A program made the translations under genes and the position numbers. From NCBI RefSeq assembly GCF_004352845.1, contig NZ_SJRX01000010.1:1-48107 (forward strand): 48,107 nt of DNA, read 5' to 3'. This stretch comes from Luteimonas terricola (lineage in GTDB: Bacteria > Pseudomonadota > Gammaproteobacteria > Xanthomonadales > Xanthomonadaceae). Positions 1-48,107 of the stretch are shown here, one piece after another. The stretch's first letter is position 1. Every line of letters begins with the position of its first letter. The notes under the pieces were generated by a model. It did no database searches, was not told where the DNA came from, and saw only the letters and a list, made by a program, of their open reading frames with translations.

Positions 1-93
1 TTCGGGCGCAGGGCGCGAGATCCGGCGTGCGGCCCCTGCTGAATTACGGTGGTCTGACACCGAGGCGTTATCGGGCGCGCACGTCGGGCTCTC

Positions 94-138
94 GGCGCCT
101 ACGGTAGGGGAAACTCAAGACATAAGGCGTTAGGCGCC
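94..138 (+). repeat. Integron attC core site, left boundary of the ParDE cassette
   Basis: GGCGTTAGGCGCC lies at 126-138 and contains the core GTTAGGC at 129-135. It is identical to the core at 829-835, exactly 700 bp downstream, as expected for two successive cassette junctions. An inverted partner GGCGCCTA at 94-101 pairs with TAGGCGCC at 131-138, but the intervening 29 bases lack recognisable inner L boxes, so the left half of this attC is either degenerate or lies before the window. Confidence 0.6.
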
Positions 139-429
139 AATATTCGAGTCCACGTCCATCGTCGCGTGGAGAATACGAACGATCAGCAGCTCGTTCTCAC
201 TCGGTTGCTTGTAGTAGATCACATGCACCCCATGAGGAAACTTCCGGTAGCCTTCTCGGATCTCGTCGCAAGCCCTTCCCATTAGTGGGTTCTTCGCCAA
301 CGAACGAAAGACTTGATCCACTTCCTTCAAGTACGCATTGCGCTGCCGCACCCCCCACCGGCTCTGCGTAAACCGCGCAATCGACCTTAGGTCGGCCTGC
401 GCCGACCTAGTTAAGTCAAAGTGCCTCAC
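130..429 (-). CDS. parE: ParE/RelE-family toxin
   Basis: A 99-residue protein of the RelE/ParE fold, the toxin half of a type II toxin-antitoxin pair; ParE toxins poison DNA gyrase. The N-terminal part (F-D-L-T-R-S-A-Q-A-D-L, then an R-F-T-Q/W-G-V helix), the P-L-M-G-R segment around residue 49 and the late strands with H-V-I-Y-Y and I-V-R-I-L-H are typical of the family. The start is a GTG that overlaps the upstream ParD stop in a GTGA arrangement, so the two are translationally coupled. The gene is reversed relative to the cassette junctions and ends inside the left attC core, so it has little non-coding DNA behind it. The target (gyrase or ribosome) cannot be decided from sequence alone. 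Confidence 0.88.
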   Translation of the reverse strand: MRHFDLTRSAQADLRSIARFTQSRWGVRQRNAYLKEVDQVFRSLAKNPLMGRACDEIREGYRKFPHGVHVIYYKQPSENELLIVRILHATMDVDSNIGA

Positions 430-665
430 TGCTGTTCCGAGTCTAGCTCTGCGATGAGCGACTCATAGCTATATTTGGATCGCCCGCTTCGTTCACCGGC
501 AATCAGCGCGTTCCGTAGAACTTCCAACTTGCTTTCGGTAATCTCGAGCAAACGCAGCCCGGCTCGGACAACTTCACTGGCAGAACCGTATCGACCCGTG
601 TCTACCTGGCCCGCAATGAATTGCTCAAAATGATCACCCAAGCTGACGCTCGTATTTCTGGCCAT
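426..665 (-). CDS. parD: ParD-family antitoxin
   Basis: A 79-residue CopG/ParD-type ribbon-helix-helix antitoxin that binds ParE and autorepresses the operon. The start is set at the ATG at 665 because it begins the family-typical M-A-R-N-T-S-V-S-L-G segment and has a strong ribosome binding site (AAAGGAGG, plus-strand 671-678) five bases upstream. A longer reading to 701 has no such signal. Visible family features are S-L-G-D-H-F, a G-R-Y-G-S-A-S-E-V-V-R-A-G-L-R-L-L-E segment in the middle and a charged C-terminal tail that would wrap the toxin. It is the first gene of a two-gene operon with parE, and a palindromic operator lies just upstream. Confidence 0.9.
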   Translation of the reverse strand: MARNTSVSLGDHFEQFIAGQVDTGRYGSASEVVRAGLRLLEITESKLEVLRNALIAGERSGRSKYSYESLIAELDSEQQ

Positions 666-681
666 GACGTCCTCCTTTATC

Positions 682-700
682 TGTACCAGATATTGGTACA
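682..700 (-). promoter_or_regulatory. Probable ParD operator palindrome
   Basis: TGTACCA (682-688) and TGGTACA (694-700) form a perfect 7-bp inverted repeat around a 5-base spacer, immediately upstream of the parD ribosome binding site. Ribbon-helix-helix antitoxins bind such palindromes in their own promoters, so autoregulation is the natural inference; binding is not shown. Confidence 0.65.
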
Positions 701-720
701 TCAGGCTGCGCGTGTCAATC

Positions 721-838
721 GGCGCCTAACAAGTCGTTCAAGCCGACACCGCTTCGGGGCGCAAACCACATGGCAGATAAAGCTTGCCATGTGCTTCATG
801 CCCCTACGCAGCGCGGCTTAACTCTGGCGTTAGGCGCC
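721..838 (+). repeat. Complete integron attC site
   Basis: GGCGCCTAAC at 721-730 and GTTAGGCGCC at 829-838 are perfect reverse complements, giving the outer R boxes with cores GCCTAAC and GTTAGGC. Inside them, GTTCAAGCCG on the left is imperfectly complementary to GCGGCTTAACTC on the right, forming the L boxes with the offset typical of attC. The apex holds a further perfect 8-bp stem, ACATGGCA (768-775) with TGCCATGT (785-792). The nested arrangement matches a folded single-stranded attC substrate for an integron integrase. Confidence 0.9.
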
Positions 839-843
839 ACTGC

Positions 844-1272
844 ATGCGTCTCTGGTCACTGCATCCAAAATATCTAGATCCGCAAGGGCTCGTTGCACTC
901 TGGCGTGAGACATTGCTCGCCAAGGCAGTGCTCCGTGGCCAGACGCGCGGCTACACTCGCCATCCTCAGTTGGAGCGCTTCAAAGCACATCCACACCCGC
1001 GCTCGGCCATGAATTCGTATCTGGCCGCTGTCCATGCCGAGGCAACTTATCGAGGCTACGCTTTCGACCGCTCCAAGGTCGGCCCAGTCCGGGCTGTTCA
1101 ACCAATCCCTGTCAGCGCGGGCCAGGTTGCATATGAGTGGTTGCATTTGCAAAGCAAGCTTTCCGTTCGCAGTCCCGCCGTGCTTGTCCAATGGAGCGGC
1201 GTGCTCACTCCAGCGTGCCACCCGCTGTTTCGTCCGCAACCCGGGCCCGTGGCATCATGGGAGCGGGCGTAA
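844..1272 (+). CDS. Pyrimidine dimer DNA glycosylase (endonuclease V family)
   Basis: A 142-residue protein of the Pyr_excise family, related to T4 endonuclease V, which cuts the glycosyl bond of UV-induced pyrimidine dimers and nicks the abasic site. The ATG at 844 gives the family N-terminus M-R-L-W-S-L-H-P-K-Y-L-D. The acidic residue in W-R-E-T-L-L-A (Glu22) sits where the catalytic glutamate is expected, followed by H-P-Q-L-E-R-F and the Y-L-x-A-V-H-A-E-A segment. The start is nine bases after the attC core, a normal place for the first gene of an integron cassette, and no Shine-Dalgarno is visible. The stop overlaps an AAGGAG motif that may serve the next gene. Confidence 0.85.
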   Translation: MRLWSLHPKYLDPQGLVALWRETLLAKAVLRGQTRGYTRHPQLERFKAHPHPRSAMNSYLAAVHAEATYRGYAFDRSKVGPVRAVQPIPVSAGQVAYEWLHLQSKLSVRSPAVLVQWSGVLTPACHPLFRPQPGPVASWERA

Positions 1273-1293
1273 GGAGATCGCGGTGATTGCAGC

Positions 1294-2067
1294 ATGAGCT
1301 ACTTGATCATCTGCACCGTAGCGTTGCTGGCATCAGCCTTGACGTTCTTCTCCGGCTTCGGTCTGGGCACCCTGCTACTGCCAGCCTTTGCATTGTTCTT
1401 TCCCATCGAGCAGGCCGTTGCGCTTACCGCAATCGTTCATTTCCTCAACAGTCTCTTCAAACTCGCATTGACCGGACGGCACGCTGACCGACATGTCGTC
1501 GTCCGTTTTGGCCTTCCGGCCATAGTCATGTCATTCCTTGGTGCATGGATCCTGGTCTGGCTCGCCGGCATTGACCCTGTGTTCTCTTACTCAGCCTTCG
1601 GTCGATTGGTGTCGGTTACGCCGGTCAAGCTGGTGGTGGGTTTGCTCCTTCTGCTGTTCGCCTCGCTGGAGTTCATTCCGCGATTTCGAAACCTGTCTTT
1701 TGGAGCGCAGTTCATGCCCTTGGGTGGCTTGCTCAGCGGGTTCTTTGGTGGCCTTTCCGGCATGCAAGGTGCGCTTCGCTCGGCGTTTCTGTCCCGCGCG
1801 GGACTGACCAAAGAGGCATTTATTGCAACCGGCGTGGTCATCGCCTGCCTCATCGACTTTTCGCGCCTGGCCATCTACTCCACCGCGCTTGCCCGTGAGA
1901 GCGCAGACTTCAATTACGGCTTGTTGGCGGCGGCAGTTCTGGCGGCGTTCGCTGGGGCGGCCCTTGGCAACAACTACCTCAAGAAAATGACCATGCCGGG
2001 CATCCAGCGTATTGTCGCTGCCATGCTGTTTGTGGTTGCTTTGGGTCTCGTTTCAGGGCTGTTGTAG
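1294..2067 (+). CDS. TauE/SafE-family membrane permease
   Basis: A 257-residue integral membrane protein of the TauE/SafE (DUF81) family, which exports sulfite, sulfoacetate or related anions. Hydrophobic segments run throughout (about eight). The N-terminal G-F-G-L-G-T-L-L-L-P-A-F motif and the internal repeat G-F-F-G-G-L-S-G-M-Q-G-A-L-R-S-A-F are diagnostic. It starts 21 bases after the glycosylase gene with no recombination site between them, so the two appear to share a cassette and transcript; an AAGGAG lies at 1271-1276 but is 17 bases from the ATG, longer than ideal. Codon use is less GC-rich than the backbone genes downstream. The substrate is unknown. Confidence 0.85.
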   Translation: MSYLIICTVALLASALTFFSGFGLGTLLLPAFALFFPIEQAVALTAIVHFLNSLFKLALTGRHADRHVVVRFGLPAIVMSFLGAWILVWLAGIDPVFSYSAFGRLVSVTPVKLVVGLLLLLFASLEFIPRFRNLSFGAQFMPLGGLLSGFFGGLSGMQGALRSAFLSRAGLTKEAFIATGVVIACLIDFSRLAIYSTALARESADFNYGLLAAAVLAAFAGAALGNNYLKKMTMPGIQRIVAAMLFVVALGLVSGLL

Positions 2068-2137
2068 TCGGGGCGCTGCCGCGATGTACTACTCCCGCTT
2101 TGGCTTCCTCGTACCATGAGTCCTTCGCAGCGCAGGG

Positions 2138-2198
2138 CTGACAGTTCATTCAAGCCGGACCCGCTTCGCGACCCGGCCTGGTTCTGAAATTGGGCCGC
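2138..2198 (+). repeat. Degenerate attC-like site
   Basis: CTGACAGTTCATTCAAGCCGG at the left shares its L-box TTCAAGCCG with the intact attC at 721-838. On the right, CCGGCCTGG and TTCTGAA followed by ATTGGGC give partial complementarity (GCCGG pairs with CCGGC). The outer core reads CTGACA instead of CTAACA. The segment follows the TauE gene and precedes the next cassette-like gene, as a cassette junction should. Confidence 0.5.
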
Positions 2199-2330
2199 CG
2201 GGAGGTTTCGTCGCCGTATTTGGCGCTTGATCCAGGGCTCCGGCCGTTCCATCGCAAGGATGGTTGCCACGCCACACCTGGACTGCAACCCTTTGCGTCT
2301 CCAGGTCCGATCCCGCGAAGGAGCAGCGTT

Positions 2331-2552
2331 GTGAGAACACTCATTGCCATGGTTGCCTGGTGCATTCTCTTTGTCCTGTGCTGGCCATTGGCCCTGCTGG
2401 CGTTGGTTCTATGGCCAATCGCCTGGCTGCTTGCCCTGCCGTTTCGCCTGGTTGGCATTACTTTCTCCGCCATGTTCGCGTTCTTGCAGGCCATCCTGCT
2501 TCTCCCTGCCCGCCTCCTTGGCTGGCGGCCCGGACAAGCAGCTGCTGCCTGA
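2331..2552 (+). CDS. Small cassette-encoded membrane protein
   Basis: A 73-residue protein dominated by hydrophobic stretches with several tryptophans and prolines (W-C-I-L-F-V-L-C-W-P-L-A-L-L, then W-P-I-A-W-L-L-A-L-P-F-R-L-V-G), predicted to span or hug the inner membrane two or three times. The GTG at 2331 is chosen because AAGGAG lies seven bases upstream at 2318-2323; a longer in-frame start at 2190 has none. The stop codon TGA at 2550-2552 lies inside the next attC relic (CTGACAATTCGTTCAAG), an arrangement typical of integron cassettes. I recall similar small membrane proteins in xanthomonad cassette arrays, but no function is known to me. Confidence 0.7.
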   Translation: MRTLIAMVAWCILFVLCWPLALLALVLWPIAWLLALPFRLVGITFSAMFAFLQAILLLPARLLGWRPGQAAAA

Positions 2553-2580
2553 CAATTCGTTCAAGGGGATGCCGTTCGGT
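2549..2580 (+). repeat. attC relic, left half
   Basis: CTGACAATTCGTTCAAG at 2549-2565 repeats the start of the other attC-type sites in the window (core followed by TTC-x-TTCAAG). A matching right half is not recognisable, so the site appears eroded. It overlaps the stop codon of the preceding small membrane protein gene. The following 110 bases, up to the next relic, contain no supported gene. Confidence 0.45.
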
Positions 2581-2696
2581 GGGTCTCCTCCGAATGCGAA
2601 CTCGGGTGAGGAAGTTGCATGCCGTATGGGCGTGGAGGTATCGGAAAGCCATCTGGCAAAGAGCATGCGTCTCTACGGAGTACACCGACGATGTTT

Positions 2697-2746
2697 CCTG
2701 ACAGTTCGCCCAAGCCGACCCCCTTCGGGGCGCGGCCTGATTCAGG
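2697..2746 (+). repeat. Compact attC-like site
   Basis: CCTGACAGTTCGCCCAAGCCG begins the site and CGGCCTGATTCAGG ends it. Outer CCTGA (2697-2701) pairs with TCAGG (2742-2746), inner AAGCCG partly pairs with CGGCCT, and the tip is CCC-TTCG-GGG. At about 50 bp it is shorter than the 118-bp intact attC but preserves the same nested pairing with changed core letters. No gene lies between it and the previous relic. Confidence 0.5.
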
Positions 2747-2800
2747 CCTTGGAGCCAGGATGAAAAGTCCGAATTCGGCGAGTATCTGCAGCCTGACCAT

Positions 2801-3315
2801 GTGAGGGTAGCGATCTTCCAACTGGTCGGCATCGACCACAAACAGTTTGAACCACTTTTTCCGCTGTCTGATGCGGAACTGAAAGGCCGAGGCAACGTCA
2901 GACGCATTGCCGACAGTGACCAGGGATTCCCTTGCCGCGTCAGTCTGGAGGATGCTGCTGCAGGCGACGAACTTCTTCTGTTGCATTACCTGCATCAACC
3001 GGCAAGCTCTCCCTATCGTGCCTCAGGCCCGATCTATGTCCGACGTCGACAAACAAGGCGCATTCTTGCTCCCGGCCTTGTTCCGGCTTAGTGACACGCC
3101 GCATCATCTCTATACGGGCATATGGCTCGGATCACATGATGCTCTCCGCAGATGTACAGGATGGTTCCGGCGTAACCCGCGCCCTGGAGAAACTTTTTAC
3201 TGATCATGCCGTGTCGTATGTGCACCTGCATAACGCCAGGCAGGGCTGCTTCCCATGTCACGCAAGACGTGTTCAGCCATGCCTGGCGGTGCCAAGTCCC
3301 TGCGGGAAGTCATGA
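2801..3315 (+). pseudogene. DUF1203 family gene, frameshifted
   Basis: Two adjacent reading frames together make one DUF1203 protein. The first (GTG at 2801 to the stop at 3089-3091) carries F-Q-L-V-G-I-D, F-P-L-S-D-A-E-L, G-F-P-C-R-V-S-L and S-P-Y-R-A-S-G-P-I. The second frame continues directly with R-R-I-I-S-I-R-A-Y-G and the C-terminal H-L-H-N-A-R-Q-G-C-F. The shift from one frame to the other falls around 3085-3095 and fits loss of one base (or gain of two). The C-terminus beyond G-C-F also differs from the usual short basic ending. The family has no established function. It sits in the cassette region directly behind an attC-like site, so it is probably a dead cassette gene, unless the base loss is a sequencing error. 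Confidence 0.75.
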
Positions 3316-3385
3316 GGACTTTCTGGCTTTCAAGTCCGGCGCGGCCGACTGTAAGTTACCTCCAGCCATAGCCCTGGACACAAGC

Positions 3386-3979
3386 ATGCGCACGTCCGCA
3401 CTTCTCCTGCTTGCAATCACCGCTGCCCCTTCCCATGCGGAGCAGGCGACGGTCTCTACGCCAGATACGATCGAGCAGGTGCTGGCCCGCCCTCTGTTCA
3501 ATGACCCCTACATGTGTTCCGAGCACGCTGCGGGCGAACTCCCCTATCCCGGAGATGACCTCGGGCAGGACTGCATGATCACCGCATTCGATGAAGGCAA
3601 AGAGCCACTCTTTCTCAGGCTGTATAGAACCGACGGATCAGAGAACGAAGACTGGTACGGATGGAACCGTCCCGTCTACTCACCTTGCGACTGCGATGTA
3701 GTCGGGATCCATGTGAATCCATTGACGAATCAGCCAGGCAAGCAGAATGAAAGCCGCGCTTCCGGCGTTGTCCTGAAAACATCGGATGGCACGATGTTCG
3801 CCGTGGCTCATCTGCAAGGGTTCGTAGTAGAAGAGGGTTCCCGCCTGAAGGCGGGCGATCAGATCGGCTTTGTCGGGAACAATGGCTACGCCAGGGCACC
3901 CCATGTGCATATAGGAGCATGGCGCGGAAAGCAGGCACTGCAGCTCCGCTGGGACCAGCGCGCCATGAGAATCCACTAA
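3386..3979 (+). CDS. Exported M23-like peptidase
   Basis: A 197-residue protein with a signal peptide (M-R-T-S-A-L-L-L-L-A-I-T-A-A-P-S-H-A) and a lysostaphin/M23-like domain; M23 enzymes cut peptide crosslinks in peptidoglycan in the periplasm. The start at 3386 is chosen because it begins the signal sequence. In the domain, R-P-V-Y-S-P-C-D-C-D-V-V matches the first strand pair, V-A-H-L-Q-G supplies a histidine, and N-N-G-Y-A-R-A-P-H-V-H-I-G supplies the final H-x-H. The usual first zinc pair (H-x3-D before the G-x-P-V strand) is not evident: this position reads S-E-N-E-D-W-Y-G-W. It may bind zinc through the acidic residues or be an inactive binder. Four cysteines suggest disulfides. It lies among cassette genes but no clear attC flanks it. 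Confidence 0.7.
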   Translation: MRTSALLLLAITAAPSHAEQATVSTPDTIEQVLARPLFNDPYMCSEHAAGELPYPGDDLGQDCMITAFDEGKEPLFLRLYRTDGSENEDWYGWNRPVYSPCDCDVVGIHVNPLTNQPGKQNESRASGVVLKTSDGTMFAVAHLQGFVVEEGSRLKAGDQIGFVGNNGYARAPHVHIGAWRGKQALQLRWDQRAMRIH

Positions 3980-4071
3980 TCCGGTCACGAACCTGCTCCG
4001 TTTGCCCCACGACGTACCCACTTCGCGGACCGGCTTGGTTCAAGCGCCAGTCCCCAGGAACCAAGGCCCAT

Positions 4072-4278
4072 ATGTCTCTCTCACTTGGAACTATCATTCT
4101 TTCCGCGGCGGCCCTGCTGCTGGCCTTGATCACCATCCTGGCGATTCGCTCAGGCCAGCTCCTTTGGTATCCCGCTCTCATTCAAGCCAGCCGCTCAGAA
4201 CATCCCGGCTTGTTCTGGACGATTACTGCAATCCAGATCGTCGGGGTGGCCGCTTTAGCCTGGCTGGCCTTTTCTTGA
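4072..4278 (+). CDS. Small two-helix membrane protein
   Basis: A 68-residue protein with two hydrophobic segments, roughly residues 4-24 and 45-66, separated by a short polar loop with several basic and aromatic residues, so a helical hairpin in the inner membrane is likely. The ATG at 4072 is preceded by AAGG about six bases upstream; an upstream in-frame start at 3919 would lie inside the peptidase gene. I do not recognise a family. It follows the M23-like gene by about 90 bases and precedes the DUF1801 pseudogene. Confidence 0.5.
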   Translation: MSLSLGTIILSAAALLLALITILAIRSGQLLWYPALIQASRSEHPGLFWTITAIQIVGVAALAWLAFS

Positions 4279-4358
4279 TGTTTGTCGGGTTTCCATGCCC
4301 CAGGGCACACGGCACGCGAGTTGTCCAGAAGGTCTTTAACGGCATTGCATGAGTGATC

Positions 4359-4701
4359 ATGACTGCAAAGAAGACAGCGAAAGTCCCGCTCGTTTCCGGC
4401 GGCAATCCCCAGATCCCCAAGGGCTACGGCAACGCCCCCGTGCAGGCCTGCATCTCGGCCATGCCGGGCTGGAAGAGCGATGTCGGTCGCCGCCTGGACG
4501 CACTCGTCGAGCGCACCGTCCCCGGCGTGTGCAAGGCAGTCAAGTGGAACTCGCCCTTCTACGGCACAAAGGACGCCACCTCCCGGCACGTCGAAGCACG
4601 AGGACGTCCGCTACCTCGACATCCACGAGGGCAAGTTCGACGAGGAACAGTTCGTCGACTGGGTCGGGCAGGCCAGCCAGCTGCCTGGCGAGCGGATGTA
4701 G
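4359..4701 (+). pseudogene. DUF1801 domain gene with internal deletion
   Basis: The N-terminal half reads as a normal DUF1801 protein (P-Q-I-P-K-G-Y-G-N-A-P-V-Q-A, then V-K-W-N-S-P-F-Y-G). The C-terminal half (T-S-K-H-E-D-V-R-Y-L-D-I-H-E and W-V-G-Q-A-S-Q-L-P-G-E) is present in a different frame from about 4590 to the stop at 4699-4701. The family's central W-F-L-x-F-H-C-F-T-K-Y-V-K-V-x-F segment is missing between them. One deletion of some tens of codons that also shifts the frame explains this. DUF1801 proteins fold like the YdhG family and have no firm role. The original start could be the ATG at 4359 or the GTG at 4353. A run of nine G follows at 4726-4734. Confidence 0.78.
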
Positions 4702-4836
4702 TGCCCGTTGGCGGACGAGGACAACGGGGGGGGGCGGCCTTCCGGCGTACTATTCATGCAGACGGATACCGGGCAAGTTCATGATCGCGTCCAGCTTCCG
4801 CCGTAGGAGGCGGCTTGCCCCGGAAAGGAATGAGCG

Positions 4837-7113
4837 ATGCCCGTAGAGCCGCCGGACGACGAAGCCTCCAACGCAACCCCATCGGACGCACAGCGCCCCG
4901 GGGCCCAAGGTGCGAATCCACCCCCACCCCTTGAACGCAGCCGCTTCGGCGGCACGGGGCGGCGGCATGAGCGCGCGTCCGACGATGACGCGCCGGTCTC
5001 GCGCAGCGACCTGAGCAAGGGTCCGCAGGAACTGCTCGAGCACCGCACGGCGAGGATCAACTGGAGCGTGCTCTCGATTTCATCGGTGGTGATCGTCGCC
5101 TTCTCGATCTGGGCGATCCTGGTGCCCGCCGAGGCGCGCGCGACGATGAAGGCGGCGGTCGACTGGATCGCCTACAACCTGGGCTGGTACTACGTGCTCA
5201 CGATGACGCTTGTCGTCGGCTTCGTGCTCTGGGTCGCGCTGTCCAAGGAAGGCAACGTGCGGCTCGGTCCCGACCATTCGCGGCCGCAGTACGGGCTCAC
5301 GACCTGGGTCGCGATGCTGTTCGCCGCGGGCGTGGGCATCGACATGCTGTTCTACTCGGTGACCGGCCCGGTGGTGCAGTACATGTATCCGCCGTCGGGC
5401 GACGGCGCGACGGCCGCCGCGATGCAGGATGCGGTGGTCTGGACGATGTTCCACTACGGCATCGCCGGCTGGTCGATGTATGCGCTGCTGGGCATGGCGA
5501 TGGGCTACTTCGCCTACCGCTGGGGCATGCCGCTGTCGATCCGCGCCGCGCTCTACCCCCTGCTCGGCAAGCGTGTGCGCGGCCCCCTGGGCGACGGCAT
5601 CAGCATCATCGCGCTGGTCGGCACGGTGTTCGGCGTGGCCACGTCGATGGGCATCGGCGTGGTGCTGCTGAACGTCGGGTTCTCGCTGATCTTCGGGCTG
5701 GAGCAGGGCCTGTCGCTGCAGATCGCGCTGGTGGTCGGGGCGGTGGTGTTGACCATCGCGGCCACGACGTCAGGCGTCGACCGCGGCATCCGCTGGATCT
5801 CGGAGCTCAACCTCTGGAGCGCGGTGGCGATGATGGTGTACATCCTCGTCACCGGGCAGACCGCGTTCCTCATGAACGCGCTGGTGGAGAACATCGGCCG
5901 CTTCTTCCTCACCCTGCCCGCGCGCACGCTCCAGACCTTCGCCTACGAGCCCGGCGGCGCCGACTGGATGGGCGGATGGACGCTGTTCTTCTGGGCGTTC
6001 TGGCTCGCATGGGGGCCATTCGTCGGCGTGTTCCTGGCCCGCATCTCGCGCGGACGCACGCTGCGCGAGTTCGTGATCGCGGCGATCACCGCGCCGGTGC
6101 TGTGCGATTTCATCATCGTGTCGTTCTTTGGAAATTCGGCGCTGTTCCAGGTGCTGCAGGGCAATACCGGATTCGCCGAGCTCGCGGTCGCGAGCCCCGA
6201 GCGCGGCTGGTATGCGCTGCTGGAGATGTTCCCGGGCGCGATGTTCCTCATCGGCCTGGCGACGTTGTCGGGCCTGCTGTTCTACCTCACGAGCGCCAAC
6301 TCCGGCGCGATGGTGATGTCGAACTTCTCGGCGTCCATTCCGGATCCGTCGCACGACGGACCCAAATGGCTGCGCATCTTCTGGGCCGTGCTCACCGCGG
6401 TGCTCACGGTGGCGATGCTGCTGGCGGGCGGCGTGACCACGATGGAGTACGCGACGCTCATCTTCGCCCTGCCGGTGACGATCATCGCGTACCTGGTGAT
6501 GGCGTCGTTCCACAAGGTGCTGCGGATGGAGCGGGCCGAACGCGAGGGCCAGGTGCTGCGCAGGCCGTCCATGGCGCCGATCGGCGGACACGTTCCGGAG
6601 CGCTCGTGGAAGCAGCGGCTCGAACAGCTGCGCGCGTATCCATCGCTGCGGCAGGTCACCCAGTTCCTCGACCGCACGGTGCGGCCGGCGCTCGACGAGG
6701 TCGGCACCGAGTTCCGCAACCAGGGCTACGCGGTCGAGCAGACCACCATTCCCAACGCGCACGGCATCGAGGAGCCGGTGCTGCGGGTATCGATGGACGC
6801 CTTCCGCGCCTTCCATTACCAGGTCGCCATCGTCGAGGCGCCGGTGCCGATGTTCAGCGGCCGCATGTCGCGCGAGACCGACGTCTACTACCGGCTCGAG
6901 GTGTTCACGCAGACCGGTTCCGGTGGCTACGACCTGACGGGCCTCACCAGGCAGCAGGTGATCGACGACGTGCTCGACCGCTACGAGGCGCACCTCGCGT
7001 TCCTCACCTTCTCCTCGGAGACGGATACCGCCTCGGTGCTGACGCCTGCGATCCTGCCCAAGGACCAGCAGTCGGCAATTCCCGGGGGCGCGGGAGGCGT
7101 CCAGCAGCCGTGA
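4837..7113 (+). CDS. BCCT-family betaine/choline/carnitine transporter
   Basis: A 758-residue secondary transporter for quaternary ammonium osmolytes in the inner membrane. About twelve hydrophobic segments lie between residues 75 and 570. The family motif G-V-G-I-D-M-L-F-Y falls in the substrate-binding helix; its aspartate resembles BetT- and CaiT-type members rather than the glycine of sodium-coupled BetP. The BCCT signature D-W-M-G-G-W-T-L-F-F-W-A-F-W, with F-V-G-V-F-L-A-R-I-S-R-G-R-T following, is clear. A 180-residue hydrophilic C-terminal domain, common in BetT-like proteins, would be a cytoplasmic osmosensing extension, and the N-terminal 70 residues are polar. AAAGGA lies nine bases before the ATG. 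It opens the conserved chromosomal part of the window and ends convergently with the receptor gene. Confidence 0.93.
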   Translation: MPVEPPDDEASNATPSDAQRPGAQGANPPPPLERSRFGGTGRRHERASDDDAPVSRSDLSKGPQELLEHRTARINWSVLSISSVVIVAFSIWAILVPAEARATMKAAVDWIAYNLGWYYVLTMTLVVGFVLWVALSKEGNVRLGPDHSRPQYGLTTWVAMLFAAGVGIDMLFYSVTGPVVQYMYPPSGDGATAAAMQDAVVWTMFHYGIAGWSMYALLGMAMGYFAYRWGMPLSIRAALYPLLGKRVRGPLGDGISIIALVGTVFGVATSMGIGVVLLNVGFSLIFGLEQGLSLQIALVVGAVVLTIAATTSGVDRGIRWISELNLWSAVAMMVYILVTGQTAFLMNALVENIGRFFLTLPARTLQTFAYEPGGADWMGGWTLFFWAFWLAWGPFVGVFLARISRGRTLREFVIAAITAPVLCDFIIVSFFGNSALFQVLQGNTGFAELAVASPERGWYALLEMFPGAMFLIGLATLSGLLFYLTSANSGAMVMSNFSASIPDPSHDGPKWLRIFWAVLTAVLTVAMLLAGGVTTMEYATLIFALPVTIIAYLVMASFHKVLRMERAEREGQVLRRPSMAPIGGHVPERSWKQRLEQLRAYPSLRQVTQFLDRTVRPALDEVGTEFRNQGYAVEQTTIPNAHGIEEPVLRVSMDAFRAFHYQVAIVEAPVPMFSGRMSRETDVYYRLEVFTQTGSGGYDLTGLTRQQVIDDVLDRYEAHLAFLTFSSETDTASVLTPAILPKDQQSAIPGGAGGVQQP

Positions 7114-7118
7114 GGCAC

Positions 7119-7146
7119 GGGCGCGGCCCTGCGACGGGCCGCGCCC
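7119..7146. terminator. GC hairpin between convergent genes
   Basis: GGGCGCGGCCC (7119-7129) and GGGCCGCGCCC (7136-7146) form a perfect 11-bp stem with a 6-base loop, seven bases before the TonB receptor stop and just after the BCCT stop. There is no U-tract, so termination efficiency is uncertain; the position suggests a shared bidirectional stop. Confidence 0.5.
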
Positions 7147-7153
7147 TGACCGC

Positions 7154-10015
7154 TCAGAACCTCAACCCCACGCGTGCGTAGAAGAACCGCCCCGGCAGGT
7201 CGTAGGTCGCCGCGTCGTAGCCGTTGAGCGAGCAGCTCAGGCAGATCGGCGGGTCCTCTCCGGTGACGTTGTTCACGCCCAGCGACACGCGCATCCCACG
7301 CATCCATGCGTCGCTGTTCCAGGACAGCTGAAGGTCATGGTAGGTGGTGGCATCCAGGGTGTTGAGGTCGTTGGCGCTGTCGTCGCAGATGTCGAAGCCG
7401 ATGGCGCCGCCGCAGGATTCACGCAGTTCATCGATGTGGCGCACCGTCCAGGCGACTGCCCAGGGGCCCTTGCTCCACTGCGTGGACAGCGTCGACGTCC
7501 ATTCCGGGATCGCGCTGTTGTTGACCTCGACGCCGGGCGCCCGCGGCTCGGCCTGGCCGGATTCGTTGACCAGCTCGTACTCGCCCACGAAGGTGGCCTT
7601 GGCGTCGAAGCGCAGCTGGCCCCAGTCCTGCTCGGGCAGCAGCCAGCCCAGGCTCAGGTCCCAGCCGTCGGTGCGGATGGTGCCGAGGTTGTCGAGGATG
7701 TCGTCGAAGCGGATGATCTGGCCGCGTTCGCTGCGGTCGTAGGACGCGCACGAGAAGGGGTCGGCATCGAACACGCAGCGGTTGAGGATGACCTGGGCGT
7801 CGGGTGCCTGGATGGCGTCCTCGATGGTGTGCTTGTAGAAGGTCAGGCCCAGGTCCATGCGCTCGGACCACGTGGCGTTGGAGGCGAACGAAGGACTCCA
7901 GACCGCACCCAGCATCACGCTGCGGCTGGTCTCGGGCTGCAGGTCGGCATTGCCCGAGGTCACCACCGAGATCTGCGGGTTGGTCTGCACGTAGTCCGGG
8001 GGCACGCCCTGTGCCACGCACTCGGGCCGGGTGGCACCGGCGCCGGAGCAGGGGTCGACCAGGGTGGCGTCGAAGCGCGACAGCGTGCCGTACAGCTCGC
8101 CGATGGACGGCGCGCGGAAGCCCTGCGCGAACGAGCCGCGCAGCACGAGCTCCTCCGCCACCTGCCAGCGCAGGCCGAGCTTGCCGGTGCTCTCGCCGCC
8201 GAAGGTGGAGTAGTCGGAGTAGCGGCCGGCGATGCTCATGTCGAGCGCGCTGCCGCGCTCGGGGTTGGACATCAGCGGTATCGCCACCTCGGCATAGATT
8301 TCGTTGACGTCGTAATCACCCGCCGTGGGCCCCGAGGGGACGCCGTTGTACTCGCCGGCCACGGTGATCGGGTCGGGCTGGTAGCGGCCTTCGTACTTGC
8401 GGTACTCGTAGCCGGCCGCGAAGCCGAGCGGGCCCGCGGGCAGCTGGAACAGCGCGCCTGTGATGTTGGCCGACACCAGGGTGAGGGTGTTCTCGCTCTC
8501 GTCGCGGACCACGGGCTGGATGAAGGCGAGCATCTCCGGAGTGATGGTGCCCGCGCCGCCGAACAGGTTCAGCGGCACGCAACCGGCGATGGCGGCGCAG
8601 GCGGTGGGATCGCCCAGGGCTTCGTTGATGCGGCGCAGGTTGTAGCTGCCGTAGTTGGTCTGCTCGGCGCTGCTCTCGCTGCGCACCACGTTCACGTCCC
8701 AGCTCCACGGGCGATCGCGCACGTCGAAGCTGCCGTCCAGGCCGGCGGCGACGTACCAGGTCTCGACGTCCTGCTCGTAGCGGCGCGGACCGCCTTCGAC
8801 CGGGCGGCGGCCGAGCAGGAACAGGTTCGGATCGGCGCCCATCGTGGTGAGGTCGAAGCCGAAGGGGTTGTGCGGATTCAGCGCCGAGATCACCAGGCTG
8901 CTTTCGCCCCAGTGGTTGTAGATGCCGGCGTCGGTGCCGAGGAAGAAGGGCTCCGGCGCGGCCTGGTTCGCCGACTGCCGTTCGTTGTACAGCGCGCGGA
9001 TGTAACCGCCGACGCTGTCGGTGAAGGCGAAGCGCGCCTGCGCGAACACCGTCTTGCGCTCCGACGGCGTCAGCAGCAGGTTGTAGGGCGCGAAGTTGAA
9101 GCGGTCTGCGGTGGCGAAGCAGTGGAAGCCGTCGGTGCGCGCGCACTCCTGTCCGGGCACGAACGTCGGATCGGTGACTCCGGTGTTGGTGGTCAGGTCG
9201 TGCACCAGGCCGGTGTCGGGGTCGAGGAAGACGAAGCGCCCCTGCGGCGTGGCCGAGCTGCCGTTGGACAGCCCCGTGCCGGGGACCGGGATGCTGGCCG
9301 GGCCGTACTCCAGCGAGGAGATTTCTTCCTGCTTGAAGTAGGAGGCGCCGACGAACCACTGCAGCCGGTCGGTGCCACCGCCGTAGCCCATGTCGGCGCC
9401 CCAGGTGTCGCCACCCAGGTCGTCGTAGGTGCCGTAATGCAGTTCGATGTCGCCGCCCTGCACGTTCTTGCGGGTGATGATGTTGACCACGCCGGCGATG
9501 GCATCGGAGCCGTAGATCGACGAGGCGCCGTCTTCCAGCACTTCGATGCGGTCGACCAGCGCCAGCGGGATGGTGTTGAGGTCCACCGCCGAACCCACGC
9601 CCGAACCGGACGACTCGTTGACCCAGCGGATGCCGTCCACCAGCACCAGCACGCGCTTGGGACCCAGGTGGCGCAGGTCGACCGTGGCCGCGCCCGCGCC
9701 CACGCCGCCACCATCGGGCGGGAAGCCGAAGTTGCCGCTGGAGTTGAACTTGGTGTTGAGCCCGGCGCCGCTGGCGGTCAGGTTCTGGACGATGTCGGAC
9801 ACCGACTTGAAGCCGCTGCGGTCAATGTCCTCGCGGGTGAGCACCTGCACCGGCACATGGGTCTCGAGCTCGGACTGCTTGATGCGCGAGCCGGTGACGG
9901 TGACCGAGTCGAGGGTGGTGGGGTCGGCGTCCTGCGCGGAAGCGGCGACCGGAACGATCAGGGGCAACGCGGCGCAGATGGCGACCGCGAGCAGGCGAGG
10001 CTGGGGGATGACCAT
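7154..10015 (-). CDS. TonB-dependent outer-membrane receptor
   Basis: A 953-residue outer-membrane receptor that would import a large or scarce substrate using TonB energy. A signal peptide ends at A-S-A-Q near residue 28. The TonB-box-like stretch S-V-T-V-T-G-S-R-I follows, then the plug domain ([48 protein letters not shown]). The remaining 750 residues are a beta barrel rich in aromatic alternation, ending in phenylalanine (A-R-V-G-L-R-F) as barrel-assembly substrates do. Paired cysteines in extracellular-loop regions are seen. The substrate is not determinable; the nearest transporter genes do not form an operon with it. Start ATG is preceded by AGGAG at plus-strand 10022-10026. Confidence 0.93.
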
Positions 10016-10126
10016 GGATCTCTCCTGGTGGCGTTGGCGCCGACCCGTTGCCCCCGTGCCGTCGGCAGCCCAGTTGTAAACAAAACGTAAAACGACGGCA
10101 AGCCCTGGGGTTGACCCTTGGTCGGA

Positions 10127-10906
10127 TCAGCCGCCCAGGACCAGGCTCAGGCCCACGACCACCAGGAAGGCCGCGAACACGCGCCTCAGCGCCGGCCCGC
10201 TGATCGCATGCGCCAGGCGCGTGCCCCAGGGCGCGGCCAGCACCGAGGTCATGGCCACGCCGATGGCGGCCGGCAGGTAGACATAGCCCACCGCGCCCTC
10301 GGGGAGTCCGCCGGGCGGCGCGTTCAGGGCGTAGCCCAGCGCGCTGCCGATGGCGATCGCCACGCCGCAGGCGGACGAGGTGCCCACCGCGCGCACCGGG
10401 CGCACGCCGCGCCACACCAGCAGCGGCACGGTCATGCTGCCGCCGCCGATGCCGACCACCGCCGACAGCGCGCCGATGCCGCCGCCGACCGCGGTCCACG
10501 GCAGGCCGGTGGGCGCCACGTCGCTGCCGGCATCGACGCGGACACCGCCGAAGGCCATCTGCAGGCCCGCGACCAGGCAGTACACGGCAACGATCCAGCG
10601 CAGCACGATGCCCTCCAGCCCCACCGCGAGCAGGCTGCCCAGCCAGCCGCCGACCAGCAGGCCCGGCAGCATCCAGCGCACGGTGGGCCACAGCACGCCG
10701 CCGCGCCGGTGGTGCGACCACGCCGACGACAGCGCGGTGAACACGATGCTGGCCATCGAGCTGGCCAGTGCGGCGTGCATGGCGAGCTCCACGGGCACGC
10801 CCAGCAGCGGCAGCAGCCAGGCCAGCGCCGCCACCAGCACCAGGCCGCCGCCGATACCGAGCAGGCCGGCGGATACGCCGACGACGATGCCCAGCAGCGG
10901 AAACAT
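10127..10906 (-). CDS. TauE/SafE-family permease
   Basis: A 259-residue membrane protein of the TauE/SafE family with about eight hydrophobic segments. The duplicated family motif is clear: G-L-L-G-I-G-G-G-L-V-L-V near the N-terminus and V-V-G-I-G-G-G-S-M-T-V-P in the middle. It would export a sulfur-containing or carboxylated anion. A GTG at 10924, six codons upstream and behind AGGAAGAG, is an alternative start. The gene diverges from the lytic transglycosylase and ends 111 bases before the TonB receptor start. It differs strongly from the permease in the cassette region, so the two are not a recent duplication. Confidence 0.88.
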   Translation of the reverse strand: MFPLLGIVVGVSAGLLGIGGGLVLVAALAWLLPLLGVPVELAMHAALASSMASIVFTALSSAWSHHRRGGVLWPTVRWMLPGLLVGGWLGSLLAVGLEGIVLRWIVAVYCLVAGLQMAFGGVRVDAGSDVAPTGLPWTAVGGGIGALSAVVGIGGGSMTVPLLVWRGVRPVRAVGTSSACGVAIAIGSALGYALNAPPGGLPEGAVGYVYLPAAIGVAMTSVLAAPWGTRLAHAISGPALRRVFAAFLVVVGLSLVLGG

Positions 10907-10973
10907 CCAGAACCCTTCGATCACATCTCTTCCTTCAAGATGGGCAGCCGACCCATTCGCCATGGTCCTCTGC

Positions 10974-12929
10974 ATGACGCCAGGAAAGCTCACCATCTTA
11001 CTGAGCGCGCTGTTCGCGCTGCCACTCGCCACGGTTCCGCAGGCGCGGGCGCAGGCGCTTGCCGACGACGACCTCGCGCGGCGCGCGCTCACCGCCGCCG
11101 AGATCGGCCAGCCGATCCCGCCGCTGCGCGCCGACCACCCGCTGCAGGGCTGGATCGGGCACGCCCGACTGAACCGCGATCGCGCCAACCTGACCCGGGC
11201 GCAGGCACAGGACTTCCTCGACCGCCACCGCGGACAGGCGGTGGCGTCGACCTTCCGCGCCGCATGGCTGGGGGAACTGGCGCGCCGCAAGGACTGGACG
11301 GGGTTCCGCGCGGCCTGGGAGCCGGGGACCGGCTCCGCGACCCTGGCCTGCAACGCGCTGGAGGCCCGGCTGCACACGGGCGCGGCCGATGCCGAGTGGA
11401 CCGCCGAGGTCCAGGAGCTGTGGCGCGGCGCCGGACGCTCGCAGCCCGATGCCTGCGATCCGGTGTTCGACGCCCTGGCCGGGCGCGGCGGCCTGGACGA
11501 TGCGCTGCGCTGGGCGCGCATCGAGGCCGCGATCGCCGAAGGACAGCCGGGCGTGGTGCGTGCCGCCGCCCGCGGACTGCCGGCCGACGACCGGCGCCAG
11601 GCGGAGGCCTACGCCGCCTACCTCGGCCACGCCGACGCCCGCGCGACGGCGTGGCCGAAGACCGCGCGCAGCCGCCTGGCGGCGTCACACGGCCTGGCCA
11701 CGCTGGCCCGCTCCAACCCGGACGCCGCCGAAACGCTGCTGCCGCAGGTGGCGCAGGCGCTGCAGTTCACCGATGCCGACCGCAACCGCGTGCTCTACCA
11801 GGTCGCGCTGTGGACGGTGGCGTCCTACAACGAGGGCGGCGCGCGGCGCCTGGCCGCCGTGCCCGGGTCGGCCTATGACGAGCGCCTGCACGAATGGCGC
11901 GTGCGCGAAGCGATGTCGCGTTCGGACTGGCCCGCGGCGCTGGCGGCGATCGGGCAGATGACGCCCGGGCAGCGCGGCCAGTCGCGCTGGACCTACTTCG
12001 CCGCGCGCCTGCGCGAACTCTCCGGCGACCGCGCCGGGGCACGCCCGCTGTACGCGGCCGCCGCGCGCGACGCCGACTTCCACGGCTTCCTGGCCGCCGA
12101 CCGCATCGACCAGCCCTATGCGCTGTGTCCGCTGGAACACGGCGGCAGCGCCGCCGAGCAGGCCGCGGTGGCCGCGGAGCCGGCGATGCAGCGCGCGATG
12201 GCGCTGTTCCGGATCGGACGCGCCGCCTGGGCCACGCGCGAATGGAGCGATGCGCTGTCGCGCTTCAGCGACCGCCAGCGCCAGATGGCGGTGGAGATGG
12301 CGCAGGCCAACGGCTGGTTCGACCGCGGCGTGTTCGGCCTGGTCAACGCCGGCGGCGAGCGCAAGCCGGACGAACTGCGCCTGTACACGCTGCGCTTCCC
12401 GCTGCACCACGACGCGCTGATCCGCGCCGAGAGCGCGCGCAACAACCTGGACGCGGCCTGGGTCGCGGCCGAGATCCGCGCCGAAAGCGTGTTCAATCCG
12501 CGCGCGCGCTCGCCGGCCAACGCCCGGGGGCTGATGCAGGTGCTGCCCGAGACCGGCGCCGGCGTGGCGCGTCGCCTGGGCATTCCGTGGTCGGGCGCCG
12601 AGTCGCTGTTCGACCCGGCCACCAACGTCCGCATCGGCACCGCCTACCTGCGCGAGATGAAGGACAGGTACACCCTGCCCTACGTCGCCATCGCCGCCTA
12701 CAACGCCGGCCCCACGCCGACCGCGCGCTGGCAGGCGCAGCGCCCGGGCATGGACGCCGACTTCTGGATCGAAACCATCACCTACAAGGAGACCCGCGAC
12801 TACGTGGCGCGCGTGCTCGCCTTCAGCGTGATCTACGACTGGCGGCTGGGCGACCAGGCGGTGCCGGTGAGCGACCGCATGCACGGGCGCGCGGCACCCA
12901 CGCGCAAGCCCTTTGCCTGCCCGGCATGA
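10974..12929 (+). CDS. slt: Soluble lytic murein transglycosylase
   Basis: A 651-residue periplasmic enzyme that cleaves the glycan strand of peptidoglycan to form 1,6-anhydro ends. A signal peptide (hydrophobic core [11 protein letters not shown], cleavage after A-R-A-Q-A) starts it; an ATG at 10962 is an alternative. The middle 400 residues are the alanine-rich helical superhelix domain. The C-terminal SLT domain carries the catalytic glutamate in I-R-A-E-S-V-F-N-P, then [11 protein letters not shown] and A-I-A-A-Y-N-A-G-P. The length fits Slt70. The gene lies eight bases before cca and diverges from the permease, with about 50 bases for both promoters. Confidence 0.92.
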
Positions 12930-12936
12930 TGGCGGG

Positions 12937-14217
12937 ATGGAGATCTATCTCGTAGGGGGTGCGGTGCGCGACCGGTTGCTGGGGCAGCCGGCGGGCGACC
13001 GTGATTTCGTCGTCGTCGGCTCGACGCCGGACGCGATGCTGGCGCAGGGCTTCCGCGCGGTGGGCCGGGACTTCCCCGTGTTCCTGCATCCCGACACCGG
13101 CGAGGAACACGCGCTGGCGCGCACCGAGCGCAAGTCCGCGCGCGGCCACCGCGGCTTCGTGGTCGACGCTGCGCCGACGGTGACGCTGGAAGAGGACCTC
13201 GGCCGACGCGACTTCACCATCAACGCCATCGCCGAGCGCAGCGACGGCAGCCTGGTCGATCCTCATGACGGCCAGCGCGACATCCAGGCGCGGGTGCTGC
13301 GCCACGTCGGGCCGGCCTTCGCCGAGGATCCGCTGCGCGTGCTGCGCGCGGCGCGCTTCATGGCGCGCTTCGCGCCGCTGGGGTTCTCCGTGGCCGACGA
13401 AACCACCGCCCTGATGCGCGAGATGGTGGCCGGCGGCGAGCTTGCGGAGCTGGTGCCCGAGCGCGTGTGGCAGGAACTGGTGCGCGCGCTGCGTTCGAAA
13501 AAGCCTTCCGCCTTCCTGCGCACGCTCCGCGACTGCGGCGCGCTGGCGGCCGTACTGCCGGAGGTCGATGCGCTCTATGGCGTGCCCCAGCGCCCCGAGT
13601 ACCACCCCGAGGTGGACACCGGCGTGCACATCGAACTCGTCTGCGACATGGCCGCGCAGCTGGCGCCGGGCGACGACGAAGTCGGCTTCGCGGCCCTGGT
13701 GCACGATCTCGGCAAGGCGCTCACGCCCGCCAACGAGCTGCCGCGCCACATCCAGCACGAACGGCGCGGCGTAGCCCCGGTGCGCACGCTGTGCGAGCGG
13801 CTGCGGGCGCCGGCCGCGCACCGCGACCTGGCCCTGGTCGCCTGCCGTGAGCACCTCAACGTGCACCGCCTGGCCGAACTGCGCGACCAGACCGTGCACG
13901 ACCTGCTCACGCGCTGCGACGGCTTCCGCAGGCCCGAGCGCATCCATCGCCTGGCCACCGTGTGCGAGGCCGACAAGCGGGGCCGCGCCGGCCTGGCCGA
14001 CACGCCCTATCCGCAGGCGGACGAACTCGTGCGCCTGCGCGACGCCGCCGCCGCGGTCACCGGCGCGGACATCGCCGACCAGGGTCTGCAAGGACCCGCC
14101 TTCGGCGCTGCCCTGCGCGAAGCGCGCATCGCCGCGATCGCCGCCGCGCGCACGCTGCGCACGACCGGCGGCGCGGTCAGCCCGGGACCTGGCGAAACAG
14201 CCGCGCCTCGATCCTGA
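12937..14217 (+). CDS. cca: Multifunctional CCA-adding protein with HD domain
   Basis: A 426-residue tRNA nucleotidyltransferase that builds or repairs the 3'-CCA end of tRNA without a template. The start gives [12 protein letters not shown], the class II nucleotidyltransferase motif, followed by the acidic D-R-D-F pair and the A-R-T-E-R-K and D-F-T-I-N-A-I-A-E segments. The C-terminal HD phosphohydrolase domain (H-D-L-G-K-A) marks the gammaproteobacterial type, which also has phosphatase and 2',3'-cyclic phosphodiesterase activity. It follows slt after 7 bases, and its last 41 bases overlap the converging VanZ-like gene. Confidence 0.94.
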
Positions 14218-14599
14218 GCAGCAGGTCGTCGAGCGGCGTCAGCCGCGTGCCGAGGCCGGCGATCACGCCCAGGGTGTTGGCCAGGGCGTCCCAGCGGTCG
14301 GCCATGCGCGTGCCCGTGAACGCGCCCTGGGCGTGCTCCAGGCCGATGCCCAGCAGCACCAGGCCAAGCCCGGCACCCAGCAGCGCCGGCCAGCGCGAGA
14401 ACAGCTGCACCGCACTCGCCGCCAGCACGAAATAGGCCAGGAAGTGGTGCAGCTTGTCGCTGCCGGGAGGCGACGGCAGGTCGGGCGCCGGCATCATCGA
14501 AAACACCACCACCGCGGCGATCGCCAGGCACCACAGCGCGCACCAGGCCCGGGGATAGCGCAGCGGCTTGAGCGAGCGCCCGGGGCGCAGCCGGCTCAC
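14177..14599 (-). CDS. VanZ-like family membrane protein
   Basis: A 140-residue protein with four hydrophobic segments and the VanZ-like motif D-K-L-H-H-F-L-A-Y, plus [10 protein letters not shown] near the end. Members of this family are inner-membrane proteins of mostly unknown function; in VanZ it is linked to low-level teicoplanin resistance. The GTG start at 14599 overlaps the stop of the methyltransferase gene upstream in a GTGA arrangement, indicating translational coupling. The 3' end overlaps cca by 41 bases in opposite orientation. Confidence 0.8.
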
Positions 14600-15780
14600 A
14601 GGCGGAAGCTCAGGTCGCCGCCCAGGAACGCGGCCTCGAACGGCACCCCGCGCTCGAAGCCCATGGCCTGGAAGCGCTCGCCCATGCCGGTGGGCAGGGT
14701 CAGCTGCTGCACCTGGCGGCGCAGGGCGTAGCGCGCGGTGTCGTTGGCGGCCTGCTCTTCCTGTGCGGCCAGGCGCTGCTCCAGGCCGTTGCCGATCAGG
14801 AACATGGCCTGGCTGCAGTAGCCGGCGAAGTCGAAGCCGACGCCGGTGCCGGCCTCGGCGAGCGCCGTGAAGTCCACCGAAGCGGTGATGTCCTGCAGGC
14901 CCACGCGCGCGAACACGTCGTCGACCACGTGGTGGCGGTGGAAGGCGCGCAGCGTGCCGCGGCCGCGGGTGGCGGCGTAGTACTCGCGGCGCGGGTAGCC
15001 ATAGTCGATGAACAGCATCGCGCCGGCCTCCATGCCGCCCATCACTGCCTGCACCCAGTAGGGCAGCTGCGGCAGCAGCTCGGAGCGGTAGCCGTCGGGG
15101 AAGGCGCCCTCGTCGCGCTGGCGCTCGACGTGGCGCACGGCGGCGGACATCAGCGCATCGGCCGGCACCTCGACGGTGGTGAAGCCGCCGCCGGGCGCGC
15201 TGGCCACGCCTTCCTCCAGCACCTCGCCCTTGCGGATCACGAAGCGCGGCGTGGGCAGGGCGTCGATCACCTCGTTGGCGAACAGCACGCCCTGCCAGGC
15301 TTCGTCGAGGGGTCGGTCCAGCCACTCCACGCGCGCGGACAGCGCTTCGGGGAGGCGCTGTTGCAGCCGCTCGCGCTGGCGCTCGCGCAGGTCGGCGCTG
15401 GGTTCGAGGATGGCGTAGCGCGCGGGCATCGCATCGATCGCCGCGAGGTGCCCGATCGCGGCTTCAGCAAAGGCGCCGCTGCCACCGCCGATCTCGAGGA
15501 AGGTGGCAGCGTCGCCCAGCTGGCGCAGCGCCGGCGCGAACGCTTCGGCCACGCATTCGGCGAACAGGCTGCCCAGCTCCGGCGCGGTGACGAAGTCGCC
15601 GGCGCGGCCGAACTTGGTGCTGCCGGCGCTGTAGTAGCCAAGGCCCGGCGCGTACAGCGCCAGCTCCATGAACCGGGAGAAAGGGATCGCGCCGCCGGCA
15701 TCGGCGATCACGGCGTGGACCAGCTGGCGCAGGCGGTCGCTGTGCGCCTGGGCGTCGGGATCGAGCGGGGGAATGGACAT
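14596..15780 (-). CDS. MidA-family SAM-dependent methyltransferase
   Basis: A 394-residue protein of the MidA/NDUFAF7 family. In eukaryotes NDUFAF7 methylates an arginine of a complex I subunit; the bacterial substrate is not settled. Visible features are P-F-S-R-F-M-E-L-A-L-Y near residue 35, G-L-G-Y-Y-S-A-G, D-F-V-T-A-P-E-L and the SAM-binding E-I-G-G-G-S-G-A near residue 100, then a late F-I-D-Y-G-Y-P segment. It leads a two-gene operon with the VanZ-like gene and diverges from the pteridine reductase gene, from which it is separated by 87 bases. Confidence 0.88.
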   Translation of the reverse strand: MSIPPLDPDAQAHSDRLRQLVHAVIADAGGAIPFSRFMELALYAPGLGYYSAGSTKFGRAGDFVTAPELGSLFAECVAEAFAPALRQLGDAATFLEIGGGSGAFAEAAIGHLAAIDAMPARYAILEPSADLRERQRERLQQRLPEALSARVEWLDRPLDEAWQGVLFANEVIDALPTPRFVIRKGEVLEEGVASAPGGGFTTVEVPADALMSAAVRHVERQRDEGAFPDGYRSELLPQLPYWVQAVMGGMEAGAMLFIDYGYPRREYYAATRGRGTLRAFHRHHVVDDVFARVGLQDITASVDFTALAEAGTGVGFDFAGYCSQAMFLIGNGLEQRLAAQEEQAANDTARYALRRQVQQLTLPTGMGERFQAMGFERGVPFEAAFLGGDLSFRL

Positions 15781-15867
15781 GGGGGATTCCGTTGCGTACG
15801 TGCGACAGGATACGGAAACGCGCGTCGCCGGACGTTATGGTGTCGCCTCCAGATCACGGAGCCAGCC

Positions 15868-16605
15868 ATGCCAGGAGGCCACCCCGCAGCACTCGTCACC
15901 GGCGCCGCACGCCGCCTGGGCGCGGCCATCGCACGCCGCCTGCACGCCGCCGGCTACGACCTGGCGCTGCACTACCGCGGCTCCGCGGCCGAGGCCGCCG
16001 CGCTGGCCGCGGAGCTTGAGGCGACTCGCGCGGGCAGCGTACTGTTGCTGCAGGCGGAACTCGCCGAGTTCGACCGCCTGCCGGAGCTGGTGGCGCGCAC
16101 GGTGGGCCGCTTCGGCCGCCTGGATGCCCTGGTCAACAACGCATCCGAATTCGTCCCGGACACCTTCGGTTCCATTCATCCCGACCACTGGGACCGGATG
16201 ATGGCGGTGAACGCCAAGGCGCCGTTCTTCCTCGCCCAGGCGGCCGCACCGCACCTGCGCGCGGCGCGCGGCGCCATCGTCAACCTCTCCGACATCTACG
16301 CCCGCGACCCGCGCGAAGACCTTGCCGCGTACGCCATCAGCAAGGGTGCGCTGGAGTCCGCGACCCGTGCCCTGGCCGTGGCCATGGCGCCGGAAGTGCG
16401 CGTGAACGCGGTGGCGCCGGGCGCCATCCTCTGGCCCGACGACGGCATCGACCCCGTGCTGCAGGAGCGGCTGCTGGCGAAGACCCCGGTCGGCCGCACC
16501 GGCACGCCGGACGAGATCGCCGCCGCCGTGCTCTGGCTGCTGCGCGACGCCGGCTACACCACCGGCACCGTGCTGGCCGTCGACGGCGGCCGCGGGGCGC
16601 GCTGA
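15868..16605 (+). CDS. Pteridine reductase (short-chain dehydrogenase)
   Basis: A 245-residue short-chain dehydrogenase. The NADPH-binding motif reads T-G-A-A-R-R-L-G near the N-terminus, where the arginine-rich form is typical of pteridine reductases. N-N-A-S-E-F, the catalytic S-D-I-Y-A and Y-A-I-S-K, and V-A-P-G-A-I-L-W-P follow. These enzymes reduce dihydropterins and can supply tetrahydrofolate or tetrahydromonapterin; two folate genes (folB, folK) lie within 4 kb, which supports this reading over a generic SDR. The ATG at 15868 follows GGAG at 15859-15862. A GC hairpin surrounds the stop codon. Confidence 0.85.
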   Translation: MPGGHPAALVTGAARRLGAAIARRLHAAGYDLALHYRGSAAEAAALAAELEATRAGSVLLLQAELAEFDRLPELVARTVGRFGRLDALVNNASEFVPDTFGSIHPDHWDRMMAVNAKAPFFLAQAAAPHLRAARGAIVNLSDIYARDPREDLAAYAISKGALESATRALAVAMAPEVRVNAVAPGAILWPDDGIDPVLQERLLAKTPVGRTGTPDEIAAAVLWLLRDAGYTTGTVLAVDGGRGAR

Positions 16606-16618
16606 GACCGCGCCCCGC
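16592..16618. terminator. GC hairpin at convergent gene ends
   Basis: GCGGGGCGCG (16592-16601) and CGCGCCCCGC (16609-16618) form a perfect 10-bp stem around the pteridine reductase stop codon, upstream of the end of the converging DUF6159 gene. It has no U-tract. Confidence 0.4.
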
Positions 16619-16631
16619 GCGCCTTCAGCCT

Positions 16632-17465
16632 TCAGCGCTTCGGCAGGAACGCAGTGGCGATGTCGGTGCCGCGGAACGCCTCGGGCACCTCGTGCGAGAC
16701 GGCATAGCGGTACAGCACCGCCGAATAGATCCCGGTCAGCGCCGCCTGGTACACGGCCAGCAGCAGCACGCCCAGCAGGCACACCGCGCCGACGACGAAC
16801 GCCAGCGCCACCGAAGCCTGCGCCGCCAGTACCACCAGCCCCACCGACAGCAGCACGGCGACGAACGTCAGCAGGCCGAACGCGGCGCCGATGCCGACCT
16901 GGCCCACGGCGTTCTCGCCCCAGGTGCGCTTGAGCAGGGTGACGCTCTGCTTGAGCGCGTCGACCGGCCCGATGTCGCGGCTGACCAGCACCGGCACCAC
17001 CAGGAAGGTCGCCAGCGTCCAGGCGAGCCCCAGGCCGCTGCCGATCAGGCGCACGATGAAGTTGTTGTCCTTGCCCTTGAGCGCCTGCAACAGCACGCCG
17101 ACGGTGGCGGCGATGGCGGCATAGCCGAAGATCGCGCGCAGCCGCGAGCGCGCCGCGGACAGGCCGTCGGACAGCGTCGGGTCGCCGCCCTCCAGGCGGA
17201 TCATCGCCGCGCCCACCAGCGCGCAGTTGAAGAAGATGATCACGCTGTAGGTGCAGAAGTAGAAGACGAAGCCGACCAGCACCCCGCCCACGCTGAGGCC
17301 TCCGCTGAACAGCTTCAGGGCCAGCACCGGCAGCGCGAAAGTGGCCATCACCAGCAGCGTGGCCAGGCCGGACAGCACCGGGAACAGCATCAGCTCGCGG
17401 TCCGAACGCAGCACCGCCGCGCTCGCCTTCACCATCTCCCAGCTGCGCGAGAATTTGTCGAACAT
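16632..17465 (-). CDS. DUF6159 family membrane protein
   Basis: A 277-residue integral membrane protein with about six hydrophobic segments. The N-terminus M-F-D-K-F-S-R-S-W-E-M-V-K-A-S and the following R-S-D-R-E-L-M-L-F-P-V-L-S-G match what I recall of the DUF6159 family. No catalytic motif is visible and the role is unknown. It is transcribed towards the pteridine reductase gene and stands 67 bases after folK, so it may be read from the folate-gene transcript or its own promoter. GGAGGGAGA (plus-strand 17470-17478, reverse) provides a good ribosome binding site just before the ATG. Confidence 0.75.
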   Translation of the reverse strand: MFDKFSRSWEMVKASAAVLRSDRELMLFPVLSGLATLLVMATFALPVLALKLFSGGLSVGGVLVGFVFYFCTYSVIIFFNCALVGAAMIRLEGGDPTLSDGLSAARSRLRAIFGYAAIAATVGVLLQALKGKDNNFIVRLIGSGLGLAWTLATFLVVPVLVSRDIGPVDALKQSVTLLKRTWGENAVGQVGIGAAFGLLTFVAVLLSVGLVVLAAQASVALAFVVGAVCLLGVLLLAVYQAALTGIYSAVLYRYAVSHEVPEAFRGTDIATAFLPKR

Positions 17466-17532
17466 GGGTCTCTCCCTCCGTTGGCCCCGACGCCCGCCAC
17501 GACCGGTGGCCGTGGTACCGCGTCATGCTCAC

Positions 17533-18060
17533 CTAGACGGCGGCGGCCCCGGAAGTGTGACCCCCTGTTTCGGCCGCGGGCAACGTGACTTCGCGCATCG
17601 CCACGTCGCGCTCGCCCGACCTGGCCCACAGCTCGGCCAGCGTGCGACCGCTGGCCGGCTCCACGATGTCCGGCGCGATCTCCGCCAGCGGACGCAGCAC
17701 GAAGGCGTGGCGCAGTTCGCCCCGCGGCAGGCGCAGGTTGCCGGGGCCGCTGCACACCAGGTCGTCGAACAGGACGATGTCGATGTCGAGCGTGCGGTCG
17801 CCGTAGCGCGGGCCGCTGCGGTCGCGGCCGTGGGCGTCCTCGAGCGCGTGCAGCCAGTCGTTGAGCGCCTGCGGATCGAGGTCGCTGTCGATGACCGCGG
17901 CGGCGTTGACGAAGTCCGCGCCGTCGAAGCCCACCGCCGGCGTGCGATAGGCCGCCGAGGCGAGGATGTCGCCAAAGCGCGCGCGCAAGGCGGCGAACGC
18001 GATCGCGATATGCCGCTCGGGCTCGACGTTGCTGCCCAGGCTGAGGCAGGCGCGACCCAT
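17533..18060 (-). CDS. folK: 6-hydroxymethyl-7,8-dihydropterin pyrophosphokinase
   Basis: A 175-residue HPPK, which transfers pyrophosphate from ATP to 6-hydroxymethyl-dihydropterin in folate synthesis. The N-terminal S-L-G-S-N and the signature R-T-L-D-I-D-I-V-L-F-D (magnesium- and ATP-binding aspartates) are present, followed by L-P-R-G-E-L-R-H-A-F-V-L-x-P-L-A-E-I-A-P. The ATG shares a base with the stop of the upstream channel gene (TGATG), so translation is coupled. The C-terminal 20 residues after the family core are extra and low in complexity. Confidence 0.92.
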   Translation of the reverse strand: MGRACLSLGSNVEPERHIAIAFAALRARFGDILASAAYRTPAVGFDGADFVNAAAVIDSDLDPQALNDWLHALEDAHGRDRSGPRYGDRTLDIDIVLFDDLVCSGPGNLRLPRGELRHAFVLRPLAEIAPDIVEPASGRTLAELWARSGERDVAMREVTLPAAETGGHTSGAAAV

Positions 18061-19364
18061 CAGGCGGGATCCGCTTCCGCGCCGTCCACCGCAGCGCCGG
18101 CCTGTGCACCGGACGCCCGCTCGTCGCGCAGGCGCACTTCCACCGGCGCGTCGCCGTGCGCCTGGAACACGCGCAGGCCGAATTCGGGGAGGATTGCCAG
18201 CAGGTGGTCGAAGATGTCCGACTGGATGCCTTCGTACGCCGCCCAGGCCACGTCCGAAGTGAAGCAGTAGATCTCCAGCGGCAGGCCGGCTTCAGTGGGT
18301 TGCAGCTGGCGCACCAGCAGGGTCATGTCCTGATGCACGCCCGGGTGGCTGCGCAGGTACTGCTCGACGTAGGCGCGGAAGGTGCCGAGGTTGGTGACCC
18401 GGCGTCGGTTGACGGGCTCCGCGCCGCGCTCGGCCAGTTTCGCGTTCCAGTCCTGCAGCTCGGTGGACTTGCCGTCGAGATAGGCATCGAGCAGGCGGAA
18501 GCGGCGGAAGCGCGCGACTTCATCGCTGTCGAGGAAGCGGGTCGAATGCTGGTCGAGGTAGATCGCCCGCTTGATGCGCCGCCCGCCGGACTCGGTCATG
18601 CCGCGCCAGTTCTTGAACGAGTCGCTGATCAGCTTGCGCGTGGGGACCGTGGTGATGGTCTTGTCCCAGTTCTGCACGGTGACCGTGTGCAGGGCGATGT
18701 CCATGACGTCGCCGTCGGCGTTCTGGCTGGGCATCTCGATCCAGTCGCCGATGCGCACGCGGCCGTCGCCGCTGATCTGCAGGCTGGCCGCGAACGACAG
18801 GATCGTGTCCTGGAAGATCAGCATCAGCACCGCGCTGGCCGCGCCCAGGCCGGTGAGCACGTGCACCAGGTCGACGCCCGCAAGCAGCGCCACCGAGGCC
18901 AGCGCCGCCATCACCAGGGCGATGATCTTGGCGACCTGCAGGTAGCCCTTGATCGGCTTGTCGCGCGCGTCCGGGCGGCGTTCGTAGACCTCGTTCGCGA
19001 CGTCCAGCGCATGGCCAACGGCCAGTGCGACGGTGAAGATCACAAACACCTGGCACAGGCCCGCGACCAGCGCCACCAAGCGCGGTGGCAGGTCGGGCAC
19101 CAGCGCGATGCCGGCGCCGATGACCAGCGCCGGGACCACGTTGGCCAGGCGCGAGACCACGCGCATGCGGCTGATCGAGTCGCCGTTGTGGCCGGCCAGC
19201 GCGGCGACCCGCGCGATCACGTGGCGCAGGCCGCGCAGCAGGATGCGCTTGGTGATGAAGTTCGCCAGCCATGCCACCAGCAGCAGCGCGGCGAGCATCA
19301 GCAGGGTGTAGGCCCAGGGATACGGCGCGAGCGTTTCGCGCAGCGCCTCGAATCGAGCTTGCAT
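18060..19364 (-). CDS. MscS-type mechanosensitive channel (YbdG-like)
   Basis: A 434-residue inner-membrane channel of the MscS superfamily that would open under membrane tension to release solutes. Five hydrophobic segments occupy about residues 15-200, ending in the pore-lining helix (G-L-G-A-A-S-A-V-L-M-L-I-F-Q-D). The MscS beta domain follows (I-S-G-D-G-R-V-R-I-G-D-W-I-E, T-V-T-V-Q-N-W-D). The long C-terminal domain and the F-K-N-W-R-G-M segment resemble YbdG more than MscS itself. It sits between folB and folK with a 1-base overlap to folK and 24 bases to folB. Confidence 0.88.
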   Translation of the reverse strand: MQARFEALRETLAPYPWAYTLLMLAALLLVAWLANFITKRILLRGLRHVIARVAALAGHNGDSISRMRVVSRLANVVPALVIGAGIALVPDLPPRLVALVAGLCQVFVIFTVALAVGHALDVANEVYERRPDARDKPIKGYLQVAKIIALVMAALASVALLAGVDLVHVLTGLGAASAVLMLIFQDTILSFAASLQISGDGRVRIGDWIEMPSQNADGDVMDIALHTVTVQNWDKTITTVPTRKLISDSFKNWRGMTESGGRRIKRAIYLDQHSTRFLDSDEVARFRRFRLLDAYLDGKSTELQDWNAKLAERGAEPVNRRRVTNLGTFRAYVEQYLRSHPGVHQDMTLLVRQLQPTEAGLPLEIYCFTSDVAWAAYEGIQSDIFDHLLAILPEFGLRVFQAHGDAPVEVRLRDERASGAQAGAAVDGAEADPA

Positions 19365-19388
19365 GGGATCTCCGCTACTTCGGGGGGG

Positions 19389-19745
19389 TCAGCCGGCCCG
19401 GCCGCGTTCGATGACCACGCCCACGGCGCGCGCGCCGCGCACGGCGCCGGGCTTGCTGAGCTTCAATCGTAACCAGTCGACCTTGAACTCGCCGATGACG
19501 ATGTCCGCGCAGCGCTCGGCCAGCGTCTCCACCAGGCCGAAATCCGACTGTGAGACGTACTCCACCAGGCGCTTGCTGACGGCCTTGTAGTTCAGCGTGT
19601 CGGCGATGTCGTCGCTGGCCGCCGGCACGCGGTTGTCGAAGCCCATCTCGAGGTCGAACACCAGCGTCTGGCGGATGCGGCGCTCCCAGTCGTAGATGCC
19701 GATCAGGGCCTCGATCTCGAGGCCTTCGATGAAGACGTGGTCCAT
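19389..19745 (-). CDS. folB: Dihydroneopterin aldolase
   Basis: A 118-residue enzyme converting 7,8-dihydroneopterin to 6-hydroxymethyl-dihydropterin, the step directly before FolK. The start at 19745 gives M-D-H-V-F-I-E-G-L-E-I-E-A-L-I-G-I-Y-D-W-E, matching the family N-terminus and length; a start eight codons upstream is not needed. The substrate-site glutamate lies in V-E-T-L-A-E and the C-terminal L-K-L-S-K-P-G-A-V segment is typical. It lies 28 bases after tsaD and leads into the channel gene and folK, a plausible four-gene transcript. Confidence 0.92.
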   Translation of the reverse strand: MDHVFIEGLEIEALIGIYDWERRIRQTLVFDLEMGFDNRVPAASDDIADTLNYKAVSKRLVEYVSQSDFGLVETLAERCADIVIGEFKVDWLRLKLSKPGAVRGARAVGVVIERGRAG

Positions 19746-19773
19746 GGCGCGCGGTCCGGGCGGGTGCACCAGC

Positions 19774-20832
19774 TTAACGCGGCGCCGCGGCGGACCCGTG
19801 CGCGGGCACGACCTCGGGCAGGGTCGCCATGTCCCAGCGCGGGGTGACGTGCACGGCGTCGGAGGCGCGCTGGCCGGCCTCGAGGCGCAGCGCGCCGGCG
19901 AAGGCGATCATCGCGCCGTTGTCGGTGCACAGCTCGGGGCGCGGGAAGCAGGCGCGGCCGCCGCGCTTGCCGGCCATGTCGTGCAGCCGCGCGCGCAGCC
20001 GCGTGTTGGCGCCGACGCCGCCGGCCACCACCAGGGTGTCGCAGCCGGCTTCGTCCAGCGCGCGTTCGCACTTGATCGCCAGGGTGTCGACCACCGCGTC
20101 CTCGAAGGCACGGGCGATGTCGGCGCGGGTGGCGTCGGACCGGTCGCTGTCGCGCCAGGCCAGCATCACCTGGGTCTTGAGACCGCTGAAGCTGAAGTCC
20201 AGGCCGGGGCGCCTGGTCATCGGCCGCGGGAAGCGGTAGCGGCCGGGCGTGCCGGCCTCGGCCAGCGCCGCCAGCTGCGGCCCCCCGGGATAGGGCAGGC
20301 CCATGAGCTTGGCGGTCTTGTCGAAGGCCTCGCCGGCGGCGTCGTCGAGGGTTTCGCCGAGCAGGCGGTAGCGGCCGATGGCGTCCACGGCCACCAGTTG
20401 GGTGTGGCCGCCGGACACCAGCAGGGCCACGAACGGCGGCTCCGGGGGGTCGTCCTCCATCAGCGGCGCCAGCAGGTGGCCTTCCATGTGGTGCACGGCC
20501 ACGGCCGGCAGCTCCAGGGCCCAGGCCAATGATCGCGCCACCCCGGCGCCGACCAGCAGCGCGCCGACCAGGCCCGGGCCGGCGGTATAGGCCACGCCCT
20601 CCAGATCGCCCACGCCCAGCCCGGCCTCGGCCAGGGTCTGGCGGATCAGCGGCAGCAGCTTGCGGACGTGGTCGCGGCTGGCCAGCTCCGGCACCACGCC
20701 GCCGTATTCGGCGTGCAGGGCGATCTGGCTGTAGACGGCATGCGCGCGCAGGCCGGCCGCGCCCGTCCGGCCGGTGTCGTACACGGCGACGCCGGTCTCA
20801 TCGCAGCTGGTTTCGATTCCGAGGACGATCAT
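19774..20832 (-). CDS. tsaD: tRNA N6-threonylcarbamoyladenosine synthase subunit
   Basis: A 352-residue TsaD (Gcp/Kae1 family), which with TsaB and TsaE transfers threonylcarbamoyl to A37 of ANN-decoding tRNAs. It opens with [12 protein letters not shown] and contains the iron-binding H-H-M-E-G-H motif, S-G-G-H-T-Q-L and [10 protein letters not shown]. The length fits the family. It diverges from rpsU, an arrangement common in gammaproteobacteria. Confidence 0.95.
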
Positions 20833-20886
20833 GGGGTCTTGGGGGTGCGCTGGTCGCAGCTACGGCTGCGACCCGGACTGGAGCAT

Positions 20887-20915
20887 TTGCGCGCGATGGC
20901 GGACTGGGGCATCAT
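20887..20915 (+). promoter_or_regulatory. Possible rpsU promoter
   Basis: TTGCGC at 20887-20892 and CATCAT at 20910-20915 are 17 bases apart in the tsaD-rpsU divergent region. Agreement with the sigma-70 consensus is modest, so this is only a candidate. Confidence 0.25.
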
Positions 20916-20964
20916 ACGCGGCTCGCCGGGGGGAAACCGGCGCATTCCCAGACCAGAGATTCCA

Positions 20965-21180
20965 ATGCCCAGCGTCAAAGTCCGCGAAAACGAGCCCTTC
21001 GAGTTTGCCCTCCGCCGCTTCAAGCGCACCTGCGAAAAGGCCGGCGTCCTGGCCGAGACCCGCAAGCGCGAGTACTACGAGAAGCCGACCCAGGAGCGCA
21101 AGCGCAAGGCTGCCGCGGCGGTGAAGCGCCAGGCCCGTCGCACCTCGCGCGACGTCACCAAGCGCCAGCGCATGTACTGA
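20965..21180 (+). CDS. rpsU: 30S ribosomal protein S21
   Basis: A 71-residue basic protein matching bS21: [12 protein letters not shown] at the start, [12 protein letters not shown] and the C-terminal lysine/arginine-rich tail ending R-Q-R-M-Y. It is needed for base pairing between the Shine-Dalgarno sequence and 16S rRNA. It begins the rpsU-yqeY-(yihY)-dnaG run and diverges from tsaD. Confidence 0.97.
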
Positions 21181-21224
21181 TCCGGCCTGCCGGCGCTCGC
21201 GCGCCGCGGTCGGTATCGTCCCCT

Positions 21225-21255
21225 GAAGCCGGCACGCGCAAGCGTCGCCGGCTTC
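21225..21255 (+). terminator. Hairpin between rpsU and yqeY
   Basis: GAAGCCGGC (21225-21233) pairs with GCCGGCTTC (21247-21255), followed by the T-rich TCGTGTTTC. It could end part of the rpsU transcripts, or act as an attenuator or processing site between rpsU and the downstream genes. Confidence 0.5.
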
Positions 21256-21284
21256 TCGTGTTTCATGCAACCGGAGAATCCCCG

Positions 21285-21731
21285 ATGAGCCTCAAGCAGC
21301 GCCTGACCGACGACATGAAGGCGGCCATGAAGGCCGGCGACAAGGCCAGCCTGGGCGTGATCCGCCTGATGAATGCCGCGATCAAGCAGCGCGAGGTCGA
21401 CGAACGCATCGAGCTCGACGACGCCCAGGTACTCGTCGCGCTGGAGAAGATGCTCAAGCAGCGCCGGGACTCGGTGACCCAGTTCGAAGCCGCCAGCCGC
21501 GAGGACCTGGCCGTGATCGAGCGCGCCGAGATCGAGGTCATCCAGCGCTACCTGCCCGAGAAGATGGGCGAAGCCGAGATCCAGGCCGCCGTCGACGCCG
21601 CCATCGCCGAAACCGGCGCCAGCGGCCCGGCCGACATGGGCAAGCTGATGGGCGTGCTCAAGCCGAAGCTCGCCGGCCAGGCCGACATGGGCCAGGTGTC
21701 GGCGCTGGTGAAGAAGGCGCTGGCCGGCTGA
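21285..21731 (+). CDS. yqeY: GatB/YqeY domain protein
   Basis: A 148-residue helical protein of the YqeY family, resembling the tail domain of GatB that contacts tRNA. The N-terminal L-K-Q-R-L-T-D-D-M-K-A-A-M-K-A-G-D and R-L-M-N-A-A-I-K-Q segments and the later E-I-E-V-I-Q-R-Y-L-P and M-G-K-L-M-G-V-L-K-P-K are characteristic. Free-standing YqeY has no proven activity; involvement with tRNA is inferred from the domain. GGAGA at 21273-21277 precedes the ATG. Confidence 0.92.
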   Translation: MSLKQRLTDDMKAAMKAGDKASLGVIRLMNAAIKQREVDERIELDDAQVLVALEKMLKQRRDSVTQFEAASREDLAVIERAEIEVIQRYLPEKMGEAEIQAAVDAAIAETGASGPADMGKLMGVLKPKLAGQADMGQVSALVKKALAG

Positions 21732-21746
21732 AATGCCCGCCTTGCC

Positions 21747-21818
21747 GTGGGGAGCCGCCATGGCGGTGCCCTGTGGGAGCCGCCATGGCGGCGATCGCGG
21801 CTGTAGCCGGCCCCACAG
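21747..21818. repeat. REP-like palindromic element
   Basis: Two direct copies of the motif GTGGG(G)AGCCGCCATGGCGG lie at 21747-21766 and 21773-21791, each palindromic around CCGCCATGGCGG. The second is enclosed by CTGTGGG (21771-21777) and CCCACAG (21812-21818). The design resembles repetitive extragenic palindromes, which are abundant in Xanthomonadaceae and Pseudomonas. It fills the space between yqeY and yihY. Confidence 0.6.
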
Positions 21819-21856
21819 CACGTCGCGTCCACGGGGCCGCCCGCATCCTCCACGCC

Positions 21857-22801
21857 ATGGCTGAATTCATCACCGGACGCCTGAAGGCGGGCTTCGACCG
21901 GCTGCAGCAGTCGCTGCCCTGGGCGATCGCGCAGCGCTTCGTCGAGGTCGACATCCTCACCCACGCGGCCTCGCTGACCTTCTTCGCGCTGCTGTCGCTG
22001 GCACCGCTGCTGGTGCTGCTGCTGTGGCTGACGGCTTCGCTCTATCCCGAAGCCCAGGACGCGCTGCTGGTGCAGGTACAGGCGATCGCCGGCAGCGGGG
22101 CCAGCGTGGTGGCCACGACCGTGCTGGAGAACGCGCGCGCCGAGCCCGACGTCGGCTCGCTGGCCGGCCTGTGGAGCACGCTGCTGCTGTTCTTCGGCGC
22201 AACCGCGGTGTTCGCGCGCCTGCAGGGCACGCTCAATGCGATCTTCCACACCGATGGCGCCAGGCTGCGCGGCGGCCTGCGCGCGTGGCTGCGCAAGCGC
22301 GTGTTCTCGCTGGGCGTGGTGATCGCCCTGGGCTTCCTGCTGCTGGTCTCCGCGGCCCTGACCACGGCCCTGGAGATCGCCTTCGGTGGCTCGCCCACCC
22401 TGCCAGTGCTGGGCAACCTGGCGGCGCTGGCCCTGTACGCGCTCGCGTTCGCGCTCATGTACCACTACCTGCCCGACCGTCGCGTGCGCTGGCGCCAGGC
22501 CTTCCTTGGCGGGCTGCTGACGGCGCTGCTGTTCGTGCTGGGGCGCTGGGGCATCGGCCTGTACATCGCCGAGGCCGCCCCGGGCAGCGCCTACGGGGCG
22601 ATGGGCACCCTGGTGGTGCTGCTGGTGTGGCTGTACTACGCCGCGGTGGTGTTCTTCGTGGGCGCGATGATCACCGCGGTGATCGACGAGCGCTGGCGGT
22701 TGGGCAACGTGCGCAGGAAGCTGGATGAGCGGGCGGTGCGGCAGCGGAAGGCAGCAGCTGCGGCCGATCAGGGATTACCGGACGGTCCTTCGGCGGGCTG
22801 A
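21857..22801 (+). CDS. YihY/BrkB family inner-membrane protein
   Basis: A 314-residue protein with about six hydrophobic segments. The start at 21857 is used because it opens with a short amphipathic stretch before the family motif H-A-A-S-L-T-F-F-A-L-L-S-L-A-P-L. The later G-S-A-Y-G-A-M-G-T-L-V-V-L-L-V-W-L-Y-Y segment is the other hallmark. The family was once annotated as ribonuclease BN in error; no activity is proven. It separates yqeY from dnaG, which are often adjacent in other bacteria. Confidence 0.88.
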   Translation: MAEFITGRLKAGFDRLQQSLPWAIAQRFVEVDILTHAASLTFFALLSLAPLLVLLLWLTASLYPEAQDALLVQVQAIAGSGASVVATTVLENARAEPDVGSLAGLWSTLLLFFGATAVFARLQGTLNAIFHTDGARLRGGLRAWLRKRVFSLGVVIALGFLLLVSAALTTALEIAFGGSPTLPVLGNLAALALYALAFALMYHYLPDRRVRWRQAFLGGLLTALLFVLGRWGIGLYIAEAAPGSAYGAMGTLVVLLVWLYYAAVVFFVGAMITAVIDERWRLGNVRRKLDERAVRQRKAAAAADQGLPDGPSAG

Positions 22802-22898
22802 GCCGGAGCGGTCCGCGTGGGGACGGCACCTTCCCCCGCTGTGCGGGGACCGGGTTGCGGGTTCCGGTGTGGCCGTGCGTGCGATCATGGCAGGAGCC

Positions 22899-24638
22899 AT
22901 GGCACGCCTCTCCGACGCCTTCATCGACGACCTGCTCGCCCGGACGGACATTGTCGAGGTGATCGCCGCGCGCGTGCCGCTGAAGCGCCAGGGCCGCGAG
23001 TACTCGGCGCGCTGTCCGTTCCACGACGAGCGCTCGCCTTCGTTCACGGTGTCGCCGAACAAGCAGTTCTACCACTGCTTCGGCTGCGGCGCGCATGGCA
23101 CCGCGATCTCGTTCCTGATGAACTACGACCGCCTCGAGTTCCTCGATGCGATCGACGAGCTGGCGCGGCGCGCGGGTATCGAAGTGCCGCGCGAAACCCG
23201 CCAGCACAACGAGAACCCCGACACCCGCGACATGTACACGGTGCTCGACGAGGCCGCGCGCTTCTACCGAGGCGCGCTGGCATCCGGCAGCGAGGCCGCG
23301 GCCTATCTCGACCGCCGCGGCGTGGACGCCTCGATCCGCGAGCAGTTCGGCATCGGCTACGCGCCAGGCGGCTTCTCCGCGCTCAAGGACGCGCTCGGTA
23401 CCGACCCGCGCCGCGTCTCGCTGCTCGAGCGCACCGGCATGCTGTCGAAGAACGACCGCGGCCACGTCTACGACAAGTTCCGCGAGCGGGTGATGTTCCC
23501 GATCCACGACCGCCGTGGCCGCACCATCGCCTTCGGTGGCCGCGTGCTGAAGGCGGAGGATTCGCCCAAGTACCTCAACTCGCCCGAGACGCCGCTGTTC
23601 CACAAGGGGCGCGAACTCTACGGCCTGTGGCAGGTGCGCCAGGCCAACCAGAACATCGCGCGCCTGATCGTGGTCGAGGGCTATATGGACGTGGTGGCGC
23701 TGTTCCAGCACGGCATCACCCAGGCGGTGGCCACGCTGGGCACGGCGACCACGCCCGACCACGCCGAGCTGCTGTTCCGCAACGCGCCCGACGTCTACTT
23801 CTGCTTCGACGGCGACGCCGCCGGCCGCCGCGCCGCGACGCGCGCGATGGAATCGGTGCTGCCGCGGATGAAGGACGGCCGCCAGGCCTTCTTCCTGTTC
23901 CTGCCCGACGGCGAGGATCCGGACACGATCGTCCGCAACGAAGGCGCGCCCGGTTTCGATGCGCGCCTGGCCGATGCCACGCCGCTGTCGCAGTTCCTGT
24001 TCGACAGCCTGGCCGAGGACGGCATCAACCTGGCCACGCTCGACGGCAAGGCGCGGCTGGCCGAGCGCGCCAAGCCGATGCTCGCCCAGCTGCCCGATGG
24101 CGCCTTCGCCGACCTGATGCAGCAGCGGCTGACCGAACTGACCGGCGTGGGCGCGCGCGCATCCGCGCCGAACGTGCACGTGCCGGCCTCGCGTGCCCGC
24201 CGCGCGCCCGCGGGCAACGCACCCAGGCGCAGCATGGTGCGCGGCGCCATCACCCTGCTGCTGCAGCGCCCGCAGCTGGCGCTGGAACTGCAGCCGCCCT
24301 ACCGCTTCGTGGCCCTGCGCCAGCCCGGCATCGAACTGCTGACCGAACTCGTGGCCACCGTCAGCGCGCGGCCGGACATCGGCACCGGTGCCCTGCTCGC
24401 CCACTTCGAGGGCCGCGAGGAGGCCGGCGCGCTGCAGAAGCTCGCCAGCCTCGACCTGCCCGGCGACGAGGCCGGCTGGCGCCTGGAGTTCATCGACGCC
24501 ATCGGCCAGCTCGACCGCCAGACCCTGCGCCAGCGCGTCGACGAGCTGCTGGAGAAGCAGCGCGACGGCGGCCTGGACGCGGTCGACAAGGCCGAGCTGC
24601 GCGAGCTGCTGCAGGCCGGCGGGAACGCAACGGGCTGA
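22899..24638 (+). CDS. dnaG: DNA primase
   Basis: A 579-residue primase that makes RNA primers for replication together with DnaB. The N-terminal zinc domain carries Cys39, His42, Cys60 and Cys63 (C-P-F-H and C-F-G-C). The TOPRIM domain shows V-V-E-G-Y-M-D-V and the metal-binding F-D-G-D-A-A-G. The C-terminal 150 residues form the DnaB-binding domain. The ATG at 22899 fits the usual N-terminus; an upstream ATG at 22887 is possible. The gene that normally follows, rpoD, is absent here. Confidence 0.96.
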   Translation: MARLSDAFIDDLLARTDIVEVIAARVPLKRQGREYSARCPFHDERSPSFTVSPNKQFYHCFGCGAHGTAISFLMNYDRLEFLDAIDELARRAGIEVPRETRQHNENPDTRDMYTVLDEAARFYRGALASGSEAAAYLDRRGVDASIREQFGIGYAPGGFSALKDALGTDPRRVSLLERTGMLSKNDRGHVYDKFRERVMFPIHDRRGRTIAFGGRVLKAEDSPKYLNSPETPLFHKGRELYGLWQVRQANQNIARLIVVEGYMDVVALFQHGITQAVATLGTATTPDHAELLFRNAPDVYFCFDGDAAGRRAATRAMESVLPRMKDGRQAFFLFLPDGEDPDTIVRNEGAPGFDARLADATPLSQFLFDSLAEDGINLATLDGKARLAERAKPMLAQLPDGAFADLMQQRLTELTGVGARASAPNVHVPASRARRAPAGNAPRRSMVRGAITLLLQRPQLALELQPPYRFVALRQPGIELLTELVATVSARPDIGTGALLAHFEGREEAGALQKLASLDLPGDEAGWRLEFIDAIGQLDRQTLRQRVDELLEKQRDGGLDAVDKAELRELLQAGGNATG

Positions 24639-24758
24639 GCGCCGCCCGGCACCTGCCGTCATTGAACCGTCATCCGGCACAGGGGTTTTCCCCAATGGCG
24701 GCGTCGGCCAACGCCGCGTAACGTCGTCGGCACGCTTACCACCGCTGTGCCAGACGCC

Positions 24759-26009
24759 ATGTCGTTCGAAGCCAACAGCCTGATTTGTCCCCTGCCCCCG
24801 CCGCAGCCCTGGCGCGACTTCATCGGCGGCCTGCTGCGCCCAGACGCCGGCAAGGCGCCCGAACTCGATCCGGCCCTGCTCGACGCCCCGCCCGGCGAGG
24901 TCGCCTTCGATCTCGACCCGGCCAGCGTGCGCATCACCGACGAGAAGACCGGGCAGTGGAACACCACCTACGAAGCCCGCGGCGAGATGAGCGTGCGCGG
25001 CCCCGACGGCGCCGCCACCGAAGTGCCCGTGCGCTACGAGGTTTCGCTGCGCAACGAAGAGGCCTCGCCGAGGGCGATGCAGGCGGTCAACCCCTTCGAC
25101 CCGTCCACCATCCCGCCGCGCACGCGCATCGAGGTGCATGGTGCGGACTATGTCGGCACCGCGCTGGAGCCGGCCTTCCGCGAACTCGCCGGCGCCAACG
25201 GCCTCGCCTCCATCGAAGACCTGCGCCTGTCGCTGGAAATGACGGAGAAGAAAGGCCTGCGCGTGATGACCGGCTCCGAGCAGCTGTTCGACGCCCCGCG
25301 CGACGGCGGCCCGGGCTCCCCCGCGCTGGAGCGCGAGGACTTCACCCGCCACACCAGCCTGCTGGCCGACCCCGCCGGCGCCGACCTGGCCCAGTACAAG
25401 CGCATGTTCCTGACCGGCCAGGTGCCCGACAACACCGTGGTGCTGGTCGAGGACGTCGAGCCGGGCGAAGTCCACGGCACCGTGACCGAAGCCGGCTCGG
25501 GCGAAGTCAACGACATCACCTGGACGCTCGACGCCGAAGGCCGCCCCACCGGCGCCGAGGCCGTGCTGACCTGGGAGCCCTCGAGCCGCGGCCGCGACTC
25601 CGACCGCATCGAGGCCAGCGCCCAGAGCAGGTTCCGCACCGACAACGACATGAAGGGCAGCGGCGACGATGTCGGCCACCTCATGGCCTACCGCTTCGCG
25701 CAGGGCCATGGCGAAGTGAACATGTTCCCGCAGTTCAGCAACTTCAACCAGGGCGCCTACGCCCGGATGGAGCAGGAGTGGAGCGACTGGCTGGGCGCGG
25801 GCATGGACGTGCGGATCGACATCGACCTGGTACGCAACGATTCGCACCGGCCGGATGAAGTCCACGTCGATTACGAAGTGGTCGATCCGGCCACCGGCAA
25901 TGTCGTCTACGACCCCTCGCTGATCGCCTTCGGCAACAGCGCCGGCCAGTCCTTCGACGCCATCGCCTCGAACCGGATGCCGGACATGATCGACAGGGCC
26001 GCCGCCTGA
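24759..26009 (+). CDS. Predicted DNA/RNA non-specific endonuclease toxin
   Basis: A 416-residue protein whose C-terminal third matches the Endonuclea_NS_2 fold, a beta-beta-alpha-metal nuclease used in polymorphic toxins such as B. subtilis YeeF and EssD. The catalytic histidine is His307 in D-D-V-G-H-L, followed by the asparagine-containing segment N-M-F-P-Q-F-S-N-F-N-Q-G-A-Y (Asn328, Asn330) and the helix M-E-Q-E-W. The N-terminal 270 residues have no signal peptide, PAAR, Rhs, LXG or other delivery domain that I recognise. The next gene encodes a matching immunity-type protein, supporting a toxin role. A GTG at 24747 is an alternative start; no clear ribosome binding site is visible for either. 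How it is delivered, and whether it leaves the cell, is unknown. Confidence 0.75.
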   Translation: MSFEANSLICPLPPPQPWRDFIGGLLRPDAGKAPELDPALLDAPPGEVAFDLDPASVRITDEKTGQWNTTYEARGEMSVRGPDGAATEVPVRYEVSLRNEEASPRAMQAVNPFDPSTIPPRTRIEVHGADYVGTALEPAFRELAGANGLASIEDLRLSLEMTEKKGLRVMTGSEQLFDAPRDGGPGSPALEREDFTRHTSLLADPAGADLAQYKRMFLTGQVPDNTVVLVEDVEPGEVHGTVTEAGSGEVNDITWTLDAEGRPTGAEAVLTWEPSSRGRDSDRIEASAQSRFRTDNDMKGSGDDVGHLMAYRFAQGHGEVNMFPQFSNFNQGAYARMEQEWSDWLGAGMDVRIDIDLVRNDSHRPDEVHVDYEVVDPATGNVVYDPSLIAFGNSAGQSFDAIASNRMPDMIDRAAA

Positions 26010-26024
26010 CGGCAGACTGCCCCC

Positions 26025-26426
26025 ATGCACGCAGGCCCCGCGCTGGACCGGAACGAACTGATCGCCCGCATCGGCCGCCTGCTGGTGGCCGATCCCGCCG
26101 TGTCCGACGGCGAATGGCACGGCTATGCGTTGATCGTCCGCTACGGCGACGGCGCCATCGCACGGCGCATGACCGGCTTCCGCTACGCCGCCGACGGTGG
26201 CCACGAGGGCGCGACGCCGTCCAACGACGCACTGGGCCCCGCCTTCGACGACCTGCGCGATGCCACCCGCATTCCCGGCAAGGAACCCTGGGGCGCCTGC
26301 GTGCTGCGCCTGTGGCGCGACAGCGGCCGCATGGCGGCGGAATTCGAGTACGACACGCCGGAACAGTGGGAGATCACGCCGGCGACGCTTGCGGAAGTCG
26401 CGGGGCGGGCGCGACCGGGCGAGTAG
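26025..26426 (+). CDS. YezG/DUF600-like immunity protein
   Basis: A 133-residue acidic protein 15 bases behind the nuclease gene. The layout (Y-A-L-I-V-R-Y-G strand, a polar F-R-Y segment, then W-G-A-C-V-L-R-L-W and F-E-Y-D-T-P-E-Q-W near the end) resembles the DUF600/YezG family, whose founding member neutralises the YeeF nuclease. The spacing and order (toxin first, immunity second) are as expected for a toxin-immunity pair, so I infer that it protects the producer. Sequence similarity is modest by eye and the family call is less certain than the pairing. Confidence 0.6.
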   Translation: MHAGPALDRNELIARIGRLLVADPAVSDGEWHGYALIVRYGDGAIARRMTGFRYAADGGHEGATPSNDALGPAFDDLRDATRIPGKEPWGACVLRLWRDSGRMAAEFEYDTPEQWEITPATLAEVAGRARPGE

Positions 26427-26436
26427 CGGAAGCCAG

Positions 26437-26705
26437 AGCTTTTTTGCCACGGATTTGCGCGCACTTACACGGATAGAGCGAAGAGAAGGAAAAGGCGAAA
26501 AGCGTTTGGCCACGGATTTGCGCGGATGACGCGGATCTGGCTGAGGCAAGGTTGTAGCCGCGAATCCAATTTTGAAAGAAAACTGGTGCAGGGCGCAGTG
26601 GTCGGGCTGCGCCTCGCACTGATCCGCGTCATCCGCGCAAATCCGTGGCCAAAGAAAGCTTTTGCTCTACCCGTGTAAGTCCGCGCAAATCCGTGGCAAA
26701 AAGCT
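26437..26705. repeat. Nested palindromic repeat
   Basis: A 269-bp imperfect palindrome fills the gap between the immunity gene and ctaB. The outer arms are at 26437-26472 and 26671-26705 and the inner arms at 26502-26536 and 26621-26654. Each arm carries the motif GCCACGGATTTGCGCG or a one-base variant, so it occurs twice on each strand. A small hairpin (GGCGCAG with CTGCGCC) lies in the centre. The right end abuts the ctaB stop codon. No gene is supported here. Confidence 0.8.
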
Positions 26706-26706
26706 T

Positions 26707-27627
26707 TCAACCCACCCGCTGCAGCTCGAACAGCGGCCCCGGCTGCAGGTAGGGCAGCAGCCAGTGGTCCACCAGCAGGAACGCGAACAGCGCCATCAGG
26801 TAGACCACCGAGTAGTTGAACACCCGCATGGCGAAGAACTCGTCCGGCGGGTCCATCAGCCGCCACGCGTGCCACAGGAACACGATGCCCAGCACCAGCG
26901 CGCCGCCGAGGTAGAACAGGCCGCTCATGCCCGCCACCCAGGGCAGGATGGTCACCGCCACCAGCAGCACCGTGTACAGCAGGATCTGCCAGCGCGTGTA
27001 CTGCACGCCGTGGGTCACCGGCAGCATCGGCACCAGCGCGCGCGCGTAGTCCTCGCGGCGGAAGATCGCCAGCGCCCAGAAGTGCGGCGGCGTCCACACG
27101 AAGATGATCAGCACCAGCAGCAGCGCGTGCGCCCAGTCCCATTCGTTCTTCATGCCGGTGACCGCGGCCCAGCCCAGCAGCGGCGGCGCGGCCCCGGCGA
27201 TGCCGCCGATGACGATGTTCTGCGGCGTGGCGCGCTTGAGGAAGCCGGTGTAGACGACGGCGTAGCCGATCAGCGAGGCGAAGGTCAGCAGCGCCGTGAT
27301 CGGGTTCACCAGCGCGATCAGGATCGTCATCGAGGCCGCGCCCAGCAACACCGCGAACGCCAGCACCTGCGCCGGCGCCAGAGTGCCGGTGGCCAGCGGG
27401 CGGTTGGCGGTGCGCACCATCATCTTGTCGATGCGCTGGTCGATGAGGTGGTTGATCGCCGCAGCCGAAGCCGCGGCCAGCCAGATGCCGATGAAGCCGG
27501 CCACCGCCTGCCGTAGCGGCGGCAGCCCCGGCACGGCCAGGAACATGCCCACCAGCGCGGTGAACACGATCAGCGCCACCACCCGCGGCTTGGTCAGCTC
27601 CCAGTACTGGTCGATATTGGCGCGCAT
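26707..27627 (-). CDS. ctaB: Protoheme IX farnesyltransferase
   Basis: A 306-residue UbiA-family membrane enzyme (CyoE/CtaB) that adds a farnesyl group to heme B, giving heme O for the terminal oxidase. The first aspartate-rich motif reads N-H-L-I-D-Q-R-I-D with R-T-A-N-R-P following, and the second loop carries F-R-R-E-D-Y after the P-P-H-F-W-A-L motif. About nine hydrophobic segments are present. It is the last gene of the assembly part of the cytochrome oxidase locus, one base after ctaA. Confidence 0.95.
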
Positions 27628-27628
27628 C

Positions 27629-28807
27629 TCAGTCCACTCCCCGCAGGCGCGCCAGCAGCGACACCAGCACGAACACCAGCAGCGCGGCGCCGCCGTTGTG
27701 CAGCACCGCCACCGGCAGCGGCAGCGACAGCTTCACGTTGAGGATACCGAGCGTGACCTGGGCGACGGTGAGCAGCGCCAGCGCCCCGCCCCAGGTGCGC
27801 AGCCCGGGCGTGCGCAGCATGCGCACCGCGGCCCACAGCAGCGCCACGGTCGCGGCCACGGCGCCGATGCGATGCGCCATCTGGATCGCGATGCGCGCGG
27901 CGCCGTCGAGCACACCGCCCTCGTAGTCCACGCCGATGCCGCGCCAGAGCACGAAGCCTTCGCGGAAATCGGTCGGCGGCAGCCACAGGCCGGCGCACTG
28001 CGGGAAGTTCTCGATCGACCAGCTGCCGGCGCCGCAGGACAGCGCGGCGTAGTTGGCGCTGACCCAGCCACCCAGCGCGACCTGCACGCCAAGCACCGCC
28101 AGCGCAGCCCACAACAGACATCGGAGCCGGCCGGCATAGGCCAGCACGATCGGCCGGTTGGTGGCGCGCCAGGCCATCCATGTGATCAGCGAGAACGTCA
28201 GCAGGCCGCCGAGCAGGTGGGCCATCACCACCACGGGCTTGAGCAGCCAGGTCACCGTCCACATGCCGAGCAGGGCCTGGAAGATGATCACCGCCAGCGT
28301 GAGCGCGGATTCCCGGCCCAGGTCGCCCCCGCGCCAGCGCAGCGCGGCGGCAAGCAGGATGGCTTCGCCGGCCACCGCCAGCGCCGAGGCCGCGACGTGC
28401 GCCCCTGCCATGTAGGTGGGAATGGCGACGGCCACCAGGCCGGACGCGACCAGGACCTGGGCGATGCCGTGGCGACGCCGGCGCGCGGCCAGCAGGGCCA
28501 TGCCGAGCACCAGCAACCCGAGGATGGCGGCGACATGGCGGTGCACCTGCTCGCGCCAGGCCTTGTGGTCTTCGAACGGCCGGATGGCGCTGGCGGCGTG
28601 GTCGACCACGTGCTGGGCGACCTTTGGCCAGGTGGCGCGGCCATAGCAGGTCGGCCAGTCGGGACAACTCAGGCCGGCGTGCGACAGGCGCACGAAGGCG
28701 CCGAACACGATCACGCCCAGCGCCAGCGCCACGGCCAGCCAGGCGATGCGGCGGAAGTGGCGGTGGATGTGGTGGACCCCGTGCTGCGGGACGTGGCGTT
28801 CAGTCAT
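27629..28807 (-). CDS. ctaA: Heme A synthase (Cox15/CtaA)
   Basis: A 392-residue membrane enzyme that oxidises heme O to heme A for aa3-type oxidase. The start at 28807 overlaps the stop of the upstream Sco-like gene by one base (TGATG). Eight hydrophobic helices in two four-helix halves are visible, with heme-ligand histidines such as those in R-L-S-H-A-G and M-A-H-R-I-G. The C-P-D-W-P-T-C-Y-G loop near residue 50, and a second cysteine loop containing C-G-A-G-S-W, match the type with paired cysteines. Confidence 0.92.
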
Positions 28808-29397
28808 CACTTCAGTTTCAGCAGGCGCGCCAGGTCGGTGCGCAGGTGGCCGGGATCGAAGCCGGGCGCGTAGCGCAGGATGACGAAGCCGTTGGGGTCG
28901 ACAACATACACCGGTGCGCCGTCGGGGCCACCCGCGTCGAGACCCGGGAACTGCACGGTGAACCCGGGAGCCGGCTCGATCACGTTCCACACACGGTTGC
29001 GCAGCGCGCCTTCGGGCGGCGTGCCGACCCAGAGGATGTGCACGTGATCGGCCCTGTGGCCGAACAGTCGCCAGACCTTGTCCAGGTCGTGGCTCAGCGA
29101 CACGCAGGCGTCGGTGCAGTCCGCCGGCGGGGCAACCACGATCCGCCAGGTGCGTTCGGCGGGATTCCAGTCGTACTCACCGCCGTCGACCAGGCGCGGC
29201 ACCACGTCGCGCAGGTCGCCCGGCGGATCCAGCAGCTCGCCGTGGTTCTTCATGCCGGCAGGCTGCCAGCCGGTGAAGCGCAGCGCGCCCGCGACCAGCG
29301 CGCTGCCGAAGAACACCACCACGATCAGCACCAGCAGCGTCCGGTTGCGGTTGCGCTCGCGCACGGGGATGGTCGGAGCGGGAGAAGGGTCGTTCAT
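28807..29397 (-). CDS. Sco-like cytochrome oxidase assembly protein
   Basis: A 196-residue protein with one N-terminal membrane anchor (about residues 21-40) and a periplasmic thioredoxin-like domain. The only cysteines in it are Cys94 and Cys98 in D-C-T-D-A-C, the C-x3-C spacing of Sco proteins that bind copper for the CuA site. The C-terminal V-V-D-P-N-G-F-V-I-L-R-Y segment fits the thioredoxin fold. It lacks the usual Sco F-x-Y-T-x-C-P context, so I treat it as a divergent relative. It is translationally coupled to SURF1 upstream (ATGA overlap) and ctaA downstream. Confidence 0.68.
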   Translation of the reverse strand: MNDPSPAPTIPVRERNRNRTLLVLIVVVFFGSALVAGALRFTGWQPAGMKNHGELLDPPGDLRDVVPRLVDGGEYDWNPAERTWRIVVAPPADCTDACVSLSHDLDKVWRLFGHRADHVHILWVGTPPEGALRNRVWNVIEPAPGFTVQFPGLDAGGPDGAPVYVVDPNGFVILRYAPGFDPGHLRTDLARLLKLK

Positions 29398-30113
29398 GTG
29401 CGGGGCCTGCGGAAAGTGAGGACCAGGGCGGTGGCGAGCACCGCGAGGGCGAGTGCGAACCACTGCACTGCGTAGCCGAAGTGGCGCTCCGGCGGCAAGG
29501 TATTGGGAAGCACGTCGAGATCGCGGGGGTAGCCGAAGCCGGCCTCCGGATCGAGCTTGAGCACGCGCGGGGCGAGTCCGGGCTGGTGCAGCGGGGCGGC
29601 CAGCGCAGCCGGATCCAGGCCGACGGCGAGCAGGGTGCCGTCGTCCTGCACCGCCATGCCGGCGGGGCCGATGCCGTGCGAGGGCGGCGGCACCAGCAGG
29701 CCCGCGACCTCGCGGTGGCCCGCCGGTCGCGCCACGTCGGGCAGCGTACGGTCACCGGGCAGCGGCAGCCAGCCCAGCTCGACCAGCAGCGGCTGGCTCC
29801 CGGACTCGGGCACGAACACGCGGTAGACCCGCACCCCGGCGCGCCCGCCACGCTGCTGGTTGTCGAGCAGCACGGCGGGAACCTCGGCGAAGTGGCCGCC
29901 ACCGGCGGCCCAATCGTAGCCGCGGCCCCGGTCCGCATCGGCTGCGGCACCCAGCGCCAGTGGCGCCCGTGCGGCGATGGTGGCCGCGACCGCGTCGAGC
30001 ATCGACTGCTTCTCGTGCTGGCGATCGAGCTGCCAGTTGCCGAGCGCGATGAAGCCCGCGATGACCGCAAGCGCCAGCGTCCAGCCCATCACCATGGTGC
30101 CGCGCGGACTCAT
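29394..30113 (-). CDS. SURF1 family oxidase assembly protein
   Basis: A 239-residue protein with one hydrophobic helix at each end and a hydrophilic periplasmic domain between, the classical SURF1 layout. The N-terminal G-N-W-Q-L-D-R-Q-H-E-K, the V-E-L-G-W-L-P segment and the C-terminal H-F-G-Y-A-V-Q-W-F-A-L-A are diagnostic. SURF1 helps deliver heme A to subunit I. The start at 30113 excludes eight extra codons present in the longer reading. It begins the SURF1-Sco-like-ctaA-ctaB block and diverges from the DUF2909 gene. Confidence 0.9.
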   Translation of the reverse strand: MSPRGTMVMGWTLALAVIAGFIALGNWQLDRQHEKQSMLDAVAATIAARAPLALGAAADADRGRGYDWAAGGGHFAEVPAVLLDNQQRGGRAGVRVYRVFVPESGSQPLLVELGWLPLPGDRTLPDVARPAGHREVAGLLVPPPSHGIGPAGMAVQDDGTLLAVGLDPAALAAPLHQPGLAPRVLKLDPEAGFGYPRDLDVLPNTLPPERHFGYAVQWFALALAVLATALVLTFRRPRT

Positions 30114-30175
30114 CTCAGCACGCCGCGCTGGTGCCATACTGGCGCGATCGCAACGGCCCCGTGGAGGCCAACCGC

Positions 30176-30394
30176 ATGAGTGACTCGCTCAAAACCCTGC
30201 TCATCATCGCCTTCCTGATCGTGATCGTTTGGAACCTCGGCGCCGGGCTGTACTACATGCTGGTCGACAAGGGCACCACCAAGCGCACCGTGAACGCGCT
30301 CACCCGGCGCATCGCGCTGTCCGTGATCCTGATCCTGATCGTGGTCCTGTCGATCTGGATGGGGTGGATCACGCCCCACGGCGTCCAGGGCTGA
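30176..30394 (+). CDS. DUF2909 twin-transmembrane protein
   Basis: A 72-residue protein with two hydrophobic helices (residues 6-30 and 46-65) and a basic loop, the twin-transmembrane protein typical of cytochrome oxidase clusters. Its role is unproven. GGAGG at 30162-30166 precedes the ATG. It is the only plus-strand gene inside the oxidase locus and is flanked by a hairpin shared with ctaE. Confidence 0.85.
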   Translation: MSDSLKTLLIIAFLIVIVWNLGAGLYYMLVDKGTTKRTVNALTRRIALSVILILIVVLSIWMGWITPHGVQG

Positions 30395-30434
30395 TCCCTT
30401 TATCCCTGAGCGCCAAGGGCGCTCCGCGCAGACA

Positions 30435-30460
30435 CGAAGGCCGGCAATCGCCGGCCTTCG
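30435..30460. terminator. Hairpin between DUF2909 and ctaE
   Basis: CGAAGGCCGG (30435-30444) and CCGGCCTTCG (30451-30460) form a perfect 10-bp stem with a 6-base loop, between two converging genes, followed on the plus strand by TCATTCC. It is a reasonable bidirectional terminator, with only a weak U-tract. Confidence 0.6.
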
Positions 30461-30496
30461 TCATTCCATGACGGACGCCCCTGGGGGCGACCCCGG

Positions 30497-31381
30497 TCAG
30501 ACCACGTAGACGAACAGGAACAGCATCAGCCAGACCACGTCGACGAAGTGCCAGTACCAGGCCACCGCTTCGAACGCGAAATGGTTGTCCTTGGTGAAAT
30601 GCCCCTTGGCGCAGCGGAACCAGATGATCGCGAGCATGATCGTGCCCAGCGTCACGTGCGCGCCGTGGAAGCCGGTGAGCATGAAGAAGGTCGAGCCGTA
30701 GATGCCCGAGCCCATGGTCAGGTTGAGGTCGCGGTAGGCGTGGATGTATTCCTCGACCTGGAAGAACAGGAACAGGCAGCCCAGCAGCACCGTCAGCCCC
30801 AGGAACACCAGCAGCTGGCGGCGGTTGTCGGCCTTCAGCGCGTGGTGGGCGATGGTCAAGGTCACGCCCGAGGTCAGCAGGATCAGGGTGTTGAGCAGCG
30901 GCAGGCCCCAGGCCGGGATGGTCTGGAAGACACCACCGACCTCGCCCGGGCCGGCCGTCGGCCAGGCCGTGCTGTAGCCCTCCCACAGCAGGGCATTGGT
31001 CATCACGCCGTCGCCGGCGCCGCCCAGCCACGGCAGCGACAGCTGGCGCGCGTAGAACAGGGCGCCGAAGAACGCGGCGAAGAACATCACCTCGGAGAAG
31101 ATGAACCACACCATCCCCATCCGGAACGAACCGTCGACCTGGCGGTTGTGGAAGCCGGAGACCGATTCCAGGATCACGTCGGCGAACCACTTGAACAGGA
31201 TCAGGATCAGGCCCGCGCAGCCGACGAAGAACATCGTCCGCCCCCAGGACACCTCGTTGAACCAGCTCGCCAGCCCGAAGAAGAGGACGAACAGCGCCAT
31301 CGACGCGAACAGTGGCCACTTGCTGTCGTGGGGGACGAAGTAGACATTCGGGTCTCGGTGATCGGCTTGGGCCTGGGCCAT
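30497..31381 (-). CDS. ctaE: Cytochrome c oxidase subunit III
   Basis: A 294-residue membrane subunit with seven predicted helices. The short N-terminal Y-F-V-P-H-D-S-K-W-P segment, S-E-V-M-F-F-A-A-F and the C-terminal F-H-G-A-H-V-T-L-G-T and W-Y-W-H-F-V-D-V-V-W-L are hallmarks. It stabilises the core oxidase. It lies 19 bases after ctaG in the ctaC-ctaD-small protein-ctaG-ctaE order. Confidence 0.96.
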   Translation of the reverse strand: MAQAQADHRDPNVYFVPHDSKWPLFASMALFVLFFGLASWFNEVSWGRTMFFVGCAGLILILFKWFADVILESVSGFHNRQVDGSFRMGMVWFIFSEVMFFAAFFGALFYARQLSLPWLGGAGDGVMTNALLWEGYSTAWPTAGPGEVGGVFQTIPAWGLPLLNTLILLTSGVTLTIAHHALKADNRRQLLVFLGLTVLLGCLFLFFQVEEYIHAYRDLNLTMGSGIYGSTFFMLTGFHGAHVTLGTIMLAIIWFRCAKGHFTKDNHFAFEAVAWYWHFVDVVWLMLFLFVYVV

Positions 31382-31400
31382 GTCGGTATCCGTTGCTGGG

Positions 31401-31994
31401 TCAGGGTGCCGCGTGCGGCACGGACGACGGCGCCGCGACCAGGGCGGTGGCTTGCTCGCGCTCGGTCAGGACGTCGTTCTTGAAGAAAGTGTAGGACAGG
31501 GTGATCGTCTTGACGTCGGCGGGCAGCGACGGGTCGATGATGAAGCGCACCGGCATGTCGCGGGTCTCGCCCGCGGTCAGCGTCTGCGCGGTGAAGCAGA
31601 AGCACTCGGTCTTGGCGAAGTAACCCGAGGCGCGCGCCGGCGCCACCGAGGGCGTGGCGGTGCCGACGATGGAGTGGTCACTGTCGTTGTGGGCGTAATA
31701 GGTCGTCTCGTACTGCTCGCCCACCTGCACCTGCATGCGCACCTGGTTGGGCCGGAACGACCACGGCAGCGACGAGTTCACGCCGCCGTCGAACTCCACC
31801 GTGACCATGCGCGCCTCGGCCGCCGCGCCCGACAGCGTGCTGGCGTCGACCGCGGTGTTGTCCAGGCGGATGCCGAAGACCTTCTCGCAGGCGATGCGGT
31901 ACAGCGGCACCAGCGAGAAGGTGAACGCGAACGCGACCGCCGCGGCGAGCACCATCTTGCCGATGCCGGCGGTGTTGGACGCCTTGCCACTCAT
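31401..31994 (-). CDS. ctaG: Cytochrome c oxidase assembly protein CtaG/Cox11
   Basis: A 197-residue protein with one N-terminal membrane anchor and a periplasmic immunoglobulin-like domain. It supplies copper to CuB of subunit I; the copper-binding C-F-C-F motif is preceded by T-E and the Y-R-I-A-C-E-K segment holds the third cysteine. The start overlaps the stop of the small upstream gene (ATGA). The C-terminal tail is alanine- and proline-rich. Confidence 0.95.
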   Translation of the reverse strand: MSGKASNTAGIGKMVLAAAVAFAFTFSLVPLYRIACEKVFGIRLDNTAVDASTLSGAAAEARMVTVEFDGGVNSSLPWSFRPNQVRMQVQVGEQYETTYYAHNDSDHSIVGTATPSVAPARASGYFAKTECFCFTAQTLTAGETRDMPVRFIIDPSLPADVKTITLSYTFFKNDVLTEREQATALVAAPSSVPHAAP

Positions 31995-32131
31995 GACGCG
32001 AGTACTCCGGACAGGATGAAGGCGATGTAGATCGCCAGCGCCACGGCGCCCAGGATCAAGGCCATGCGCGCCGCGCGCCGCCGCTGCGCGGCGATGCGCT
32101 CGGGATCGTGCTTGTCAGGCGCGGCTGGCAT
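31991..32131 (-). CDS. Cytochrome oxidase small assembly protein
   Basis: A 46-residue protein with a charged N-terminus (D-K-H-D-P-E-R-I-A-A-Q-R-R-R) and a single hydrophobic helix, in the position where small assembly proteins are found in oxidase operons. The start is uncertain: an ATG at 32131 overlaps the end of ctaD by 17 bases, and another at 32152 by 38 bases; neither has a convincing ribosome binding site. It is coupled to ctaG by a 4-base overlap. Confidence 0.7.
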   Translation of the reverse strand: MPAAPDKHDPERIAAQRRRAARMALILGAVALAIYIAFILSGVLAS

Positions 32132-33776
32132 CGTTGACGGGCTCGAGCTCATGGCCTTCCGGGTCCAGGTCACCGTGGGCGAGGTCGCCCGGACGGATCA
32201 CCGGCGGCGTGGTGAAGGTGTGGTGCGGCGCCGGCGAAGGCAGGGTCCATTCCAGGCCACGGGCGCCTTCCCACGGGCGCGCAGGCGCCAGGGCGCCCTT
32301 CTTCAGCGAGTGGTACAGGATGCCGAACATCATGAAGGGCGTCACGAACATGCCGAAGGCGCCGATCGAGCTGATCAGGTTCCAGTCGGCGAACACCACG
32401 TTGTAGTCCGGGATGCGGCGCGGCATGCCGGCCAGGCCCAGGAAGTGCTGCGGGAAGAACAGCACGTTGACGAACACCATCGTCCACCAGAAGTGGAACT
32501 TGCCCCAGGCCTCGTTGTACATGCGGCCGGTCCACTTCGGCCACCAGTAGTAGACCGCGCCGATCAGCGCCAGCACCGAGCCGGTGACCAGCACGTAGTG
32601 GAAGTGCGCGACCACGAAGTAGGTGTCGTGGTACTGGAAGTCCGCGGGCACGATGGCGAGCATCACGCCGGAGAAGCCGCCGATCGAGAACAGGATCACG
32701 AAGGCGATCGAGAACAGCATCGGCGTCTCGAACGTGAGCGAGCCCTTCCACATGGTGCCGACCCAGTTGAAGATCTTCACGCCCGTGGGCACGGCGATCA
32801 GCATGGTCGCGTACATGAAGTAGATTTCGCCGCCCAGCGGCATGCCGGCCGTGAACATGTGGTGCGCCCACACGATGAACGACAGGAAGGCGATCGCGGC
32901 GGTGGCGTAGACCATGGCCTGGTAGCCGAACAGCGGCTTGCGGCTGAAGGTCGGGATGATCTCCGAGACCACGCCGAACGCCGGCAGGATCATGATGTAG
33001 ACCTCGGGGTGCCCGAAGAACCAGAAGATGTGCTGGTACATCACCGGATCACCACCACCGGCTGCATTGAAGAAGCTCGTCCCGAAGAACTTGTCGGTGA
33101 GCAGCATCGTCACCGCGCCCGCCAGCACCGGCATCACCGCGATCAGCAGGAACGCGGTGATCAGCCAGGTCCACGGGAAGATCGGCATCTTCAGCAGGTC
33201 CACGCCCGGCGCGCGCATGTTGAGGATGGTGGCGATGACGTTGATCGCGCCCATGATCGAGCTGATGCCCATCATGTGGATGGCGAAGATCACGAACGCC
33301 ATGCTGGAGCCGCCCTGCAGCGACAGCGGCGGATAGAGCGTCCAGCCGCCGGCCGGCCCGCCACCGGGCAGGAACAGCGTCATCAGCAACATCGCGAACG
33401 CGAACGGCAGGATCCAGAACGACCAGTTGTTCATGCGCGGCAGCGCCATGTCCGGCGCGCCGATCTGCAACGGGATCATCCAGTTGGCCAGGCCGACGAA
33501 GGCCGGCATCACGCCGCCGAAGATCATCACCAGCGCGTGCATCGACGTCATCTGGTTGAAGAAATGCGGGGTGACGGCCTGCAGGCCCGGCACCGCCAGC
33601 TCCCAGCGGATGACCACGCTCATCGCCGCGCCGATGATGAACATCGTGAAGCTGAAGAGCAGGTACAGCGTGCCGATGTCCTTGTGGTTCGTGGAGAAGA
33701 ACCAGCGCTCGACGAAGCCCTGCTTGTGTTCGTGGTGGTCGTCGTGGACGGCGACGGTAGCGGTATCGGTGGCCAT
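32115..33776 (-). CDS. ctaD: Cytochrome c oxidase subunit I
   Basis: A 553-residue catalytic subunit with twelve helices that reduces oxygen to water and pumps protons. The heme- and CuB-ligand region W-F-F-G-H-P-E-V-Y shows the His-Pro-Glu-Val-Tyr proton-channel motif (K-channel glutamate and the crosslinked His-Tyr pair), and I-V-W-A-H-H-M-F-T contributes the other CuB histidines. H-F-H-Y-V-L supplies the heme ligands near the end. The N-terminus contains a histidine-rich stretch (H-D-D-H-H-E-H-K). It lies 29 bases after ctaC. Confidence 0.97.
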   Translation of the reverse strand: MATDTATVAVHDDHHEHKQGFVERWFFSTNHKDIGTLYLLFSFTMFIIGAAMSVVIRWELAVPGLQAVTPHFFNQMTSMHALVMIFGGVMPAFVGLANWMIPLQIGAPDMALPRMNNWSFWILPFAFAMLLMTLFLPGGGPAGGWTLYPPLSLQGGSSMAFVIFAIHMMGISSIMGAINVIATILNMRAPGVDLLKMPIFPWTWLITAFLLIAVMPVLAGAVTMLLTDKFFGTSFFNAAGGGDPVMYQHIFWFFGHPEVYIMILPAFGVVSEIIPTFSRKPLFGYQAMVYATAAIAFLSFIVWAHHMFTAGMPLGGEIYFMYATMLIAVPTGVKIFNWVGTMWKGSLTFETPMLFSIAFVILFSIGGFSGVMLAIVPADFQYHDTYFVVAHFHYVLVTGSVLALIGAVYYWWPKWTGRMYNEAWGKFHFWWTMVFVNVLFFPQHFLGLAGMPRRIPDYNVVFADWNLISSIGAFGMFVTPFMMFGILYHSLKKGALAPARPWEGARGLEWTLPSPAPHHTFTTPPVIRPGDLAHGDLDPEGHELEPVNDASRA

Positions 33777-33805
33777 GGACGTGCCTTGCCTCTAGGTTCG
33801 TTCGA

Positions 33806-34669
33806 TCAGCCGGCCGCGGGCGCGGCGACGGCGGAAGCGGCCTGCGCGGCCACGGGTGCTGCCTTGGCCTTCTCGGCCTGCAGCCACTGTTCGTACTCGG
33901 GGATCGGCAGCGCGCGCACCACGATCGGCATGAAGCCGTGGTCCTTGCCGCAGAGCTCGGCGCACTGGCCGCGGTAGACGCCGGGCTCGTTGATCTGGGT
34001 CCAGTGCTCGTTGACGATGCCCGGCACGGCGTCCTGCTTCCAGCCCAGCGCCGGCACCCACCAGGAGTGGATGACGTCGTCGGCGGTGATCACGAAGCGG
34101 ATCTTGGTGTCCACGGGCACCACCAGCTCGTTGTCGACGTCGAGCAGGTAGTAGGGATTGGCGGCCAGGCTGGGGCGCTCGCCGCTCTGGCGGATGCGGT
34201 CGCTCTCGCGGTCCATGCGGCTGACGATGGAGACGTCTTCGCCGAGGTAGTCGTACTTCCACATCCACTGGTAGCCGGTGACCTTGACGGTCATGGCGGA
34301 ATCGCGCGTGTCGTACATCGCGACCAGCTTGGTTGTGGCCGGCCAGGCCATGATCACCAGCAGGATCACCGGGATCACCGTCCACACGACTTCGGCCTTG
34401 AGGTTGTGGCTCCACTTGGCCGCCACGGCCCCCTTCGATTTGCGGAAGGCGAAGATCGCGTAGGCCATGGCGCCGAACACGATCACGCTGATGCCCACGC
34501 AGACCCACAGCACAAGCATGTGCGCGTCATAGGCGTTCTGCGACGAGGAGGTCACGCCGGGCGTCATGTTCAGCTGCCACCGCGTCGGGTCGGCGGACTG
34601 CGCCAGGGCCGCCAGGGGCACCGCGGCGACGGCCGCCAGAATCCACCGCAAGAATCGCGCCTGCATCAT
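33806..34669 (-). CDS. ctaC: Cytochrome c oxidase subunit II
   Basis: A 287-residue subunit with a signal peptide ending near A-L-A-Q, two membrane helices and a periplasmic cupredoxin domain carrying the CuA centre. The CuA ligands appear as V-I-H-S-W-W, C-A-E-L-C-G-K-D-H and the following G-F-M. It accepts electrons from cytochrome c. The start is one of two adjacent ATG codons (34669 or 34666). The C-terminal 25 residues are an alanine-rich tail. The gene diverges from putA with 244 bases between; no clear promoter is visible by eye. Confidence 0.96.
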   Translation of the reverse strand: MMQARFLRWILAAVAAVPLAALAQSADPTRWQLNMTPGVTSSSQNAYDAHMLVLWVCVGISVIVFGAMAYAIFAFRKSKGAVAAKWSHNLKAEVVWTVIPVILLVIMAWPATTKLVAMYDTRDSAMTVKVTGYQWMWKYDYLGEDVSIVSRMDRESDRIRQSGERPSLAANPYYLLDVDNELVVPVDTKIRFVITADDVIHSWWVPALGWKQDAVPGIVNEHWTQINEPGVYRGQCAELCGKDHGFMPIVVRALPIPEYEQWLQAEKAKAAPVAAQAASAVAAPAAG

Positions 34670-34913
34670 GCTGCAACCCCAAATGTCGTCGATCGCGGCC
34701 CGGATGGCCGCTTGCTGGAACGGTTGTGGGAGAGCCCTCCCCGTCGGCAGCTTGCCCCCTGGAAGGACCGACCGCACCCCATGCGGGGCGCTCGATCCAT
34801 GTGATGGTAGCGGTCCCCCTACCGGACCGGCAAGCGCGGGCGACGCGTGGCCGCTCCCCCGGACCGCCCTTTCACCCGGTCCGACAGCTAGAATTTGCGT
34901 ACCCCACTCCGTT

Positions 34914-37900
34914 GTGAAGACCGTGCCCGACCTCCCCCTTGGCGACCTGCTGCCGCCCGACCCGCTGCGCGCGGCCATCACCCGACACTGGCTGGCAGAC
35001 GAAGCCACCCGGGTCCGGGCCCTGCTTGACGAAGCCCGCCAGCCGCCCGCCGAGGCCGCCGCCATCGCCGCCACCGCCGCCGACCTGGTGCGCCGGGTGC
35101 GCGCACGGGCGCTCGACCAGGGCGTGGTGGAGTCCTTCATGCGCCAGTACGACCTCGGCAGCGAAGAGGGCGTGCTGCTGATGTGCGTGGCCGAGGCCCT
35201 GCTGCGCATCCCGGACGCGGACACCACCGACAAACTGATCCGCGACAAGCTCGGCGAGGCCGACTGGAAGCGGCACATGGGCCAGTCGGAGTCGGTGCTG
35301 GTGAACGCCTCCACCTGGGGGCTGATGCTCACCGGCCACCTGGTCGACCTGGCCGACGACACCAAGCGCGACGTCCACGGCGCCTTCAAGCGCCTGGCCG
35401 GGCGCGTCGGCGAACCCGTGATCCGGCTGGCGGTGCGCCAGGCGATGAAGATCATGGGCCACCAGTTCGTGATGGGGCAGACCATCGGCGAGGCCCTGTC
35501 GCGCGCGCGCAAGGGCCGCAACGCCAACTACCGCTATTCCTTCGACATGCTCGGCGAGGCGGCGCTCACGCAGCAGGATGCCGACCGCTACCTCGAGGCC
35601 TATCGCAGCGCCATCGACGCCATCGGCCGCGGCGCGGGGCCCTCCGCCGACGAGATCGTCGCACCTTCGATCTCGGTCAAGCTCTCCGCCCTGCATCCGC
35701 GCTACGAGCACGCCAAGCGCGAACGGGTGCTGGCCGAGCTGGCGCCACGGCTGCTCGACCTCGCGCAGCGCGCCAAGGGCCACGGCATCGGCCTGACCGT
35801 CGACGCCGAGGAAGCCGACCGCCTGGAGCTGTCGCTGGACGTGTTCGAGGCCGCCTGGCTCGACGACTCGCTGGCCGGATGGAACGGCCTGGGCATCGTG
35901 GTGCAGGCCTACCAGAAGCGCGCGCCGTTCGTGATCGACTGGACCGCCGGCCTCGCCGGCCGAGGCGGCCGCCGGATCGCGGTGCGCCTGGTCAAGGGCG
36001 CCTACTGGGATGCCGAGATCAAGCGCGCGCAGGTCGAGGGCCAACCCGGCTACCCGGTGTTCACGCGCAAGCCCAACACCGACGTCAGCTACCTCGCCTG
36101 CGCGCGCCGCCTGCTCGACGCCGGCGAGGTGGTGTTCCCGATGTTCGCCACCCACAACGCGCAGACCATCGCCGCCGTGCACCGCCTGGCCGCCGGGCGG
36201 CCATTCGAGTTCCAGAAGCTGCACGGCATGGGCGACGACCTCTACGACGAGGTGATCCCGGCCGACCGCCTCGGCGTGCCCTGCCGCGTGTACGCGCCGG
36301 TGGGCAGCCACGAGGACCTGTTGCCCTATCTGGTGCGGCGCCTGCTCGAGAACGGCGCCAACTCCAGCTTCGTCAACCGCATCACCGACGAGGACGTCGC
36401 GATCGAGGACCTGGTCCGCGACCCGGTCGAGGTCGTGGCCGCGTTCGATCCGATCCCGCACCCCCGCATTCCGCTCCCGGCCGACATGCTCCGCAGCCAG
36501 GGCACCGACAGGACCAATTCCATGGGCATCAACCTCGCCAACGACGACGACCTGCAGAACCTGGCCGCGGCGATCGCCGCCGAGCCCACCGACTGGCAGG
36601 CCGTGCCGCTGGTCCCGGGCGCCACCAGCGCCGCCGACTGGACCGAGGTCACCAGCCCCGCCGACCGCCGCCGCCGCGTCGGCCGCTGGCAGGCCGCCGA
36701 CGCCGCCACCGTGGAGCGCGCGATGGCCAACGCGGTGGCCGCACAGCCGGCCTGGGACGCGACCCCCGTCGCCAGCCGCGCCGCCCTGCTCGAGCACGCC
36801 GCCGACCTGCTGGAGCAGCGCATGCCGCGCTACATGGCGCTGTGCACGATGGAGGCCGGCAAGACCATTCCCGACGGCGTGGCCGAAGTGCGCGAAGCAG
36901 TCGATTTCCTGCGCTACTACGCCGGCCAGGCGCGCGGCATTTCCGCGCCCGAAGCCCTGCCCGGCCCGACCGGCGAAACCAACACCCTGCAGCTGGCCGG
37001 GCGCGGCGTGTTCGCCTGCATCTCGCCGTGGAACTTCCCGCTGGCGATCTTCATCGGCCAGGTCGCCGCGGCCCTGGTCACCGGCAACACCGTGCTGGCC
37101 AAGCCCGCCGAGCAGACCACCCTGGTCGGCTTCGAAGCGGTGAAGCTCCTGCACGAGGCCGGCGTTCCCGAGACAGTGCTGCAGCTCGTGCCCGGCGACG
37201 GTGCCAGCGTGGGCGCCGCGCTGACCGGCGACCCGCGCATCGCCGGCGTGGTGTTCACCGGCTCCAACGGCACCGCGCTTGCGATCAACCGCGCGCTGGC
37301 CGCGCGCGACGGCGCGATCGGCACCCTGATCGCCGAGACCGGCGGCCAGAACGCGATGATCGCCGACTCCTCGGCGCTGCCCGAGCAGCTGATCAAGGAC
37401 GTGATGGCCTCGGCCTTCACCTCCGCCGGCCAGCGCTGCTCGGCCGCGCGCGTGCTGTTCGTGCAGGACGACATCGCCGACAAAGTCATCACCATGCTGG
37501 CCGGCGCGATGGCCGAGCTCAAGGTCGGCGATCCCGGCCAGCTGTCGACCGACGTCGGCCCGGTGATCGATGCCGACGCGCTGGGCATGCTCGACCGCCA
37601 CGCCGAACGCATGCAGGGCGAGGCCCGGCTGATCGCGCAGGCCGCCATGGGGGACGACACGGCGCACGGCACGTTCTTCGCGCCGCGCGCGTGGGAACTG
37701 AAGTCGCTGTCGCAGCTCGACCGCGAGAACTTCGGCCCCGCGCTGCACGTGATCCGCTGGAAGGCCAGCGAGCTCGACCAGGTGATCGACGCCATCAACA
37801 CCACCGGCTACGGCCTGACCCTGGGCATCCACTCGCGCATCGACGAAACCGTCGAGCTGATCGCCGCGCGGGCCCGGGTCGGCAACGTCTACGTCAACCG

Positions 37901-38075
37901 CAACCAGGTCGGCGCGGTGGTGGGGACGCAGCCCTTTGGCGGGCAGCGGCTGTCCGGGACCGGCCCCAAGGCCGGCGGCCCGCACTACCTGCCGCGCTTC
38001 ACCACCGAGAAGGTCGTGACCATCAACACCACCGCCGCCGGTGGCAACGCCTCGCTGCTGACGCTGGGCGACTGA
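34914..38075 (+). CDS. putA: Bifunctional proline dehydrogenase / P5C dehydrogenase
   Basis: A 1053-residue enzyme that oxidises proline to glutamate in two steps. The N-terminal half is the FAD-linked proline dehydrogenase (Y-R-Y-S-F-D-M-L-G-E-A-A near residue 208 and R-L-V-K-G-A-Y-W-D). The C-terminal half is the NAD-dependent aldehyde dehydrogenase with catalytic Cys842 (G-Q-R-C-S) and Glu808 (A-E-T-G-G). Unlike E. coli PutA (about 1320 residues) it has no N-terminal ribbon-helix-helix DNA-binding domain, so it is not its own repressor. The GTG at 34914 is chosen; no Shine-Dalgarno is visible, and a GTG three codons later is possible. Confidence 0.95.
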   Translation: MKTVPDLPLGDLLPPDPLRAAITRHWLADEATRVRALLDEARQPPAEAAAIAATAADLVRRVRARALDQGVVESFMRQYDLGSEEGVLLMCVAEALLRIPDADTTDKLIRDKLGEADWKRHMGQSESVLVNASTWGLMLTGHLVDLADDTKRDVHGAFKRLAGRVGEPVIRLAVRQAMKIMGHQFVMGQTIGEALSRARKGRNANYRYSFDMLGEAALTQQDADRYLEAYRSAIDAIGRGAGPSADEIVAPSISVKLSALHPRYEHAKRERVLAELAPRLLDLAQRAKGHGIGLTVDAEEADRLELSLDVFEAAWLDDSLAGWNGLGIVVQAYQKRAPFVIDWTAGLAGRGGRRIAVRLVKGAYWDAEIKRAQVEGQPGYPVFTRKPNTDVSYLACARRLLDAGEVVFPMFATHNAQTIAAVHRLAAGRPFEFQKLHGMGDDLYDEVIPADRLGVPCRVYAPVGSHEDLLPYLVRRLLENGANSSFVNRITDEDVAIEDLVRDPVEVVAAFDPIPHPRIPLPADMLRSQGTDRTNSMGINLANDDDLQNLAAAIAAEPTDWQAVPLVPGATSAADWTEVTSPADRRRRVGRWQAADAATVERAMANAVAAQPAWDATPVASRAALLEHAADLLEQRMPRYMALCTMEAGKTIPDGVAEVREAVDFLRYYAGQARGISAPEALPGPTGETNTLQLAGRGVFACISPWNFPLAIFIGQVAAALVTGNTVLAKPAEQTTLVGFEAVKLLHEAGVPETVLQLVPGDGASVGAALTGDPRIAGVVFTGSNGTALAINRALAARDGAIGTLIAETGGQNAMIADSSALPEQLIKDVMASAFTSAGQRCSAARVLFVQDDIADKVITMLAGAMAELKVGDPGQLSTDVGPVIDADALGMLDRHAERMQGEARLIAQAAMGDDTAHGTFFAPRAWELKSLSQLDRENFGPALHVIRWKASELDQVIDAINTTGYGLTLGIHSRIDETVELIAARARVGNVYVNRNQVGAVVGTQPFGGQRLSGTGPKAGGPHYLPRFTTEKVVTINTTAAGGNASLLTLGD

Positions 38076-38104
38076 TCCGCACAGCCAGCGGCACGAATGA
38101 AAAA

Positions 38105-38504
38105 GGTTCATCTCCCGACTGAGGGAATGGCGCGCCATTGATGCTCTCGGGCGCCGGGTGCCAAGGCCCTTGAGTGCTCATGTCCCCCGGCGCCGGCCTG
38201 CGGCCAGCGCCTCCTCCTTGACTTCGCTCTCAAGGGCCTTGGCACCCGGTGCGCAGCAATACGCGGTGGCCCCACGAGCAAAGCCGGTGTCCCCGCGCAC
38301 CTGCAGCAACGCCGAGCCCCGTCGTGGCCGGGCGGCCTTCGCGGGGAAGTCAAGGAGGAGGCATCCGCCGCCAGGCGGATGCCGGGGGACATGAGCCGCG
38401 ACGGCCTCCCGGCCGCGGCGGGGCCCTCCAGCTCACGGCGGGGCGTAGCGAAAGAAGCAGACACTCCTCGTCGGAACCGTTTCCCCGGAGATGGGAGATG
38501 AACC
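38105..38504. repeat. Complete MITE-like element, copy A
   Basis: A 400-bp element between putA and fadL, bounded by perfect 12-bp inverted ends, GGTTCATCTCCC (38105-38116) and GGGAGATGAACC (38493-38504). Inside are two long hairpins. The first has a perfect 19-bp stem (38156-38174 with 38229-38247). The second has an imperfect stem built on GGCCGGG and CCCGGCC. Their loops carry the same motif, CTCATGTCCCCCGGC followed by GCCTCCTCCTTGACTTC, in opposite directions. A reverse-complement copy starts at 47767. No transposase is encoded; a 78-codon frame inside is conserved between copies but lacks coding support. Together with the terminator it fills the whole gap between putA and fadL. Confidence 0.85.
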
Positions 38505-38507
38505 AAG

Positions 38508-38535
38508 AAAAAGCCCCGCGTGGGCGGGGCTTTTT
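38508..38535. terminator. Rho-independent terminator of fadL
   Basis: AAAAA, GCCCCGC (38513-38519), a GTGG loop, GCGGGGC (38524-38530) and TTTTT form a classical bidirectional terminator. It lies 20 bases after the fadL stop on the minus strand and directly against the right end of element copy A. Confidence 0.9.
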
Positions 38536-38555
38536 CGTGATCGTGGAAGCGCCGG

Positions 38556-39896
38556 TCAGAACCGGTACTTCGCCGACACGCCGAACAGGTTGGCGTCGCC
38601 GTCGTAGGGACCGGTGATGGTGCTGCCGCCGCTGCTGAAATCGACCTTCGGGTCGTCCGGCTTCAGATGGGTGAAGGCGAAGTCCACTTCCATCGCGTCG
38701 CTGACCGCCCAGGTGGCGCCGATCGAGTACCAGCGGCGATCGTCGTCGGGCAGGCGCGGGGTGCGGTGCTCGATGCTGGTCGGGGTTTCGTCGTGGGCCA
38801 CGCCGCCGCGCAGGATCCAGGCCTCGTTGAGCCTGTACTCGGCGCCGATCGACATGAACGCGGTGTCTTCCCAGCCGAAGGGCTCGACCGAATCCGGGTC
38901 GCCGTTGTCGAACTGGATGCGCACTTCCTCCAGCGACGACCAGCCGGTCTGCGTCCAGTTGGCCATCATCGCGAAGCGGTCGGTGAAGTCGTAGCGGGCG
39001 ACCACGGCCAGGGTCGACGGGGTGGTCAGCTTGGCACCGACACCACCGTTGTTGAACAGCTGGGCGGTGACCGGGTTGCTGTTGAACACCGCGCGCACGT
39101 CGCCGGGCACGGCCCATTCCACGTTGCCGCGGAGCTCGTAGTCGATCTCGGACTGGTAGCTGACGCCCAGCGCCAGGCGGTCGGTCGGCCGGACGTTGAC
39201 GCCGACCAGCCAGCCGAAGCCGGTGTCGTCGCCCTCGACGTCGGCATGGCCGTCACGGGCCTGCGGGACGGCGAAGGGCAGCGGGCGGGTGGCGGGATTG
39301 GAGAACAGCAGGGTGCCGAAGTCGACCGCCTTGGACAGGCTCACGTCGGCCTTGGAGTACACGGCGCCGATGCCGACCGACACGCGGTCGGTGAGGTCCA
39401 GCGCCGCCGACAGCGTCAGGTTCACGATCTGCACATCGGAGGTGTCGGCGAAGTAGCGGCCCTGCCATTCGCGCCCGTACTCGGTCTTCAGGCCGAACGG
39501 CGCGCTGACCATGGCGCCCAGCGCGACGCCGTTGTCGAGCTTGTGGATCACCGAGAACGCCGGGATCGGAGTCACGTCGCCGGCGTTGCCGCCGTTGCCG
39601 CCGGTCAGCGGGCGCCCGAGCGCGTCGGTGCCGGTGCCCTCGAAGGTGTAGCTGAGGTCGATGACCGACAGGTCGGCCTGGACCGTGGTGCCTTCGAAGT
39701 GGGCCATGGTGGCCGGATTGTTGACCACGACCGAGGCGTCGCCTTCATTGACGCCGGAGCCGGCGAATGCCGCGCCGAGGCCCTTGACGCTGTTTTCCTT
39801 GAGCTGGAAGCCCGACGCATGGACCGGGGCCAGGGCCAGCGCGCCGGCAATGCCGAGCGCAAGGGCCGAAGCCTGGAGAAGAGGGGGGGTACGCAT
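38556..39896 (-). CDS. FadL-type outer-membrane transport protein
   Basis: A 446-residue outer-membrane barrel of the FadL/OmpP1/TodX family, which takes up long-chain fatty acids or hydrophobic compounds. The signal peptide ends at V-H-A-S; the mature start S-G-F-Q-L-K-E-N-S-V-K-G-L-G-A-A-F-A-G is the family's N-terminal plug (N-P-A-T-M follows). The chain alternates aromatic and polar residues and ends in phenylalanine (V-S-A-K-Y-R-F). The ATG at 39896 follows AGGAG. The first codons contain seven consecutive C on the coding strand. Confidence 0.9.
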   Translation of the reverse strand: MRTPPLLQASALALGIAGALALAPVHASGFQLKENSVKGLGAAFAGSGVNEGDASVVVNNPATMAHFEGTTVQADLSVIDLSYTFEGTGTDALGRPLTGGNGGNAGDVTPIPAFSVIHKLDNGVALGAMVSAPFGLKTEYGREWQGRYFADTSDVQIVNLTLSAALDLTDRVSVGIGAVYSKADVSLSKAVDFGTLLFSNPATRPLPFAVPQARDGHADVEGDDTGFGWLVGVNVRPTDRLALGVSYQSEIDYELRGNVEWAVPGDVRAVFNSNPVTAQLFNNGGVGAKLTTPSTLAVVARYDFTDRFAMMANWTQTGWSSLEEVRIQFDNGDPDSVEPFGWEDTAFMSIGAEYRLNEAWILRGGVAHDETPTSIEHRTPRLPDDDRRWYSIGATWAVSDAMEVDFAFTHLKPDDPKVDFSSGGSTITGPYDGDANLFGVSAKYRF

Positions 39897-40104
39897 TACT
39901 GGGGGACTCCTGACAAAGTGGCTTGCGGTAGGTGCGCCCGCGGCGGCCGGGCGGTGTGTCCCGCCCTGGTCCACGCGCCGGAAGATTCCCTCCGACCGTG
40001 ACGCCGGCGCACTATACCGTGGCGGATGGTGATGCAGCGGTGTCACGCGTCACGCCCGTCACCGGTTATCTTGGCGCTCCCGGACCCTGGCCCGACCGCC
40101 ACGC

Positions 40105-40797
40105 ATGTTCGTTTCCATCCCGACGCGTTCACGTCCCGCGCTGCGCTGGGCAACGCCGCTGCTGTGCACGACCCTGTGGGCGGTCTACCTGTGGGCCAGC
40201 ACGCGCCCGGAGACGATGGAGCAGGCACTGATGGCGCGCTGGGGCGCGCTCACCGGCGGCCTGGCCCCGGGCGACCTGCTGGCCTCGTGGTCCGACGGCG
40301 AGCGCGGCCTGCGCCTGCTCACCGCGCTGTTCGTGCACGCCGACTGGGCGCACCTGCTCGGCAACCTGGTGTTCCTGCTGATCTTCGGCCTGCCGGCCGA
40401 GCGCGTGATGGGACCGCTGAGGCTGCTCGCCCTGTTCATGGTGGGCGGCGCGGTCGCCAACCTGGCCACGGTGCTCGTGATCGACACCCCCGACCGCCTC
40501 GTGATCGGCGCCAGCGGCGCGGTGTCGGCGCTGATCGGCGCCTATCTCGCGCTGTTCCCCCGCGCCCATCTGGGCGTGGTGCTGCCGCTGGGCCTGTTCC
40601 TCGAGTTCGTGCGCGCGCCGGCCTCGCTGCTGATCGGGATCTGGGCCCTGCTGCAGGTGCTGTTCGCCTATATCGGCCCGGCATTCGGGGCCGTGGCGTG
40701 GTCGGCGCACGCGGTGGGCTTCGTCTTCGGCGCCCTGTTCGCCCTGCTCTCGCGGCGCGCCATCGCGCGCCGCCTGCGCCGCCAGAAGGGTTACTGA
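40105..40797 (+). CDS. Rhomboid family intramembrane serine protease
   Basis: A 230-residue membrane protein with about six helices. The catalytic serine is in G-A-S-G-A-V-S-A and the histidine in S-A-H-A-V-G-F-V-F-G; the N-terminal H-L-L-G-N-L-V-F helix is also conserved. Rhomboids cut membrane-anchored substrates within the bilayer; the substrate is unknown. It diverges from fadL across 208 bases and converges with ctpA; a 7-bp GC hairpin (40797-40818) lies at the junction. Confidence 0.92.
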   Translation: MFVSIPTRSRPALRWATPLLCTTLWAVYLWASTRPETMEQALMARWGALTGGLAPGDLLASWSDGERGLRLLTALFVHADWAHLLGNLVFLLIFGLPAERVMGPLRLLALFMVGGAVANLATVLVIDTPDRLVIGASGAVSALIGAYLALFPRAHLGVVLPLGLFLEFVRAPASLLIGIWALLQVLFAYIGPAFGAVAWSAHAVGFVFGALFALLSRRAIARRLRRQKGY

Positions 40798-40804
40798 GCC
40801 CGGC

Positions 40805-42250
40805 TCACGGCCCGGGCTGCGGCTCTGGTTCGGGTTCCGGTTCCGGCGCCGATTGCGGCGCCGGTCGCGCCTCCGGCGGGACGCAGGAGCCGCCTTCGGC
40901 CAGCCGGCGCAGCACGGCCATGGCGGCCTTGACCGGCTCCTCGCCGGCGAGCACTTCGCCGGGACCATTGTCCTCGTCGCCATCCGCCGCGAGGTGTCCG
41001 CGCAGCGCGGCTTCGCCGAAGACGCCGACGGCTTCGCCCTTGCCGTCGATCACCACGTCGGGTTCGATGCCACGGGCCTGGATGGAGGTGCCGTCGGGCG
41101 TGTAATAACGCGCGGTGGTGAGCTTGACCGCGTCGCCGTTGTCGAGCGGCATCACCGTCTGCACGGAGCCCTTGCCGAAGGTGCGGCTGCCGACGACGCA
41201 GGCGCGACCGTTGTCGCCCAGGGCCCCGGCCAGGACTTCCGAAGCGCTGGCGGAACCGGCGTCGACCAGGACCACCACCGGCCGGCCGCCCATGCGGTCG
41301 CCCGGCGTGGCGCTGAACGCGGTATCGCCGACCTGGATGCGGCCGCGGGTGCTGACGATGCCACCGGTCTCGAGCAGGTCGTCGGCGATCTGCACCGCCG
41401 AGGTGAGCAGGCCGCCGGGGTTGCTGCGCAGGTCGATCAGCAGTCCGCGCAGGCCGGCGCCGCCGGCCTCGGCGTTGAGCCGGTCCAGGGTGTCGCCGAA
41501 GTCCGAGGCGGTGTCGACCTGGAACCCTGCGACGCGCACGTAGCCGAAGCCGGGTTCGCGGATGCTGCCGCGCACGCTGGGCGAGCGGATCACCGCGCGC
41601 GCCACGCGCAGCTCCAGCGGCTCGGCCTCGCCTTCGCGGACGATGGTGACCCCGACCTCGGTGCCCGGCGGCCCGCGCAGCGGCCCACGGCCCTCGTGGC
41701 TGTCCAGCGTCAGGGCCTCGCCGTCCACGGCGACGATCAGGTCGCCGGAGCGGATGCCGGCGCGCTGCGCCGGGCTGTCGTCCATCGGCGCGACCACGCG
41801 CATGCGGCCGTCGGGCAGCTGCATCACCTCCACGCCGATGCCTTCATAGGCGCCGGTCGTGCCCTCCTCGAACGCTTCGGCGTCGCTGCGCTGCAGGTAG
41901 GCGCTGTGCGGGTCGAGGTCCAGCAGCAGGCCGCGGATCGCCGCCTGCATCAGCTCGTGGTCATCGACCTCGTCGACGTGGCCGGCACGCACGGCGTTGA
42001 ACACCAGCACGAAGCGGCTGATCTCCTCCAGCGGTACCGTGCTGGCTGGGGATGCATCGGATTCCTGACGGACCGCTTCGGCCGGGTCGACCGGAGCCTC
42101 GGGTTCGGCCGGGGCGGCATCATCCACCGGCTCCCCGGCATCCTGCGTCGCGGGCGGCGCGTCCTGCGGCGGCTCCGGCGGCACCTCCTGCGCGGCGGCG
42201 GGCAGGACCAGCAGGCTGGCGAGGGCGAGCGTCAACAGGCTGGCGCGCAT
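40805..42250 (-). CDS. ctpA: S41 family C-terminal processing protease
   Basis: A 481-residue periplasmic protease. A signal peptide ends near A-A-A-Q, followed by a proline- and acid-rich linker (to about residue 65). A PDZ domain occupies about residues 140-220 (S-P-A-Q-R-A-G-I-R-S-G-D-L-I). The catalytic serine lies in G-S-A-S-A-S-E near residue 333 and the lysine in S-R-T-F-G-K-G-S-V-Q. The C-terminus is a proline/glutamate repeat (P-E-P-E-P-E). It is the last gene of the gpmI-envC-ctpA run, 82 bases after envC; in several bacteria such proteases work with envelope hydrolases. Confidence 0.93.
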   Translation of the reverse strand: MRASLLTLALASLLVLPAAAQEVPPEPPQDAPPATQDAGEPVDDAAPAEPEAPVDPAEAVRQESDASPASTVPLEEISRFVLVFNAVRAGHVDEVDDHELMQAAIRGLLLDLDPHSAYLQRSDAEAFEEGTTGAYEGIGVEVMQLPDGRMRVVAPMDDSPAQRAGIRSGDLIVAVDGEALTLDSHEGRGPLRGPPGTEVGVTIVREGEAEPLELRVARAVIRSPSVRGSIREPGFGYVRVAGFQVDTASDFGDTLDRLNAEAGGAGLRGLLIDLRSNPGGLLTSAVQIADDLLETGGIVSTRGRIQVGDTAFSATPGDRMGGRPVVVLVDAGSASASEVLAGALGDNGRACVVGSRTFGKGSVQTVMPLDNGDAVKLTTARYYTPDGTSIQARGIEPDVVIDGKGEAVGVFGEAALRGHLAADGDEDNGPGEVLAGEEPVKAAMAVLRRLAEGGSCVPPEARPAPQSAPEPEPEPEPQPGP

Positions 42251-42332
42251 GCGGAACTCCGGTCGGGACAGTGATGGGACAGCGCGCCGCGGCGCGGGTT
42301 CCGATTATGCCGCCCGAGCGCGATGGCGCGGT

Positions 42333-43631
42333 TCAGCGCTTCTGCAGCCAGGCGCCGGGGTCGACCGGCTTGCCTGCGCGGCGCAGCTCGAAATACAGGG
42401 CCGCACGCCCCTGGCCGCCGGAGGTGCCGACGGTGGACACGGCGTCGCCGCGGCGGACGCGGTCGCCGGGACCCTTGAGCAGGCTGTCGTTGTGCGCGTA
42501 CAGGCTCATGTAGCCGTTGCCGTGGTCGATGATCAGGATCAGGCCGTAGCCGGTCATCCATTCCGCGAACACCACCGTGCCCTCGGCGACCGCGGTGACC
42601 GGGGTGCCGGCCGCGGCGGCGACCAGCACGCCCGAACTGCGGCGGCCGTCGGGCATGCGCGCGCCATAGCCGGCCAGCAGGCTGCCGGTCAGCGGCCAGG
42701 ACAGGCCGCCGACCTGCACCGCCGCCGTGCGCGCCACCGCCACCCTGGGCGCGTCCGGCACCGGGCTGCCGGGGGCGGTACCGCCCGGCGTGCCGGTCTC
42801 GCGCCTTGCCGCCGCGGCGCGACGCGCCGCTTCGGCCTTTCGTTCGGCCTCGGCCTTGCGCGCCGCTTCGCGCAGGCGCGCGAGCAGGGTTTCAAGCGAC
42901 TTTGCGTCCGCGCCCAGCGCCTTCTCGCGGTCGCTGCGATCCTGGTAGCGGGCGTCAAGCGCGGCAACCGCCTTGGCACGCTCGCCGCGCTCGCGTTCCA
43001 GCGCGGCGGCCTGTGCGCGCTGGCGCGCGCCGGCTTCGGCCAACGCCGCGCGTTCGTCGGCGATGGACTGCTCCATCGCCTCCAGCCCGGCGAGCTCGTT
43101 CGACAGTTCGGTGATGCGCGCGCTGCGGCCGCGCTGCAGGTAGCCGTGGTAGGCCAGGCTGCGGTTGGCGCTGGCGACGTCGTCCTGCGCCAGCAGCAGC
43201 TTCAAGGGCGCGGCGCCGCCGACGGTGTAGGCCGCGCGCAGCAGGCCCGCGAGCTCGGTGCGCTGCGCCGACATGCTCTCGGCCAGGACGTCGCGCCGCG
43301 CCTCCAGCTCCGCCAGCGCCTGCTGCTGGCGCACCAGTGCGGCCTCGGTTTCGGCCAGCTCGCGGGCGTTGCGGGCCACGCGCTCGTCGGCATCGCGCAG
43401 CGCGCGGCTGGCCTCGCCGCGCTGGCCCTCGATGCGGCGGCGCTCGCGCCCCACCTGGTTGAGTTCGCGCTTGACGTTCTCGAGCCTGCGCTGCGCGTCG
43501 CGGCTGTCCTGCGCCGCCAGCGGGCCGGCCGGAAGCAGCAGCAGCGCCAGCAGCGCCAGCAGCAGGACGAACACCGCGGCCGGTACCGGCACGCGGGAGG
43601 GGCGGCGCAGCCTGGCCGCCGGGGCGCTCAC
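42333..43631 (-). CDS. envC: Murein hydrolase activator EnvC-like
   Basis: A 432-residue periplasmic protein with a signal segment, two long coiled coils (about residues 40-260, heptad-rich) and a C-terminal LytM domain. The zinc ligands of active M23 enzymes are missing: the usual H-x3-D region reads S-S-G-V-L-V and the final H-x-H reads A-L-Y-F-E. That matches EnvC, which activates amidases AmiA/AmiB during cell separation rather than cutting peptidoglycan itself. The GTG start at 43631 overlaps the gpmI stop (GTGA). Confidence 0.9.
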   Translation of the reverse strand: MSAPAARLRRPSRVPVPAAVFVLLLALLALLLLPAGPLAAQDSRDAQRRLENVKRELNQVGRERRRIEGQRGEASRALRDADERVARNARELAETEAALVRQQQALAELEARRDVLAESMSAQRTELAGLLRAAYTVGGAAPLKLLLAQDDVASANRSLAYHGYLQRGRSARITELSNELAGLEAMEQSIADERAALAEAGARQRAQAAALERERGERAKAVAALDARYQDRSDREKALGADAKSLETLLARLREAARKAEAERKAEAARRAAAARRETGTPGGTAPGSPVPDAPRVAVARTAAVQVGGLSWPLTGSLLAGYGARMPDGRRSSGVLVAAAAGTPVTAVAEGTVVFAEWMTGYGLILIIDHGNGYMSLYAHNDSLLKGPGDRVRRGDAVSTVGTSGGQGRAALYFELRRAGKPVDPGAWLQKR

Positions 43632-45205
43632 GCCAGCAGGCTGCTGCCGGTCATCTCCGCCGGCTTCGCCACGCCCAGCAGGTCGAGCATGGTCGGCGCC
43701 AGGTCGCGCAGGGCGCCACCGGCGCGCACGCGCACGCCGCTGCGATGGCCGACGTAGACCAGGTCCACCGGGCCGACGGTGTGCGAAGTATGCGGCTGGC
43801 CGGTCTCCGGGTCGCGCATCATCTCGACATTGCCGTGGTCGGCGGTGACCAGCAGCTCGCCACCCTGCGCGGCGACCGCGGCGGCAACGTCGCCCAGCGC
43901 CTTGTCCACCGCCTCGACGGCCTTGATCGCGGCCTGCAGGTCGCCGGTGTGGCCGACCATGTCGGGATTGGCGAAGTTGCAGACCACGGCGTCGAAGCGG
44001 CCGGAGTCGATCGCGGCGACCAGCTTGGCGGTGACCTCGGGGCAGCTCATCTCCGGCTGCAGGTCGTAGGTCGCGACCTGCGGGCTCGGCACCAGGATGC
44101 GCTCCTCGCCGGCGAACGGCGTCTCGCGGCCGCCGTTGAAGAAGAAGGTGACGTGGGCGTACTTCTCGGTCTCGGCGATGCGCAGCTGGGTGAGGCCGTT
44201 CGCACCCAGCACCTCGCCCAGCGTGTTGCGCAGGTCGTCGGGCGGGAACGCCAGCGGCGCCGGCAGGGTGGCGTCGTATTCGGTCAGGCAGGTGAAGCGC
44301 GCCAGCGCCGGCCGGCGCGCGTCGAAACCGTCGAACGCCGGCGACACGAAGGCGGCGCTGAGCTGGCGCGCGCGGTCGGCGCGGAAGTTCATGAACACCA
44401 CGACGTCGCCGTCGCGCACCGGGCCGGCGCCGGCGATGACGGTGGGCGCCACGAACTCGTCGTTCTCGCCGCGCGCGTAGGCGGCGTCGAGCGCGGCCAT
44501 GGCGTCCGGCGCGTGATGGTCGGATTGTGCTTCGGCGATCGCGTCCCAGGCCCGCTGCACCCGGTCCCAGCGCCGGTCGCGGTCCATGGCGTAATAGCGC
44601 CCGCTCACGCTGGCGATGCACGCGTTCCCCGCCGCGGCGCAGGCGTCGGCCAGTGCGCGCAGGCTGGGGGCGGCCGAGCGCGGCGGCATGTCGCGGCCGT
44701 CGGTGAAGGCATGGACGGCCACGCGCGCCACGCCCTCGCGCCTGGCCAGTTCCAGCATGGCGAACAGGTGCGCCTCGTGGCTGTGCACGCCGCCCGGGGA
44801 CAGCAGGCCCATCACGTGCAGGGTGCCGCCGCCCGCGTTCGCCGCCGCGCACGCCGCGCGCAGTTCGTCGTTGTCGAAAAAGCTGCCCTCGGCGATCGCG
44901 GCGTCGATGCGCGTGAGGTCCTGGTAGACCACGCGCCCGGCGCCGATGTTCATGTGCCCGACCTCGGAGTTGCCCATCTGGCCGTCGGGCAGGCCGACGT
45001 GGGTGCCCTCGGTGTGCACCAGGGCGTGCGGATGGGCGGCGAACAGGCGGCGCCAGTTGGGGATGTCGGCCAGCGCCAGGGCGTTGTCGCGGGGATCGTC
45101 GCGGTGGCCCCAGCCGTCGAGGATCAGCAACACCACCGGCGTGCGGCGGCGGACGGAGACAGGTTCTGGCACGACGTTCGACCCTGTGACGATGGACAGA
45201 TGCAT
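43628..45205 (-). CDS. gpmI: 2,3-bisphosphoglycerate-independent phosphoglycerate mutase
   Basis: A 525-residue alkaline-phosphatase-superfamily enzyme that interconverts 3- and 2-phosphoglycerate in glycolysis. L-L-I-L-D-G-W-G near the N-terminus binds metal, M-G-N-S-E-V-G-H holds the catalytic serine, and V-T-A-D-H-G-N-V-E and H-T-S-H-T-V-G-P supply the second metal site. The ATG at 45205 gives extra N-terminal residues; a GTG at 45172 (514 residues) fits the usual length better. It is coupled to envC and diverges from the repeat-protein gene. Confidence 0.93.
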   Translation of the reverse strand: MHLSIVTGSNVVPEPVSVRRRTPVVLLILDGWGHRDDPRDNALALADIPNWRRLFAAHPHALVHTEGTHVGLPDGQMGNSEVGHMNIGAGRVVYQDLTRIDAAIAEGSFFDNDELRAACAAANAGGGTLHVMGLLSPGGVHSHEAHLFAMLELARREGVARVAVHAFTDGRDMPPRSAAPSLRALADACAAAGNACIASVSGRYYAMDRDRRWDRVQRAWDAIAEAQSDHHAPDAMAALDAAYARGENDEFVAPTVIAGAGPVRDGDVVVFMNFRADRARQLSAAFVSPAFDGFDARRPALARFTCLTEYDATLPAPLAFPPDDLRNTLGEVLGANGLTQLRIAETEKYAHVTFFFNGGRETPFAGEERILVPSPQVATYDLQPEMSCPEVTAKLVAAIDSGRFDAVVCNFANPDMVGHTGDLQAAIKAVEAVDKALGDVAAAVAAQGGELLVTADHGNVEMMRDPETGQPHTSHTVGPVDLVYVGHRSGVRVRAGGALRDLAPTMLDLLGVAKPAEMTGSSLLA

Positions 45206-45234
45206 TGTACCGCCGGCGGGTCCAGACTCGCCCC

Positions 45235-45921
45235 ATGACCAGCATCCGCACCCTTTGTCTCGCCCTGGTGCTCGTTGCCTTCGCGCATGCCGGATCGGCA
45301 CTGGCGGCGGAGGACATCGTGCGCACCAACGGGGCGGTCGCCACCACCGCCGGCGGCAAGTACGACCGCCTGGCGACCACCAACGGCAGCATCCGCCTGG
45401 CCGACGGCGTGACCGCCGGGCCGGCATCGACCGTCAACGGCAGCATCACCGCCGGCAACGACGTCACCGGCGAACGCCTGTCCACGGTCAACGGCAGCAT
45501 CCGCATCGGCGAGCGCGCGCGCATCTCGGGCAGCGTCGAAACCGTGAACGGCAGCGTGCTGATCGATCGCGGCAGCCGGATCGGCGGCGACGTCGGCAAC
45601 GTCAACGGCGCCATGGGCCTGATCGCGACCGAGGTCCTCGGGGACATCGAGATGTCCAATGGCGACCTCACCGTCGGCATCGGTTCGCACGTCCACGGCG
45701 GCGTGCGCGTGCGCAAGGCGGGCAGCAACTGGATGCCGATCCGCGTCAGCACGCGGCGCCAGCGCGTGATCATCGGCCCCGGCGCGGTGGTCGAGGGCCC
45801 GCTTGCGTTCGAGCGCGAGGTGGTGCTGTACGTGCACGACACCGCGCGCATCGGCGAAGTCACCGGCGCGGAGCCGGTGCGCTATTCAACGCCCACCGCG
45901 CCGCCCCGCGGCGAAGACTGA
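45235..45921 (+). CDS. Secreted repeat (beta-solenoid) protein
   Basis: A 228-residue protein with a signal peptide (cleavage after G-S-A-L-A). The mature part has about six copies of an 18-20-residue repeat with the core T-V-N-G-S-I (also T-N-G-S-I, V-N-G-S-V, S-N-G-D-L), each followed by I-x-x-G-x and alternating small and hydrophobic residues. That pattern fits a stacked beta-solenoid; it recalls bactofilin-type proteins but is exported. Function unknown. It diverges from gpmI and precedes the M28 peptidase gene by 70 bases. Confidence 0.7.
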   Translation: MTSIRTLCLALVLVAFAHAGSALAAEDIVRTNGAVATTAGGKYDRLATTNGSIRLADGVTAGPASTVNGSITAGNDVTGERLSTVNGSIRIGERARISGSVETVNGSVLIDRGSRIGGDVGNVNGAMGLIATEVLGDIEMSNGDLTVGIGSHVHGGVRVRKAGSNWMPIRVSTRRQRVIIGPGAVVEGPLAFEREVVLYVHDTARIGEVTGAEPVRYSTPTAPPRGED

Positions 45922-45991
45922 CGCCCCCCGCGCCCCGCCCGGGCGCCGAACGCATAGAATCGGGGATTCCCCAGACGCAGGACCCGAACGA

Positions 45992-47683
45992 ATGCGACCA
46001 ACCCACCTCGTGCTCAGCCTCGCCGTCACCGCGGTGCTGGCTGCATGCAGCGGCGAGCCCGCACCCGCCAACGGCGGCACCCAGTCCACGGCCGCCACCA
46101 GCCACGCCTTCAGCCCCGAGCTGGACAAGAGCGACTTCGCCGAAATGGTGCGGACGTTGTCCTCCGACGAATTCGAGGGTCGCGCGCCCGGCTCGCCCGG
46201 CGGCGAGATGACCGTCGAGTACATCAAGGCCCAGTACGAGCGCATCGGGCTCGCGCCCGGCGGCGACGACGGCACCTTCTTCCAGACCGTGCCGATGGTC
46301 GAGACCACCGCGGACGAATCCACCGTCCTGCGCATGGACGTGGCCGGCAAGGCCGGCGAGCTGCAGTTCGGCACCGACATGGTGATCGGCACCCGCACCG
46401 GCGAGACCGAAGTCAAGGTCGCCGACAGCGACCTGGTGTTCGTCGGTTACGGCGTCGACGCGCCGGAGCTGGGCTGGAACGACTACGCCGGCATCGACGT
46501 CAAGGGCAAGACCGTGGTCATCCTGGTCAACGACCCGGGCTTCCACGCCAACGACGAGACGCTGTTCGAAGGCGAGCGCATGACCTATTACGGGCGCTGG
46601 ACCTACAAGTTCGAAGAGGCCGCGCGCAAGGGCGCCGCCGCCGCGCTGATCATCCACGACACGGCCGGCGCTTCCTACGGCTGGGACGTGGTGAAGAACT
46701 CCTGGTCCGGCCCGCAGTTCGACCTGCGCGCCTCCGACGATCCGGAGCCGCGCCTGCCGGCCCAGGGCTGGCTGAGCGCCGAGGCCGCGACGCAGCTCTT
46801 TGCCGATGCCGGCCAGGACCTCGAGGCGCTGTACACCGCCGCCAACCAGCGCGGCTTCAGCGCCGTCCCGCTGGACGCGCGCGTGTCCTTCGACCTCGCC
46901 AGCAGCACCCGCGAGAGCTCGTCGCGCAACGTCATCGGCGTCCTGCGCGGCAGCGAGGCGCCGGACGAGGCCATCGTCTACATGGGCCACTGGGACCACC
47001 TCGGCAAGCACGAAGGCGAGGGCGACACGATCTACAACGGCGCCATCGACAACGCCACCGGCATCGCCGGCATCATCGAGATCGCGGAGAAGTTCCAGGC
47101 GGACGGCCAGCCGAAGCGCTCGATCGCCTTCGTCGCCGTGACCCTGGAGGAGTCCGGCCTGCTGGGCTCGAAGTACCAGGTTGCGCACCCGGCGTTCCCG
47201 CTGGAGAACACCGTGGCGGTGGTGAACCTCGACGCCATGAGCGTGGCCGGTCCGTCGCGCGACATGGTGGTGGTCGGCAAGGGCAACTCCGAGCTGGAGG
47301 ACGTGCTCAAGACCTTCACCGACGCCCAGGACCGCACCATCGTGAGCGAAGGCAACCCGGCCGGCGGCTTCTTCTTCCGCTCCGACCACTTCAACTACGC
47401 CAAGGCCGGCGTGCCCGCGCTGTACGCCAAGGGCGGCGACGATCTGCTCGACGGCGGCCCGGAGGCCGGTACGGCGTATGCGAAGCACTACACCGAGGTC
47501 GCGTACCACAAGCCGGCGGACGAGTTCGATCCGTCGTGGAACCTCGACGGTGTGATCCAGGACCTCGAGGTGCTCTACGGCGTCGGCCGCACCCTGGCCG
47601 ACGACGGCAGCTGGCCGAACTGGTACGAAGGCAACGCCTTCAAGGCCGCGCGTGACGACATGCGCGCGGGCAGCGGCGACTGA
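45992..47683 (+). CDS. M28 family lipoprotein peptidase
   Basis: A 563-residue lipoprotein (lipobox L-A-A-C near residue 19) with a PA-like insert in the N-terminal half (about residues 120-290) and an M28 zinc aminopeptidase domain at the C-terminus. The zinc ligands can be followed as M-G-H-W-D-H-L-G, G-A-I-D-N-A-T-G, E-E-S-G, N-L-D-A-M-S and R-S-D-H-F-N-Y. It would be anchored to the outer membrane and trim peptides for uptake. The ATG at 45992 is the start; a strong terminator follows. Confidence 0.92.
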   Translation: MRPTHLVLSLAVTAVLAACSGEPAPANGGTQSTAATSHAFSPELDKSDFAEMVRTLSSDEFEGRAPGSPGGEMTVEYIKAQYERIGLAPGGDDGTFFQTVPMVETTADESTVLRMDVAGKAGELQFGTDMVIGTRTGETEVKVADSDLVFVGYGVDAPELGWNDYAGIDVKGKTVVILVNDPGFHANDETLFEGERMTYYGRWTYKFEEAARKGAAAALIIHDTAGASYGWDVVKNSWSGPQFDLRASDDPEPRLPAQGWLSAEAATQLFADAGQDLEALYTAANQRGFSAVPLDARVSFDLASSTRESSSRNVIGVLRGSEAPDEAIVYMGHWDHLGKHEGEGDTIYNGAIDNATGIAGIIEIAEKFQADGQPKRSIAFVAVTLEESGLLGSKYQVAHPAFPLENTVAVVNLDAMSVAGPSRDMVVVGKGNSELEDVLKTFTDAQDRTIVSEGNPAGGFFFRSDHFNYAKAGVPALYAKGGDDLLDGGPEAGTAYAKHYTEVAYHKPADEFDPSWNLDGVIQDLEVLYGVGRTLADDGSWPNWYEGNAFKAARDDMRAGSGD

Positions 47684-47733
47684 TTGCCGGGCGGCCGGAT
47701 GGCGGCAGCGCCATTCCGGTCCGGGTTTTCATG

Positions 47734-47764
47734 ATGACGGCGCCTTCGAGGCGCCGTCATTTTT
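47734..47764 (+). terminator. Rho-independent terminator of the M28 peptidase gene
   Basis: ATGACGGCGCC (47734-47744), a TTCGA loop, GGCGCCGTCAT (47750-47760) and TTTT form a perfect 11-bp terminator. Three bases later the left end of element copy B begins. Confidence 0.9.
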
Positions 47765-47766
47765 CA

Positions 47767-48107
47767 GGTTCATCTCCCAGGTCCGGGGAAGCGGTTCCGA
47801 CGAGGAGTGTCTGCTTCCTTCGCCATGCTTCGTCGTGACCGTGAGGGGCCCCGTCGCGGCCGGGAGGCCTTCGCGGCTCATGTCCTCCGGCATCCGCCTG
47901 GCGGCGGATGCCTCCACCTTGACTTCCCCGCGAAGGCCTCCCGGCCCCGGCGGGGCTCGGCGTTGCTGCAGGTGCGCGGGGACACCGGCTTTGCTCCTGG
48001 GGCCACCGCGTATTGCTGCGCACCGGGTGCCACGGCCCTTGAGAGCGAAGTCAAGGTGGAGGCGATGGCCGCAGGCCAGCGCCGGGGGACATGAGCACTC
48101 AAGGGCC
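47767..48107. repeat. MITE-like element, copy B (cut by window end)
   Basis: Begins with GGTTCATCTCCC (47767-47778) and runs as the reverse complement of copy A to the end of the window, where about 61 bases of the expected element are missing. Its hairpin has a perfect 19-bp stem (47858-47876 with 47928-47946), whereas the matching stem in copy A has two mismatches. The shared motifs CTCATGTCC-Y-CCGGC and CTTGACTTC are present. No gene is supported in 47684-48107 apart from the terminator. Confidence 0.85.

Follow-up and report, generated by a model that had tools for sequence, protein, structure and literature searches.

The window, the whole 48,107-nucleotide stretch of Luteimonas terricola DNA analysed here, raises the question of why two inverted copies of a repeat of about 400 bp should each lie directly behind a terminator. 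A sequence-only reading of the window had offered two answers: that such sites are preferred for insertion, or that the repeats have a role in 3' ends at the RNA level. The former is favoured here: we put a rough probability of 0.86 on the repeats being a non-autonomous MITE derivative of an ISL3 insertion sequence that moved into the T-tracts of predicted terminators, with a hairpin-pair interior that was likely captured.

Copy A is a 400-bp element at 38105-38504 on the minus strand, which has the same sense as copy B, found on the plus strand at 47767-48107. Copy B is ended by the contig end (contig C19 stops at 48107), and its right end lies beyond. As first described, the two copies are reverse complements, with 92.7% identity over 341 bases; the 12-bp inverted ends of copy A are perfect (GGTTCATCTCCC/GGGAGATGAACC), and no transposase-sized open reading frame is found inside, the longest one listed within copy A being 132 aa. 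The terminal inverted repeat at 38105-38116 (plus strand) is of the right-end type of the insertion sequences described below and continues into ...ACTGAGGGA, while that at 38493-38504 (minus strand) is of the left-end type, continues into ...TCCGGGGAA and adjoins the fadL terminator. The left-end repeat of copy B lies at 47767-47778 (plus strand). Inside copy A, a hairpin-pair unit spans 38148-38436, with loop cores near 38176-38225 and 38346-38396; its edges are approximate, having been placed from copies in another genome, G036.

Both copies sit right at a hairpin's T-tract, again as claimed. For copy A, this is the hairpin at 38508-38535 (minus strand; AAAAAGCCCCGC/GCGGGGCTTTTT; flank energy -19.2 kcal/mol), which ends a fadL-type gene (PF03349; 38556-40046, minus strand, putative start codon), and a putA-type gene (34566-38075, plus strand) lies on the other side of the element. 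For copy B, it is the hairpin at 47735-47759 (plus strand; T-tract 47760-47764; flank energy -23.5 kcal/mol) behind an M28 peptidase gene (PF04389; 45803-47683, plus strand, putative start codon). The terminator-side copy of the target duplication of copy A (38505-38512) is the T-tract TTTTTCTT on the minus strand, and the distal copy (38097-38104) matches it at 7 of 8 bases. Neither the fadL nor the M28 terminator was listed by a consensus terminator scan; in our reading, the paired A/T tracts at copy A were counted as stem, and the T-tract at copy B was shortened by the element. A comparison of window positions 37900-38700 with Rfam gave 11 matches up to E 1, none of which reached the gathering score.

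Complete or partial copies of the element are found at 50 places in the host genome (3,039,636 bases, 20 contigs), a few of which may be the two halves of one copy; one of the 50 is a 137-bp variant that was found via its ends alone and added by hand. The assembly was evidently broken by the repeat, since 13 of these places, copy B included, are at contig ends (C1, C2, C6, C11-C17, C19 and C20). Many copies, with the transposase gene absent inside, are what an ISL3-derived MITE would be expected to leave. Two pairs of copies on different contigs (L004/L006 and L008/L023) each have one flank in common, a sign that copies may have recombined or flanks been duplicated. L030 was considered as a free hairpin unit in this genome and rejected, as the MITE remnant beside it marks it as a decayed MITE. 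The window also contains, at 26441-26702, nested inverted repeats of the type CACGGATTTGCGCGGAT, with arms of 42-43 nt that are 91-93% complementary; letters like these also appear next to elements L031, L038 and L046, and the repeats look like another repeat family of the genome.

The ends of the element point to its origin. ISL3 transposases were sought with the profile PF01610: none was found in the host genome. Of the 52 genomes of the genus, a set in which the host is counted, 18 gave a match above the cut-off. A search by eye in the host for an autonomous partner, in the form of inverted ends spaced 0.6-3 kb apart, also found none. Complete insertion sequences of 1308-1310 bp, each with two different ends, are found in G029, G002, G067 and G005; the G029 one, 1309 bp overall, has GGTTCATCTCCC and GGTTCTTCTCCC on either side of its ISL3 gene. 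The ends of these insertion sequences are unlike each other beyond the terminal repeat (...TCCGGGGAA on the left, ...ACTGAGGGA on the right), and the 400-bp element has one of each. Copy A and the G029 copy are identical at 22 of 24 and 20 of 22 end bases, and thus the element has both its left and its right end in common with an ISL3-family insertion sequence. The 407-aa transposase of the sister species contains three ISL3 Pfam domains and matches the NCBI ISL3 equivalog model; no solved structure matched it by sequence. The ISL3 elements in L085, L086 and L107 were tried as parents and rejected, as they are without the element's ends. Because its ends match those of an ISL3 insertion sequence while the host is without an ISL3 transposase, the element is best described as a MITE-type ISL3 derivative. 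As this transposase was undetected in the host, the family is probably immobile there and its copies are probably relics.

Relatives are carried on plasmids of Xanthomonas sacchari (86.5%) and Cupriavidus (about 53-63%); no plasmid DNA similar to the 400-bp element was found. Six plasmid relatives were fetched, of which five have clear ends and the sixth gave no ends by script. All five are flanked by an exact 8-bp A/T-rich duplication, and four of the five adjoin a hairpin, as judged by eye. On the X. sacchari plasmid (L361), a head-to-tail pair of ISL3 copies is separated by eight As, the arrangement that would result if one copy had used the other's target run as its own insertion site.

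ISL3 elements are characterized by an 8-bp target duplication together with ISL3 end letters. When the flanks of the host copies were compared at lengths of 5-12, their identity rose above that of shuffled flanks at length 8 only (0.673 versus 0.586, with 0 of 2000 shuffles reaching 0.673). The 8-bp duplication of an ISL3-derived MITE is therefore present in the family, but it is exact in only 2 of 21 copies, with an exact 9-bp duplication in 1 of 21. Such scarcity is as expected of old copies, and in the G029 insertion sequence the 8-bp duplication is exact.

Placement behind terminators extends across the genome. With a strong hairpin taken as one of -14 kcal/mol or better in the flank, such hairpins are found in 28 of 36 T-side flanks but only 6 of 30 flanks on the other side, and in the background at 2 of 23 runs of at least five Ts and 298 of 1500 random sites. 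In a second background, consisting of 400 kb elsewhere in the genome that was hand-picked and element-free, a strong hairpin accompanies 12 of 56 runs of at least five Ts, coding and non-coding pooled, versus 24 of 28 element ends with such a run (Fisher p about 2e-8). In the window outside the elements, 17 sites have at least six Ts in eight bases, one of them with a strong hairpin. Copies genome-wide are therefore not random relative to terminators and prefer the T-tract behind a hairpin, which upholds the association proposed from copies A and B. A T-tract on one side is paired with an A-tract on the other in 18 of the 21 copies with both ends, as expected for insertion within a run of Ts; the three that are missing a clear A-tract are L009, where that end is truncated, and L008 and L023, which have one diverged flank in common. 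An open reading frame ends at 28 of 36 T sides versus 15 of 27 A sides, a contrast that is weak because chance reading frames are frequent in GC-rich DNA. Across other Luteimonas, in a set of ends that includes a few chance pattern hits and 4 unclassified ends, a strong hairpin adjoins 21 of 24 T-side ends versus 5 of 20 A-side ends. A rough extrapolation from a non-random sample of 6 sites (about 46 unoccupied terminators at -17 kcal/mol versus 23 occupied ends) suggests that around one-third of the strongest T-tract terminators are occupied. We infer that the hairpins at target sites would truly end transcription.

A hairpin is not required at the target, however, since 8 of 36 T-side flanks are without a strong one, as are the targets of the G029 insertion sequence (CAACTTTT) and of the one in C. 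taiwanensis. These exceptions, the hairpin-less T-rich targets L081 and L364 included, are what would be seen if the transposase favoured T-rich octamers alone and the terminator link were the residue left after the loss of insertions into genes and promoters. The T-tract is indeed the common denominator, and this account is possible, although we consider it the less probable one: hairpins are far more common at insertion sites than at T-runs generally, as the second background shows, and one and the same fadL terminator was struck independently in two species.

That case comes from orthologous sites, for which 8 of 30 listed loci were read per copy. Nothing recognisable lies behind the fadL terminator in five of the eight (G036, G018, G003, G061 and G007). 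In G015, the same terminator is followed at the same place by a different element, with the other end on the hairpin side and an unrelated interior; the terminator was thus hit independently in each species. In G071, the site contains a 30-39 bp piece that resembles the spacer of the hairpin unit by BLAST, and in G072 a hairpin pair of the type found in G003 follows the T-tract, with no recognisable ISL3 ends. A BLAST of the element and the G036 unit against 29 fadL loci gave three matches (G071, G072 and G065). The M28 site is element-free in all eight loci read, and BLAST at 29 M28 loci gave a single weak match of 38 bp. A preferred insertion site, one of the two explanations first offered, is borne out by the hairpin T-tracts, the 8-bp duplication, the element-free orthologous sites and the complete insertion sequences at like targets. 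Two further observations were made in these genomes. A GTAGGAGCAGCTACAGCTGCGACC-type palindrome, which we take to resemble a GTAG-class REP, follows the fadL terminator in L262 (G018) and L263 (G003). L331 (G003) is a 121-bp element with terminator-type flanks on both sides, each T-tract facing the element.

Orientation bears on the other explanation. Copies A and B do lie in the same orientation relative to the gene whose terminator they follow, but this part of the earlier description does not hold generally: the left end is on the terminator side in 20 resolved copies and the right end in 16, so orientation relative to the gene is not fixed. Either end can therefore face the terminator, and unrelated interiors are found at like sites, both of which speak against an RNA-level role as the reason for placement.

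The interior itself consists of two extended hairpins in opposed order, set between the ISL3 ends. In each, an internal loop with TCAAGGAGGAGG and CCGGGGGACAT sides is conserved, and the outer stem and the inner hairpin vary. Folding of the entire element gives a z of -8.2 as RNA and -6.8 as DNA, and 0 of 100 shuffles are equally stable. In a set of 136 distinct modules, pairing between the outer arms reaches 16.5 of 20 positions, versus 11.2 when arms are swapped between modules, the best of 64 registers being taken for both real and swapped arms. Other Luteimonas have like ISL3 ends around other strongly folding interiors, with a z of -9.7 in G015 and -11.6 in G005; L319-L326 (G015) and L327 (G005) are elements of about 400-620 bp with other hairpin interiors and, by eye, a common CATCCATG motif. 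The very stable fold, the covarying stems and the fact that every species-specific interior examined folds strongly would all suit an RNA-level element that is kept behind terminators, where its hairpins back up termination or shield mRNA 3' ends. We regard this as very unlikely, since the upstream terminator is left whole and complete insertion sequences with a transposase gene occupy the same sites; the use of either end on the terminator side also counts against it, although with a near-symmetric interior this is not decisive.

The hairpin module is dispersed well beyond Luteimonas. When genome contigs were scanned for the loop, at least 118 stretches were obtained. The 80 titled matches listed are mostly from Burkholderiales (Variovorax, Hydrogenophaga, Rhodoferax, Rubrivivax and others), with several from Lysobacteraceae and one titled Bacillus subtilis, perhaps from a mislabelled or contaminated assembly. 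Among the 118 matches listed, 51 of 55 neighbouring module pairs are in the same opposed order, and in 49 of these 51 the starts are 133-173 bases apart. In the sister species G036, the hairpin-pair unit occurs at ten places with unrelated flanks, no ISL3 ends and edges at the outer stems; at L374, which is among these ten, the first module stands alone. An alignment of six Variovorax copies (L120, L131, L149, L165, L181 and L185) gives the unit short inverted ends, TTCAGGGCG/CGCCCTGAA, which are exact in four and altered in two.

A REPIN is marked by two palindromes that are inverted relative to each other and separated by a spacer, as they are in the interior here, and the constancy of the opposed order and the dispersal without ISL3 ends in G036 would both follow if the 400-bp element were a REPIN mobilised by a RAYT (Y1_Tnp) enzyme. 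This is hardly credible here. The 400-bp unit is bounded by ISL3-type ends and an 8-bp duplication; no Y1_Tnp match was found in the host genome (G000) or in G036, and the module, at up to two mismatches, is present in 0 of 52 RAYT loci searched with about 1.5 kb on each side. We infer capture of the pair by an ISL3 element, and not shedding by one or origin inside it.

In the preferred reading of an ISL3-derived MITE, an ISL3 transposase would likely have acted in trans on the element, by cut-and-paste, with the T-tract of a predicted intrinsic terminator as its target and an 8-bp duplication as the result. The absence of the enzyme from the host genome counts against this action in trans. 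The transposase would read the T-tract itself, and the hairpin would be a helper or the residue of selection against other sites. The opposed hairpin pair would have been taken up as cargo. A more ambitious version, which we offer tentatively and think rather unlikely, is that this ISL3 clade is a dedicated terminator-targeting system whose MITEs carry unnamed paired internal-loop hairpins that also move by themselves, without a RAYT, in Burkholderiales and Lysobacteraceae. The cargo would then have a selected role, for example as a binding site for a strand-specific enzyme, because the hairpin pairs set between the same ISL3 ends differ from one Luteimonas species to another.

The analysis supplies a target rule for a group of ISL3 elements, namely the T-tract of a terminator. 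Should the rule be true, it predicts landing sites, may explain harmless persistence at gene ends, and makes the elements of this group candidate insertion tools at 3' ends. It also describes a structured, widely dispersed hairpin-pair repeat for which no name or mobilising enzyme was found and which is apparently carried here by ISL3 ends. Among the literature matches listed, none described the element, the loop sequence or a rule by which ISL3 targets terminators. MITEs and ISL3 elements belong to known kinds; the terminator rule and the hairpin pair were not found in print among those matches.

Several known systems can be set beside these repeats. IS1182/IS1272-type elements and group IIC introns insert at terminator hairpin regions, using other enzymes and other ends than those here. 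Like MITEs derived from insertion sequences, the element has the inverted ends and the left and right signatures of a complete insertion sequence, no gene, many copies and one duplication length; it differs in its target, a terminator T-tract, and in its interior, which is a hairpin-pair repeat also found outside ISL3 ends and not a shrunken transposase gene. With ISL3-family insertion sequences, such as the ISRta1-like copy of Cupriavidus taiwanensis, it shares ends that begin GGTTC and 8-bp duplications of T/A runs, but such a transposase gene is absent from the host genome. REPINs and BIMEs, as described in the accessible part of PMC3116915, likewise consist of a pair of hairpins, inverted relative to each other across a spacer, and are dispersed between genes; the hairpins here are longer, have a conserved internal loop and showed no RAYT linkage. 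The nearest printed case found is in Enterococcus faecium, where the available portion of PMC11702846 describes an insertion, linked to ISL3 and accompanied by an 8-bp duplication, in a putative rho-independent rRNA terminator; in that portion, the authors claim no target rule. That case is a single rearrangement from another phylum, and it disrupts the terminator at about its midpoint, but, as far as the same portion goes, it resembles the repeats described here in its insertion at a terminator, in the 8-bp duplication and in the ISL3 element that lies at one of its ends.
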